Source: Candidatus Providencia siddallii
GTDB lineage: Bacteria; Pseudomonadota; Gammaproteobacteria; Enterobacterales; Enterobacteriaceae
Direction: 5' to 3'
Length of the DNA stretch: 64,000 bases
Assembly (NCBI RefSeq): GCF_964026685.1
Contig: NZ_OZ034688.1
Coordinates: forward strand, 496,001 to 560,000
Shown: positions 1-64,000 of the stretch, in pieces
How positions within the stretch are numbered: position 1 is the stretch's first letter
How the letters are laid out: the number at the start of each line of letters is the position of its first letter
Program-made: the position numbers and the translations under genes
The notes under the pieces: generated by a model
Seen by the model: the letters and a program-made list of their open reading frames with translations, nothing else
What the model was told of the DNA's origin: nothing
Database searches by the model: none

Positions 1-2853
1 AGATGAAAATTTTAAAACAACATCCATTTGAACATCTGTTTGAATTATTGGTAAAAATGTAAAATATAAATTTTTACCTTTTAATACAAGTTTAGCATCT
101 AATAAATTAATATTTTTCCAATTTAATTTACAATGAAAATTTAAAAAACCTTCATATGTATTTAATTCTCCTTTTAATATTGAATCAATACCATTAAATA
201 TAATTTTTAAATTTCCATTTCTAATAACAATTGGTATTTCTGAAGATTCTATTTTTATATTAGAAATATATATATTTCCATAAATTAATGGATTAATTAT
301 TGTCCCTTTTAAAATTAAATTAGTATTAAATTCACAATTTATAATTTTTTTATTTTTGATAAAATACTTACCAATATTAATTGGAAGATGTTTTATTTCA
401 ATCTGACCAAACAATAAATTATTTTTTTTTATATTAGAAATTTGTATTCTACTTTTTAATTTAATTAAATTATTTTTTTTTGATAAAACATCAATATAAA
501 TTTTATTTTTTTCTATATACATATTTAAATTTATTGAATTTAATTCAATAGGAATATATATATCTTCAGTAATTTTTGTTATTTTAATTTTTTCTCCTTG
601 TAAATTTATATTTATTTTCGGAAAATTAAATAAATTATCAAAAATTATATTTATTTTACCAAAAAATAAACCATTAATACGAATATTTTTAGATATAAAT
701 GATTCAAAAATTTTTGCATCTAAACGATCTAATACAATATTAAAATCAATATATTTTATTATTTCAGATAATTTTAATAAAACACAAATTTTATTAAAAT
801 TATCTAATAAAAAATTACTTCCAATGAATTTTCGTGTATGTTTTATATTTTTAAAAAACGTTTTTTCTTCTAATTGATATTTACTAGTAATATTTTTATA
901 TATAATATTTATTAAATTTTCATAAATATCTTTAATCGAATAATTATTTTTTTTTGTTAAAATAATACATCCTTTAATTTGATTACTAACTACGTATATT
1001 TTAAAATTATTTATTTTTTTATTATTTTTAATATAAAATATTATTTCTTTTAAAATAAAATTAGATCTTTTGAAATCATATAAAAAAATAGAAAATTCAT
1101 TATTTATTTTTTTATCTGTAGAAAGCATTCCTTTTATTTTAATATTTTTTATATAAATATTATTTTTAAAATTTAAATTATAAATATTAAAATTTATAAA
1201 AGTTTTGATAATTCCAAAATTATTAAATAATTTTATGTTGCAATTAATAATACTATTTTTTTTAAAAAATAATTTTTCATTTAAAAATATATTTAATTTA
1301 ATATTAAAATTATGTTTGTTTATAATAATACCATTTATTTTTAAATGATTTTTACCTAAAAATAAATTAAATTGTTTAATGCTTAATATACTATTAGAAT
1401 TATATTCTATTTTACTATTAAATTTTAATTTTCTATTTTTAATAATCCCATCTAAAAAAAAATTATAAATATTAAATGTTATTTTTTTTTCATATATTTT
1501 TCCATTTATTGCCGCTTTACCTTTAATTTTTAAAGGAAAACCATCATATTTTTCATTTAAATTAATTTTTGAAAAACTTAATATAAAATTCCAATTTATG
1601 ATTTTATTAAAATTAATAAAACCAGTAATATTACTATTTATTTGTGAAGTAATTAAACGAAATGATTTTATTTTTAATTGTTTTTTATTGAAATCACATT
1701 CAATATTTAATTTTGATAGAATTGGTTTTTTTTTAATTATTACTTTATTTAAAATAATATCGTTATAAAAAAAATTACTATTCAAATTTAAATGTATATC
1801 ATTTAAATTTAAAATAAATGATTTTGTTTTTAACAAATTTGCTTTTATTTCCAAAATAGAATCAATTAATCCATGTATTTTTAATATAAAATATAATTTA
1901 TCAAATAAATCACATTTAATAGAAAAAATATTTTTTTTATTATTTAAATATTTTAATTTATTAAAATTATAAATACCGTCTAAAGATATTAAAAATTTAT
2001 TTTTTATTGATAAAATTCCAGACAAAAATATATTTATTTCTGACGTATTTATATTAATTTTTTTTAAAAATATTTTTTTTTCCTTATTAAAAATAATAAA
2101 ATTAAAATTATTAATTATTAATTTTTTATTTTTTTTAAATATAAAATTTTGATTAAATATTTTATTAATATTTAAATTAATAGGAATTACAATTTTATTT
2201 GGCTTTATTAAAAATAACTTACTTAAAATATTTTTAATTTGATTAGAAAAAAAATCATAATTATTAAATGAAGTTTTTAAAATAAAATATTTTTTTGTAA
2301 AATTTAATAAATCAATTTTTATATCAACAACATCAGTTTTAATAATATTAATATTTTTTTTTTTCCATAAAAAATGAATAATTGTTTTACCTGAATCAAT
2401 ATTAATATCATTAATATTTAAAACAGAAGAAATTATATATAATTTATTTAAACGTATAGTAAAAAAACGATTTATTTTCTTTAAAAAATCTAAATCTGAT
2501 ATATCATTAAAAAATAAAGAATTTTGTATATTAATATTAATTTTATCAATTTTTAATGTTTCAATATAAAATTCTCTTTTTATTAATCTATTCGGACAAA
2601 TTTTAACTTTAATTTCATTAGAATTAATATCTATATTATTTGTTTTATATTTTATATTATATAATCTTAAATTTTTTATATTTCCTTTTATAGATTTTAT
2701 AGTTAATTCAGGTATAAAATATTTTGTTCCTATATTAACAAAAAAATTCAATCCTGATTCTGTATATAATAAAAAACTTAAACTAGCAAAAATAATAATA
2801 AAAACCAATATTAGTGAAATAATTAAATATTTCAAAAATTTTGATAAAATCAC
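1..2853 (-). CDS. tamB: TamB, translocation and assembly module inner-membrane subunit (3' end outside window)
   Basis: TamB spans the periplasm from an N-terminal inner-membrane anchor to TamA in the outer membrane and helps insert outer-membrane proteins and move lipids. The frame is open for 951 codons with no TAA, TAG or TGA and runs off the left edge; E. coli TamB is about 1,260 residues, so roughly the last 300 are missing here. The first 30 residues form one hydrophobic anchor segment, followed by a long low-complexity stretch rich in Ile, Asn and Lys as expected of a beta-taco protein at this AT content. The start is a GTG at 2853 that overlaps the TGA ending the conserved part of tamA, the usual tamA-tamB arrangement. 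Identification rests on position after tamA, the anchor and the length; sequence similarity along the body is weak by eye. Confidence 0.85.
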   Translation of the reverse strand, partial: MILSKFLKYLIISLILVFIIIFASLSFLLYTESGLNFFVNIGTKYFIPELTIKSIKGNIKNLRLYNIKYKTNNIDINSNEIKVKICPNRLIKREFYIETLKIDKININIQNSLFFNDISDLDFLKKINRFFTIRLNKLYIISSVLNINDINIDSGKTIIHFLWKKKNINIIKTDVVDIKIDLLNFTKKYFILKTSFNNYDFFSNQIKNILSKLFLIKPNKIVIPINLNINKIFNQNFIFKKNKKLIINNFNFIIFNKEKKIFLKKININTSEINIFLSGILSIKNKFLISLDGIYNFNKLKYLNNKKNIFSIKCDLFDKLYFILKIHGLIDSILEIKANLLKTKSFILNLNDIHLNLNSNFFYNDIILNKVIIKKKPILSKLNIECDFNKKQLKIKSFRLITSQINSNITGFINFNKIINWNFILSFSKINLNEKYDGFPLKIKGKAAINGKIYEKKITFNIYNFFLDGIIKNRKLKFNSKIEYNSNSILSIKQFNLFLGKNHLKINGIIINKHNFNIKLNIFLNEKLFFKKNSIINCNIKLFNNFGIIKTFINFNIYNLNFKNNIYIKNIKIKGMLSTDKKINNEFSIFLYDFKRSNFILKEIIFYIKNNKKINNFKIYVVSNQIKGCIILTKKNNYSIKDIYENLINIIYKNITSKYQLEEKTFFKNIKHTRKFIGSNFLLDNFNKICVLLKLSEIIKYIDFNIVLDRLDAKIFESFISKNIRINGLFFGKINIIFDNLFNFPKININLQGEKIKITKITEDIYIPIELNSINLNMYIEKNKIYIDVLSKKNNLIKLKSRIQISNIKKNNLLFGQIEIKHLPINIGKYFIKNKKIINCEFNTNLILKGTIINPLIYGNIYISNIKIESSEIPIVIRNGNLKIIFNGIDSILKGELNTYEGFLNFHCKLNWKNINLLDAKLVLKGKNLYFTFLPIIQTDVQMDVVLKFSS

Positions 2854-4592
2854 AATTCAGCTCCTAAACTAACATAGAACTGTATTTTATCATTAATTAA
2901 ATTATTGATTGATTTTGCGAAATCAAACTTTATTGGACCTACTGGGGATACCAAACGAATACCAATCCCTGTACCTATTTTAAATTTATTTATTTCAATA
3001 TTATTAACTGCTTCACCTATGTCTATAAAAACTGCACCCCACCAACTATTAATAAAATTATATTGATATTCAGCTGAAACAAATAATAATTTTGATGCAC
3101 CTGTTAATTTACCATAATTATCTTCAAGAGAATTTTTTTGATAATCATAACCTCTAATTTTTCAATCACCTTCAGCAAAAAAGCGTAAATCAAGTGGTAT
3201 TTTTTCAAAATTATTAGTTAAAATTAAACCTAAATTACTACATATAACAAATCTATGTCTATATATTGGAGTTCTAATCAAAACATGTTTTGTTTGTAAA
3301 ACAAAAAAATCAACATCTGATTTCCAAATATTATTAGAATAATCAATTGAATAACTTTGACTATCCCCTCATATTGGCATCACACCACCATGTTGTCTAA
3401 TACGACTTATATTTGAACCTAAGTAAATCAACATAGTTTTATTACTTATATTTGCTTGAATAAAATTACTTAACATCCAACGAGTATATAAACTATAATG
3501 CCAACCATTAGAAAAATTTAAATTACGAGATATATTAAATGTAACTGTATCAGATTGCATATTATTTAAATTTATACGTTTTAATCCAGTTTGAATAATA
3601 TAAAATTGCTCAAGTGGGTTTACTTTTAATGGAATTTTTAAAAAAGTATCTAATAATTGTTCATGTTTTGCTATACTAATACTTGAAGTTAAATTTTGAC
3701 CATAAGAATTTATCCAGGGTTTATTTCATGTTACTTTAAAACGAGGACCAACATCAGTTGAATATCCAACACCTAACTCAATAAAATTTTTAGATTTAGG
3801 TGTAACTACAACTTCAATAGGTATATCATAAGAATTAAATTTTTTAATATTAGAAATAACTGGTATAACATTAACAAAAGAAAACCAATTTGTTTCAAGT
3901 AATCGATTATGAAATTCTGCTATTTTTTCAGATGAATAATAATCTTTATATTTAAATGTAGTTATATTATTTAAATAATCTTTATGAATTTGAGAAGATT
4001 TATATGATATTTTACCAAACTTATAACGTTTACCGCTATCAAAATTAAAATTCCAATAAGATGAATGATTATTAAGTGAAATATACAATTGACTTTTTTT
4101 CATTACTGCATCAAAATAACCTTTACTTATAGCTAATTTACTAAATTTATTTTTTAAAAAATCATAATCACCATCATTTTGAATTTCTCCAATTTTAGGA
4201 ACATATTTTGCAATTATTTTTTTAAAATCAAAATCATTTTTAACTTCACCTTCTAATTTTATATTTACTTGTTTTAATAAAATCGGTTTTCCTAAAATAA
4301 CTTTTATAGTTAAAATAGAAATAACAGGATAATTATTTTTCAAATAATTAAATTTAATCTTAGAATCATAATAACCTAATGGTTTTAAACCGTCTTTAAT
4401 TATTTTTTCTAAACGAGAATAAAAATAATTATTTATTATAATTTCATCTTTTGTAATAGAATTAAGTTCATCTTTAACATTGTCATAAAGTTTTTTTTCA
4501 AGTCCTTCAACATTAATAATAAAATTTTTTGAATATACGGTATAAACACCAATTATAAAATAAAAAATACAAATTAAAAAATATTTCGACAC
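2823..4592 (-). CDS. tamA: TamA, outer-membrane BamA-family (Omp85) assembly protein; UGA read as Trp
   Basis: TamA is the outer-membrane half of the TAM complex: a signal peptide, three POTRA domains (about residues 25-265) and a 16-strand barrel. Start GTG at 4592; residues 1-21 look like a signal peptide. The barrel carries clear TamA blocks such as [41 protein letters not shown] and [15 protein letters not shown]. Three in-frame TGA codons (3726-3728, 3369-3371, 3162-3164) must be read through; the first two sit at conserved Trp positions (VTWNKPW, PIWGDSQ). The frame then reaches GAEL followed by TGA at 2850-2852, matching the normal C-terminal end of E. coli TamA. If UGA is Trp, nine more residues (WFYQNFWNI) follow to TAA at 2823-2825; if it still stops here, the gene ends at 2850. 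Confidence 0.93.
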
Positions 4593-4945
4593 TTATACCC
4601 CTATAATAGGTTATTAATTTTATTATAATTTCATATTAATATGACTATATAAATGATATCTACATAAAAATTTTGTATATATTAAATAACATTAAAAATG
4701 TTTTATATTAAAAAAATAAAAACTTATAAAATAAATTTAAAAAAAATATAAAAAAAAGAAATCTTATAAAGATAAAATAAAATATAAAATATTACTATTA
4801 TTTGGTAAAATATTTTTAAATTAAATTTATTATATAAAATATAATATCTTATATAATAAATTTAATTTTTTATAAAAATAAATTAATATAAAATTTTTCA
4901 AATAAATTATATCAATATATATATTTTGTAAAACATTAATTGAAT

Positions 4946-5018
4946 TAATTTATTACATATTAAAATATATATAATTAAAATTTTTTTAATTATATATATT
5001 TTAATATGTAATAAATTA
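4946..5018. repeat. Perfect inverted repeat, 35-bp arms, 3-base loop
   Basis: Left arm 4946-4980 and right arm 4984-5018 are exact reverse complements over 35 bases, separated by TTT. Apart from one C and one G the arms are A+T only. No T run specific to one strand follows, and the nearest genes end or start several hundred bases away, so a simple intrinsic terminator is not obvious. It may instead be a transcription end for the distant tRNA-Arg, a replication-slippage product or an assembly palindrome. Confidence 0.9.
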
Positions 5019-5117
5019 TAAAAAAATATTTAACCAATAGTTTTAATACAAATTTTTATAAAAATTATTAAAATAAATAAATATTATTATTTAAAAATAC
5101 AAATATTTATTTTATAA

Positions 5118-5152
5118 AATACAAAATTATAACGTAATTATAATTTTGTATT
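5118..5152 (-). terminator. Hairpin with 15-bp stem downstream of tRNA-Arg, possible terminator
   Basis: Arms 5118-5132 and 5138-5152 pair perfectly around the loop CGTAA. On the minus strand the stem is followed by TTTTATAAAA, so it could end transcripts coming from the tRNA-Arg gene about 270 bases upstream. The distance is long for a dedicated terminator. Confidence 0.35.
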
Positions 5153-5423
5153 ATTAATATTATTTTTACAAAAAATTATATTTAATATATTAAAATTACT
5201 TTTACATAAAAAATATAAAATATATTTATCTTAATAAAATTTTATAAATATAATTATATAAAATATTATCTTATCAAAATCTATTATGATATAACATTAA
5301 TCAATATTTTATATATTACCAAACAAAACTAAATATATTAAAAAACAATTAATTTTATATAATTAAAATATTAAATAAATTGATTTATATAACAATTTTA
5401 TATAATATATTTGTAAAATTAAT

Positions 5424-5497
5424 TACGTCCTACAGGATTTGAACCTGTGACCTACGGCTTAGAAGGCCGTTGCTCTATCCAGCTAAGCTAAGGACGC
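5424..5497 (-). tRNA. argU: tRNA-Arg(UCU)
   Basis: The minus strand folds as a 74-base tRNA. It begins GCGTCCTTAGC, has the anticodon loop CTTCTAA giving anticodon UCU, a T arm with GGTTCAAATCC, and an acceptor end AGGACGT plus discriminator A. The first acceptor pair is G:U rather than G:C, and CCA is not encoded. It reads AGA, the main Arg codon expected at this AT content. Its place just before folD matches E. coli argU near folD. Confidence 0.95.
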
Positions 5498-5609
5498 ATA
5501 TATTGTATAAAATAAAAAATGACAGTAATTATATATCTATTTTTTAATAGATTCAATAATTTTTTATAAAATTTTCATATACTTTATACAAATAGGTTTT
5601 AAAAAATAA

Positions 5610-6467
5610 ATGATAGCAAAAATTATTAATGGAAAAAAAATTGCTAAAAAAATTAAAAAAGATATCAGCAAAAAAATACAACTATATTTATTATTAGGAA
5701 AACGTAATCCAGGATTAGCAGTAATTTTAGTTGGAATAAATGCTATTTCTCAAATTTATATAAATTGTAAACGACGTGCTTGCAAAGAAGTAGGTATATT
5801 ATCTTTTTTTTATAATTTACCTAATTTTACAACAGAAAACGAATTATTAAATTTAATAGATGTTTTAAATAAAAATAATAAAATTGATGGAATTTTAATT
5901 CAACTACCATTACCTAATAATATAAATAATGATAAAATCATAAAACATATTCATCCAAATAAAGATGTTGATGGTTTTCATCCATATAACTTAGGCAGAT
6001 TATGTCAACGCAATCCTAATTTGCGTCCATGTACACCAAAAGGGATAATAACTTTACTTAAATATTATAATATTAAAACTTATGGACTTAACGCAGTTAT
6101 TGTTGGTGCATCAAATATTGTTGGTCGTCCTATGTGTCTTGAATTATTATTAGCCGGGTGTACTACAACTATTACTCACCGTTTTACTAAAAATTTAAAA
6201 AAACATATTGTTAATGCAGATTTATTAATTGTTGCTGTAGGTAAACCAAATTTCATTCCTGGAAAATGGATAAAAAAAGGCACCATTGTTATTGATGTTG
6301 GTATAAATCGTCTAAATAATGGTAAATTAATAGGAGATGTAAATTTTTTTGAAGCTTCAAAACGTGCTTATTTGATAACACCAGTTCCTGGTGGCGTCGG
6401 GCCAATGACGGTTGCATCACTTATACAAAATACTTTACAAGCATACAAAATACATAATATTACTTAA
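5610..6467 (+). CDS. folD: FolD, methylene-THF dehydrogenase / methenyl-THF cyclohydrolase
   Basis: FolD interconverts 5,10-methylene-, methenyl- and 10-formyl-tetrahydrofolate in the cytosol, feeding purine synthesis and Met-tRNA formylation. The 285-residue protein has the family's usual length. The signature blocks are GILIQLPLP near residue 97, [13 protein letters not shown], the nucleotide-binding turn [10 protein letters not shown] near 167, and the C-terminal [13 protein letters not shown]. The start ATG is preceded by a weak purine stretch (GGTTTTAAAA). With PurE, PurK, FolP and PabA it forms the window's folate and purine group. The gene converges with cysS. Confidence 0.97.
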
Positions 6468-6522
6468 ATTTAAAACATGTTTAAATATAAAAAACAAAAA
6501 TAATAAAATCAACTTGTATTAT

Positions 6523-6580
6523 ATAATATTTTATTATATAATTTTATTTTGTATAAAAATTGATAAAATATTATTTTTTT
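6523..6580 (+). terminator. Hairpin between convergent folD and cysS
   Basis: ATAATATTTTAT (6523-6534) pairs with ATAAAATATTAT (6563-6574), and six T follow on the plus strand, so it could end folD transcription. The 28-base loop is long, and the right arm overlaps the last codons of cysS. A+T-only stems can arise by chance. Confidence 0.35.
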
Positions 6581-7968
6581 CTCCAAAATGTTTTTTCATT
6601 TTTATCTTCTAAAATAATACCGACTTCAAATAACCTATTTCGTATAACATCCGCAAGATGCCAATTTTTATTTTTACGAGCATAAGCACGTTGCTTTATT
6701 AAACTTTCGATATTATTATTTATTTTTTGTATATTATTTTTTTTTAAAAAATTTTCTGGATTGTTATTTAATAACCCTAATATACCTCCTAACTCACGTA
6801 ATTGTGCAGCAATAACATTAGCTTCGTAAAACATATTTTTATATTTTAATTGATTAATTTTATATGCCATATCAAATAAAACAGAATACGCTAATGGGGT
6901 ATTGAAATCATCATTCATAGCATCATAAAAATTTTTTTTAAATTTTCCGTTTTTAATAGGAATTAAATTAATATCCGTATCTAATAATGAATTATATAAT
7001 CTTTTTAATGAAAAATATGCTTGTTTTAAATTCTCTTTAGAATAATTTAAACTACTTCTATAATGAGAAGATAATAAAAAAAAACGCAATACTTCCGCAT
7101 CATAATCTTTAAGAATATCACGAATAGTAATAAATTTATTTAAAGATTTAGACATTTTTTTTTCATTTATTGTAACCATTCCAGAATGCATCCAATAATT
7201 AACATATTTACAATTATATATACTAACAGATTGTGCTATTTCGTTTTCATGATGAGGAAAAATCAAATCACAGCCTCCACCATGAATATCAAAATGATTA
7301 CCTAATATTATATTATTCATCACTGAACATTCAATATGCCAACCAGGACGTCCTTTGCCTCAAGGTGAGTTTCAACTTGGTTCGTTTTTTTTTGACATTT
7401 TCCATAATACAAAATCCATTTCATTATTTTTTATATTAAAATATTTAATGTGTTTTCCTGTTTTTAATTTATTTAAGTTTTGACCTGATAATATTCCATA
7501 ACTATGATATGTTTTTACATCAAACATAACATCACCATTTTTTGCAACATAAGAATGTCCAGATTTAATTAATTTTTCAATAAAAATAATAATGTCATTT
7601 ATATAATGTGTAACACGTGGTTCTTTATCTGGAGGTAAAATATTCAATAAACTAAAATCTTTATTCATTTCTACAAACATACGATTTGTTAAATCATTAA
7701 CACTTTCATTATTCTTTGTTGCACGTTGAATAATTTTATCATCAATATCTGTAATATTACGTACATAAGTTAATTTATAACCTAAATGACGTAAATAACG
7801 ACTAATAACATCAAAAATAATAAATGTTCTTGCATGTCCAATATGACATAAATCATATAGTGTAATGCCACATACATACATACCAATATTTTTTTTATGA
7901 ATAGGTTTAAATTCTTCTTTTTTTCGACTTAAAGTATTAAAAATTTGCAACATTTTATTTTCCAACAA
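6571..7968 (-). CDS. cysS: Cysteinyl-tRNA synthetase; two UGA Trp codons
   Basis: This class I synthetase charges tRNA-Cys. Read with UGA as Trp it gives 465 residues, close to the 461 of E. coli, with no frameshift. Visible motifs are the zinc-ligand Cys in [16 protein letters not shown] (HIGH box), the WHIEC zinc site, HHENEIAQS, and KMSKS in KKMSKSLNK. Two in-frame TGA codons (7360-7362 and 7372-7374) fall exactly at the two Trp residues of the conserved stretch PSWNSPWG upstream of WHIEC. Under the standard code this essential enzyme would be cut in half, which is strong evidence for reassignment. It converges with folD. Confidence 0.97.
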
Positions 7969-8101
7969 TAATAAATTATTATATTTTAAAATTTAAATGA
8001 AACAATTTAATTTTTTAAATATAAAAAGTAAAATAATTACAAAAAAATAAATATATAGTATAAAATACTATTATTAAATTAATATTTAGTAAATTAAATA
8101 T

Positions 8102-8818
8102 ATGTCTGCATATATTATTTCTGATTTACATTTAAATAAAGATAAACCTTTAATAACATTAAATTTTTTGAGATTTATTCAAAAATATCTTACATATTAT
8201 GATGATTTATACATTATTGGTGATTTTTTTGATTATTGGATAGGAGATGATGATAACAATAAATTACATCAAAAAATTGCATTTTCACTTAAACAATTAA
8301 ATTTAAGAAATATAAATTGCTATTTTATTCATGGTAACAGAGATTTTTTAATTGGTAATTTTTATGCAGAACAATGTGGTATGAAAATTTTACCTCAAGA
8401 AACACTATTAAATATTTATAATAAACGCATTGTAATTTTACATGGTGATACATTATGTACAAATGATATTGAATATCAAAAATATAGAAAAAAAATATAT
8501 AAACCTTATTTACAAAATATTTTCCTTAAATTACCACTTTTTATTCGTCATAAAATTGCAAAAAAAATAAAAAATAAAACTAAAGATGCTAATATATCAA
8601 AATCAAAATTTATCGTAGATGTAAATTTACAATCAGTTATAAACACATTTAATAAACATAAAGCACAATGGATAATACATGGGCACACTCATAAACCTGC
8701 TATTCATAAAATATATATAAATAATAAAATACATTACCGTGGTGTATTAGACGCATGGTGTAATAAAAATTCTACTTTTATTATCAATAATAAAGGAATA
8801 AAATTATTATTCTTCTAA
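8102..8818 (+). CDS. lpxH: LpxH, UDP-2,3-diacylglucosamine pyrophosphatase
   Basis: LpxH hydrolyses UDP-2,3-diacylglucosamine to lipid X, the fourth step of lipid A synthesis, at the inner-membrane face. The 238-residue protein shows all calcineurin-like metallophosphatase motifs in order: SDLHL at residue 7, GDFFDYWIGDD near 41, HGNRDFL near 80, HGDTLCT near 114, and HGHTHKPAIH near 196. It lies between cysS and purE as in E. coli, where ppiB also intervenes; ppiB is absent. Retention implies a lipid A-bearing outer membrane. Confidence 0.96.
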   Translation: MSAYIISDLHLNKDKPLITLNFLRFIQKYLTYYDDLYIIGDFFDYWIGDDDNNKLHQKIAFSLKQLNLRNINCYFIHGNRDFLIGNFYAEQCGMKILPQETLLNIYNKRIVILHGDTLCTNDIEYQKYRKKIYKPYLQNIFLKLPLFIRHKIAKKIKNKTKDANISKSKFIVDVNLQSVINTFNKHKAQWIIHGHTHKPAIHKIYINNKIHYRGVLDAWCNKNSTFIINNKGIKLLFF

Positions 8819-8930
8819 AAAAATAAAAACACAAAAATAAAATATTCAAATTATTAAAATTCATGATATATTTTATAATTAAGTAATTTTTATTTTTTTT
8901 AATATTTTATATTGTTGGGATAAAATTAAA

Positions 8931-9470
8931 ATGATAATACAAAATCACAACATTCAATCTAAACCAAAAATAGCAATTGTTATGGGATCTAAAAAAGATT
9001 GGATAACAATGCAATATTCTGCTAACATATTGACAGAATTACAATTAACATTTCATGTTGAAATAATCTCAGCACATAGAACTCCAAATAAATTATTTTC
9101 ATTTGCAGAAAATTCTAAAAAAAATGGTTTTCATATAATTATTGCTGGCGCAGGCGGGGCAGCACATTTACCTGGAATGCTAGCTTCTAAAACGCTTTTA
9201 CCTGTATTAGGTGTACCTATACAAAGTACAGCATTAAATGGGATTGATAGTCTTTATTCAATATTACAAATGCCAAAAGGTATACCAGTAGGAACTCTTG
9301 CTATAGGAGTTTCTGGTGCCGTTAATGCTTCATTATTAGCTGCACAAATTTTAGCGATTAATGATATGTCAATATTTAATAAACTATCTATATGGAGAAA
9401 ATCACAAACAAATGATATATTAAACAATCCTGATCCAAGGATCATAAAATGAAATCAATTTACGTTATAG
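8931..9470 (+). CDS. purE: PurE, N5-carboxyaminoimidazole ribonucleotide mutase
   Basis: PurE moves the carboxyl group of N5-CAIR to give CAIR in purine synthesis. The body of 173 residues has VMGSKKDW near 18, SAHRTP near 43, the glycine-rich GAGGAAHLPGM, and LPVLGVPIQS. The conserved protein ends at NPDPRIIK before a TGA at 9450-9452 that overlaps the ATG of purK by two bases. Because UGA is Trp elsewhere in this genome, the frame is drawn through to TAG at 9468-9470, adding WNQFTL; the ancestral end is 9452. A strict alternative is that UGA still stops here. The start ATG has GGGATAAA upstream. Confidence 0.95.
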
Positions 9471-10531
9471 GTGATGGTCAATTAGGACGTATGTTAAAAC
9501 AAGCAGGTGAACCTTTAGGTATAAAAGTTTTTTTAATTGGATTAAATAGTAATTTAGATTTTACTTCTTATAAACAAACTATAATAACAAATGAAATTGA
9601 ACATTGGTCTAATACTTCATTAATCGAAAAATTATATAAACATAATTCTTTCATAAACAATCATATTTTAAAATATTTAACAGATAGATGCTCACAAAAA
9701 AAAATATTTGATTCTTTGAAATTATCTACCGCAAATTGGTCTTTATTAAAATCTCCTAAACAATTAAATGAATTATTTTTAAAATTAGGAAATTTTTTAA
9801 TAATAAAAATTAGAACTGGTGGATATAATGGTAAAGGTCAAATACATATAAGTTCTAAAAAAAAAACAAATATTCCAACTGAATTATATGGAAAATGTAT
9901 TGTAGAACAAAAAATTAAATTTGATTCTGAAATATCTATTATTGGAGCACGTAATAAAAATAATAAAACTGTTTTTTACCCTATTACTTATAATTTACAT
10001 AAAAATGGTATTTTACAAGCTAGTGTTGCTTTTCCGAAACAAAATAATTTTTTACAAAAACAAGCTCAAACAATGTTGAAAACAATAATGGACGAATTAA
10101 ATTATATTGGTGTAATGACTATGGAATGTTTTGTTGTTAATAATAAATTATTAATAAATGAAATTGCGCCACGTGTACATAATAGCGGTCATTGAACTCA
10201 AAACGGGGCTTCTATTAGCCAATTTGAATTACATTTAAGAAGTATTTTGAATTTACCAATTTTTTCTCCTGAAGTAAACAACCCAGCAGTAATAATAAAT
10301 TTAATTGGTATTAATATTAATATAAATTGGTTATCTTTACCATTAATACATCTTCATTGGTATGAAAAAAAAATTTTTCCAAATAGAAAAGTTGGACATT
10401 TAAATCTTTCACATTATAAATCTGATTTTTTTATTTCAAATTTAAATTCTTTAATTAATTTACTACCAAAATCTTATAAAAAAACTATAGATTGGATAAA
10501 AAATAAACTACAATTATACTTTAATAATTAA
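9449..10531 (+). CDS. purK: PurK, N5-carboxyaminoimidazole ribonucleotide synthase; UGA Trp codon
   Basis: PurK is an ATP-grasp enzyme that makes N5-CAIR from AIR, bicarbonate and ATP and hands it to PurE. The protein has 360 residues when TGA at 10193-10195 is read as Trp, near the 355 of E. coli. It begins with the dinucleotide-type fold IYVIGDGQLGRML, has the ATP-grasp core KIRTGGYNGKGQ, and the active-site block NEIAPRVHNSGHWTQNGAS. The W in that last block is the TGA codon, and this Trp is conserved in the family. The gene overlaps purE, which suggests translational coupling. Confidence 0.97.
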
Positions 10532-10557
10532 AATAATTTTTTTATAATTTTTTTAAA

Positions 10558-10594
10558 AAAAAATCATATTTCATAATTTATGAAATATGATTTT
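10558..10594. terminator. Bidirectional intrinsic terminator between purK and the transporter gene
   Basis: A 13-bp perfect stem, ATCATATTTCATA paired with TATGAAATATGAT, has a three-base loop. It is flanked by A on the left and TTTT on the right, so it works as a hairpin plus U-tract in both directions. It lies between the convergent purK and dicarboxylate transporter genes. Confidence 0.75.
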
Positions 10595-10712
10595 AAAAAA
10601 AATAAATATATCAACACTAAAATAAAAAATAAAAAAAATTACTTTTAGAAAAAATATACTTATTAAAAAACTATATTACTATTTTATCTTAAAAATATTT
10701 CTTATTAAAAAA

Positions 10713-12197
10713 TTACCAATAACCTAATATTTTCCACCACATACCACCAATAAATAACCAAATTATTAAATTAATAAAACTTACAATAAAACCAGTTTTC
10801 CACCATTCACCTAATGTAGTATAACCAGAACCAAAAATAATAGGAGCAGTCCCCGTACCATAATGTGTAATAGACATCATTAAAGACGACGAAAAGGATA
10901 AAATTAACCCTAAAAACATTGCTGGAGCCCCAATTGATAACCCAGCTGCAAAAAATGCACTAAACATTGCTGTAATATGTGCTGTTGTACTAGCAAAGAA
11001 ATAATGAGAATATACATATATTAACAATAAAATTAACATTCCATAAAACCAATTAATTCCCATGCTATGAATAATAGTTCCTACTGTTAATGACATCCAT
11101 TTTATCAAACCTAGTTTACCAAGATAAGTTGCCATCATCACAAGTGCTGAAAACCAAATTATTGTATCCCAAGCACCTTTGTTTTTAAGAACATCATCCC
11201 AACTAATTACTCCTGTAATCAACAACAAACTTAATCCAATAAACGCAGCAGTTGTTGGGTTTATAGTAAACATAGGACCAAATATCATTGATGGAACACC
11301 AATCCACATTATTAATAACAATAAAAAAATACCAATAGTAATTTTTTCAGCTGTTGAAATAGGACCTAAATTACGTATACATTCTTTAGCAAAATTAGGA
11401 GCGTCAGGTGTTGAAGTAATTTCAGGTTTATATAGAACATATATAATTAAAGGTGTAAGTATTAATGATATTATAGCTGGAACAAATGCAGCGATAGCCC
11501 ACATACTCCACGTAATCATATTACCATGATTAGTTTCATTAACTATCAAATTAACAATTAAAGGATTTGGAGCAGTTGCAGTGATAAACATAGCAGACGT
11601 AATTGGATTAATATTATAATTAACAAGAGCTAAATAGCGACCTATTTTACTAGAAGTCCCATCTTCAGCTTTTGAATTAAAACTATTAGATATAGAACGC
11701 ATAATTGGATGAATTATTCCACCACCACGAGCTGTATTACTAGGTGTAATAGGAGCTAATATTGTTTCAGCAAAAGCAAGCGAATAAGCAATTCCTAAAG
11801 TTTTTTTACCAAATAACGAAATTATATAATATCCAATACGAGATCCTAATCCAGTTTTATTTAAACTAATAGAAATCATAATTGAAATACCTATTAGCCA
11901 AATTAAATCATTAGAAAAACCACTTAATGCATCAACTATCGCTCCTTTAAATGATCCTGAATTAGTTACACCAGTTAAGGCAACTAAAGAAATAGCAATT
12001 ATTGAAACAGCTCCAATTGGTAAAACTTTACCAATAATTGCAGCAATAGTACCTACAAATAAAGCTAAAAGATGCCATGCATTCGAATCAACTGCATTTG
12101 GAATCGGGATTAAAAACCAGATTATTAATGATATTGCAACTACAATTAAAAATGGTATTAATTTTAATGGCGTTAATTTATTCATAATTATATCCAT
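10713..12197 (-). CDS. DASS-family dicarboxylate (2-oxoglutarate/malate-type) transporter
   Basis: This 494-residue inner-membrane protein has about a dozen hydrophobic segments and resembles the divalent anion:sodium symporter family (CitT, TtdT, YbhI). The two family Ser-Asn-Thr hairpins are visible: APITPSNTARGGG near residue 150 and the second-half region around FFASTTAH and SITHYGTGTAP. WDDVLKNKGAWDTIIW is also typical. These carriers move C4 dicarboxylates, tartrate, citrate or 2-oxoglutarate by exchange or sodium symport; the exact substrate cannot be read from sequence. The start could be Met1 or Met5. It stands alone, flanked by a terminator and an 800-base spacer. It is an unusual keeper in a reduced genome and pairs sensibly with the malate dehydrogenase at 24432. 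Confidence 0.88.
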   Translation of the reverse strand: MDIIMNKLTPLKLIPFLIVVAISLIIWFLIPIPNAVDSNAWHLLALFVGTIAAIIGKVLPIGAVSIIAISLVALTGVTNSGSFKGAIVDALSGFSNDLIWLIGISIMISISLNKTGLGSRIGYYIISLFGKKTLGIAYSLAFAETILAPITPSNTARGGGIIHPIMRSISNSFNSKAEDGTSSKIGRYLALVNYNINPITSAMFITATAPNPLIVNLIVNETNHGNMITWSMWAIAAFVPAIISLILTPLIIYVLYKPEITSTPDAPNFAKECIRNLGPISTAEKITIGIFLLLLIMWIGVPSMIFGPMFTINPTTAAFIGLSLLLITGVISWDDVLKNKGAWDTIIWFSALVMMATYLGKLGLIKWMSLTVGTIIHSMGINWFYGMLILLLIYVYSHYFFASTTAHITAMFSAFFAAGLSIGAPAMFLGLILSFSSSLMMSITHYGTGTAPIIFGSGYTTLGEWWKTGFIVSFINLIIWLFIGGMWWKILGYW

Positions 12198-13014
12198 ACA
12201 AATTTATAAAATCTAATACGTTTAAATTTTAAACAAAAACATTTTTATAAAAAACAATAATTAATAATTATTAAAAAAATATTTTTTAATATAAACATAT
12301 TTTTTATAAAATCAAATAATATTTTAGAAAAAATAAAAAAACAAAAATATAAAACAATATGTATTAAATATATTATTAAAATTTTATGTTTATACAATAC
12401 TAATTATTTAATATCATTTTATGAATTATAATAAAATAACATATTATTAAGTATATTTTTAAAAAAAATAAATACCTATATTTATATTAATAAAAATAAT
12501 AATTAAACATATAATTTTACATTTTATTATTTAATTAATTATATTTTCTAAAAAAATATTTTTTTTAATTTTTAATTAATACAATAATTAAAAAAATAAA
12601 ATTTAAAAAAAATATTTTTATTTAAAAAATATAAGATCATATAGAAAACTAATTATTTATGATTAATATAAAATATTAAAAAAAAATTTACATAGTAATT
12701 TTACACAAAAATAAAAAAATAGATTATTTTTAATAAAAAACTAAATATAATTTTTTAATACAATATCAAAACATTAATTATAATGTACGATTAATATCAT
12801 TAAACAAAAAAAATTACATAAAGTAATTTAATGATTACTTATATATAAAAATATTTTATATTATAAATATAACTAAATTTTAAAAAAAATTATATTTAAT
12901 ATTTTTTTATAGATATTTTAAGAAAATAATTTGTTTAAAAGTATAGTTACTGATATAAAATATAATATATATAATTAATTTATAACTACATTAAAAACTG
13001 CACATGGAACTAAA
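12198..13014. other. AT-rich spacer between divergent transporter gene and kdsD
   Basis: About 800 bases of nearly pure A+T with no credible reading frame and no tRNA-like fold. It should hold the promoters for both divergent genes; one candidate near kdsD is listed. No remnant of an ancestral gene was recognised. Confidence 0.6.
12931..12959 (+). promoter_or_regulatory. Candidate sigma-70 promoter for the kdsD-lptB cluster
   Basis: TTGTTT at 12931-12936 and TATAAA at 12954-12959 are separated by 17 bases, with an extended TG at 12951-12952. Transcription would begin about 45-50 bases before the kdsD start. In DNA this AT-rich, similar boxes arise by chance, so support is modest. Confidence 0.35.
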
Positions 13015-13983
13015 ATGTTAATTTTTGATTTTAAAAAAATAGGAAAAAAAGTAATTAATATTGAATATAAAGCTATTTGTAACCTTGACCAAAGTATAAA
13101 TGATAATTTTAATCATGTTTGTCAATCAATTTTTTATTGTAAAGGTAAAATTATTGTAATGGGTATGGGGAAATCTGGACATATAGGACGTAAGATTGCT
13201 GCTACTTTTTCTAGCACTGGAACGCCATCATTTTTCATTCATCCAGCAGAAGCTAAACATGGAGATTTAGGAGTAATTACAAAACAAGACATTGTCTTAG
13301 CTATTTCAAATTCAGGTGAATCTGATGAAATTTTAGATTTAATTCCTTCTTTTAAAAAAAATAAAATAAAGTTAATATGCATAACTAATAATTCTAATAG
13401 TAAAATGGGAAAATATGCAGATATTCACTTAAATATAAACATAACACAAGAAGCATGTCCATTAGGGTTAGCTCCAACTACTAGCACCACTGCAACATTA
13501 ATAATAGGTGATGCTTTAGCAATTGCCTTATTAACTGCAAGAGGATTTACAGCAGCTGATTTTGCAATATCTCATCCTGGAGGAGCTCTTGGAAAAAAAC
13601 ATTTACTTTTAGTTAGTGACGTAATGAAAGTAGGAAATGATATACCTTGTATAAACAAAAATGCTTCATTAAATGAAGCATTAACTGAAATTAATAATAA
13701 AAAAATTGGTATGACAGTAATTTGCGATGATGATATGAATATTAATGGCGTTTTTACTAATAGTGATTTGCATAGAATATTCAATTCTACAATTGATTTT
13801 AATAAAATTAAAATTTCAGATCTAATGACATCTGGCGGCATTAGAGTTAGACCAGATATATTAGCAATAGAAGCAATGAAGCTAATGAAAACAAAACATA
13901 TTACATCTCTATTAGTTGCTAAAAATAACAAATTAATAGGTGTACTTAATATACATAATTTACTTAAAATAAATTTTTTATAA
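13015..13983 (+). CDS. kdsD: KdsD, arabinose-5-phosphate isomerase
   Basis: KdsD converts ribulose 5-phosphate to arabinose 5-phosphate, the first committed step to Kdo of the LPS core. The 322-residue protein (E. coli 328) has an N-terminal SIS sugar-isomerase domain with MGMGKSGHIGRKIAATFSST near residue 44, ISNSGESDE near 101 and CPLGLAPTTSTTA. Two C-terminal CBS motifs follow from about residue 205. It leads the co-directional kdsD-kdsC-lptC-lptA-lptB group, tightly spaced as in E. coli. Confidence 0.97.
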   Translation: MLIFDFKKIGKKVINIEYKAICNLDQSINDNFNHVCQSIFYCKGKIIVMGMGKSGHIGRKIAATFSSTGTPSFFIHPAEAKHGDLGVITKQDIVLAISNSGESDEILDLIPSFKKNKIKLICITNNSNSKMGKYADIHLNINITQEACPLGLAPTTSTTATLIIGDALAIALLTARGFTAADFAISHPGGALGKKHLLLVSDVMKVGNDIPCINKNASLNEALTEINNKKIGMTVICDDDMNINGVFTNSDLHRIFNSTIDFNKIKISDLMTSGGIRVRPDILAIEAMKLMKTKHITSLLVAKNNKLIGVLNIHNLLKINFL

Positions 13984-13995
13984 AAACTAAAAAAA

Positions 13996-14547
13996 ATGAA
14001 ATTAAACTCATATTATAATTTTTTGAATTTTCTTAATTTAAAAAAATTTATAAAAATAAAATTACTTATATGTGATGTTGATGGTGTTATGTCTGATGGA
14101 TCATTTTATATTGGTAATAATGAAGAATTAAAAATTTTCAATGCTCAAGATGGATATGGTATACATTATTTATTAAAAAATAACATTCAAGTTGCAATTA
14201 TTACAGAAAAAAAAACAAAATTACTTAAAAAAAGATCTAATAATTTAGGTATAAAACATATTTATCAAGGTCAAAAAAATAAACTTTTAATCTATAATAA
14301 ATTATTAAATATCTTAAAAATAAAAAAAAAAGAAATTGCTTATATTGGAGATGATTTAAATGATTTATCAATTATTAAAAAAGTAGGTTTATCTATAGCT
14401 GTAGCAAATGCTCATCCAATGTTACAATTAAATGTAGATTACATAACAAATAACCACGGAGGTAAAGGTGCAATCCGTGAAGTATGTGATTTAATTCTTT
14501 TTTCTCAAGGAAAATTAGAAAAAACTTACAAAATTAATTATAATTAA
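13996..14547 (+). CDS. kdsC: KdsC, Kdo-8-phosphate phosphatase
   Basis: KdsC removes the phosphate of Kdo 8-phosphate to give Kdo. The 183-residue HAD-family protein has the nucleophile motif CDVDGVMSDG near residue 26, a Lys-rich middle, and the acid pair in YIGDDLNDLSI near 116. It starts 12 bases after kdsD, and its TAA overlaps the ATG of lptC by one base, so the cluster is translationally packed. Confidence 0.96.
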   Translation: MKLNSYYNFLNFLNLKKFIKIKLLICDVDGVMSDGSFYIGNNEELKIFNAQDGYGIHYLLKNNIQVAIITEKKTKLLKKRSNNLGIKHIYQGQKNKLLIYNKLLNILKIKKKEIAYIGDDLNDLSIIKKVGLSIAVANAHPMLQLNVDYITNNHGGKGAIREVCDLILFSQGKLEKTYKINYN

Positions 14548-15113
14548 TGAATATTTTTAAAAAATGGTCAATTATTATTTTATTTTTTATAACAATCCCA
14601 CTTATTATATTAAATATAAAAAATAAAATGTTTTTTACTAAAATTGATCAAAAAAAAAATAACGATCAACCTGATCATCAAATAAATAATTCTACAACAT
14701 TCATATATTCTACAAATGGGAATTTAATATATAAATTTTTTTCAGATAAAACAAATAATTATAATAAAAAAAAAACCACTTTGTTTTTAAATCCAATTTT
14801 AATAACTTATAATAAAAAAGGAATTCCAACATGAAAAATAAAATCACTAAAAAGTAAATTAATAAACACTAATATAATTTATTTCTACAATAATGTACAA
14901 ATAAACAATCTCATAAAAAAAACAATAATTCAACAAATTACAACTAAAAATGCAATATTTAATTTAACAACAAAAGATTTTTTTTCTGATGAAAAAACAA
15001 TTATTATTGGCCATAATTTATTATCTAATAGTTTAAAAATAAAAATAAATTTTTGTAACGAAACAATTGAATTAATAAAAGATGTAAAAACTTCTTATAA
15101 AATAAAAAAATAA
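14547..15113 (+). CDS. lptC: LptC, LPS export bitopic membrane protein; UGA Trp codon
   Basis: LptC passes LPS from the LptB2FG transporter to LptA in the periplasm. With TGA at 14832-14834 read as Trp the protein has 188 residues (E. coli 191): one N-terminal membrane segment (about 6-25), then a beta-jellyroll. The TGA gives PTWKIKS, matching the conserved PTW near residue 95 of the family. The C-terminus ELIKDVKTSYKI also fits. It overlaps kdsC by one base and ends one base before lptA. Confidence 0.94.
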
Positions 15114-15114
15114 A

Positions 15115-15630
15115 ATGAATAAAATAATTCTTTTTTTAAAAAAAATAATTATAATTTATATTACAATTATCAGTTTTCCGCTTATAGCATTAAAAAATGA
15201 TATTCAACAGCAATTAAATATATTTTCAAATAAACAATTTATTGATTTTAAAAAAAATATCACAATGTTTTCAAACAATGTTGTAATTAAACAAGGAACT
15301 ATAAATATAAAAGCAGATAAAGTAATAATTACTCATCAAAAAAATAATAATAATAAAATTACTATAGAAGCTTTTGGGGCTCCAATAACTTTTCATCAAT
15401 TACAAGATAATGGAAATATAATTAAAGGAAATTCAAAACAAGCTAGATATGAAGTTGATAAAAAACTTATTATATTAAAAGGAAATGCGCATCTTGAACA
15501 ATTAGATAATAACATTTCTAGCGATATAATCACATATATTATTTCAAAACAAAAAATAGAAGCTTTTAGTAATAAAGGAAATCATGTAACTACAATTTTA
15601 TATCCAAAACAATTAAAAAATAATTTTTAA
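15115..15630 (+). CDS. lptA: LptA, periplasmic LPS-binding bridge protein
   Basis: LptA polymerises between LptC and LptD and carries LPS across the periplasm. The 171-residue protein begins with a signal peptide (a lysine pair and hydrophobic run to about residue 25, ending near PLIALK). The mature OstA/LptA jellyroll includes FSNNVVIKQGTINIKADKV and KGNSKQARYEVDKK. It sits between lptC and lptB as in E. coli. Length is slightly under the usual 185. Confidence 0.94.
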   Translation: MNKIILFLKKIIIIYITIISFPLIALKNDIQQQLNIFSNKQFIDFKKNITMFSNNVVIKQGTINIKADKVIITHQKNNNNKITIEAFGAPITFHQLQDNGNIIKGNSKQARYEVDKKLIILKGNAHLEQLDNNISSDIITYIISKQKIEAFSNKGNHVTTILYPKQLKNNF

Positions 15631-15667
15631 CTATTTTAACAAATAAAAAATTAAAACAAAAAATAAA

Positions 15668-16393
15668 ATGACAAAATTAATTGGAAAAAATTTAATTAAA
15701 AAATATAAAAATCGTACAATAATTAATAATATCACTATTGAAGTGAATTCAAAAGAAATAGTTGGTTTATTAGGTCCAAATGGAGCAGGTAAAACAACAG
15801 CTTTTTATATAATGGTAGGAATCATTCAGGTAGACAATGGTAAAATTATGATTGATTCTAAAGATATTACATTATTTCCTCTTCATGAAAGAGCAAAACT
15901 AGGAATTGGTTATTTACCTCAAGAGCCTTGCATATTTAGACGATTAAATGTCTATGATAATTTAATGGCAATTTTTGAAATAAGACAAGATTTAAATTTA
16001 AAACAACGAAAAGAAAAAACTGAAAAACTAATGGAAAGGTTTAATTTAAAACATATATATAATAATATGGGATATTCGCTTTCTGGTGGAGAACGACGAA
16101 GAGTAGAAATAGCAAGAGCTGTTGCAGCAAATCCAAAATTTATTTTATTAGATGAACCTTTTGCTGGTGTAGATCCAATATCTATACTTGATATAAAAAA
16201 AATAATTAAAGATCTTTGTAATTATGGTATTGGGATACTTATTACAGATCATAATGTACGTGAAACATTAGATGTTTGTAAAAAAGCATATATAGTAAAT
16301 CAAGGTGAAATAATAGCTAATGGGAAACCAATAAATATACTTAACAATGAACAAGTAAAACGTGTTTATCTAGGAGATAATTTTCATTTATAA
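15668..16393 (+). CDS. lptB: LptB, LPS export ABC ATPase
   Basis: LptB is the cytosolic ATPase that powers LPS extraction with LptF and LptG. The 241 residues contain Walker [10 protein letters not shown] near 37, the Q-loop in [12 protein letters not shown], the ABC signature [14 protein letters not shown] near 138, Walker [14 protein letters not shown] near 158 and the switch His in [11 protein letters not shown]. In E. coli rpoN, hpf and ptsN follow; here a 270-base spacer leads straight to rapZ. Confidence 0.98.
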
Positions 16394-16665
16394 AATATTA
16401 AATAATTATTAAAATGAATAAAATATCACTGTTTTATATAAAAAAATATAGATATCTTATTTATTTTTTTTACAAAAATTACATATTAAATATTAAAAAA
16501 CTAAAGAAAAATAAATAGTATTATAAAATAAAAAAATGATATTTTTAAAAATTTATTCATACATCAATAATGTCATTATAATTTTTAATAAAATAACATC
16601 AAAAAACAATAAAATATCAGTTCATTTAAAAACTCAACAAAAAAAATAAAAAAAGGAGTATTATA

Positions 16666-17560
16666 ATGATGCTGATAATTATTAGTGGATGTTCTGGTTC
16701 TGGAAAATCTGTTGCATTACATACATTAGAAGATATCGGGTTCTACTGTGTAGATAATTTACCTGTTAATTTATTACCAGAATTAACATTCTTATTAGCC
16801 AAAAAAAAAATTTTCAACAGCAGTAAGCATTGATATACGTAATATACCAAACAATTTTAAAATATTTGAAAAAACTATAAATAAACTACCATCAATTTTT
16901 TTTCATCAATTATTATTTTTAGATGCTAATTATAATACAATTATTAAAAGATATAGTGACACTAGAAGAATACATCCGTTATTTAATAAAAATTTATTAC
17001 TTGAAAAAGCAATTAAAAAAGAAAATAAAATTTTAGAACAAATCAGATCTTGTACTGATTTAATAATAGATACTTCAGAAATGTCTGTTCATGAATTATT
17101 AGAAACTATAAAAAATCGTTTAGTTGGTAAACATAAACGAAAATTAACTATAATATTTAAATCATTTGGTTTTAAATATGGTCTTCCAATTGATGCAGAT
17201 TATGTATTTGATGTAAGATTTTTACCTAATCCTTATTGAAACTTAAAATTACGTTCAATAACTGGTCTTGACAATCCTGTTAAAAATTTTTTAGATAAAA
17301 ACACCGAAATATATAATTTTATTTATCAAACTAAAAATTATATAAAATTATGGCTTCCAATGTTAGAAACAAATAATCGTAGTTATTTAACTATTGCTAT
17401 AGGTTGCACTGGCGGAAAACATTGTTCAGTATATATAGTAGAACAATTAGTTAAATATTTTCGTTCTAATGGTAAAAATGTTCAATCATATCATAGAACA
17501 CTAGAAAAAATAAAAAACATTAAAATTTTAGTATTAATATTAACAATATATTATTTTTAA
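16666..17560 (+). CDS. rapZ: RapZ, RNase adapter protein; poly-A frameshift and one UGA Trp codon
   Basis: RapZ senses glucosamine 6-phosphate and, in E. coli, guides RNase E to the GlmZ RNA to tune GlmS. A strong AGGAG precedes the start. The first frame gives [13 protein letters not shown] (Walker A) and [14 protein letters not shown], then at ten A (16801-16810) the frame is one base off. From 16811 the other frame continues as [11 protein letters not shown] and runs to the family C-terminus [23 protein letters not shown]. Nine A would restore one frame. TGA at 17237-17239 is the Trp of LPNPYWNLK. Everything outside the A run is well conserved, so slippage or a sequencing error is likelier than an old pseudogene. 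The usual HRSVYIAEQ site reads HCSVY here. Confidence 0.85.
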
Positions 17561-17569
17561 TAAAAATAT

Positions 17570-17598
17570 TTATCTATTACAAACATTGTAATAGATAA
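17570..17598 (+). terminator. Hairpin just after rapZ
   Basis: A 13-bp perfect stem (core ATCTATTACAA with TTGTAATAGAT) and the loop ACA begin ten bases after the rapZ stop. No clean U-tract follows at once, but the spot between convergent genes fits a transcription end. Confidence 0.55.
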
Positions 17599-17664
17599 TA
17601 AATTACAAAATTTATATTTTATATTAATAAAATTTTAATTATTTTTTTAAGAAATATATTTTTA

Positions 17665-17688
17665 TTTTTTTTTTTTTTTTTTTTTTTT
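17665..17688. repeat. Homopolymer of 24 T
   Basis: An unbroken run of 24 T lies in the spacer between convergent rapZ and mreD. It is far longer than any other single-base run noticed in the window and is likely unstable in replication and hard to sequence. Confidence 0.95.
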
Positions 17689-17754
17689 AAAAAATTAAAT
17701 AAATTAATTTTAAAAAAAATAACATCTAATCAATATATAAAAATATCAAAAATA

Positions 17755-18231
17755 TTAACAATTAATTTTTTTAAAAAATAAAAATAATAATGGCCATATA
17801 AAACCATTAATTACACAATTTAAAAATATTTTTAAAGAAAAAAATATATCAAAAAACAAATATTCAATAATAAACGTAACTAAATTTTGAACAATAGTAA
17901 ATAAAATAACTAATAAAATCTGTTGCCATAAAGTTATATTACGAAATAATTGTTCTTTATATGTTAAAAAATAACAAATTATACTAAATAATAATGCATT
18001 TATACCTAATACATAACCTTGAATAAAATCAACAATAATGCCCAAAAAAAAACTAACCCATATACCAATCAAACAAGGTGAAATTATTAACCAATAAAAT
18101 AAAACTAAAAATAACAATGTAGGACGATATATAATAAACTCTTTAGGCCATAATATAAATTCTAAAATAAAAGCAACAAAAAAAGATAAAAAAACAAAAG
18201 TATATTTATCTTCACTTAAAATTTTATTCAC
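17755..18231 (-). CDS. mreD: MreD, rod-shape-determining membrane protein
   Basis: MreD is a small inner-membrane partner of MreB and MreC in the elongasome. The 158-residue protein is almost wholly hydrophobic, with five or six membrane segments and the family-like core FLGIIVDFIQGYVLGINALLF near residues 62-82. The start is a GTG at 18231. It follows mreC on the minus strand with a 28-base gap, the mreBCD order of enterobacteria. Confidence 0.92.
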   Translation of the reverse strand: MNKILSEDKYTFVFLSFFVAFILEFILWPKEFIIYRPTLLFLVLFYWLIISPCLIGIWVSFFLGIIVDFIQGYVLGINALLFSIICYFLTYKEQLFRNITLWQQILLVILFTIVQNLVTFIIEYLFFDIFFSLKIFLNCVINGFIWPLLFLFFKKINC

Positions 18232-18259
18232 ATTTAAAACACCAAATATTATAACAAAA

Positions 18260-19165
18260 CTATCTTTTAACTAAATTAATTTTATTAAAACGATAGTTAG
18301 CTGAACGATATACATCAGAAATATCAGATAAAGTTTTTATTTTTCTTTTATTAACCCATAACAATAAAACATAACGTAATCTTTTTAATTCTGCATATGG
18401 TTTTACAAAAATAACTCTACATGCACGTTGTATATCATATTTAATATTAATAACAACACCAACTGGATAACCTTCTGGAAATTTATTCCCTAAACTAGAT
18501 GTAACTAATATATCTCCGATACGAATATCATTTTTTCCTTGCCAATAACACAATAAAAAATCATCTAAACAACCATTACCTGAAGCAATCATACGAATAT
18601 CATTACGTAAAACTTGTACAGGCAAAGCATGTGATATATCACAAATCAATAACACACGGCTATTAAACTTATTAACGCTGATTACTTGCCCAACTATACC
18701 TTTATCATTTATAATTGGTTGCCCATCATACACTCCATCAATAAATCCTCTGTCAATAACTATTTGATCTCGATAATACGTTTTTGTATTTGAAATAACT
18801 TCTGCCATCATTACACGTTCTTCTTGAAGTAAAGGTGCGCCTAATAATTTTTTTAATTTAAAATTTTCTTCTTTTAAATGATTAAAAAGAAGAAAATTTG
18901 CATTTTTTAAAAATAACTCTTTACGTAATAATTTATTTTCAAATTGAATTTGTCTTTTATATGAAAATTTTTCTAATGCATTATTAAATATTTTTATAGA
19001 AGTATTACTTAATAAATAAAATGGATTAGCAATCATATCTAAATAATTTCGAATTATATTTAAAAATTCAAATTTCAAATCAATAGATATAATTATCAAA
19101 GCAATAAATATTGCAGAAGAAATACGAAAATGTAATGACGAATCACGTCTAAAAATTGATTTCAT
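18260..19165 (-). CDS. mreC: MreC, rod-shape-determining protein
   Basis: MreC is a bitopic protein whose periplasmic domain links MreB to the cell-wall synthases. Its 301 residues have a membrane segment at about 12-32, a coiled-coil stretch near 65-110 (QFENKLLRKELFLKNANF), then the beta-barrel domain with ISNTKTYYRDQIVIDRG, GVYDGQPIINDKGIVGQV and FPEGYPVGVV. E. coli MreC is longer (367) through an extra C-terminal tail, which this protein lacks. It ends in TAG. Confidence 0.95.
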   Translation of the reverse strand: MKSIFRRDSSLHFRISSAIFIALIIISIDLKFEFLNIIRNYLDMIANPFYLLSNTSIKIFNNALEKFSYKRQIQFENKLLRKELFLKNANFLLFNHLKEENFKLKKLLGAPLLQEERVMMAEVISNTKTYYRDQIVIDRGFIDGVYDGQPIINDKGIVGQVISVNKFNSRVLLICDISHALPVQVLRNDIRMIASGNGCLDDFLLCYWQGKNDIRIGDILVTSSLGNKFPEGYPVGVVINIKYDIQRACRVIFVKPYAELKRLRYVLLLWVNKRKIKTLSDISDVYRSANYRFNKINLVKR

Positions 19166-19228
19166 TTATAAAACTTTTAATATTAAAAAATACTAATTTA
19201 AAAACAATATTAAAAACTTTTTAATTTT

Positions 19229-20811
<1,583 letters not shown>

Positions 20812-21285
20812 ATGACAAAAAAAAATCATATTTTACTTTTAAATGGTCCAAATTTAAATTTATTAGGAATTCGTGAACCTAATAAATATACTAATATTAG
20901 TCTTAAAAAAATTATAAATAAACTAACAAAAGAAGCCATAAAATTAAATGTTAATCTAAGCCATTTTCAATCAAATGCAGAACATAAACTAATTAATAAA
21001 ATTCATTGTGCACAAAAAAATCATATTGATTTTATTTTGATTAATCCAGCTGCTTTTACACATACAAGTATAGCTATATTAGATGCAATATTATCAGTGT
21101 GTATTCCATTTATTGAAATACATTTAACTAACATTTATGCTAGAGAAAGTTTTCGTCAAAAATCTTTTTTTTCTAATAAAGCTATAGGAGTGATATGTGG
21201 ATTAGGTGCAGATGGTTATAGTTTTGCTTTACAAACAGCGGTAAAACACTTAATTTTAATTAAAACAACTAAAAATACGGAATAA
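20812..21285 (+). CDS. aroQ: AroQ, type II 3-dehydroquinate dehydratase
   Basis: AroQ dehydrates 3-dehydroquinate to 3-dehydroshikimate in the shikimate pathway. The 157 residues have the type II signature [19 protein letters not shown] at the start with the lid Arg and catalytic Tyr, [15 protein letters not shown] near residue 76, and the His in [17 protein letters not shown] near 100. It stands upstream of accB by five bases. Type II AroQ rather than AroD is typical of many gammaproteobacteria. Confidence 0.97.
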
Positions 21286-21290
21286 TATTA

Positions 21291-21749
21291 ATGAATATTC
21301 GAAAAATTAAAAAAATAATTGAATTAATCGAAAAAAGTAATATTTCTGAATTAGAAATTTGTGAAGGAGAAGAATCATTACGAATAAATCGCGATTTATC
21401 TCTTAATAAAACAACACATAAACAATATTGTTTAACAACAAATTCATCTGAACATAATATTACTAATAAAAATATTAATTTAGAAAAAAATACTAATCAA
21501 ACTGTACTATCTACAGAACATAAAGTTTTATCACCAATAGTTGGAACTTTTTATCGAGCTCTAAACCCAAAAGCAAAACCTTTTGTAGAAATTGGACAAA
21601 AAGTAACAATAGGAGATCCTATTTGCATTATTGAAGCAATGAAAATGATGAATCAAATAGAAGCAGACAAAACAGGTACAATAAAAGCTATTTTATTACA
21701 AAACGGTGATACTGTAGAATTTAACGAACCATTAATTATCATTGAATAA
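21291..21749 (+). CDS. accB: AccB, biotin carboxyl carrier protein
   Basis: AccB carries biotin between the carboxylase and transcarboxylase parts of acetyl-CoA carboxylase in fatty acid synthesis. The 152-residue protein has the N-terminal region, a flexible Asn/Thr-rich linker, and the biotinyl domain with the thumb-region [18 protein letters not shown] and the biotinylated Lys in [12 protein letters not shown] near residue 118. Biotin must be made or imported for this to work. Confidence 0.98.
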
Positions 21750-21764
21750 TAAGGCAAATGTGTT

Positions 21765-23114
21765 ATGTTAAAAAAAATTCTTATAGCTAATCGTGGAGAA
21801 ATAGCATTGCGCATATTGCGTGCTTGTAAAGAATTAGAAATAAAAACTGTAGCAATTTATTCTACATCTGATAAATCACTAAAACATGTTTTACTAGCTG
21901 ATGAAACTATTTGTATAGGATCAAGTAAACCAAAAAACAGTTATTTAAATATTCCAGCTATTATCTCTGCAGCTGAAATTACAGGAGCTCAAGCTATACA
22001 TCCAGGATACGGATTTTTAGCTGAAAACGCAAATTTTGCAGAACAAATTGAAAATTCAGGATTTATTTTTATAGGACCAAAAGCTAAAACAATTAGATTA
22101 ATGGGAGATAAAATCTCTGCAATTAAAATTATGAAAAACGTAAACATACCATGTTTACCTGGATCTTATAATGCACTAGATAATAATATAAAAAAAAATA
22201 AATATATTGCAAATAAAATTGGATATCCAATAATTATAAAATCATCAGGAGGAGGTGGTGGGCGTGGAATGCGTGTTGTTTTTAATGAAAAAGATTTAGA
22301 ATCTTCAATATATCTTACACGAGCAGAAGCAAAATCTTCATTTAATAACGATATAGTTTATATGGAAAAATATCTTAAAAATCCACGTCACATAGAGATT
22401 CAAATTATTTCTGATGGACAAGGAAATGCAATATATTTACCTGAACGCGAATGTTCAATACAACGTCGTCATCAAAAAATAATAGAAGAATCACCATCTA
22501 TTTGTATTACAGATGAACACCGAAATAATATTAGTAAATTATGTATTAATGCATGTATTGAAAATGGTTATAGAGGTATAGGTACTTTTGAATTTTTATT
22601 TGAAAATAACAATTTCTATTTTATAGAAATGAACACTCGTATTCAAGTTGAACATCCTATTACAGAAATGATAACAGGAATTGATTTAATAAAAGAACAA
22701 ATTAATATAGCTTCAGGACTAAAATTATCTATAAAACAAAAAGATATTTTAATTCGCGGTAATGCTATTGAATGTAGAATTAATGCAGAAGATTACAAAA
22801 CTTTTATTCCTAGTCCTGGTAAAATTATTAATTTTCACCCGCCAGGTGGATTTGGTATACGATGGGATTCTCATATTTATACAGGATACACTATTCCATC
22901 ACATTATGATTCATTAATTGGAAAATTAATAAGTTATGGAGAAAATCGTAAAATTGCTATTTCTAAAATGAAAAATGCATTAACAGAATTAATTATTGAT
23001 GGAATAAAAACAAATATAAAATTAAACAAAATAATTATAAACAACAAAAATTTTAAAATAGGTAATATTAATATTAATTATTTAGAAAATGAAATAATAC
23101 AATCCATTATTTAA
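21765..23114 (+). CDS. accC: AccC, biotin carboxylase
   Basis: AccC carboxylates the biotin of AccB using ATP and bicarbonate. At 449 residues it equals the E. coli length. ATP-grasp features are [14 protein letters not shown] at the start, the glycine-rich [14 protein letters not shown] near 159, [16 protein letters not shown] near 230, and [14 protein letters not shown] near 288 with catalytic residues. AccB and AccC are 15 bases apart. The accAD pair is not in this window. Confidence 0.99.
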
Positions 23115-23122
23115 ACAAATAT

Positions 23123-23156
23123 AACATACCGCTATATTTAAATTTTGCGGTATGTT
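23123..23156 (+). terminator. Intrinsic terminator after accC
   Basis: AACATACCGC (23123-23132) pairs perfectly with GCGGTATGTT (23147-23156), followed by TTAAA. The GC content of this stem stands out sharply from the surroundings, and it lies nine bases after the accC stop. Confidence 0.85.
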
Positions 23157-23638
23157 TAAAAAAATAAAAAACTTAAAATTTAATAAAATTAAAAAAATAT
23201 AAAATAATAATAATTATTATACTGATTAAAATCTATTTTTTTATGAAATATATCAATAATTTAACATTGTTTGTAATTACTTTTATATTTATTATTTTTT
23301 TAATTATTATACTTTAATTATAATTTAATTTTATTAATATTATTGAAAACCTAAAAATAATAATTATAATTATTATTATATAATCAAAATTTTTATAAAA
23401 CAACACTTATATAATTCTTATATCAAATTTCTTATTAACTTTATACAATAAAATATTTATAATACAAAATACATTGTTTAAAACAATAATATTTTATATA
23501 ACGTTTTTAAATAAAATATTATAAACTAAATAATTTTATAATTTTTAAAATATTAAAATTTTTTAAAACATATAAAATATATTTAAAAATTATAAAAAAT
23601 TTCATAAAATACAAACTAAATTAAGAGCCAACAGAATC
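23157..23638. other. AT-rich spacer where dusB is missing
   Basis: About 480 bases with no reading frame. In E. coli dusB precedes fis in one operon; no trace of it was recognised, so fis must have acquired or kept its own promoter in this spacer. Confidence 0.6.
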
Positions 23639-23935
23639 ATGTTTGAAAAAAACGTAAACTTCAAATTATTAATTAATGCAAATATTGCTTCACAAAACCA
23701 AATAACTAAAAAACCACTACGTGATTCAGTTAAACAAGCATTAAAAAACTATTTTTCTCAATCAAGTAATCAAAATATAAAAAATTTATATGAATTAGTT
23801 TTAACTGAAATAGAACAACCTTTATTAGATATGGTCATGCAATACTCTAGAGGTAATCAAACAAAAGCAGCATTAATTATGGGTATAAATAGAGGAACAT
23901 TACGTAAAAAATTAAAAAAATATGGTATGAATTAA
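23639..23935 (+). CDS. fis: Fis, nucleoid-associated DNA-bending protein
   Basis: Fis is a homodimeric DNA-bending protein that stimulates rRNA promoters and organises the nucleoid. The 98-residue length equals E. coli, and the second half is nearly identical: [35 protein letters not shown] and the helix-turn-helix [20 protein letters not shown] to the end. The N-terminal 25 residues are more diverged. It is a transcription factor kept although dusB was lost. Confidence 0.98.
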
Positions 23936-24431
23936 AATATTTCTATTAAAAAGTTTTTATATTATACGTTAATAACATTATTAAAAATTAATATTAATTT
24001 TTAATAAAAATTATTCACATACAAAACTATCAATTAAATTACACAAAGCATTATATGAGTTAAATAATAAAATAATTATCAAAATTAATAAAACAATCAA
24101 TTTATAAAAAAATATATTTAATATATTATAACATTAATAAATTAAATTATATATAAAATTAATTATATATTTTAAATAAATTTTTAAAATTTTTTAAAAA
24201 ACAATAATTTTATATCATAAATATAATAAATGTTTTATTAGACTAAAATAAATTTATATAAAAAAATAAAAAAATAATATAAATTAATAAGTTATCATTG
24301 TATTTTATTAATTAATTTTCAAATTATATTATTTTATATTTAGTATAAAATAATATATGACATAAAAAAATAAATGTTATAAAAATATGAAATATTTAAC
24401 AAATATATGTATAAAATTAAGGAATTAACAA
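23936..24431. other. AT-rich spacer between fis and mdh with a palindrome
   Basis: About 500 bases without a coding frame. A perfect palindrome lies at 23978-24007 (TTATTAAAAATTAA, TA, then its reverse complement), about 45 bases after the fis stop; it may end the fis transcript, although no U-tract follows. Nothing else stands out. Confidence 0.55.
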
Positions 24432-25370
24432 GTGAAAGTAACAATTTTAGGTGCAGCAGGTGGAATAGGTCAAGCATTATCCCTTCTTCTTAAAAATAAA
24501 TTACCATCAAATTCAGAACTTTCTTTATACGATATATCACCAATAACACCAGGTATTGCAATGGATTTAAACCATATCCCAACTAATATAAAAGTTACTG
24601 GTTTTTCTAATGGAAACATAAAAAATGCATTACAAAATAGTAATGTTGTTTTTATATCAGCTGGTATTCCTCGTAAACAAAATATGAATCGTAATGATTT
24701 ATTATATATCAATTCAAATATTATAAAAAACCTCGTAAAAAAAATTGCTGAAATATCTCCAAAAGCAATAATTTGTATTATAACAAATCCTATAAATATA
24801 ACAGTAGTTATAGCTGCTGAAACTCTTAAAAAAGCAGGTGTTTATGATAAAAAAAAATTATTAGGAGTAACTACATTAGATATTATGCGTTCAAACACTT
24901 TTGTATCTAATTTAAAAAATAAAAACGTAAAAAAAATAGATGTTTTAGTTATAGGAGGACATTCAAGTTCTACTATTTTACCTTTGTTATCACAAATAAA
25001 TAAAATTAATTTTACTAAAAAAGAAATTATTTTATTAACTAAACAAATAAAAAATGCTGGAAATGAAGTAATAAAAGCAAAAGCTGGCAATTGTTCAGCT
25101 ACATTATCAATGGGGCAAGCAGCTACACGTCTTTGTTTATCCATTATTCGAGGTTTATATGGTGAAAAAAATATTTCTGAATGTATATATACAGAAAGCG
25201 AATTAGGATATTCTCGTTTTTTTGCTCAACCAGTTATTTTTGGTAAAAATGGAATTGAAAAATATTTACCAATTGGAAAATTAAGTTTATTTGAAGAAAA
25301 AATATTAGTAGAAATCATTGATTCATTAAAAAATGATATAAAATTAGGCGAAAATTTTTTTAAAAATTAA
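24432..25370 (+). CDS. mdh: Malate dehydrogenase (NAD-dependent)
   Basis: Mdh interconverts malate and oxaloacetate with NAD. The 312 residues match E. coli Mdh in length. The start is a GTG with AAGGA seven bases upstream. Motifs are the Rossmann [20 protein letters not shown], substrate Arg in [13 protein letters not shown] near 80, NPINITV near 119, and the proton-relay His in [13 protein letters not shown] near 177. With the dicarboxylate carrier at 10713 it could turn imported malate into NADH and oxaloacetate; this is inference. Confidence 0.98.
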
Positions 25371-25856
25371 TTTTTTAGTTACATATAAATAATTATATTT
25401 ATAACATATCTAAACTATTTTATTTTTAAAAAAATCTTTTTAAAAAAGATCTTATATTTTTTTAAATGAACTACAATTATAATAATATAAAAAAAATAAA
25501 TTAACGAAAATTTAATTTATTAATAAATAATAAATTTTAAAATTCTATTTTTTTACAATTATATATTTTTATCTATTAAATTTTATTATCCAGTAAATAA
25601 TACAATAAATAGATAATATTTAAAATATTTTAATAGAATTCTTAATAATAATTTTAAATTACAAATAATTAAAAAATTAACATAATATAAATATACTTAA
25701 TTCTAATTCAAATAATTATATAAAAATATATTTAAAAATAATTAAAATACATTATAAAAAAACAAAAATACTATTCAATAATTAAATCATAAAAAAATAT
25801 TTGTTTACTAAATAACATATTTATAGAATATAAATTCTTATATTTTATTTTACCTT
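25371..25856. other. AT-rich spacer between convergent mdh and ispB
   Basis: About 490 bases of A+T with no coding frame. A short hairpin (ATCTTTTT pairing with AAAAAGAT, near 25433-25449) after mdh may act in termination. No gene remnant was recognised. Confidence 0.5.
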
Positions 25857-26897
25857 TTATTTAAAATTTTTATTACTTAATTTAAAAAAATAACTTTTAA
25901 AATATTTTCTAATTAAAAATCAACATTTCATAACAATATATGCTAAATCTATTAAAGCTGTTTTATAAATTGAATCATCAATTATATTTAATGATTCTAT
26001 AGCTTTTTGACTTTCGTTTTTTGCTTTTAAATAAGTATATTCTAAAGAACCATATTTTTTCATAATTTTAAGTATTTTTTTTAAAAAACGACGATTTTTA
26101 CCATATTTAATTATTTCTCGAATAAATTCAGATTCTTTTTTACTGCTATAATTTAAAGCATGTAATAATGGCAAAGTCATTTTACCTTCATTAAGATCAT
26201 CACCAATATTTTTACCTATATGTATACAATTAGAACCATAATCTAAAAGATCATCAATTAATTGAAAAGCTGTGCCAATATAACGTCCATAATTTTGTAA
26301 AGCTTTTTCTTGTTCTGGTTGAGCATTTGCTAAAATTGCAGAAGAATGAGAAGTAGCTTCAAATAAACACGCCGTTTTATTATAAATAATTTGCATATAT
26401 TCTTTTTCAGAAATATTAGGATTATTACAACTCATTAATTGTAAAACTTCACCTTTTGCTACTATATTTGCAGCTCCTGACATTAATTTTAAAACTGACA
26501 TAGAATTAAGATCTATCATCATTTTAAACGATAATGTATAAATAAAATCTCCAACTAAAATACTTGAAGCGTTACCAAAAATTATATTAGCTGTTTTTTT
26601 ACCACGTCTTATACAAGATTCATCTACAACATCATCATGTAATAAAGTTGCTGTATGAATAAATTCAATTAAAGCAGCAATTTTAATATGCTTATTTCCA
26701 GTATATCCTAACGATTTTCCTACTAAAATAGCAATTATTGGACGAATTCGTTTCCCGCCGCTATTAACAATATAATTTCCTAATTGTTTTATTAATAAAA
26801 TATCAGAATTCAATTTATTGAAAATGATTTTATTTACAGCTAACATATCATCACTTATTAACTTTATAATATAATCTAAATCTTGAAACTTATTCAT
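25857..26897 (-). CDS. ispB: IspB-type octaprenyl (long-chain polyprenyl) diphosphate synthase
   Basis: IspB extends farnesyl diphosphate to the long prenyl chain of quinones. The protein shows both Asp-rich motifs, LLHDDVVDE near residue 82 and LIDDLLDYG near 208, plus GGKRIRPI near 48. The conserved protein ends at LIDLAYIVMKC, matching the E. coli end, where TGA stands at 25920-25922. Read as Trp, 20 further residues follow to TAA at 25857-25859, a hydrophobic and basic tail not seen in the family. It is divergent from rplU, as in E. coli. Confidence 0.95.
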
Positions 26898-27164
26898 AAA
26901 TCAATTTTATTTACTTTTATATATAAAACAAAATAATAAACATAAATTATTGTAATATGATATCATTAATAATAAAATTATTAAACGATATATTAAAATA
27001 ATATATTTATATTAAAATATTAATATATAAAAAAATTAATTTTTCTAAAATAAAACACATTATATACTTGTATTATTATACTTATCTCGTAATATATTAT
27101 TTTATTAAAAAAATCTAAATTTATTTTTAATTAAAATATTAAATATACAAAATGGAGTTTTATT

Positions 27165-27479
27165 ATGTATGCAGTTTTTCAAAATGGCGGTAAACAATAT
27201 AAAATTGAAAAAGAACAAACTATCCGACTGGAAAAACTAAATATCACAGTAGGAACAATTGTTGATTTTAAAAATGTTTTAATGATATACAACGGATCTG
27301 AATGTCAATTAGGAACTCCTATAATTAATAATGCAAAAATAAAAGCAGAAATAATAGCACATGGTCGTAATAAAAAAATAAAAATTATTAAATTTAATCG
27401 ACGTAAACATAGTCGAAAACAACAAGGACATCGACAGTATTTTACTGATGTTAAAATAATTGATATTATTAAAAAATAA
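27165..27479 (+). CDS. rplU: Ribosomal protein bL21
   Basis: bL21 is a large-subunit protein that binds 23S rRNA near bL20. The 104 residues begin [14 protein letters not shown] and contain the basic [19 protein letters not shown] block near residue 76 that marks the family. GGAG lies eight bases before the start. It forms the rplU-rpmA pair with a 14-base gap. Confidence 0.98.
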
Positions 27480-27493
27480 AATAGGAAAAACAA

Positions 27494-27748
27494 ATGGCTC
27501 ATAAAAAAGCAGGTGGGTCTACTCGTAATGGACGTGATTCAAACGCGAAACGTCTTGGTGTTAAACGATTCGGAGGTGAAAAAATATTATCAGGTAATAT
27601 TATTGTTAGACAACGAGGAACAAAATTTCATGCTGGAAAAAATGTAGGTTGCGGTAGAGACCACACTTTATATGCATTAACTAACGGGATAATAAAATTT
27701 AAAACAAAAGGTTTAAAAAAAAGAAAATATGTAATAATTAAAACTTAA
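27494..27748 (+). CDS. rpmA: Ribosomal protein bL27
   Basis: bL27 reaches the peptidyl-transferase centre with its N-terminal tail. The 84 residues start [20 protein letters not shown] with no cleavable extension, then [20 protein letters not shown] and [26 protein letters not shown] precedes the start. It is followed by obgE; yhbE, which lies between in E. coli, is absent. Confidence 0.99.
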
Positions 27749-27819
27749 TAACTATTTAAAAACATATAAAATTTATCATTTTTTTTTATTAAAAAAAATT
27801 TTAAAATATAACAAATTAA

Positions 27820-28896
<1,077 letters not shown>

Positions 28897-29307
28897 ATTA
28901 TTTAATTTTAAAAACGTAAAATTATCTTATTAAAAATAAATATTTAAAAAACAAAAAAAAATAATTTTGCTTATAAAAAAACATTAATACAAAAAAATAA
29001 TTTTTATAAATAATCAAATTTCAATTTAAAATATTAATTTTTTAACAAAATTAACTATTAACGATTGTAATCGTATATTAAAAACTAGTATAATATAAAA
29101 AAATCAAAAAATATTTTTCATTTTTATTTAAATTACAATATATTTCAATAAAGAACATTATTTTAAATATTTCAAATTTTTAAATATATTATACAAAATA
29201 ATTTACTCTTTAACATATATATAATTATTTTTAAAAATACAAATTTATAATGTTTATTTTTATCGTAAATATATGTTTTATTTATTAAAAAATAAAGGTA
29301 TTTATTA
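28897..29307. other. AT-rich spacer between obgE and greA with a possible promoter
   Basis: About 410 bases without a coding frame. TTGTAA at 29065-29070 and TATAAT at 29089-29094 are 18 bases apart and could be a promoter for greA with a 200-base leader. A short inverted repeat ACGATT/AATCGT (about 29061-29074) overlaps the candidate -35 box. Confidence 0.45.
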
Positions 29308-29784
29308 ATGAAATATATCCCAATGACAATATTAGGTGCTGATAAATTAAAAAAAGAATTAAACTATTTAAAACATATTAAACGTAAGGAAATTATAATA
29401 TCAATTTCTGAAGCACGCGAACATGGTGATTTAAAAGAAAATGCTGAATATCATGCAGCTCGCGAACAACAAAGTTTTTGTGAAAACAAAATTCAAAACA
29501 TTGAAAGTAAACTATCAAAAGCTCAAATAATTGATATAACAAAAATTACAAATAATGGACATGTAATTTTTGGTACGACAGTTACAATATTAAATTTAAA
29601 AACAAATGAAAAACTAATTTATCGTATTGTTGGTGATGATGAAGCAGATATAAAAATAAATTTAATTTCTATAAATTCACCAATTGCTCGAGGTTTAATA
29701 AGAAAAAAAATAAACGATGTAGTATTGATTAAAACTCCTAGAGAAAACATTAAATTTAAAATATTAAATGTTGAACATATATAA
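29308..29784 (+). CDS. greA: GreA, transcript cleavage factor
   Basis: GreA enters the RNA polymerase secondary channel and makes backtracked complexes cleave their RNA. The 158 residues (E. coli 158) show the N-terminal coiled coil with [23 protein letters not shown], whose tip holds the catalytic Asp and Glu, and the C-terminal domain with [35 protein letters not shown] lies upstream. It is on the same strand as rlmE and ftsH, whereas E. coli greA is divergent from them. Confidence 0.98.
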
Positions 29785-29803
29785 TTATTTTTTTTGATTA
29801 AAT

Positions 29804-29827
29804 ATATTAACAGTCTTATGTTAATAT
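29804..29827 (+). terminator. Hairpin after greA
   Basis: ATATTAACA pairs with TGTTAATAT around the loop GTCTTA, about 20 bases after the greA stop. No U-tract follows, so support is weak. Confidence 0.35.
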
Positions 29828-29996
29828 TAAAAAAACAATTCGTATTATTTCAATATAAAAATAATTTATGTTATATAAAATTTAATTTAAAAATAAAATA
29901 AATACCAATTTATTTTTTAAAAAATTCTATAATTTTTATTTAAAGTATTGAAAATTAATATTTTATCACCAGTTTACTTATAACATATTTGAATAA

Positions 29997-30625
29997 ATGA
30001 ATAAAAAAAAACATTCAGCAAGTTCAAATCGTTGGCTGAAAAGACATCAAAACGATATATATTTTAAAGAAGCAAAAAAAAAAAATTACGCTCACGTGCA
30101 TGGTTTAAATTAAAAGAAATTCAACAAAATTACAACATTTTTAAACCAGGAATGACAATTATTGATCTAGGATCTACACCTGGAAGTTGGTCAAAATATG
30201 TAATAAACAAATTAAATAATAATTGTAGTATAATTGCGTGTGATCTTTTACCAATGAAACCAATTATTGGAGTCAATTTTTTACAAGGAGATTTTCGTGA
30301 TAAAATAACTTTAACTAAAATATTATCACTAATAGACAATAAAAAAGCGGACGTAATTATGTCTGATATGTTACCTAATATGAGTGGAATAGCTTCTATT
30401 GATATTCCTGCTTCTATACATTTATCAAATTTAGCGCTAAATATGTGTCATATTACTTTAAAACCTAAAGGAAACTTTATAGTAAAAATATTAAATGGCG
30501 ATGGATTTCAAGAATACTTTAAAAATGTAAATAATGTTTTTATAAAAACATATATTCATAAACCAAAATCTTCTAGAAAACAATCGCGAGAACAATATAT
30601 TATAGCAACAGGATTAAAAATATAG
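29997..30625 (+). CDS. rlmE: RlmE (FtsJ), 23S rRNA U2552 2'-O-methyltransferase; poly-A frameshift
   Basis: RlmE methylates U2552 of 23S rRNA in the late 50S particle. From ATG 29997 the first frame gives the family N-terminus (KHSASSNRWLKRH) and EAKKK, then at twelve A (30074-30085) it goes off frame. The second frame continues LRSRAWFKLKEIQQ and runs to 30625 with SAM motif TIIDLGSTPGSWSKYV, ACDLLPM, LQGDF and VMSDMLPNMSG, and the late Lys in FIVKILNGDGFQEY. Thirteen A would join the frames. K-D-K-E catalytic residues all appear present. The family has 209 residues and the joined product is nearly that. Same pattern as rapZ and nlpI. Confidence 0.87.
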
Positions 30626-30670
30626 TTTTTTTAACACTATTCATTACAATTGTAATATGAGGTTAATTCT

Positions 30671-32512
30671 TTGAATGACATGGCGAAAAACCTGATACTC
30701 TGGTTAGTAATCGCGATTATTTTAATGTCATTGTTTCAAAACTTTGGAACTAGCGATTCAAATAATCGAAAAGTAGATTACTCAACATTTATCAATGAGT
30801 TATCTCAAGATCAGATACGCGAAGTTCGAATTACTGGTCGTGAATTAAATATAAAAAAAGTTGATAACAGCAAATATATAACTTATCTTCCAATGCATGA
30901 TGAAAAACTGTTAGATACATTGATAAATAAACGTGTAACTGTAATTGGTGAACCACCAGAAGAACCTAGTTTATTAACATCTATTTTTATTTCTTGGTTT
31001 CCAATGCTTTTATTAATTGGTGTATGGATTTTTTTTATGCGACAAATACAAGGAAGTGGAGGAAAAGGTGCAATGTCATTTGGTAAAAGTAAAGCTAAAA
31101 TGCTTTCAGAAAATCAAATTAAAACAACTTTTGCTGATGTCGCAGGATGTGATGAAGCAAAAGAAGAAGTTATAGAAATTGTAGAATTTTTAAAAGAACC
31201 AAATCGCTTTCAAAAACTTGGTGGAAAAATTCCAAAAGGAATTTTAATGATTGGGTTACCTGGCACAGGTAAAACACTATTAGCAAAAGCTATAGCAGGT
31301 GAAGCAAAAGTACCATTTTTTACTATTTCAGGTTCTGATTTTGTTGAAATGTTTGTTGGAGTTGGTGCATCTCGTGTTCGAGATATGTTTGAACAAGCAA
31401 AAAAATCTGCTCCATGTATAATTTTTATTGATGAAATAGATGCAGTTGGACGTCAACGTGGAATAGGTTTAGGAGGAGGACACGATGAACGCGAACAAAC
31501 ATTAAATCAAATGCTAGTTGAAATGGATGGATTTGAAGGAAATGAAGGTATCATAGTTATTGCAGCAACTAATCGTGCTGATGTACTTGATCCGGCTTTA
31601 TTACGACCTGGGCGTTTTGATCGCCAAGTTATTGTTAACTTACCAGATGTTCGTGGACGCGAACAAATTCTAAAAGTACATATGCGAAATGTGCCAATAG
31701 ATCCTAATGTAGACATTTTTATTCTTGCTAGAGCAACTCCAGGTTTTTCAGGTGCAGAATTAGCAAACTTAGTAAATGAAGCTGCATTATTTGCAGCACG
31801 TGATAATAAACATACTGTATCAATGATTGAATTAGAAAAAGCCAGAGATAAAGTTTGGATGGGAGCAGAACGACGTTCGCTTATGATGACTGAAGAACAA
31901 AAAGAATCAACAGCTTACCATGAAAGCGGCCATATGATAATAGGACATTTAATGCCTGAACATGATCCTGTTCATAAAGTTACTATAGTTCCACGAGGAC
32001 AAGCACTTGGTGTTGCACTTTTTTTACCTGAAAATGATAATGTTAGTCGTAGTAGATTAAAACTTGAAAGTATTATTGCTACAGCATATGCAGGTAGAAT
32101 TGCTGAAGAATTAATTTATGGAAAATATAAAATCACTACAGGTGCTTCCTCAGATATTCAATTTGCTACAAATACAGCTCGTAATATGGTTACACAATGG
32201 GGGTTTTCTGATCGTTTAGGACCAATGCAATATTCTAAAGAAGAATGCAATGGACTATTAAATCAATCTTCAGGAGCATGTTCAAATATTTCAGATGAAA
32301 CAGCTCGTATTGTTGATGGAGAAATTAAAATTATTCTTGATCGTTGCTATCAAATTGCATATAAAACTTTAAAAGAAAATATTGATATCTTACATGCAAC
32401 TAAAGAAGCTTTATTAAAATATGAAACTATTAACATATCGCAAATTGATGATTTGATGAATCGTCGCAAAGTACGAGATCCTATTGGATGGAATAACAAT
32501 AATAAAAACTAA
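30671..32512 (+). CDS. ftsH: FtsH, membrane-anchored AAA zinc metalloprotease
   Basis: FtsH degrades misfolded membrane proteins and, in E. coli, LpxC and sigma-32. The TTG start at 30671 (MNDMAKN) sits nine bases after GAGG and matches the longer E. coli form; ATG 30680 is the alternative. Two membrane segments flank a periplasmic domain (about 8-25 and 100-120). AAA motifs are Walker A GLPGTGKT near 195 (E. coli has GPPGTGKT), Walker [17 protein letters not shown] and the SRH around [19 protein letters not shown]. The zinc site is HESGH near 419. The 613 residues lack the variable C-terminal tail of E. coli. Confidence 0.98.
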
Positions 32513-32665
32513 TAATAAAACCTATTATATTTAATACAAAAGAATATTTTTATAAATAAAATATCAAAATTTAATAAATCAAAACAATAGAATAAAAAAC
32601 AAAGTAATAATATTAATCAATTAACATTAATAAAAATTAAAATAACTTATTTTAAAAACTAAAAA

Positions 32666-33514
32666 ATGCAAATTAATTCCAAAGGACGAATACTTGATTT
32701 ATCAATACCTCGTGTTATGGGTATTTTAAATATTACACCAGATTCTTTTTCAGACGGCGGGAAATACCTTAATCACAATGCTGCATTAAATCACGCATCC
32801 AAAATGATTAATGAAGGAGCTTCTATTATTGACATAGGAGGGGAATCAACAAGACCAGGTTACAAAAAAATTTCTATTAATGAAGAATTAGATAGAATAT
32901 TACCTATTATTGAATTAATACACAATCGTTTTGACATATGAATTTCTGTAGATACATATAAAGCTAAAGTTATGGAAGAAGCAGCAAAAATTGGTATTCA
33001 TATGATTAATGATATTTATTCTTTACATGAAAAAAATACACTAAAAACAGCAATTCAAATAAATCTACCTATTTGCATTATGCATATAAATAAATATCAA
33101 AAATTTTTTTTAAAAACAAAAAAAAATAAAAATTCAATTTTTGATATTAAATTTTTTTTTAAAAAAGAAATAAAACGTTGTGTTGATTCAGGAATTAAAA
33201 AAAATCAATTAATAATAGATCCGGGATTTGGTTTTCAAAAAACATTAAATGATAACTATAATATTTTATCAAATTTAAAAAAACTTCATAAATTTAAATT
33301 ACCAATTTTAGTAGGAATGTCACGTAAAACTATGATTGGAAATCTATTAAATATTCCACCTAATAAAAGACTTATTGGAAGTATAACTTGTTCAGTAATA
33401 GCTGCAATGCAAGGAATACATATAATACGTGCTCATGATGTAAAAGAAACAATAGAAGCTATAAAAATAGTTCAAAAAACACTTATAAAAAAAAACGGAA
33501 TACAATATGTATAG
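32666..33514 (+). CDS. folP: FolP, dihydropteroate synthase; UGA Trp codon
   Basis: FolP joins p-aminobenzoate to the pterin diphosphate to form dihydropteroate, the step that makes de novo folate possible. With TGA at 32939-32941 read as Trp it has 282 residues like E. coli. Motifs are [17 protein letters not shown] near residue 18, [10 protein letters not shown] near 57, and [17 protein letters not shown] near 185. The TGA gives DIWISVDT, where the family has a conserved Trp. It ends in TAG and overlaps glmM by eight bases. PabA at 46865 supplies the other half of the pathway. Confidence 0.97.
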
Positions 33515-34835
33515 TAGAAAATTTTTTGGAACTGATGGTATTCGTGGTAAAGTTGGTAAAAAACCAATAACTCCAGAATTTATTTTAAAATTAGGTTGAG
33601 CAGCAGGAAAGTTACTTACTAAACATGGTTCACGTAAAATTATTATAGGTAAAGATACACGATTTTCTTGTTATATGTTAGAAACATCACTAGAAGCTGG
33701 ATTGTTATCTGCTGGTGTATCTACTATATTTACAGGAATAATACCAACTCCTGCTATTGCTTATTTAACACGTGTATTGAATGTTGATGCTGGTATTGTA
33801 ATTTCTGCTTCTCATAATCCTTATTATGATAATGGAATAAAATTTTTTTCAGTAAATGGAACAAAATTACCAGATAAAATTGAAAAAGCAATTGAATTAG
33901 AAATGGAAAAACAAATTACATGTGTTGAATCTTCTGAACTAGGACGTTCAGATCATATTACAGATGCTACTGGTCGATATATAGAATTTTGCAAGAGTAC
34001 TTTTTCAAATAAATTAAACCTCTCTAATTTAAAACTTGTGATTGATTGTGCGAACGGGGCCACATACAATATAGCCCCAAACGTATTTCGCGAACTAGGA
34101 GCTGAAGTTGTAACAATTAACTGCGAACCAAATGGTTTTAATATTAATAAAACAACAGATATTAGTTTATTACAACAAAAAGTTTTAGAAGAAAAAGCAA
34201 ATGTTGGTCTATCTTTTGATGGTGATGGAGATCGTGTTATAATGGTTGATCATCTATGTAAAAAAATAGATGGAGATCAAATTGCATATATAATTATTCG
34301 TGAATCATTACGTCAAAATAAATTAAAAGGAGGTATGGTTGGTACTTTAATGAGTAATATTGGATTAGAAATTGCTTTAAAAAAATTAGGAATTCCTTTT
34401 GAACGTTCAAAAGTAGGTGATCGATATATTTTTAAAAAATTACAAGAAAAAAAATGGCGTATAGGAGCTGAAAACTCAGGACATGTAATTTTATTAGATA
34501 AAACAACTACTGGAGACGGTATAATAGCTGGGTTACAAGTACTTAATGCTATTGTAAAAAATAATACTAGTTTGAATGAATTATGTAATGAAATAAAATT
34601 ATTACCACAAATATTAGTTAACGTTAATTTTAAAGGTAAAAATAATCCTTTAAAAAATAATTCAATAATTACAACATGTATTAAAATAGAAAAAGAATTT
34701 AACGGAAAAGGTCGTGTTTTATTAAGAAAATCAGGCACTGAACCAGTAATTCGAATAATGGTAGAAGGAGAAAATAAAAGTGTAATATCAGCATTAGCTT
34801 ATCGTATCGCTAATATGATTGAAAATTTCATATAA
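33507..34835 (+). CDS. glmM: GlmM, phosphoglucosamine mutase; UGA Trp codon
   Basis: GlmM converts glucosamine 6-phosphate to glucosamine 1-phosphate on the way to UDP-GlcNAc for peptidoglycan and LPS. ATG 33507 gives [17 protein letters not shown], the family start, overlapping folP. TGA at 33597-33599 is the Trp of LKLGWAAGKL. The product has 442 residues (E. coli 445), with phosphoserine loop [17 protein letters not shown] near 100, metal loop [13 protein letters not shown] near 240, and C-terminal [16 protein letters not shown]. Under the standard code the gene would lose its first 30 codons. Confidence 0.97.
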
Positions 34836-34951
34836 TATAACAAAAATATTTTTTATTTCTAAAAACATATTTTTTTTAAAAATAAGCTTGATTATTTAAT
34901 TAGTTTTACTTATTATATAATTAATTTTTGTAAACATTTAGGAAGATTTAA

Positions 34952-35278
34952 ATGTACACATTTTTTTTAATTGCTTACTTATTAATAGCAATTTGTTTAA
35001 TTAGTTTGATAATGTTACAACAAGGTAAAAATAGCGATATGTGCTCATCTGGAGCAATTTCATCAACAACTTTATTTGGATCATCAGGTTCAGATAATTT
35101 TATTACAAAAACAACAGGAATATTAGCAACTATATTTTTTATTATTAATTTAATAATTGTAAATATAACTGCTAACGTTTTTAATGTAAAAAATAAAAAA
35201 TGGGAAAATATTAGTGAATCAACAAAAAATTTTAAAAATATTAAAACATATGAAAATATTAACGATATACCTAAATAA
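34952..35278 (+). CDS. secG: SecG, protein-export membrane subunit
   Basis: SecG is the small accessory subunit of the SecYEG translocon. The 108 residues have two membrane segments (about 3-23 and 50-72) with MLQQGKNSDMCSSGAISSTTLFGSSGSDNF between, the Gly- and Ser-rich loop of the family. AGGAAG lies eight bases before the ATG. The tail is Lys/Asn-rich and diverged. It is followed by tRNA-Leu as in E. coli (secG-leuU). Confidence 0.95.
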   Translation: MYTFFLIAYLLIAICLISLIMLQQGKNSDMCSSGAISSTTLFGSSGSDNFITKTTGILATIFFIINLIIVNITANVFNVKNKKWENISESTKNFKNIKTYENINDIPK

Positions 35279-35295
35279 TACTACTTTTATTTAGT

Positions 35296-35381
35296 GCCGA
35301 GGTGGTGAAATTGGTATACACGCTACCTTGAGGTGGTGGTGCCTATAAAATGGCTTACGGGTTCAAATCCCGTTCTCGGCA
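35296..35381 (+). tRNA. leuU: tRNA-Leu(GAG)
   Basis: An 86-base class II tRNA begins GCCGAGGTGGTGAAATTGG, has anticodon arm CTACC-TTGAGGT-GGTGG with anticodon GAG, a long variable arm, T loop GGTTCAAATCC, and acceptor 3' strand TCTCGGC plus A. CCA is not encoded. The place after secG matches E. coli leuU. Confidence 0.96.
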
Positions 35382-35421
35382 TAATTTTCAAAACCATTTA
35401 TTTAATATTTATACATTTAAT

Positions 35422-35498
<77 letters not shown>

Positions 35499-35547
35499 CT
35501 TTTTAAAATACTAGATACCATATATCTAAAAATTGTATCAAAGTATT

Positions 35548-35570
35548 AAACCCCGAAATTCGGGGTTTTT
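35548..35570 (+). terminator. Intrinsic terminator after the initiator tRNA
   Basis: AAACCCCGAA pairs with TTCGGGGTTT and a run of T follows. This is the most GC-rich hairpin in the window and lies 50 bases after tRNA-fMet. It should separate the tRNA transcript from nusA. The 190 bases between it and nusA contain no rimP, which E. coli has here. Confidence 0.9.
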
Positions 35571-35764
35571 ATTTAATAAATTTTAAAAAATATTTTATAA
35601 ATATTAAAAAAAATCAAAATTATTCCAATTAAAAACTTAATTAAATTTTAATTAAACACATAGTAAATTATTACTATAAATGTATGCGTTAAAATAATAT
35701 ATTTTATATTAGCGATATCAAAAAGATAAAGTTTCATTTTGTGAAGTTCAATGAGGCAGTCTAA

Positions 35765-37273
35765 ATGAACAAAGATATTATTGCTGTTATAGAATCAGTT
35801 TCTAATGAAAAATCTTTACCTCGTGAAAAAATTTTTGAAGTTTTAGAAATTGCTTTAACAACTGCAACTAAAAAAAAATATAATCAAGAAATTGATATAC
35901 GTGTTAAAATTAATAGAAAATCAGGAGAATTAAACACATTTCGTTACTGGCAAATAGTTAATGAAGTAACAATACCAACTCGTGAAATAACACTTGAAGC
36001 TGCAAAATTTGAAAATTTAAATTTTCAACTTGGTGATTATGTAGAAGAAGAAATTGAATCAATTACATCTGATAGAATAACTACGCAAACAGCAAAACAA
36101 GTAATTGTTCAAAAAGTTCGAGAAGCTGAACGAGCAATGATTATAGAACAATTTAGAAATCAACGAGGAAAAATAATTACAGCTCAAATAAAAAAAATTA
36201 ATCGTGAAAATATTATACTAGATCTTGGTAATAATGCTGAAGCATTATTACTTCGAGAAGATACGTTACCAAAAGAAAATTTTCGTATTAATGATAGAAT
36301 ACGAGGAATTTTATATGATATTCGTAACGAATCTCGAATACAACAACTTTTCATTAGTCGTTCAAAAACTGAAATGTTAATTGAATTATTTCGAATTGAA
36401 GTTCCAGAAATTGCTGAAGAACTTATTGAAATAAAAGCAGCTGCACGTGATCCAGGATCAAGAGCTAAAATTGCAGTAAAAACTAAAGATAAACGAATTG
36501 ATCCAGTTGGAGCTTGTGTCGGTATGCGAGGATCTAGAGTTCAAACAATTTCAAGTGAATTATGCGGTGAAAAAATTGATATAGTACTATGGGATGAAAA
36601 TCCTGCTCAATTTGTAATCAATGCAATGGCACCTGCAGATGTAAGATCTATTATCGTAGATGAAGATAAATATATAATGGATGTTGCTGTTGAAAATAAT
36701 AATTTAGCTCAAGCAATTGGACGTAATGGACAAAATGTTCGTTTAGCTACTCAATTACTTAAAATACATAGAAATAACGATAAATGGGAATTAAATGTTA
36801 TGACAACAGAAGAATTAAACTTAAAACAACAAACAGAAATACATTGTTCTATTAAAACTTTTACAAAATACCTTAATATCGATGAAAATTTTGCTAATAA
36901 ACTTGCTGAAGAAGGATTTTCTACATTAGAAGAACTAGCATATATACCAACTACTGAACTTTTAAAAACTAAAATATTTGATGAAAAAAATGTTAAAATT
37001 ATACAAGAAAAAGCAAAAGATGCCATTAATACAATAAAATTAACCCAAAAAGAAAATTTAAAAAATAATCAACCAACAAATGATTTATTAAATCTTAACG
37101 GTATGAATCATACTATTGCTTATAATTTAGCTAATCATGGAATATATACAATAGAATCTCTTGCTGAACAAAGTATTGATGATTTAACAGATATAAAAAA
37201 TCTAGATAGTAATAAAGCAGGTGAACTTATCATGACAGCACGTAATATTTGCTGGTTTAGAAATGATACATAG
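35765..37273 (+). CDS. nusA: NusA, transcription elongation and termination factor
   Basis: NusA binds RNA polymerase and nascent RNA and tunes pausing, termination and antitermination. The 502 residues (E. coli 495) show the N-terminal domain with [17 protein letters not shown]1 domain with [22 protein letters not shown] near 135-200, KH1 and KH2 with [21 protein letters not shown] near 247 and [16 protein letters not shown] near 315, and two C-terminal acidic repeats. It ends in TAG. It heads the nusA-infB-rbfA-truB-rpsO-pnp cluster; rimP upstream is absent. Confidence 0.98.
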
Positions 37274-37294
37274 ATATTGCAACAGGAAAACGGC

Positions 37295-39934
37295 ATGACA
37301 GAAACTATAAAATCATTAGCAACAAAAATTGATATTACAACGGATTGTTTAATAAAACAATTTGATAAAATAGGAATTAAAAAAAATAAAAACGATTCTA
37401 TTTCTATAATTGAAAAAAAAACATTGTTAAATTACTTAAACAAAAAACAAGACACATCAAAACAACAAATAAAATTAACAATTCAACGAAAAACACGCAG
37501 TACATTAAACGTGCCAATTATAGGAGGAAAAAGCAAATTAATAAATATTGAAGTACGTAAAAAACGAACATATATCAATCGCATTACAGATGAAATCAAA
37601 ACAGAAGAATTTAAAGAATATGAATTAAAAGAATCATCTAAAATCGAAAATGAAATAAAAGAAAAATCAATAGAAAATATAATAAAAAATAAAATAAACA
37701 TAAATATTAAAGATGAAATAACAAACAAAAAAATTCACTTAGTAAATAAAAAAGAAAAAAACAAAAAAAATGAATATAACCAAAAAATAGAAAAAACACA
37801 AAAAAATAACATTCGACATATAAACAACTTAAAAAATAAAACAGAATTAAATCGTATAAATGAAAAAAATACAAAAACATTAGAAGAGCGAAATAATATA
37901 CGAAATTATAATGACAAAAAACTTAATCATAACCATTATATAAATTATAATTATAATATCTTAAATGAAAATGACAAAAATGAAAAAGAAAAACGTCATC
38001 TACGTAATCGCTCTAATAAAATAATTCGTAATAAAAAGAAAAATAATAAATTTTCTGAAAAAATATATAAAAAAGAAGAACACGCTATTAGTCGTTTAAT
38101 AAACAATCCAAAAGAAAAACAACGAAAAAATAATTTCTTACAACAAGTTTTTACCAAACCAGTTTCTACTATAAATAAAAATGTAATAATTGGCGAAACA
38201 ATTACTATAAGAGAACTTGCTAATAAAATGGCAATAAAAAGTTCTCAAGTAATAAAAACAATGATAAAAATGGGAGCAATGGCAACTATAAATCAAATAA
38301 TAGATCAAGAAACTGCACAATTAGTTGTTGAAGAAATGGGACATAATGTTATTTTACGAAAAGAAAACGAACTAGAAGAATCAATATTAAAAGATAGAGA
38401 TATTGGTGTTGCAATTCAAAAACCACGTGCACCAATCGTAACAATAATGGGTCATGTTGATCATGGCAAAACATCACTTCTTGATTATATTCGTTCAACA
38501 AAAATCGCACATAAAGAAGCCGGTGGGATTACACAACATATAGGAGCATATCACGTAAAAACAAAAAAAGGGATAATCACATTTTTAGATACACCTGGAC
38601 ATGCAGCATTTACATCAATGCGTTCACGTGGAACTAAAGTAACAGATATAGTTGTACTAGTTGTCGCTGCTGATGACGGAGTAATGCCTCAGACAATAGA
38701 AGCTATACAGCATGCTAAAGCAGCTAATGTACCAATTATTGTAGCTATAAATAAAATTGATAAAGTAAATTCAAATCCAGATCGCATAAAAAACGAACTA
38801 TCCAAATATGACATTATACCAGAATGTTGGGGTGGAAAAACTCAATTTATTGAAGTATCAGCTAAAAAAGGCATTGGAATAGATATACTACTTGATTCTA
38901 TTTTAATACAAGCAAAAATATTAGAATTAAAAACAATATATACAGGTATGGCAAGAGGTGTTGTTATTGAATCTTATTTAGATAAAGGACGTGGACCTGT
39001 AGCAACAATTCTTGTTCAAGAAGGAACTTTAAATAAAGGAGATATAATTTTATGCGGTTTTGAATATGGACGTATTAGAGCTATGAGAGATGAATTTGGT
39101 AAAGATGTTAAATCAGCTGAACCTTCAATTCCAATTGAAATATTTGGATTATCAAACATACCTTCAGCCGGTGATAAAGCTTCTGTAGTACGAGATGAAA
39201 AAAAAGCACGTGAAGTAGCTTTATATAGACAAGGAAAATTTCGCGATATTAAACTAGATCGTCAACAAAAATCTAAACTAAAAAATATATTTTCTAACAC
39301 AAAAGAAAACAAAATTTCCGAATTAAATATCATTTTAAAAACTGACGTTCAAGGTATTTGTGAAGCTATTAAAAATTCTTTAAAAAAATTATCAAATGAT
39401 AAAGTAAAAATAAAAATAATATTTTCTGGAGTAGGTAATATTACAGAAACAGATGCAACATTAGCTATAGCATCTAATGCAATTATATTAGGATTCAATG
39501 TCAAACCTGAAACTTCTGCTAAACGTTTTATTGAAAACGAAAATATTAATTTTCAATACTATTCAGTTATTTACAATTTAATAGATGATATAAAACAATC
39601 AATGCTAGGAATGATAAAACCAGAATATAAACATAAAATAATAGGTATAGCTAAAGTAAAAAATATATTTAAATCAACAAAATCTACTACAATTGCAGGC
39701 TGCATAGTAATAGAAGGAATAATTAATCGCAATAATTTAATTCATATTTTAAGAAATGATATTATTATTCATGAAGGTGAAATTGAATCACTACGTCGTT
39801 TCAAAGATGATGTTAATGAAGTATATAATGGAACAGAATGTGGTATTGGAATAAAAAATTTTAATAATATATGTATCAATGATATTATTAAAGTTTTAAA
39901 AGTTATTGAAATAAAACATTCTATAAATAATTAA
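37295..39934 (+). CDS. infB: Translation initiation factor IF-2
   Basis: IF-2 is the GTPase that places fMet-tRNA in the ribosomal P site. ATG 37295 (MTETIKSLA) with AGGA nine bases upstream aligns with E. coli; an upstream TTG at 37277 is in frame but less likely. The N-terminal domain has [11 protein letters not shown] and [10 protein letters not shown], followed by a Lys/Asn/Glu-rich linker of about 200 residues that replaces the Ala/Arg-rich E. coli linker, as AT bias would do. The G domain has [27 protein letters not shown] and NKID; domains to the C-terminus are well conserved. Confidence 0.98.
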
Positions 39935-39954
39935 TAATAACTATGGTTGGTGTA

Positions 39955-40326
39955 ATGACAAAAAAATCTATACGTAATAAACAAATTTCACAAGAAATAC
40001 AAAAAAAAATTGGAATTATTTTACAACGTAAAATAAATGATCAACGTATATATATGACTAATATTTCTAATGTTATATTATCAAAAGATATTGCATACTG
40101 CAAAGTTTTTGTGACTTTTTCAAATATTGAAAATAACAAAAACAAAACTAAAATAATTATTGAAAAAATTAAAATTATTAATAAAGCTTCTGGTTTTATA
40201 CAATATTTATTATGTAAATCTATTAATTTACGTATTACACCAAAAATATTTTTTATATATGATAATTCTTTAGAAAAAATAAAAAAAATATACAATTTAA
40301 TTTCAAAATCAATAGAAAAAAAATAA
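39955..40326 (+). CDS. rbfA: RbfA, 30S ribosome-binding factor
   Basis: RbfA is a cold-shock ribosome maturation factor acting on the 5' end of 16S rRNA. ATG 39955 gives 123 residues starting MTKKSIRNKQISQEIQ, which aligns without gap to the E. coli start; ATG 39943 would add four residues. The KH-like core has ISNVILSKDIAYCKVFVTF near 40-58, ASGFIQYLLCKSINLRITPKIFFIYDNS near 75-102. It lies between infB and truB in enterobacterial order and lacks the charged tail of E. coli. Confidence 0.94.
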   Translation: MTKKSIRNKQISQEIQKKIGIILQRKINDQRIYMTNISNVILSKDIAYCKVFVTFSNIENNKNKTKIIIEKIKIINKASGFIQYLLCKSINLRITPKIFFIYDNSLEKIKKIYNLISKSIEKK

Positions 40327-40348
40327 ATAATAAAATTTATAATAAAAA

Positions 40349-41290
40349 ATGAAAAATAGTAAAAAAAGAAATATAAACGGTACAATACTATTGGATAAAC
40401 CAATTTGCATTTCTTCAAATAAAGCATTACAAAAAATTAAACAACTATTTAATGCTAAAAAAGCAGGACACACAGGAACATTAGATCCTATAGCAACCGG
40501 AATGTTACCTATTTGTTTTGGAGAAGCAACAAAATTTTCACAATTTTTACTAAATTCAAATAAAGAATATATAGTTATCGCTAAATTAGGACAACGTACA
40601 GATACATCAGATTCATATGGAAAAATTATCAATGAACGAAAAGTTAATTTCATAAAAGAAGATCTTTATTCAGCTTTAAATTCTTTTAAAGGAAAAACTT
40701 TTCAAATACCACCAATGTATTCTGCTTTAAAATATAAAGGGAAACCTATGTATAAATATGCAAAAAAAGGAATTATAATTAATAGATCCCCACGTTTAAT
40801 TACAATTAATAAAATAAAATACATTCGTTTAGAAAACAATGAATTAGAATTAGAAATACATTGTTTAAAAGGAACATATATTCGTACTATTATTGATGAT
40901 TTAGGAGAACTTTTAGGTTGTGGAGCACATGTAATTTATCTACGAAGAACAAAAATATATAATTATCAAAATAATCAAATGATAAAAATTGAAAAATTAA
41001 TATCTTTAAAAACACAAATAAATGAAGGAAATGGTTCTTATGAATCTTTATTAGATACATTGTTATTACCAATTGATTCAGGAATAACACATCTTCCAGT
41101 TATAAAATTAAATAAAAATAATGAAAAACGATTTATATATGGCCAGTGTATATATACTAGATTTAAAAATTCATATGCTGAACAAATTATTAGAGTTTTA
41201 AATAAAGATCAAAATTTTTTAGGTATTGCTTTGATTAACAAAAACGGTGATATTTTTCCAAAACGTTTAGTAAATTACTATAAACAATAA
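40349..41290 (+). CDS. truB: TruB, tRNA pseudouridine-55 synthase
   Basis: TruB makes pseudouridine 55 in the T loop of tRNAs. The 313 residues have the N-terminal NGTILLDKPICISSNKAL, the catalytic Asp in HTGTLDPIATGMLPICFGEATKF near residue 47, and RTDTSDSYG, MYSALKYKGKPMYKYAKKG and GTYIRTIIDDLG. The C-terminal PUA-like region is shorter and diverged but present. Confidence 0.97.
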   Translation: MKNSKKRNINGTILLDKPICISSNKALQKIKQLFNAKKAGHTGTLDPIATGMLPICFGEATKFSQFLLNSNKEYIVIAKLGQRTDTSDSYGKIINERKVNFIKEDLYSALNSFKGKTFQIPPMYSALKYKGKPMYKYAKKGIIINRSPRLITINKIKYIRLENNELELEIHCLKGTYIRTIIDDLGELLGCGAHVIYLRRTKIYNYQNNQMIKIEKLISLKTQINEGNGSYESLLDTLLLPIDSGITHLPVIKLNKNNEKRFIYGQCIYTRFKNSYAEQIIRVLNKDQNFLGIALINKNGDIFPKRLVNYYKQ

Positions 41291-41378
41291 TATACATAAC
41301 AATTACTTTTATTGCATTATATTTATAATATAAGTAGAATATAAAACTTAATTTTTAAAATAAATATTGGAGTTTTTT

Positions 41379-41648
41379 ATGTCTCTAAATAATGAAGCAA
41401 AATCTAAAATTATTTCTGAATTCAGTAGGTATAAAAACGATACAGGTTCAAGTGAAGTTCAAATTGCTTTATTAACTGCAAAAATTAAACATTTAAACAA
41501 TCATTTTAAAGAACATAAAAAAGATCACCATAGTCGTCGTGGATTACTTAATATGGTTGCAAAAAGACGACGTTTGCAAACTTATTTTAAAAAAAAAAAT
41601 ATTACAAAATACATCAATTTAATTGATCGTCTTGATATACGTCGTTAA
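41379..41648 (+). CDS. rpsO: Ribosomal protein uS15
   Basis: uS15 binds the central domain of 16S rRNA early in 30S assembly. ATG 41379 gives 89 residues ([11 protein letters not shown]), as in E. coli, with TTGGAG nine bases upstream; the in-frame codon at 41367 is too close to that site. Motifs are [33 protein letters not shown] and the end LIDRLDIRR. Confidence 0.98.
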
Positions 41649-41663
41649 ATTATTTAATTTTTA

Positions 41664-41687
41664 AAATGGGGCTAAAGCCCCGTTTTA
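41664..41687 (+). terminator. Intrinsic terminator after rpsO
   Basis: GGGGC (41669-41673) pairs with GCCCC (41678-41682) around TAAA, extended by AAAA and TTTT on the sides. It starts about 15 bases after the rpsO stop, where E. coli also has a terminator before pnp. Confidence 0.9.
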
Positions 41688-41885
41688 TTCAAATTAATAG
41701 ACTTAAATAAAATTCAAAATAAATGTTTAATATAATTCTTAATTTATCTCTTTATTACATCTGAGCTACTCATATAATAAAAAATTACATAAACTTAATA
41801 TTTTTATTTAGTAAAACATATCAAATAATATATCTATATTACTAAATATATAATTATTCTAATAATCTTAATAAAGGGTAATATT

Positions 41886-43988
41886 GTGTTAAATCCTATT
41901 GTTTGTAAATTTAAATATGGACAACATACTGTTTCAATAGAAACAGGTATGATTGCACGTCAATCAACCGCAGCTGTTATGGTTAATATGGATGATACAG
42001 CTGTATTTGTTACTATAATGATTCAAAAAAAAATTAAAGAAAATCAAGAATTTTTCCCTTTAACAGTTAATTATCAAGAACGCAGTTATGCTGCAGGTCG
42101 AATTCCAGGAAATTTTTTTAGACGTGAAGGACGCCCATCTGAATGTGAAATTCTAACATCTCGTTTAATAGATCGCCCTTTAAGACCATTGTTTCCATCA
42201 GGTTTTTTAAATGAAGTACAAATAATTGCAACTGTAGTTTCTGTTAATCCTCAAATTAATCCAGATATTGTTTCCATTATTGGAGCATCGGCTGCATTAA
42301 CAATATCTGGTATACCATTTAAAGGACCAATAGGAGCAGCACGTGTTGGATTTATAAATGATCAATATATTTTAAATCCAACATTAGATGAATTAAAATC
42401 TAGTAATCTAAACCTAATTGTTGCAGGTACAAAAAATGCTATATTGATGGTTGAATCTGAATCTAATTTATTAAGCGAAGAAAAAATTTTGGGTGCAATA
42501 ATGTTTGGTCAAGAACAACAACAAATCATTATTCAAAATATAAATGAATTATCTAAAAAAATTGAAAAAGAAAAATGGGAATGGCAAGAAAAAACAATTA
42601 ATAAAAACATACAAAATCGTATTATAGAATTAGCAGAAAAAAGAATAAGTAATGCATATCGTTTAACTAATAAACAAGAACGTTATGCATCAATTAATTT
42701 AATAAAAGAAGAAATAATTTCAATTGTAACATTAGAATACGAACATATTAATTTTTTTGAAATCACGGAAATTTTTAATAATTTAGAAAGAAAAATAGTT
42801 AGAACTCGTATTATTAAAGGAAAACTTCGAATTGACGGTCGCGAAAAAGATATGGTTAGAGCTCTAGATATACGAACTGGGGTACTACCTCGTACTCATG
42901 GATCAGCGTTGTTTACTCGTGGTGAAACACAAGCTTTAGTAACAGTAACTTTAGGAACTGATCGTGATGCACAAGTAATAGATCATTTAATGGGAGAATA
43001 TACTGATCGATTTTTATTTCATTATAATTTTCCTCCTTATTCTGTTGGAGAAATTGGTATAATAGGTTCACCTAAACGAAGAGAAATTGGTCATGGTCGT
43101 CTAGCAAAACGCAGCATATTAGCTGTTATGCCAAAACATAATGATTTTCCATATACTGTTCGTATCGTATCTGAAATTACAGAATCTAATGGATCATCAT
43201 CTATGGCTTCTGTATGTGGTGCATCATTAGCTCTTATGGATGCAGGTGTTCCAATAAAAACTGCAATTGCAGGTATTGCAATGGGATTAATAAAAGAAGG
43301 TAATGATTTCGTTGTTTTATCTGATATATTAGGTGATGAAGATCATTTAGGAGATATCGATTTTAAAGTAGCCGGTGGTCGAGAAGGAATTACCTCTTTA
43401 CAAATGGATATAAAAATAGAAGGTATAACTCGTGAAATAATACAAATAGCCTTAAATCAAGCAAAAGGAGCTAGATTGCATATATTAAATACAATGGAAC
43501 AAGCTATTGATAAACCAAGAAAAGAAATTTCTGAATTTGCACCTCGTATTTATACTATAAAAATAAACCCAGATAAAATAAAAGACGTAATAGGCAAAGG
43601 TGGTTCAGTAATAAGATCATTAACAGAAGAAACAAACACAATAATTGAAATAGAAGATAATGGAATAGTAAAAATAGCAGCAATTGATAGTTTTAAAGCA
43701 AAAGAAGCAATACGTCTAATTGAAAAAATTACAGCAGAAATTGAAGTTGGGCATATTTATCAAGGTAAAATTACACGAATTGTTGATTTTGGTGCTTTTG
43801 TTTCAATAAATGGGGGAAAAGAAGGTTTAGTACATATTTCACAAATTATTGATAAAAGAATAGAAAAAATAACTGATCATATAAAAACTGGACAAAATGT
43901 ATCAGTTAAAGTATTAGAAATAGATCGTCAAGGTCGTATGCGTTTAAGCATAAAAGAAGCTATTACAACAAAATTTAATAATATATAA
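41886..43988 (+). CDS. pnp: Polynucleotide phosphorylase
   Basis: PNPase degrades RNA 3' to 5' using phosphate and is a core part of the RNA degradosome. The 700 residues start with GTG (AAAGGGTAAT upstream). They comprise two RNase PH domains ([71 protein letters not shown]), a KH domain with [19 protein letters not shown] near 563, and an S1 domain with [21 protein letters not shown] near 628. The short acidic tail of E. coli is missing. Confidence 0.99.
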
Positions 43989-44063
43989 AATATTTAATAA
44001 TTTAACTTAGCATAAAATCTAATTTACAATTACTAAAATTAATAATACAAGAGAAATAACACG

Positions 44064-44947
44064 TTGAACAATATTTATATTAAAAAAATATTTTTTTTTA
44101 CTCATATTTTATTAACGTTAATTATTTTTAACATCGGCTGTAATAGTAATAAATATGATAAAAAAAAATTTTTGCAATTCCACTTCAACCTACATTACAA
44201 CAAGAAATAGTATTGACTCGTATAGAACAAATTCTTACGAGTCATTCATTAAGCAATTATGAATATGGACAACTTTTATATGAACGTGGCGTAATATACG
44301 ATAGTTTAGGTTTAAAAACGTTAGCACGTAATGATTTTTTAAAAGTCTTAAATATACGTCCTGATATACCAGAAATTTTTAATTTTCTTGGTATATATTT
44401 TATACAATCTGGTAATTATGAAAATGCTTATGAAGCTTTTGATTCTGCTTTAGAACTTAATCCAAACTACAGATCTGTATTAATGAATCGAGGAATAGCT
44501 TTATATTATGGAGGTAGATATAAATTAGCACAAGAAGATCTACTAAATTATTATAAAATAGATCCAAATGATCCATTTAGAAGTTTATGGCTTTATATTA
44601 TAGAAAATAATATAAATAAAAAAAAAGCTAAAGATAATCTTATTTATAGATTTAATAATGCTAAAAAAGAATCATTTGGATGAAATCTTGTAGAATATTA
44701 TATTGGTTATATTAATAACAACATACTAATAAACCGTTTAAAAAAAAAAATTACTAATAATGTTTTATTGGCTGAATATCTTAGTAGAATAAATTTCTAC
44801 TTAGGAAAATATTATTTATATATGGAAGATAAAGATAACGCAATAATTTCATTTAAACTAAGCATAGCAAATAATGTACATTACTTTATAGAACATAGAT
44901 GTTCATTATTAGAATTATCAATTCTAAATTACGAAAAAAATAATTAA
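44064..44947 (+). CDS. nlpI: NlpI, outer-membrane TPR lipoprotein; frameshift in an A/T run and one UGA Trp codon
   Basis: NlpI is a lipoprotein with tetratricopeptide repeats that scaffolds peptidoglycan hydrolases and the Prc protease. The TTG start at 44064 leads to a hydrophobic signal ending FNIGC, a weak lipobox because Asn takes the usual Leu place. At A9T5 (44160-44173) the frame is one base short; the other frame gives [20 protein letters not shown] and continues through TPR helices ([41 protein letters not shown]) to [15 protein letters not shown] at 44681-44683 is the Trp of FGWNLVEYY. The end at TAA 44945 matches the family. It lies between pnp and deaD as in E. coli. Confidence 0.87.
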
Positions 44948-45019
44948 AACTTGTTATATTATAACATAAAATATTTTATATAAACTTACTGATATAAATA
45001 AAAAATATGAGGCACTTAC

Positions 45020-46813
45020 ATGTCTAATAAAATCAATATTTCTTTCACTGATTTAGGAATACCTATATATATTCTAAAAGCATTGGATGATTTAGGGTAT
45101 AAAACCCCATCTCCAATTCAAGAACAATGTATTCCATTATTAATGAAAGGAAAAGATGTATTAGGTATAGCGCAAACTGGAAGCGGTAAAACCGCTGCAT
45201 TTGGTTTACCATTATTAAATAACATCGATATATCTGTAAAAGCTCCACAAATTTTAATTTTAGCACCAACTCGAGAATTAGCTGTACAAATTGCTGAATC
45301 AATGAGTAATTTTTCTAAATATATTAATCACATTAACGTTGTAGTATTATACGGAGGTCAAAAATACGATATTCAACTTCGTACTTTACGTCAAAAACCA
45401 CAAATTGTTGTTGGTACACCAGGACGTCTTTTAGATCACTTAAAACGAGGTACATTAAAACTTGATAAATTAAAATGTATTGTAATAGATGAAGCTGATG
45501 AAATGCTTAGAATGGGTTTTATTGAAGATGTTGAAAATATAATGAATCAAATACCAAAAAAACATCAAACAGCATTATTCTCAGCAACTATGCCAGAAGC
45601 AATTAAACGTATTACACAACGCTTTATGAAAGAACCAAAAGAAATACGTATTAAATCTAATATTACAACTCGTCCAAATATAAATCAAAGTTATTGGACA
45701 GTTTATGCTATGCGTAAAAATGAAGCATTAGTTAGATTTTTAGAAATAGAAGATTTTGATGCAGCTATTATTTTTGTTAAAACTAAAAATGCAACATTAG
45801 AAGTAGCTGAATCTCTAGAACGAAATGGTTATAATAGCGCAGCATTAAATGGGGATATGAATCAAACATTACGAGAACAAACATTAGAACGCTTTAAAGA
45901 CGGTCGTTTAGATATTTTAATTGCAACAGATGTAGCAGCTAGAGGTCTTGATGTTAGTCGTATAAGTTTAGTTGTTAACTATGATATTCCAATGGATGCT
46001 GAATCATATGTTCATAGAATAGGACGAACAGGACGTGCAGGACGAACAGGACGTGCATTATTATTTGTTGAAAATCGTGAACGTCGATTATTACGTAATG
46101 TTGAACGTACTATTAAAATAACAATACCTGAAGTAAAATTACCAAATGCAGAACTATTAAGCAAACATAGACAAGCAAAATTTATTAAAAAAATTCAACA
46201 ACAATTAAAAAGTAAAGATTTAGATAAATATCGTAAATTATTAACAAAAATATCTACAGAAAACATTGATTTAGAAACATTAGCAGCAGCATTATTAAAA
46301 ATAGCTCAAGGAAAACGAAGTTTAATTTTACCACCAGATACTCCGAAAAAAATATATAATGAATTCAATAATCGTAATGTTAGACGATATAATATTAAAC
46401 GTTCTAATTTTATAGAATCTAATAAAAATAATGAACAATATTCTAATTTTAAAAAAATGGAAAAATATCGTATTGAAGTTGGTCGAGATGATGGAGTAGA
46501 AGTTCGTCATATTATTGGAGCAATTGCAAACGAAGGAGATATAAACAGTCGTTATATTGGAAATATAAAACTATTTAATAGTCATTCAATTATAGAATTA
46601 CCAAAAGGTATAAAAAATCATGTTTTAATGCATTTAAATCGTACTTATATTTTAAACAAACCAATACAAATTCAATTAATTAGTAATAAAAAAACTTTTG
46701 AACATAACAAACATAATACAATTACATATAAAAACATAAACAACAAAAATTATTATTTAAATTCTACTAATAATTCTTACCGACGTAATTTTAATAGACG
46801 TAGTTCAAGATAA
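45020..46813 (+). CDS. deaD: DeaD (CsdA), DEAD-box RNA helicase
   Basis: DeaD unwinds RNA in ribosome assembly and mRNA decay. The 597 residues (E. coli 629) show the Q motif with [14 protein letters not shown], Walker [15 protein letters not shown] near 51, [23 protein letters not shown] near 155, SATMP, and helicase-C motifs including [11 protein letters not shown] and [13 protein letters not shown]. An RNA-binding domain follows at about 480-555 ([23 protein letters not shown]). The C-terminus is Asn/Tyr/Arg-rich. TATGAGGC precedes the start. Confidence 0.98.
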
Positions 46814-46823
46814 AACTAATAAT

Positions 46824-46870
46824 TATTAATATGATACTTAGTATTCAAAATACTTAATATCATATTAATA
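46824..46870. terminator. Bidirectional terminator between convergent deaD and pabA
   Basis: A 13-bp outer stem (46824-46836 with 46858-46870) and an inner AGTATT/AATACT stem fold around CAA with a small internal loop. It begins about ten bases after deaD and overlaps the last codon of pabA on the other strand. Confidence 0.65.
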
Positions 46871-47443
46871 TCTTAAAAAATTACTTAATAATTCATATCC
46901 ATATTCAGTTAAAATACTTTCAGGATGAAATTGAATACCTTCAACAGGAAATTTTTTATGACAAATTCCCATGATTTCGTCAATTTTATTATCAACTAAA
47001 GACCAAGCAGTTATTAAAAAAGAATCAGGAACAGTATCTTTTTTAATAACTAAAGAATGATATCTAATAACAGTAAATGATTTTTTAATATTTTTAAATA
47101 CACCGTAATTATTGTGATTAATTAAAGATTTTTTACCATGCATTATTTTTTTTGCTTTTACTATAGTAGCGCCAAATGCTTGTCCTATTGCTTGATGACC
47201 AAGACAAATACCTAAAATAGGTATTTTCCCAGCAAAATGTTTTATTACTTCAATAGATATTCCAGCTTTATTTGGAACACATGGTCCTGGTGATATAACA
47301 ATATGCGTGAATAAATTATGTTCAATATCCTTTATAGTAATATTATCATTACGTTTTACTGTAACAGATGCTCCTAATTCAGAAAAATACTGATAAAGAT
47401 TATATGTAAATGAATCATAATTATCTATAATTAATAAAAACAT
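46865..47443 (-). CDS. pabA: PabA, aminodeoxychorismate synthase glutaminase subunit
   Basis: PabA releases ammonia from glutamine for PabB to make aminodeoxychorismate, the precursor of p-aminobenzoate for folate. The 192 residues have [37 protein letters not shown], the catalytic Cys in [15 protein letters not shown] near 79, and the His-Glu pair in [14 protein letters not shown] near 172. Similarity to PabA ([27 protein letters not shown]) is closer than to TrpG. Together with FolP it suggests folate is made from chorismate; pabB and pabC are not here. Confidence 0.93.
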
Positions 47444-47528
47444 AATATACCACTAATTTTATTATTATTTAACAAATAATATTTTATAAAAAATTAATTA
47501 TTAATATATTTATTAATTATATAAAATA

Positions 47529-48149
47529 TTAAATTTTATTAATTAAAAATTTAACTAATTCTGAATAATCTTTTCCATAATTTGTTAATTCTTCAGTAAA
47601 AAAAACATCATTACATATTTTATATTTACCATTAACAAAAAATGAAGGCACACTTTGTAAATTTAAATGTTTCGCTGCATTTTGTTGTTTTTTTATAATT
47701 GATTTAACTAAAAAACTATTAACTATATAATTATATTTTTTATTAGATACATTAACTTTAACAAAAGCGTTGATAATATCATTTTTATTTTTTATAGTTT
47801 TTGTTTTTATTATTCCTTCAAAAAAAATTGGTATCATCTTATCTTCTATTTTTAATGCAATAGCAACTGCCCATGCCTTTGTAAGCTCTTTACCTAACGG
47901 ACCAAAAAAATCAACATGATACCTTTCAATTTTTATACTACTTGGCAAATTTTTTTTTATTTCTTGTGGTATTTTATAAAAACATTCAAATTCATAACAG
48001 TGAATACAATAAAAAGAAAAAAATTCAAGAATTTTTGGTATGTTATTAACATTTTTAATTTTTATATATTCATTTCCTTCTATATATTCTTTTGAATATA
48101 TATTTAAAGATATTAAAACAAAAAATACAAATAATATATTCTTTTTCAC
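47529..48149 (-). CDS. dsbA: DsbA, periplasmic thiol:disulfide oxidase
   Basis: DsbA puts disulfides into exported proteins. The 206 residues begin with a signal peptide (about 1-19) and have the thioredoxin fold with FFSFYCIHCYEF near 50 and the cis-Pro loop SVPSFFVNGKY near 170. The active site reads CIHC instead of the usual E. coli CPHC, which could alter redox potential. EL-TKAWAVAIALKIEDK and FFEGIIKTKTIKN match DsbA. It lies upstream of pabA on the minus strand. Confidence 0.94.
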   Translation of the reverse strand: MKKNILFVFFVLISLNIYSKEYIEGNEYIKIKNVNNIPKILEFFSFYCIHCYEFECFYKIPQEIKKNLPSSIKIERYHVDFFGPLGKELTKAWAVAIALKIEDKMIPIFFEGIIKTKTIKNKNDIINAFVKVNVSNKKYNYIVNSFLVKSIIKKQQNAAKHLNLQSVPSFFVNGKYKICNDVFFTEELTNYGKDYSELVKFLINKI

Positions 48150-48327
48150 AAAATAATCTCATTATATATCAAATATTTTTTATTAATTTTTTTATAAAAT
48201 TAATAATCTAAAATAATTATTACAGTACAATACTTATCTATTAATTTTTTAATTTTTTTAAAAAAATTAAAAAATAATAAAAAAATCATTTATTTAATCT
48301 TAGTTAAATAATTATAAAAATTATTTT

Positions 48328-49680
48328 TTAACGTATTGTAACAAATTCTTCTGCAATTGTTGGATGAATTGCAATTGTATTATCAAAATCTTTTTTAGTA
48401 GCACCAATTCTTAATGCAACAACAAAACCTTGTAAAATTTCATCCATACCAAAACCAATACCATGAATACCTATAATTTTTTCATTATCATTAATGCAAA
48501 CCAATTTTAATCTACAAGGTATATTTTGTAAAGTAATAGAAGTATACATAGAATTAAAGGTAGATGTATATATTTTTACATTATTAAAACCATATTTTTT
48601 AATAGCTTGAAATTCAGTAAGACCAACAGCGCAAATAGGTGGGTTAAAAAATACTACAGTTGGAACTGTATTATAATCTAAATACATATTACAACTATTA
48701 TTAAATAAACGTTTTGATAAATTACGACCAGCTGTAACAGCAACAGGAGCTAGTTTAACAGTATTTGTATTATCACCAACAGCATATATATTTTTAATAT
48801 TAGTATTTTGATACTTATCTACTTTTATATAACCATATTCATCAAGTTTTACACCAGTAACTTCGATATTTAAATTATTTGTCATAGGTTTTCGACCAAC
48901 AGCCCAAATTAAAACATCTACTATATATTCATTATTATTTTCTAATTTTAATGTTAAAGAATTATTATCATTTTTTATAATTTCTTTTAAAATAGAATTA
49001 TTATGTAAAATAATTCCTTTTATATTCATTATTTCTATTAAAGTTTTTTTTATTATTGAATCAAATGAACGCAAAGGTATATTTTTACGAATAAATAAAT
49101 GAGTTTCAACACCTAATGAATTTAATATCCCAGCTATTTCAATAGCTATATAACCAGCACCAATAATGGCAACACGTTTAGGTAATTTTTTTAATTCAAA
49201 AAAACCATCAGATGTTATACCATACTCTGAACCACGTATTTCAGGTACAAATGGATAACTACCAGATGAAATTAAAATATGATCAGCACTATAAAACTCG
49301 TTATTAACTTTTAATGTATTTTTATCAATAAAACTCCCAAATCCTTTTATTATAGTTATATTATTCTTTTTAAGAATTTCATAATAACTTTGAGAAACAC
49401 GATTAATATAATTATTACGTATTTTAATTAATTTTTTTAGATCAAAATTACTTTTTAATATATCAAATCCATAATTAGCAGCATAAAAATTAATAATTTC
49501 AGAAATATTTGATGCATACCACATAATTTTTTTTGGAACACATCCTAAATTAACACAAGTTCCTCCTAATTTTTTACCTTCAATTAAAGCACATTTTTTA
49601 CCATATATTGATGCATATTTTATTGAACTAATACCACCACTACCACCTCCAATTACAATATAATCATAATGTCTATTCAT
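48328..49680 (-). CDS. gor: Glutathione-disulfide reductase
   Basis: Gor reduces glutathione disulfide with NADPH. The 450 residues equal E. coli. FAD motif YDYIVIGGGSGGISSIKYA at the start, redox Cys pair in GGTCVNLGCVPKKIMWYAS near 42-47, NADPH motif VAIIGAGYIAIEIAGIL near 170 with LFIRKNIPLRSFD, FAD motif IYAVGDN, and the C-terminal base in IAIHPTIAEEFVTIR. A reading of active redox defence in a host cell is inference. Confidence 0.98.
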   Translation of the reverse strand: MNRHYDYIVIGGGSGGISSIKYASIYGKKCALIEGKKLGGTCVNLGCVPKKIMWYASNISEIINFYAANYGFDILKSNFDLKKLIKIRNNYINRVSQSYYEILKKNNITIIKGFGSFIDKNTLKVNNEFYSADHILISSGSYPFVPEIRGSEYGITSDGFFELKKLPKRVAIIGAGYIAIEIAGILNSLGVETHLFIRKNIPLRSFDSIIKKTLIEIMNIKGIILHNNSILKEIIKNDNNSLTLKLENNNEYIVDVLIWAVGRKPMTNNLNIEVTGVKLDEYGYIKVDKYQNTNIKNIYAVGDNTNTVKLAPVAVTAGRNLSKRLFNNSCNMYLDYNTVPTVVFFNPPICAVGLTEFQAIKKYGFNNVKIYTSTFNSMYTSITLQNIPCRLKLVCINDNEKIIGIHGIGFGMDEILQGFVVALRIGATKKDFDNTIAIHPTIAEEFVTIR

Positions 49681-49990
49681 ATTTTTTTTAATCCTATATT
49701 TTATAAAATTTCTTTATATCTTGTTAAAATAAAAAAATACATTTTAATATTTATTTTTAAAATATATAAAATAAACACTTGTTTATATTTTATAAATAAA
49801 CATTTTTAATATTAATTAAAATTTAATAATTAAATTTTAATTAATATTAAAAATATAAAATATTATTAAAATATTTAATTAAATTTAAAATATTTTTATA
49901 TTATACATATAAAAAATATTTTTTTAAAAAAACAATATTAATATTTATTTAAAATTTAAAAAAATTATTTTTTTTAAAAACTAATACTTA
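49681..49990. other. AT-rich spacer between gor and the truncated hmsP
   Basis: About 310 bases downstream of the truncated hmsP, where its GGDEF and EAL domains would be expected. It is too short for them, and no such motif was recognised in any frame. It contains the 25-bp-arm hairpin listed separately. Confidence 0.55.
49802..49854 (-). terminator. Perfect inverted repeat with 25-bp arms after the truncated hmsP
   Basis: Arms 49802-49826 and 49830-49854 pair perfectly around TAA. The whole element is A+T. It sits about 140 bases after the end of the truncated hmsP and 120 bases before gor, so it could terminate one and insulate the other. Function is inferred from position. Confidence 0.55.
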
Positions 49991-50710
49991 TTATTTTGTA
50001 TTTTTATTGTTATATCCTATATTACGATTATAATTCTTTACCAATAAACCAATTTCATCATCTTGATGAAATTTAGATACATAAAGATTTTTTGTACATT
50101 TTACTATTTTTAATTCAATTGCAATTTGTCGTAACGGTCTTATAATAATTCTATTAATACACCATGTCATAACAATAACAATAATCAATGTTAATAATAA
50201 ATATATAGTCATCATCAAAGCAATCATATTTAATATAAAACGATATATACAACTATGATCTATTTGTAATATTAAACAATGTTTTGATTTATTTTGAAAA
50301 TCTTTAATATTATTTTGATATAATGGGATTGTAATTTCACTTGGAATATCTATAAAATACATAGCCCAATCGGGTATTTGTTTTTTTGAAAAAAAAAACA
50401 AATCAATAATATCAACATCATCAATTGTAACAATAACTTTATTTATAAAAGCATATATTTTTAATATACTTAAAAGATTTTTGGTATTGTTTAAATCTGA
50501 TTTAGATAATGAATCATTTAATGGTTTTTGAATTTGATTTGCAATATTATTTAACTGTTCTATATAACTTTTTTTTTGTTGTTCTAATAAAAAATTAAAT
50601 TGAATAGATAAAAAAACAGCTAATAAAAACATGGTAATAAGAAAAAAAACATTCATACTTTTTAATGTTAACGAGCGTCGGACTTTTATGTTCATTTTAA
50701 TGTAACTCAT
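49991..50710 (-). CDS. HmsP/PdeK-like membrane sensor, truncated before GGDEF-EAL
   Basis: The 239 residues match the N-terminal part of HmsP (YhjK/PdeK), a membrane c-di-GMP phosphodiesterase: RRSLTLKSMNVFFLI with a first membrane segment, a periplasmic sensor (QLNNIANQIQKPLNDSLSKSD, PDWAMYFIDIPSEITIPLYQ), a second membrane segment near 165-188, and a HAMP region TWCINRIIIRPLRQIAIELK and KFHQDDEIGLLVKNYNRN. The full protein has about 650 residues with GGDEF and EAL domains. Here TAA comes straight after HAMP, so no catalytic part remains. The retained part is well conserved with full-length sensor topology, unlike a decaying pseudogene. Synteny near glyS and gor agrees with E. coli. Confidence 0.8.
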   Translation of the reverse strand: MSYIKMNIKVRRSLTLKSMNVFFLITMFLLAVFLSIQFNFLLEQQKKSYIEQLNNIANQIQKPLNDSLSKSDLNNTKNLLSILKIYAFINKVIVTIDDVDIIDLFFFSKKQIPDWAMYFIDIPSEITIPLYQNNIKDFQNKSKHCLILQIDHSCIYRFILNMIALMMTIYLLLTLIIVIVMTWCINRIIIRPLRQIAIELKIVKCTKNLYVSKFHQDDEIGLLVKNYNRNIGYNNKNTK

Positions 50711-51036
50711 GATTAGGAATATTTAAAACATAGTTGTTATAACAATTACAATTTTTTTAAAAAATATTTTCAAAAAAAATTAATTATATAAAAATATAAA
50801 ATCACACTAAAATAAAAAATTATAGTTTTTAACCTTATTCAATAAAATATTGACTTATATATACAAAAATAAATATAACTGTATTATTATCTTTATTTTA
50901 AAAAATTATTTAATAAATATAAAAATAAATATTTATTAATATTATAAAATATAATACCATTTAAAACTATTTTTATATTTAAAACAATTCTATAAAAATT
51001 TTAAAAATACTTATAGTTTTTATACAAAATGAAAAC

Positions 51037-51089
51037 AAAACCAAATTTTATAGAAAAATAAAAAATACTTTTCTATAAAATTTGGTTTT
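51037..51089. terminator. Hairpin with 21-bp perfect stem, terminator-like
   Basis: Arms 51037-51057 and 51069-51089 (starting AAAACCAAATTTTATAG) pair perfectly around an 11-base loop. T runs follow on both strands. It is far from any gene end (610 bases from glyS), so it may be the terminator of a lost gene kept in the spacer. Confidence 0.6.
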
Positions 51090-51563
51090 TTATTAATATA
51101 CTAATTTAAAATTCAAATTTTTTTATAAAATTATATAAAATATTATAATCCATATTATTTATATCAAAAAAAAATTAACTGAGTAACTAGTAATAAAAAC
51201 TTTAAAATAAAATATATTTAATTAATAATTATTACAATATATAAATATATTTAAATTAATATTAAAAAATAATAATATAAAAATAAATGAAAAATTTTAA
51301 TAAAAAAACAATTTATATTAATTTAACAATACACTATAAAAACTTAACAAATTTTTTTATAAAATTTATATTTTTTATTAAAAATTTAATTTAAAATAAT
51401 AAACAAAATCAAATCAGTGTATTTATATTGAATAAATTATTGTTTAAAACAAAAAATATAAAATTATATTTTTTTATAAAATATTGATAATATTTTATTT
51501 ATATACATTTTATAAAACTATTAATTTTAACAAATATTTATTATGTAAATATTACAAATAAAA

Positions 51564-51599
51564 TATATTTAATAATTTTATATAAAATTATTAAATATA
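51564..51599 (-). terminator. Perfect 36-base palindrome about 100 bases after glyS
   Basis: The element is its own reverse complement (18-base arms with no loop) and is wholly A+T. On the minus strand it lies about 100 bases after the glyS stop. A palindrome of this length is only marginally beyond chance in such DNA. Confidence 0.35.
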
Positions 51600-51700
51600 A
51601 TAAATATACTTATTAATAAAAATATATTTTTAATTTTAAAAAAATAAAATATTTAAAAATAATTATTTTATATGTTTATATATTAAATATATAAAAATAA

Positions 51701-53773
51701 TTATTTTAATAAAGATATATCAGCAATTTTTAAAAATAATTCCTGTAAATAATTAAGTAAAGTTAAACGATTAATACGAATCTCTTTATTTTCATCCAAT
51801 ATTTTTACCTTTTCAAAAAAAATATTAATATTTTTATAAAACGATAAAAGTTCAATTAAAGATTCTTTATAATTTTTGTTTATAAAAACTAAACTTAATT
51901 TAATTTGTAATAAAATTATATTAATTGCAAATCTAACTTCTTCAGGAGAGTTCATAATAGAAATTAATATTTTATCTGATAATGATTCTTTTGATTTATT
52001 AAGTATATTAGATATACGTTTATTTGTTATAATTAATTGTTGAGAATCTTTTAAAGAACAAAAATAATCAACAGCTTTAATTCTAAGATCAAAATCATAA
52101 GGTTGTGTTAAATTACATGCTAATACAGATTGTATAATATTAATTTTATATCCTATATATTTATACCAAAACAATAATCTTGCAAACATAAAATTAATAA
52201 CATCATTAACAACATTAACATTACTTAATTTATCACCATATAAATAAACAGATTTTTGAACTATTTTCAATAAATCAATAGAATAACAATTTTTAATAAT
52301 AATACGTAACACACCAATAGCAGCTCTACGTAAAGCAAATGGATCATTGTCACCTTTAAAATTTTTTTTAATACCTAAAATACCAACTAAATTATCAATT
52401 TTTTCTGCAATAGAAAGTGAATCAGATACTTTTGTAGATGGCAGTTTATCATCAAAAAAACTAGGTTTATATTGTTCTTTTAAGGCTAATGCAACATCTT
52501 TATGTTCACCATCACGTAATGCATAATACATTCCTATTATACCTTGCATATTTGTATATTCAAAAACCATATTAGTTAATAAATCACATTTTGATAATAT
52601 AGCAGCACGAGATACATGATCTATATTCGCATTTATTTTTTTTGCAATATAAATTGATAATAATTTTAAACGAAACGTTTTATCAAATAATGTACCTAAT
52701 TTATTATAAAATAAAACAGACTTTAAATTATACAAATTATCTTTTAAATGAATTTTTTTATCCATTTTTAAAAAAAATTCAATATCGGATAAACGAGAAT
52801 TCATAACTTTTTCATTTCCAATTATAATTTCTTTTGAATTAGAAGATTCAATATTTGAAACAAAAATAAAATTTGGTATTAAATAATTATTTTTGTCATA
52901 AATAAAAAAACATCTTTGATTTTTTTTAAGGTTATAAATTAATTCTTCCAAAGGAATTTCTAAAAATTTTTTTTTAAAATTACCAATTAATATAACAGGC
53001 CATTCTATTATTGATGTTATTTCATCAATTAAATCATCGTTTTTTAAATATACTTTTCCACCTAATTTTTTTGCTATTCTTTTAATTTCATATATAATAA
53101 TTCTTTTTCGTTCTTCATAATCAGCAATAACTTTCCCATATTTACGTAAAATATCAGGATATTCATTAGCATCATTAATAATTAATTTAGTTTTACCCAT
53201 AAAACGATGTCCAAAAATATTACGCTTACTATTAACACCTAAAATTTTACCTTTTATTAAATCTTTACCTAAAATCATAGTTATAGTACGAATAGGACGA
53301 ATAAACTGAATATCTTTATTTGACCAACGCATTGATTTAACAATATTTAAATTACAAATAGATTTTTTAACAACATTAACTAATAATTCTTTAATATTTT
53401 TACTTTTTTCTATATAACGATAAACCAACCATTCTCCTTTTTCTGTAACAATACGTTCAGCTTGATTTATTGAAATATTACAACTATATGCCCAAGCTTT
53501 ACCAATTTTAGTTGGTATTCCATTTGAATCAAAAGCTTGAAAAACAGCAGGACCACGTTTTTCAATTTTATGATAAAACCGTAACAAAGATAAATTTAAA
53601 ATTTTTAATGCTAAACGACGAGATGTAGCAAACCATTTTACATCACCATGAATTATATTAACTTTTTTAAGTTCTATTAAAAAATTATTTTTAAAAGATT
53701 CTGCTAATATTTTTAATTCTTTAGGAGGTAATTCTTCAGTACCAATTTCTATTAAAAAAGTTTTTTTTATCAT
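51701..53773 (-). CDS. glyS: Glycyl-tRNA synthetase beta subunit
   Basis: GlyS with GlyQ forms the tetrameric bacterial glycyl-tRNA synthetase; the beta subunit binds tRNA. ATG 53773 gives 690 residues starting MIKKTFLIEIGTEELPPKEL, as in E. coli (689), with AAGGA seven bases upstream; the frame extends 22 codons further but into glyQ. Conserved blocks are WFATSRRLALKI, IEKRGPAVFQAFD, TEKGEWLVYR and FKGDNDPFALRRAAIGVLRI near 475. It starts seven bases after glyQ. Confidence 0.97.
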   Translation of the reverse strand: MIKKTFLIEIGTEELPPKELKILAESFKNNFLIELKKVNIIHGDVKWFATSRRLALKILNLSLLRFYHKIEKRGPAVFQAFDSNGIPTKIGKAWAYSCNISINQAERIVTEKGEWLVYRYIEKSKNIKELLVNVVKKSICNLNIVKSMRWSNKDIQFIRPIRTITMILGKDLIKGKILGVNSKRNIFGHRFMGKTKLIINDANEYPDILRKYGKVIADYEERKRIIIYEIKRIAKKLGGKVYLKNDDLIDEITSIIEWPVILIGNFKKKFLEIPLEELIYNLKKNQRCFFIYDKNNYLIPNFIFVSNIESSNSKEIIIGNEKVMNSRLSDIEFFLKMDKKIHLKDNLYNLKSVLFYNKLGTLFDKTFRLKLLSIYIAKKINANIDHVSRAAILSKCDLLTNMVFEYTNMQGIIGMYYALRDGEHKDVALALKEQYKPSFFDDKLPSTKVSDSLSIAEKIDNLVGILGIKKNFKGDNDPFALRRAAIGVLRIIIKNCYSIDLLKIVQKSVYLYGDKLSNVNVVNDVINFMFARLLFWYKYIGYKINIIQSVLACNLTQPYDFDLRIKAVDYFCSLKDSQQLIITNKRISNILNKSKESLSDKILISIMNSPEEVRFAINIILLQIKLSLVFINKNYKESLIELLSFYKNINIFFEKVKILDENKEIRINRLTLLNYLQELFLKIADISLLK

Positions 53774-53780
53774 AAAATCC

Positions 53781-54689
53781 TTATTTTTTAAAAAGCATAG
53801 GAAAACCGAGCGATTTACGATGAGAAAGATACAATTCACCTATATTTTTGCTTAAATTACGTATTCGCAAAATATAATGTTTACGTTCAGTTATAGAAAA
53901 AACTTTACGTGCGTCAAGTAAATTAAAAATATGAGATGCTTTTAATACACGTTCATATGCTGGAAATAGTAAAGGTTTCTTTAAAAAAAGTAAATATTTA
54001 ACTTCTTTTTCATATTCATCAAAACTTTTAAAAAGAAAATCAACATTTGTATGTTCAAAATTATAACAGGATTGTTCAACTTCATTATGATAATGAATAT
54101 CACCATAAGTAATTTTACCAAAAACACCATCTGACCAAACAATATCATAGATATTATCAACTTTTTGAATACACATAGCAATACGCTCAAGTCCGTAAGT
54201 GATCTCACCAGAAATAGGTTTGCATTCAATACCACACATTTGTTGAAAATAAGTAAATTGAGTTATTTCCATACCATTTAATAATACTTCTCAACCTATC
54301 CCCCATGCTCCAAGCGTTGGATTTTCCCAATTATCTTCAAGAAAACATATATCATGAACATTTAAATCAATTCCTATTTTTTTTAATGAATCTATATATA
54401 AATTCTGAATGTTATCAAACGATGGTTTTATAACAACTTGAAATTGATAATATTGTTGTAAACGATTTGGATTACCACCATATCTTCCATCACTAGGCCT
54501 ACGAGATACTTGAACATAAGCAACAGCAATAGGTTCAGGCCCTAAAGAATTTAAACATGTTATAGGATGAGATGTACCTGCTCCTACTTCAATATCTAAC
54601 GATTGAATAATCGTACAACCTTGCTTTATCCAATAATTTTGTAAAGTTAAAATAAGACCCTGAAATGTTTTTTTATCAAATTTAAACAT
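53781..54689 (-). CDS. glyQ: Glycyl-tRNA synthetase alpha subunit; UGA Trp codon
   Basis: GlyQ is the catalytic class IIc subunit. ATG 54689 ([17 protein letters not shown]) with TAAGG nine bases upstream fits the family; an upstream TTG is in frame. The product has 302 residues (E. coli 303). Motifs are [36 protein letters not shown], and [25 protein letters not shown]. The W of GIGWEV is TGA at 54291-54293, a Trp conserved in the family, so the standard code would split an essential enzyme. Confidence 0.97.
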
Positions 54690-54925
54690 AACAACCTTAA
54701 AATACAAAATTCAACATATTTAATTCTACTATTTTAAAAAAATTAAGTATATTACTTTATTTAAAATTTAAAATATAACTAAAACATATTATTTATACAT
54801 AAATAACTATTTTTATAACAAAAAAAATATAATGATCAACAATCATTAAAATAATTATTTAAATTTCCAATGAATTTAATTTTTAACTATTATATTTTAA
54901 AATATATCATAAATTATTTATAATT

Positions 54926-54953
54926 TTTATTATTAAGCTAACTTAATAATAAA
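54926..54953. repeat. Hairpin, 12-bp stem
   Basis: TTTATTATTAAG and its reverse complement flank CTAA. It contains rare G and C bases at the stem top, in a spacer almost lacking them. No adjacent gene end explains it. Confidence 0.6.
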
Positions 54954-55454
54954 TTATTTAAAATAAATAAAAAATAAATATAATTTTTATTAACATAAAA
55001 CTATATTTAAAATATAAATTTATTTTATAATTTAAATAAAATATTTACAATTATAAACATAATATTTTAAATAATAAAATTATATAAAATCTAAAAAATA
55101 TTTATTTTATTCAAATATTAAAAATAAAAAATATTTATAATAAATTATAAATAACAATTACAATACTTTTATTATATTAATCATATAAAAATATTAAATA
55201 ATATTTTACTATTATAGATAAAATGTATTTTATCTTTTTATATTATATAAAATAATTAAAAAAATTAATAAAATTAAATTACTTTTAAAATTTTTTTTAT
55301 TAAATTAATCACAATTAATTTTACAAACTTATTTTAAAACAAAACTTGTTATTTTTAATTTAAAACAAATATAATATACACATGAATATAAAAAAAATAA
55401 AATATTTAATTTTATTAAATAATAATATAATATATATAAAATAGTTAAAAATAA

Positions 55455-55505
55455 TTTAAATTAAAAAATATTTTTACCAACAATAAAAATATTTTTTAAT
55501 TTAAA
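55455..55505. repeat. Perfect inverted repeat, 22-bp arms
   Basis: Arms 55455-55476 and 55484-55505 pair perfectly around CCAACAA. It lies in the middle of the 1.4-kb spacer, some 580 bases before pgm and 770 bases from glyQ. It may be a relic terminator; no gene remnant borders it. Confidence 0.75.
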
Positions 55506-56087
55506 CAAATATTTTATAAAATTAAATAATTTTGATTAATAAACAATTAATAATTTTAAACACCTTAAAAATATAACATTATAAAATATAAATTAATATA
55601 ATATAAAAAATATAATTAAAACATGTAAAAAAATAAATCAAATTATTATAGAATTAATATTATGTAAAAAAATAAAAATATCAAAACAATTTTATATAAT
55701 TAATAAGCATTTGTTTTAATAAATATAATTTATACATAAAACCACAAAATTTTAATATTTATTAAAATATATTTTATAAAATTTATATAATAAAAAAATT
55801 AAAAAATCGTAATTTTACATTTAAAATAAAATAAATATATTTTAAATTATTTTAATTACAAATAAAAATTTATTACAAACTATAAATATTTTATTAATTT
55901 TTTTTATTATTTTTATATATAAATATTTTTATAAATACATATTTAAAATTTAAAAAAAACTACTTATTATATTTTATAAATATTATACTAATATATAAAA
56001 CTAATAAAATTACATTATTTATATTTAGAAAATATTAATATAAATATATAAATAAATAATAAAAATTAATAATTTTAGGAAAGACAA

Positions 56088-57722
56088 TTGATAATACATA
56101 AAAATGCAGGAAATATTCCTACTCAAAACGATTTAATAAATATTGCTCAACTTATAGCAAAATATTACACAGAAAAACCAAATCCAAAAAATAAAACTCA
56201 AATTATAAAATTCGGTACATCTGGACACAGAGGAATTTCATTAAACAAAAATTTCAATGAAAATCATATTATATCCATTGCGCAATCAATAGTTAATTTA
56301 AGAAAAAAATATGGTATAACAGGTCCTTGTTATATAGGAAAAGATACTCATGCATTATCAGAAGCTGCATTTATTAGTATAATTGAAGTATTCGTGGCAA
56401 ATAAAATTAAAATAATTATACAAAAAATAAATGGCTTTACTCCAACACCTGTTATTTCAAATATGATTTTAAAACACAATGAAAATAATTTAGATATTTC
56501 AGATGGTATTATAATAACAGCTTCTCATAATCCTCCTGAATATGGCGGAATAAAATACAATTATAAAAATGGTGGCCCAGCAAATATATATTTAACATCT
56601 ATAATTGAAAACAACGCTAATAAATTTCTTATTAATAATCTTAATGGTATAAAACGATTAAATTTTAAAAAATCATTAAAAAATAAATATATTATAGAAA
56701 AAGACTTTGTTTTACCTTATGTTTCATCACTAAATAAAGTTATAGATATAAAATCTATTTTTGAATCTAAACTTAAAATGGCTGTTGACCCTTTAGGTGG
56801 ATCTGGTATCGAATATTGGAAATATATATCAAAATATTATCAATTAAATATTGAAATACTTAATGATCAAATAGATCAAACGTTTCGATTTATACCTTTA
56901 GACTATGACGGTGTTATTCGTATGGATTGTTCATCTTACTGGACAATGAACAAACTTTTAAAAAAAAGAAATAAATTTGATTTACTATTTGCTAATGATC
57001 CTGATCATGATCGCCATGCTATTATTACACCTGAAGGTTTAATGAACCCTAACCATTATTTAACAGTAGCAATCAATTATTTATTCCATCATAGACCTTT
57101 ATGGAATAAAAACATTTCAGTTGGAAAAACAATAGTATCTAGTTCTATGATAGATTATATAGTTAAAAACATAAATCGCAAACTAATAGAAGTTTCAGTA
57201 GGATTTAAATGGTTTGTTAATGGTTTGTTTTGTGGAAAAATAGGTTTTGCTGGAGAAGAAAGCGCAGGTGCTTCATTTCTTAGAATAGATGGAAAACCTT
57301 GGTCAACAGATAAAGATGGCATCATATTATGCTTATTAGCAGCTGAAATAACAGCAGTTACTGGTAAATCTCCACAACAACATTATAATGAATTATCAAA
57401 AAAATTTGGTTCACCAATATATAAACGTACACAAATAAAAATTAATAATACAAAATTAATAAAATTAAAAAAATTTTTTCTTAAAAGTTCTTTAATTAAT
57501 AAATTTGCCGGAGATAAAATAATTAAATATTTTAAAATACCTCCTAGTAATAAAACATCTATCGGTGGGTTTAAAATTATTACAAATCATAGTTGGATAG
57601 CAATTAGACAATCAGAAACAGATGAAACGTTTAAAATTTATTTTGAAAGTTTCAATGGTAAAGAACATCTTAATATAATGGAAGAAGAATTTATTAATCT
57701 TATTAAAGATAATATTAATTAA
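56088..57722 (+). CDS. pgm: Phosphoglucomutase (alpha-D-glucose)
   Basis: Pgm interconverts glucose 1- and 6-phosphate. The TTG start at 56088 has AGGAAAG upstream and gives 544 residues (E. coli 546). It has KFGTSGHRG near 42, GPCYIGKDTHALSE, the phosphoserine loop ITASHNPPEYGGIKY near 145, metal loop FANDPDHDRHAI near 304, and GFAGEESAGASFLR. The C-terminal phosphate-binding loop, RPSGTED in E. coli, reads RQSETDE, an unusual change that may affect activity. UDP-glucose for LPS core is a likely use. Confidence 0.96.
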   Translation: MIIHKNAGNIPTQNDLINIAQLIAKYYTEKPNPKNKTQIIKFGTSGHRGISLNKNFNENHIISIAQSIVNLRKKYGITGPCYIGKDTHALSEAAFISIIEVFVANKIKIIIQKINGFTPTPVISNMILKHNENNLDISDGIIITASHNPPEYGGIKYNYKNGGPANIYLTSIIENNANKFLINNLNGIKRLNFKKSLKNKYIIEKDFVLPYVSSLNKVIDIKSIFESKLKMAVDPLGGSGIEYWKYISKYYQLNIEILNDQIDQTFRFIPLDYDGVIRMDCSSYWTMNKLLKKRNKFDLLFANDPDHDRHAIITPEGLMNPNHYLTVAINYLFHHRPLWNKNISVGKTIVSSSMIDYIVKNINRKLIEVSVGFKWFVNGLFCGKIGFAGEESAGASFLRIDGKPWSTDKDGIILCLLAAEITAVTGKSPQQHYNELSKKFGSPIYKRTQIKINNTKLIKLKKFFLKSSLINKFAGDKIIKYFKIPPSNKTSIGGFKIITNHSWIAIRQSETDETFKIYFESFNGKEHLNIMEEEFINLIKDNIN

Positions 57723-57852
57723 TATATAAAATACTATTTATATTTTTTTAATTTTTAAAATTTAAAATTAATTCATATAAAATATTAAATTAAAATTTAA
57801 ATATTAATTTTTTACTAAAATAAAATATATTTGAAAATTTAATGGAAAAAAA

Positions 57853-58941
57853 ATGAATAAAATTTATAATTTTAGCGCAGGTCCAGCAATGCTTCCTGTA
57901 GATGTTATGAAAGAAGCTAAAAAAGAATTCTGTAATTTTAATGGATTAGGAATTTCTATAATAGAAATAAGCCATCGAGAAAAAATTTTTATTAAAATAG
58001 CAACAGAAACAGAAGAAAATTTACGTGAATTATTAAATATTCCAAAAAATTACAAAGTATTATTTTGTCATGGAGGAGCTAGGACACAATTTTCTATTAT
58101 ACCAATGAATTTATTAGAAAAAAAAACAAAAACTGACTATATTATTAGCGGATATTGGTCTGAATATGCTGCAAAAGAAGCAAAAAAATATTGCAATGTT
58201 AATATTATAAAAATAATCGAAGAAAAAAATGGAAAACTTAGTTTAAAAAAAATAAACAAATGGAAAATAACTAACGATTCAGCATATATTCACTATTGTC
58301 CAAATGAAACAATTAGTGGTTTAAGTATTCATGAAGATCCTTTATTTCTAAAAAATAAAATTATAATAGCAGATTATTCTTCTTCTATTTTATCTAAACC
58401 TATTGATGTTAGTCTTTATGGTATTATTTATGCTAGTGCACAAAAAAATATTGGTCCTTCTGGAATAACAATTGTAATAATTCGAGAAGATTTACTTTTA
58501 AGAAACTCATCGATAACGCCATCAGTATTTAATTATAATATATTATCAAAACACAAATCTATGTTTAATACACCTCCAACTTTTGCATGGTATCTATCTG
58601 GTATGGTATTAAAATGGTTAAAAAAACAAGGTGGTTTACAAGAAATAGCTAAAAAAAATTATGAAAAATCAAAATTACTTTATAACACTATTGATAATAG
58701 TGACTTTTACTTTAATAATATCACAAAAAAAAATCGCTCTTTAATGAATATACCATTTAAAACAAAAGAACCTAAATTAGATTTAATCTTTATAAAAGAA
58801 GCAAAAAAACAAGGTTTACATTCATTAAAAGGACATAAAATATTAGGTGGTATTAGAGCATCAATCTATAATGCAATGCCAATAGATGGAGTTCAAGCTT
58901 TAGTGGATTTTATGAATGATTTTAAATACCGTCATTCATAA
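57853..58941 (+). CDS. serC: Phosphoserine aminotransferase
   Basis: SerC transaminates 3-phosphohydroxypyruvate to phosphoserine and acts in pyridoxal phosphate synthesis. The 362 residues equal the family. FSAGPAMLPVDVMKEA at the start, FCHGGARTQFS near 75, and the PLP Lys in SAQKNIGPSGITI near 199 are visible. It begins the serC-aroA-cmk-rpsA-ihfB group, in E. coli order. The role could be serine or vitamin B6 supply. Confidence 0.97.
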   Translation: MNKIYNFSAGPAMLPVDVMKEAKKEFCNFNGLGISIIEISHREKIFIKIATETEENLRELLNIPKNYKVLFCHGGARTQFSIIPMNLLEKKTKTDYIISGYWSEYAAKEAKKYCNVNIIKIIEEKNGKLSLKKINKWKITNDSAYIHYCPNETISGLSIHEDPLFLKNKIIIADYSSSILSKPIDVSLYGIIYASAQKNIGPSGITIVIIREDLLLRNSSITPSVFNYNILSKHKSMFNTPPTFAWYLSGMVLKWLKKQGGLQEIAKKNYEKSKLLYNTIDNSDFYFNNITKKNRSLMNIPFKTKEPKLDLIFIKEAKKQGLHSLKGHKILGGIRASIYNAMPIDGVQALVDFMNDFKYRHS

Positions 58942-58972
58942 AAATTAACTTATTTTTTTATAATTCAAGATT

Positions 58973-60274
58973 ATGAATTTTATAACATTAAAACCAATAC
59001 ATTTAATTAATGGAACAATTAAATTACCAGGTTCAAAAAGTATATCAAATAGAGTATTGCTGTTATCTAGCATGGCAAAAGGAACTACTACACTTATAAA
59101 TCTATTAAACAGTGATGATATAAAATATATGTTTAATGCTTTAAATAAATTAAATATCGTTTTCAATTTAACTAAAAATAAAACACGTTGTCAAATAAAT
59201 GGAACAGGAAAATCTTTATACTCAAATAAAAAATTAAAAATCTTTCTTGGTAACTCTGGAACATCAATGAGATTTTTAACAGCTGCCCTTTCTCTATCTA
59301 AAAACAACATTATTCTTACTGGAAATAAACGCATGAAAAAACGTCCAATTGGACATTTAGTTGATGCATTAAGATGTTGCGGCGCAAAAATTAATTATTT
59401 AAATAAAAAAAATTATCCTCCGATTCATTTAAATGGCGGTTTTATTGGAGGAATAATTTCTTTAGATGGTTCTATTTCAAGTCAATTTTTAAGTGCTTTT
59501 TTAATGATAAGCCCATTGGCTAAAAAAGATACAACTATTACAATTAAAAATAAATTAGTTTCTAAACCTTATATAGATATGACTATAACATTAATGAAAA
59601 CATACGGAGTACTTGTTGAAAACTATAAATATCAAATTTTTTTTATTAAAAGTCAACAACAATATACATCACCTAATAATTATTATATAGAAGGAGATGC
59701 TTCGTCTGCATCATATTTTTTAGCAGCAGCAGCAATAAAAGGTGGAAAAGTTCGTGTAATAGGCGTTGGACGTAATAGTTTACAAGGAGATATAAAATTT
59801 GCTAATATTTTAAAAAAAATGGGAGCAATAATTCGTTGGAATAATAATTCCATAGAATGTGAAAAATTTATACTTAAAGGTATTAATATAAACATGAACT
59901 CAACTCCTGATATAGCAATGACAATTGCTTTAGTAGCTATTTTTGCAAAAGGGAAAACAATTATTAAAAATATATACAATTGAAAAATAAAAGAATCAGA
60001 TAGATTGCATACTATTTCTACTGAATTACGAAAAATTGGGGCAAAAATAAAAAAAGGAAATGATTATATTCATATTTATCCACCAAAAAAAATTAATTAT
60101 GCTAGAATAAAAACTTATGACGATCATAGAATTGCTATGTGTTTTTCACTTATAGCTCTATCAGATACCCCAGTAACAATTTTAAATTGTAATTGCGTAA
60201 AAAAAACATTTCCTAATTATTTTAATGAATTTATAAAACTAAGTTGAAATAATTCATTTAAATATTTATATTAA
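58973..60274 (+). CDS. aroA: AroA, EPSP synthase; one internal UGA Trp and a terminal UGA
   Basis: AroA joins shikimate 3-phosphate and PEP, the sixth shikimate step. Blocks are [16 protein letters not shown] near residue 19, [16 protein letters not shown] near 90, [12 protein letters not shown], and [15 protein letters not shown] near 382. TGA at 59981-59983 gives [13 protein letters not shown], matching the conserved NIYNWR of the family, so readthrough is required to keep the second domain. The frame then meets TGA at 60245-60247 after [12 protein letters not shown], close to the E. coli end. If Trp, nine residues follow to TAA at 60272-60274. Confidence 0.96.
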
Positions 60275-60333
60275 ATTTTTTTAATTTAAATTTATGTAAA
60301 ACAAATCATACAATTTATAATTTAAGGAAAATT

Positions 60334-61023
60334 ATGCCAATAATTATACCTGTAATAACAATTGATGGAACAAGTAGTTCAGGTAAAGGAACAGTTTGCA
60401 ATATATTATCTAATGAACTTAAATGGAATTTTTTAGACTCAGGTATAATTTATCGAACATTAGCATTAGCAGCAATATATAAAAAAATAAATACAAAATC
60501 AGAAAATTCATTAGTATCATTAATAATAAATTTAAATGTACGTTTTGTTTTTAATAAACATATTGCTAAAATTTTTTTAGATGGTAAAGATATTACAGAT
60601 AAAATTAGAAATGAAAATATTAGTATTTTAGCATCAAAAATAGCAACTTTTAAAAAAGTTAGACATGCTTTATTATTTCTTCAACGTTCTTTTAGAAAAT
60701 TACCTGGACTTATCGCTGATGGTCGTGATATGGGCACTGTAGTTTTTCCTGATGCATCAGTAAAAATTTTTTTAGATGCTTCATTACAAATACGCACTAA
60801 ACGACGAATGAAACAATTACAAAAAAAAGGATTATATATAAATTTTGAAGATCTTTTAAAAAAAATAAAAGAACGTGATCTACGAGATCACAACAGAGAA
60901 TTTAATCCTCTTATTGCTGCAAAAAATTCATTAATACTAGATTCTTCTAAAATGTCAATTGAAGAAATTATTAAAGTTATAAAAAATTATATAAAAAAAA
61001 AATATAATTATTATTATATATAA
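60334..61023 (+). CDS. cmk: Cytidylate kinase
   Basis: Cmk phosphorylates CMP and dCMP. The 229 residues (E. coli 227) show the P-loop TIDGTSSSGKGTVCN near 9, LDSGIIYRTLALAA, the NMP-binding ADGRDMGTVVFPDASVKIFLDAS near 128, and RDLRDHNREFNPLIAAKNSLILDSS near 187. AAGGAAA is seven bases before the ATG. It precedes rpsA as in E. coli. Confidence 0.98.
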   Translation: MPIIIPVITIDGTSSSGKGTVCNILSNELKWNFLDSGIIYRTLALAAIYKKINTKSENSLVSLIINLNVRFVFNKHIAKIFLDGKDITDKIRNENISILASKIATFKKVRHALLFLQRSFRKLPGLIADGRDMGTVVFPDASVKIFLDASLQIRTKRRMKQLQKKGLYINFEDLLKKIKERDLRDHNREFNPLIAAKNSLILDSSKMSIEEIIKVIKNYIKKKYNYYYI

Positions 61024-61041
61024 AATTTTATAAATTAATAT

Positions 61042-61098
61042 ATTATGTAATACATAATTATTTTTAAAAATACATTATACAACTAAGGATTGTTGTAT
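61042..61098 (+). promoter_or_regulatory. Possible S1-type structured leader of rpsA
   Basis: Two hairpins precede rpsA: ATTATGTA/TACATAAT (61042-61058) and ATACAAC/GTTGTAT (61077-61098) whose loop TAAGGATT holds a GGA. The rpsA start at 61170 lacks a clear ribosome-binding site. In E. coli the rpsA leader folds into hairpins with GGA loops that drive initiation and S1 autocontrol, so this may be a reduced version. The short frame ATG ACA CAT ending TAA within it is probably not a gene. Confidence 0.4.
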
Positions 61099-61169
61099 GA
61101 CACATAAAATAACTACAATTATTGCTGGATGCTAAATGTACGTTTATATAAAATTTTGAAATTATAAAG

Positions 61170-62846
61170 ATGACTGAATCATTTGCTAAACTCTTTGAAG
61201 AATCTTTAAAATATATTAAAACACGTCCTGGTTCTATTATTAACGGCACAATTATTTCTATAGATAAAGATGTCGTTATAGTTGATGCTGGGTTAAAATC
61301 AGAATCATCGATACCAATAGAACAATTTAAAAATTCTAATAATGAATTAGAAATTAAAATTAATGATAAAATTGATGTAACTTTAGATACAATAGAAGAT
61401 GGATTTGGTGAAACGATTTTATCTCGTGAAAAAGCAAAACGTCATGAATCATGGTTAAAATTAGAAAAAGCTTATGAAAAATCTGAAATTATAACTGGAA
61501 TTATTAATAGTAAAGTTAAAGGTGGATTTACTGTAGAATTAAATAATATTCGAGCTTTTTTACCAGGATCATTAGTAGATATACGACCAATTCGTGATAC
61601 AACTATATTAGAAGGAAAAGAACTTGAACTAAAAGTAATAAAATTAGACAAAAAACGAAATAATGTTGTAGTTTCAAGACGTGCTGTAATTGAATCAGAA
61701 AACAGTGTCGAACGAAACCAACTTTTAGAAAAGTTACAAGAAGGAATGGAAATTAAAGGTATTGTTAAAAATCTTACTGATTATGGAGCTTTTGTAGATT
61801 TAGGCGGTGTAGATGGGTTATTACATATAACAGATATGGCATGGAAACGTGTTAAACATCCAAACGAAATTGTTAATGTTAGTGATGAAATTAATGTTAA
61901 AATTTTAAAATTTGATAAAGAACGTATAAGAGTATCACTAGGACTAAAACAATTAGGAGAAGATCCTTGGGTCTTAATAGCAAAACGTTATCCAGAAGGA
62001 AGTAAATTAACTGGACGTGTTACTAACTTAACTGATTATGGATGTTTTGTTGAAATAGAAGAAGGTATTGAAGGTTTAGTACATGTTTCAGAAATGGACT
62101 GGACCAATAAAAATATTCATCCTTCCAAAGTTGTTAATATTAATGATATTATTGAAATAATGGTTTTAAATATTGATGAAGAACGAAGAAGAATTTCATT
62201 AGGGATAAAACAATGCAATTGTAATCCATGGAAAAAATTTGCAGAAACACATAATAAAGGTGATTCTGTAAAAGGAAAAATAAAATCAATAACTGATTTT
62301 GGAATTTTTATTGGTTTAGATGGTAATATAGATGGACTTGTGCACTTATCTGATATTTCTTGGATTACAAATGGTGAAGAAGCAGTTCGTAACTATACAA
62401 AAGGTGATGAAATATCTGCAATTGTTTTACAAGTAGATGCAGAACGTGAACGTATATCATTAGGGATAAAACAGTTATATGAAGATCCATTTAATAATTA
62501 TTTATCAAATATAAAAAAAGGAAATATAATTTCTGGTGAAATAATATCAATAGATAATAAAAACGCAATTGTTAAAATAAGTGAAGGTATAGAAGGTTGT
62601 ATACGATTACAAGATTTTTCAAAAGATCATATTAATGATTTATCTAAAATATTATCTATTGGTGATAATATAAATGCCAAATATATTGGAGTTGATCGTA
62701 AAAATAGAATAATTAATTTATCTATTCGAACTAAAGAAGAAAATGAAGAAAAAAACAACATTGTAACAGCAAATAAAAAAGAAATATCCAATTTTAATCA
62801 TAATACCATGGTTGAAGCTTTTAAAGCAGCTAAGGAAAATAATTAA
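61170..62846 (+). CDS. rpsA: Ribosomal protein bS1
   Basis: S1 binds mRNA on the 30S subunit and helps start translation. The 558 residues (E. coli 557) start [14 protein letters not shown] and contain six S1 repeats, seen as [103 protein letters not shown], and a diverged sixth. Retaining all six repeats is notable in a reduced genome. Confidence 0.99.
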
Positions 62847-62872
62847 TATTTTTTAAAATAAAAAAAAGAAAA

Positions 62873-63151
62873 ATGACAAAATCAAAATTAATTGAAAAAA
62901 TAGCTAATAATCAATCTAAATTTTCATCGAAAATAATAAAAAATACTATTAAAGAGTTACTTGAGTATATAACTAATTCACTAGCTTCTGGTAAACGTAT
63001 TGAAATCCGTAATTTTGGAAGTTTTTATCTTCACTATCGTAGACCACGTATCGGGCGTAACCCAAAAACAGGAAAACAAATTAAATTAAAAGGTAAATAT
63101 ATACCACATTTTAAAGCAAGCAAAATACTGCGTGAACGTATAAATAATTAA
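62873..63151 (+). CDS. ihfB: Integration host factor beta subunit
   Basis: IhfB bends DNA as a heterodimer with IhfA. The 92 residues (E. coli 94) have [13 protein letters not shown], the body [23 protein letters not shown] and the DNA-intercalating arm [21 protein letters not shown] with its Pro near residue 64. It sits after rpsA as in E. coli. With Fis it shows nucleoid organisers are kept. Confidence 0.97.
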
Positions 63152-63213
63152 AATAAATAACTATAATTATAAAAATAAAACTTATAAGTTATAATATAAA
63201 TATAAAAATTAAA

Positions 63214-63239
63214 CAGCACTTACATTTTTATTAGTGCTG
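63214..63239. terminator. Hairpin after ihfB
   Basis: CAGCACT (63214-63220) pairs with AGTGCTG (63233-63239), about 60 bases after ihfB. It is GC-richer than the spacer. A U-rich tract follows on the minus strand but not on the plus strand, so its direction is uncertain. The rest of 63152-63489 is A+T with no frame; ycaI and its neighbours are absent. Confidence 0.5.
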
Positions 63240-63489
63240 CATTAAAAATAAAATTCAATACATAAATATCTTATTAAATATTTTATTATTTAAAAATATA
63301 TTTTTAAATTTTTTTATATCATATATATCATATAATGCATATATTTATATAAACGTATAATTTTTTATATTATAAATAGAAATATAAAATACTAAATATA
63401 AATAATCATAAATTATATAAACAAATATTAAAATTTAATTAAATGAAATATATATAATAAAATGATTATGATAGATTTTATAACAACTA

Positions 63490-64000
63490 ATGGACAAAAA
63501 AAAACTTTATATAAAAAAAACATTTCGTAGATTATGGCCAAATATTTCGCCGTTTAAATCAAGATTAATAATTGCATCAATAGCTCTTATGATAAATGCT
63601 GCTAGTGATGCTTTTATGATTTCATTATTAAAACCTTTACTAGATGAAAGTTTTCATAAAACAGAAAATAATATTTTCAAATTACTTCCTATAGTAGTAT
63701 TAGGTTTAATAACGATTCGTGGGATATCAGCATTTATATCTACTTATTGCATCTCCTGGGTAGCAGGAAAAGTTGTTATGAATATGAGAAGAAAATTATT
63801 TCAACATATGATAGGTATGCCTGTTAGTTTTTTTGATCAACAACAAACAGGTACATTACTTTCAAGAATAACATATGATTCTGAACAAATCGCCTCATCA
63901 TCTTCAGGAGCATTAATAACTATAATTCGTGAAAGCACTTATATTGTAGGTCTTTTTATAGTTATGTTTTATTATAATTGGTTATTATCATTAATTTTAA
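63490..64000 (+). CDS. msbA: MsbA, lipid A/phospholipid ABC flippase (3' end outside window)
   Basis: MsbA flips lipid A-core across the inner membrane. The 170 residues in view start MDKKKLYIKKTFRRLWPNISPF and show membrane segments with IALMINAASDAFMISLLKPLLD, ISTYCISWVAGKVVMNMRR, and GMPVSFFDQQQTGTLLSRITYDSEQIASSSSGALI, nearly the E. coli sequence. The ATPase domain lies beyond the edge. It follows ihfB because ycaI is missing. With LpxH and Lpt genes it completes the LPS route. Confidence 0.97.
   Translation, partial: MDKKKLYIKKTFRRLWPNISPFKSRLIIASIALMINAASDAFMISLLKPLLDESFHKTENNIFKLLPIVVLGLITIRGISAFISTYCISWVAGKVVMNMRRKLFQHMIGMPVSFFDQQQTGTLLSRITYDSEQIASSSSGALITIIRESTYIVGLFIVMFYYNWLLSLIL

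Follow-up and report, generated by a model that had tools for sequence, protein, structure and literature searches.

The ancestor of the Morganellaceae already had a short HmsP, and the symbiont "Candidatus Providencia siddallii" inherited this output-less form and kept it under purifying selection. Descriptions of GGDEF/EAL proteins usually center on the enzymatic half and take the sensor as its input. The repeated loss of the enzyme, with the sensor under strong selection even in the absence of any GGDEF protein, suggests that GGDEF/EAL proteins signal by contact as well. The gene was found in a window of 64,000 nucleotides (contig NZ_OZ034688.1, positions 496,001 to 560,000), to which all coordinates below refer. 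"Ca. Providencia siddallii" PSAC, the symbiont of a Haementeria leech, has a genome of 756 kbp with 22.0% G+C (PMC11218487).

A sensor-HAMP protein without catalytic domains

Residues 9-231 of the protein encoded at 49991-50710 on the minus strand matched positions 1-228 of the 670-position NCBIfam HmsP model NF008807 (E 1.5e-46), with a score of 158.8 bits against an equivalog cut-off of 733. The gene, its parts, and its neighbors are as follows.

49991..50710, minus strand, short HmsP (sensor-HAMP only), 239 aa, from the open reading frame and the NF008807 match
50582..50674, minus strand, TM1, residues 13-43, SLTLK motif conserved in relatives
50228..50581, minus strand, periplasmic GAPES3 domain, residues 44-161, fold like 4u64 (periplasmic domain of a LapD ortholog)
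50159..50239, minus strand, TM2, residues 158-184, 9/9 near-invariant residues kept
50018..50158, minus strand, HAMP region, residues 185-231, HQDDEIGLL motif, 13/14 near-invariant residues kept
49991..50017, minus strand, unconserved 8-residue tail and stop codon, the point where GGDEF-EAL is absent
48328..49680, minus strand, gor (glutathione reductase), downstream neighbor
51701..53839, minus strand, glyS, upstream neighbor

Translation probably starts at the second ATG (50695), which would give a protein of 234 aa, as all Morganellaceae relatives begin at the second methionine. The preliminary description had proposed a protein with both membrane segments, a periplasmic sensor, and a HAMP block followed directly by a stop. 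This layout was confirmed: GAPES3 (PF17154) scored 93.6 bits (cut-off, 27), two hydrophobic segments were present (residues 13-43 and 154-193), and the stop codon lies 18 aa past the DDEIG motif of HAMP. The HAMP profile (PF00672) scored 14.2 bits, below its cut-off of 25; the region sits where full-length relatives have HAMP, and its position and DDEIG motif are conserved. In all short forms tested, HAMP fell below the Pfam cut-off, several having no match reported at E 0.1, and full-length relatives reached only 21-26 bits.

A search for GGDEF and EAL domains, as suggested in the preliminary description, detected neither in the short HmsP nor anywhere in the 755,758-bp symbiont genome. There was no credible GGDEF-EAL remnant between 45 and 56 kb of the window (best match, E 0.036 over 39 residues), and stops close all frames of the spacer between short hmsP and gor. 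As judged from its sequence, the symbiont protein is incapable of acting on c-di-GMP, since neither domain is present in it and the genome encodes none. The preliminary description had allowed for a GGDEF-EAL stretch masked by a sequence error. That an assembly or sequencing error hides the catalytic half is extremely improbable, given that both domains are absent genome-wide and that 60 other records end alike, and this explanation, for which no support was found, was rejected.

The short form is ancestral in the Morganellaceae

A contig scan with the window protein alone as the query gave no matches. A survey of 392 genomes from the GTDB family Enterobacteriaceae, with a Xenorhabdus copy as the query, gave frames of 234-326 aa in six genera with large genomes; those of other Enterobacteriaceae were mostly of 660-730 aa. 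A named scan yielded 60 Morganellaceae loci (12 from Providencia, 1 from Moellerella, 19 plus one MAG from Xenorhabdus, 11 from Photorhabdus, 5 from Morganella, and 11 from Proteus) and 20 loci from outside the Morganellaceae, e.g., Serratia, Rahnella, Edwardsiella, and Pantoea. hmsP encoded 231-253 aa in all 60 Morganellaceae loci retrieved, free-living ones included, and was full length (658-678 aa) in all 20 others. The Morganellaceae proteins stop 16-27 residues past the motif, with a clade median of 18, and no enzymatic remnant was found downstream of the gene in any of the 60 loci.

A phylogeny of the N-terminal region placed the window copy with two Providencia-like copies from large genomes, and this group next to Moellerella (starred branches, 98/81 and 100/99); the window branch is long, at 1.39 changes per column. 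The symbiont copy shares the length range of the Morganellaceae short forms, ends soon after HAMP as they do, and is nested in their clade. The truncation in the Morganellaceae is neither recent nor decay; a truncation seen in a symbiont may be ancestral instead.

Purifying selection on the short protein

We calculated dN/dS pairwise within genera, and the same 226 residues in Serratia, Rahnella, and Edwardsiella served as the full-length comparison. The short HmsP yielded values of 0.056-0.097 versus 0.037-0.087 for the matching part of the full-length protein, and the family is under purifying selection. Constraint spans TM1, the periplasmic domain, TM2 (0.01-0.11), and HAMP (0.045-0.18) and ceases at the tail (0.24-0.73). 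Thus, it ends where HAMP ends.

The symbiont copy itself has kept 56 of 69 near-invariant residues, with 9/9 in TM2, 13/14 in HAMP, and 25/36 in the periplasmic domain. When neutral decay was simulated with substitutions only, down to the protein identity of the symbiont copy, the runs had a mean of 10.9 stops, and 0 of 2,000 remained free of stops, as the symbiont copy is. Its GC content at codon positions 1, 2, and 3 is 0.268, 0.209, and 0.121, and that of the flanks is 0.075 and 0.045. Ratios of relative rates, with gor and glyS as the reference (1.6 versus 4.1-4.6), were saturated and were not used as evidence. The preliminary description had found the remainder of the gene open and conserved, unlike random decay, which the lack of stops where about 11 were expected and the 56 retained residues bear out. 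It had also considered that the gene might be at an early stage of decay, its catalytic half having been lost from the symbiont by a clean deletion. This proposal was rejected, as 60 Morganellaceae records all have the short form, the gene is under constraint in the symbiont, and both the GC content by codon position and the neutral simulations contradict it.

Slow decay of a functionless leftover, on its way to vanishing from the symbiont as it has from another genome of the genus (G001), would agree with that loss and with the long branch of the window copy. It is nevertheless very improbable in view of the absence of stops, a codon-position GC gradient far from the composition of the flanks, the conservation of TM2 and HAMP, and the purifying selection seen family-wide. 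The symbiont copy may be drifting, given its long branch and the change of 11 of the 36 near-invariant periplasmic residues.

c-di-GMP enzymes in Morganellaceae

The 22 large Morganellaceae genomes tested include 14 without a GGDEF match, comprising all those of Photorhabdus, Morganella, Providencia, and Moellerella and one of Xenorhabdus. EAL was unmatched in 18 of the 22, and one Providencia genome has a 35-residue piece. The Proteus genomes tested have a single GGDEF and lack EAL; of five Xenorhabdus genomes, three have one domain of each kind. In these three (G013, G184, and G338), the single GGDEF gene lies approximately 1 kb from the single EAL gene, and these are the only c-di-GMP enzymes found there.

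These domain counts agree with the relevant part of Romling 2023 (PMC10333796), which reports that the Morganellaceae have nearly eradicated c-di-GMP signaling, with one cyclase left in Proteus, as here; this reduced network explains the absence of GGDEF and EAL. Section 9 of that paper mentions neither the retained sensor half of HmsP nor its repeated origin, and searches of titles, abstracts, and selected passages of open-access literature on HmsP in Proteus mirabilis, Xenorhabdus, and Photorhabdus yielded nothing on a short form. The loss of c-di-GMP in the family is already known, and the retention of the HmsP membrane half was not found in the open-access literature searched. Photorhabdus, Providencia, and Morganella offer a natural experiment in which a c-di-GMP-independent role can be studied without a c-di-GMP background.

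Structure and likeness to known systems

An AlphaFold monomer model of the short HmsP, of moderate confidence (pLDDT 72), predicts a long helix for TM1, a periplasmic domain of the alpha/beta type, and a helix spanning TM2-HAMP. Among solved structures, the periplasmic domain was best matched by 4u64, the output domain that the LapD ortholog CdgS9 has in the periplasm (Foldseek probability, 1.00; Z 12.3 over 127 residues; profile E 0.0012). LapD/CdgS9, an inside-out c-di-GMP receptor whose partner is the LapG protease, shares with the short HmsP this periplasmic fold and the TM-HAMP layout. In contrast to the short HmsP, which ends after HAMP, it needs its own degenerate GGDEF-EAL to bind c-di-GMP.

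The closest known relative is HmsP/PdeK (YhjK), the GAPES3-HAMP-GGDEF-EAL c-di-GMP phosphodiesterase of Enterobacterales, whose N-terminal 228 residues are orthologous to the short form and whose gene lies in the same chromosomal region (dpp, yhjJ, gor, and glyS). The short form differs from it by the absence of GGDEF and EAL, and hence predictably of phosphodiesterase activity, in a genome devoid of c-di-GMP enzymes. Af1503 of the archaeon Archaeoglobus fulgidus is a receptor with HAMP as its sole intracellular domain. By general description, it has an extracellular sensor and HAMP with nothing beyond, as does the short HmsP, but the two sensors are unrelated.

Repeated loss of the output domains

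Outside the Morganellaceae, sensor-HAMP-only frames were found in G063, in G140, and in two members of the genus g23; G243 and G374, of the same genus as G140, have a full-length HmsP. The tree requires four origins of this form, and the starred branches alone force four. Each of these proteins ends after HAMP, and none before it. GGDEF domains number 17-19 in the g23 genomes, one in G140, and none in G063, and the short form therefore occurs both with and without c-di-GMP. G063 is a symbiont with a 759,425-bp genome, near the L007/L009 lineage, and its short hmsP (L074, 4704-5426) represents an independent cut. The preliminary description had suggested looking for the truncation in related symbionts, and the outcome was mixed: the unrelated, approximately 760-kb G063 acquired it independently, but G001, the only same-genus genome examined, lost the gene entirely.

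Two other reduced architectures were observed. A sensor-HAMP-EAL HmsP of approximately 490-540 aa, from which GGDEF is neatly deleted, occurs in scattered lineages (loci L082, L083, L085, L086, L092, L096, L098, L100, L101, and L103), and the tree needs 8 changes for it. Proteins of approximately 390-410 aa that lost EAL and kept a degenerate GGDEF were found in all sampled species of two genera (loci L089-L091, L093-L095, L097, L099, L102, and L104). The sensor-HAMP-only form of g23 nests among these EAL-lost forms, which suggests that it arose by stepwise loss. The sensor-HAMP part is present in every architecture, with the proviso that the genomes were found with a sensor-part query, so that loss of the sensor would go unseen.

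Genomic neighborhood of short hmsP

In the six Morganellaceae genera examined, the gene order is dppABCDF-short hmsP-yhjJ, yhjJ coding for an M16-type periplasmic protein. The dpp genes and yhjJ of this ancestral order are missing from the window, where short hmsP lies between glyS and gor. The genus thus displays a reciprocal loss: G001 keeps yhjJ without hmsP (L067, 2116-5115), and the window keeps hmsP without yhjJ (49681-51700), with no remnant of the lost gene in the gap of either. Because of this reciprocal loss in both P. siddallii-group genomes, an obligate HmsP-YhjJ pair is unlikely, and the case for YhjJ as an obligate partner is weakened. Short hmsP is not indispensable in the genus, since one host lineage, that of G001, has lost it.

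Proposed function of the short HmsP

On balance, we favor the view that the short HmsP is a homodimeric receptor or scaffold of the inner membrane, ancient and selected, whose HAMP domain provides the output by protein contact, independently of c-di-GMP. In the inner-membrane homodimer, the LapD-like (PAS/Cache-type) periplasmic domain would bind a periplasmic ligand or protein, and TM2 would couple it to the cytoplasmic four-helix bundle of HAMP. This bundle would itself be the output, acting through contact with another protein. The LapD periplasmic domain binds a periplasmic protease, and the LapD-like fold of the short HmsP is thus a reason to propose a dimeric receptor or scaffold with periplasmic binding. 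HAMP is the putative output because it is conserved to its end and because none of the independent cuts removed it. Full-length HmsP/PdeK probably has this contact function too, in addition to its phosphodiesterase activity; the loss of the enzyme from several lineages that retained the remainder would then be explained. The idea of a sensor or scaffold without enzyme activity, put forward in the preliminary description, fits all of the data and is supported by them. On a broader scale, there is an even chance that the membrane half of HmsP constitutes a c-di-GMP-independent signaling or scaffolding module of the Enterobacterales, released as a stand-alone HAMP-output receptor in the Morganellaceae and kept in a 756-kb genome, with at least three more such releases.

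The main rival to contact signaling by HAMP is a role confined to the periplasm, with HAMP as a clamp. GAPES3 would hold a periplasmic protein, which could be YhjJ, an envelope protease, or a protein linked to dpp, and would itself just be dimerized and anchored by TM2-HAMP; HAMP retention could indeed serve dimer stability alone. Three findings would suit such a role: among solved structures, the fold is nearest to a periplasmic output domain, that of a LapD ortholog; yhjJ lies directly downstream of short hmsP in all six Morganellaceae genera examined; and HAMP has drifted from the generic profile. However, the HAMP dN/dS values and the persistence of 13 of the 14 near-invariant HAMP residues in the symbiont argue against a simple clamp, and YhjJ is not a required partner, as the window and G001 each keep one gene without the other. 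We therefore regard a purely periplasmic function as rather unlikely. The short HmsP might otherwise modulate other HAMP receptors, such as chemoreceptors or histidine kinases, by forming heterodimers with them. The conservation of HAMP and TM2 with nothing after them is compatible with such mixing, and the profile picks up the HAMP region of Aer, but few or no other HAMP receptors are expected in a 756-kb symbiont, which makes it improbable.

Other features of the window

In Salmonella, the biofilm phenotype that dsb mutants display depends on yhjK (PMC4143323), and the window contains dsbA (47529-48149). A redox link via DsbA was dropped, since the alignment shows no conserved periplasmic cysteine. 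A promoter scan gave 43 sites for 39.5 expected and is uninformative in such AT-rich DNA. A 20-pair stem followed by a T run is present at 51040-51086 on the minus strand, in an AT-rich spacer approximately 615 bp downstream of glyS, and shuffles gave none; it is possibly the glyS terminator or the relic of a lost gene.

glyQ, normally an essential gene, is located at 53781-54707 on the minus strand and has one in-frame TGA (54291-54293), where the GLGWEV of the sister genome G001 has its conserved Trp. The halves on either side of it are otherwise open and conserved, and TGG codes for Trp elsewhere in the gene. Read-through, a strain mutation, and an assembly error are candidate explanations for this codon.
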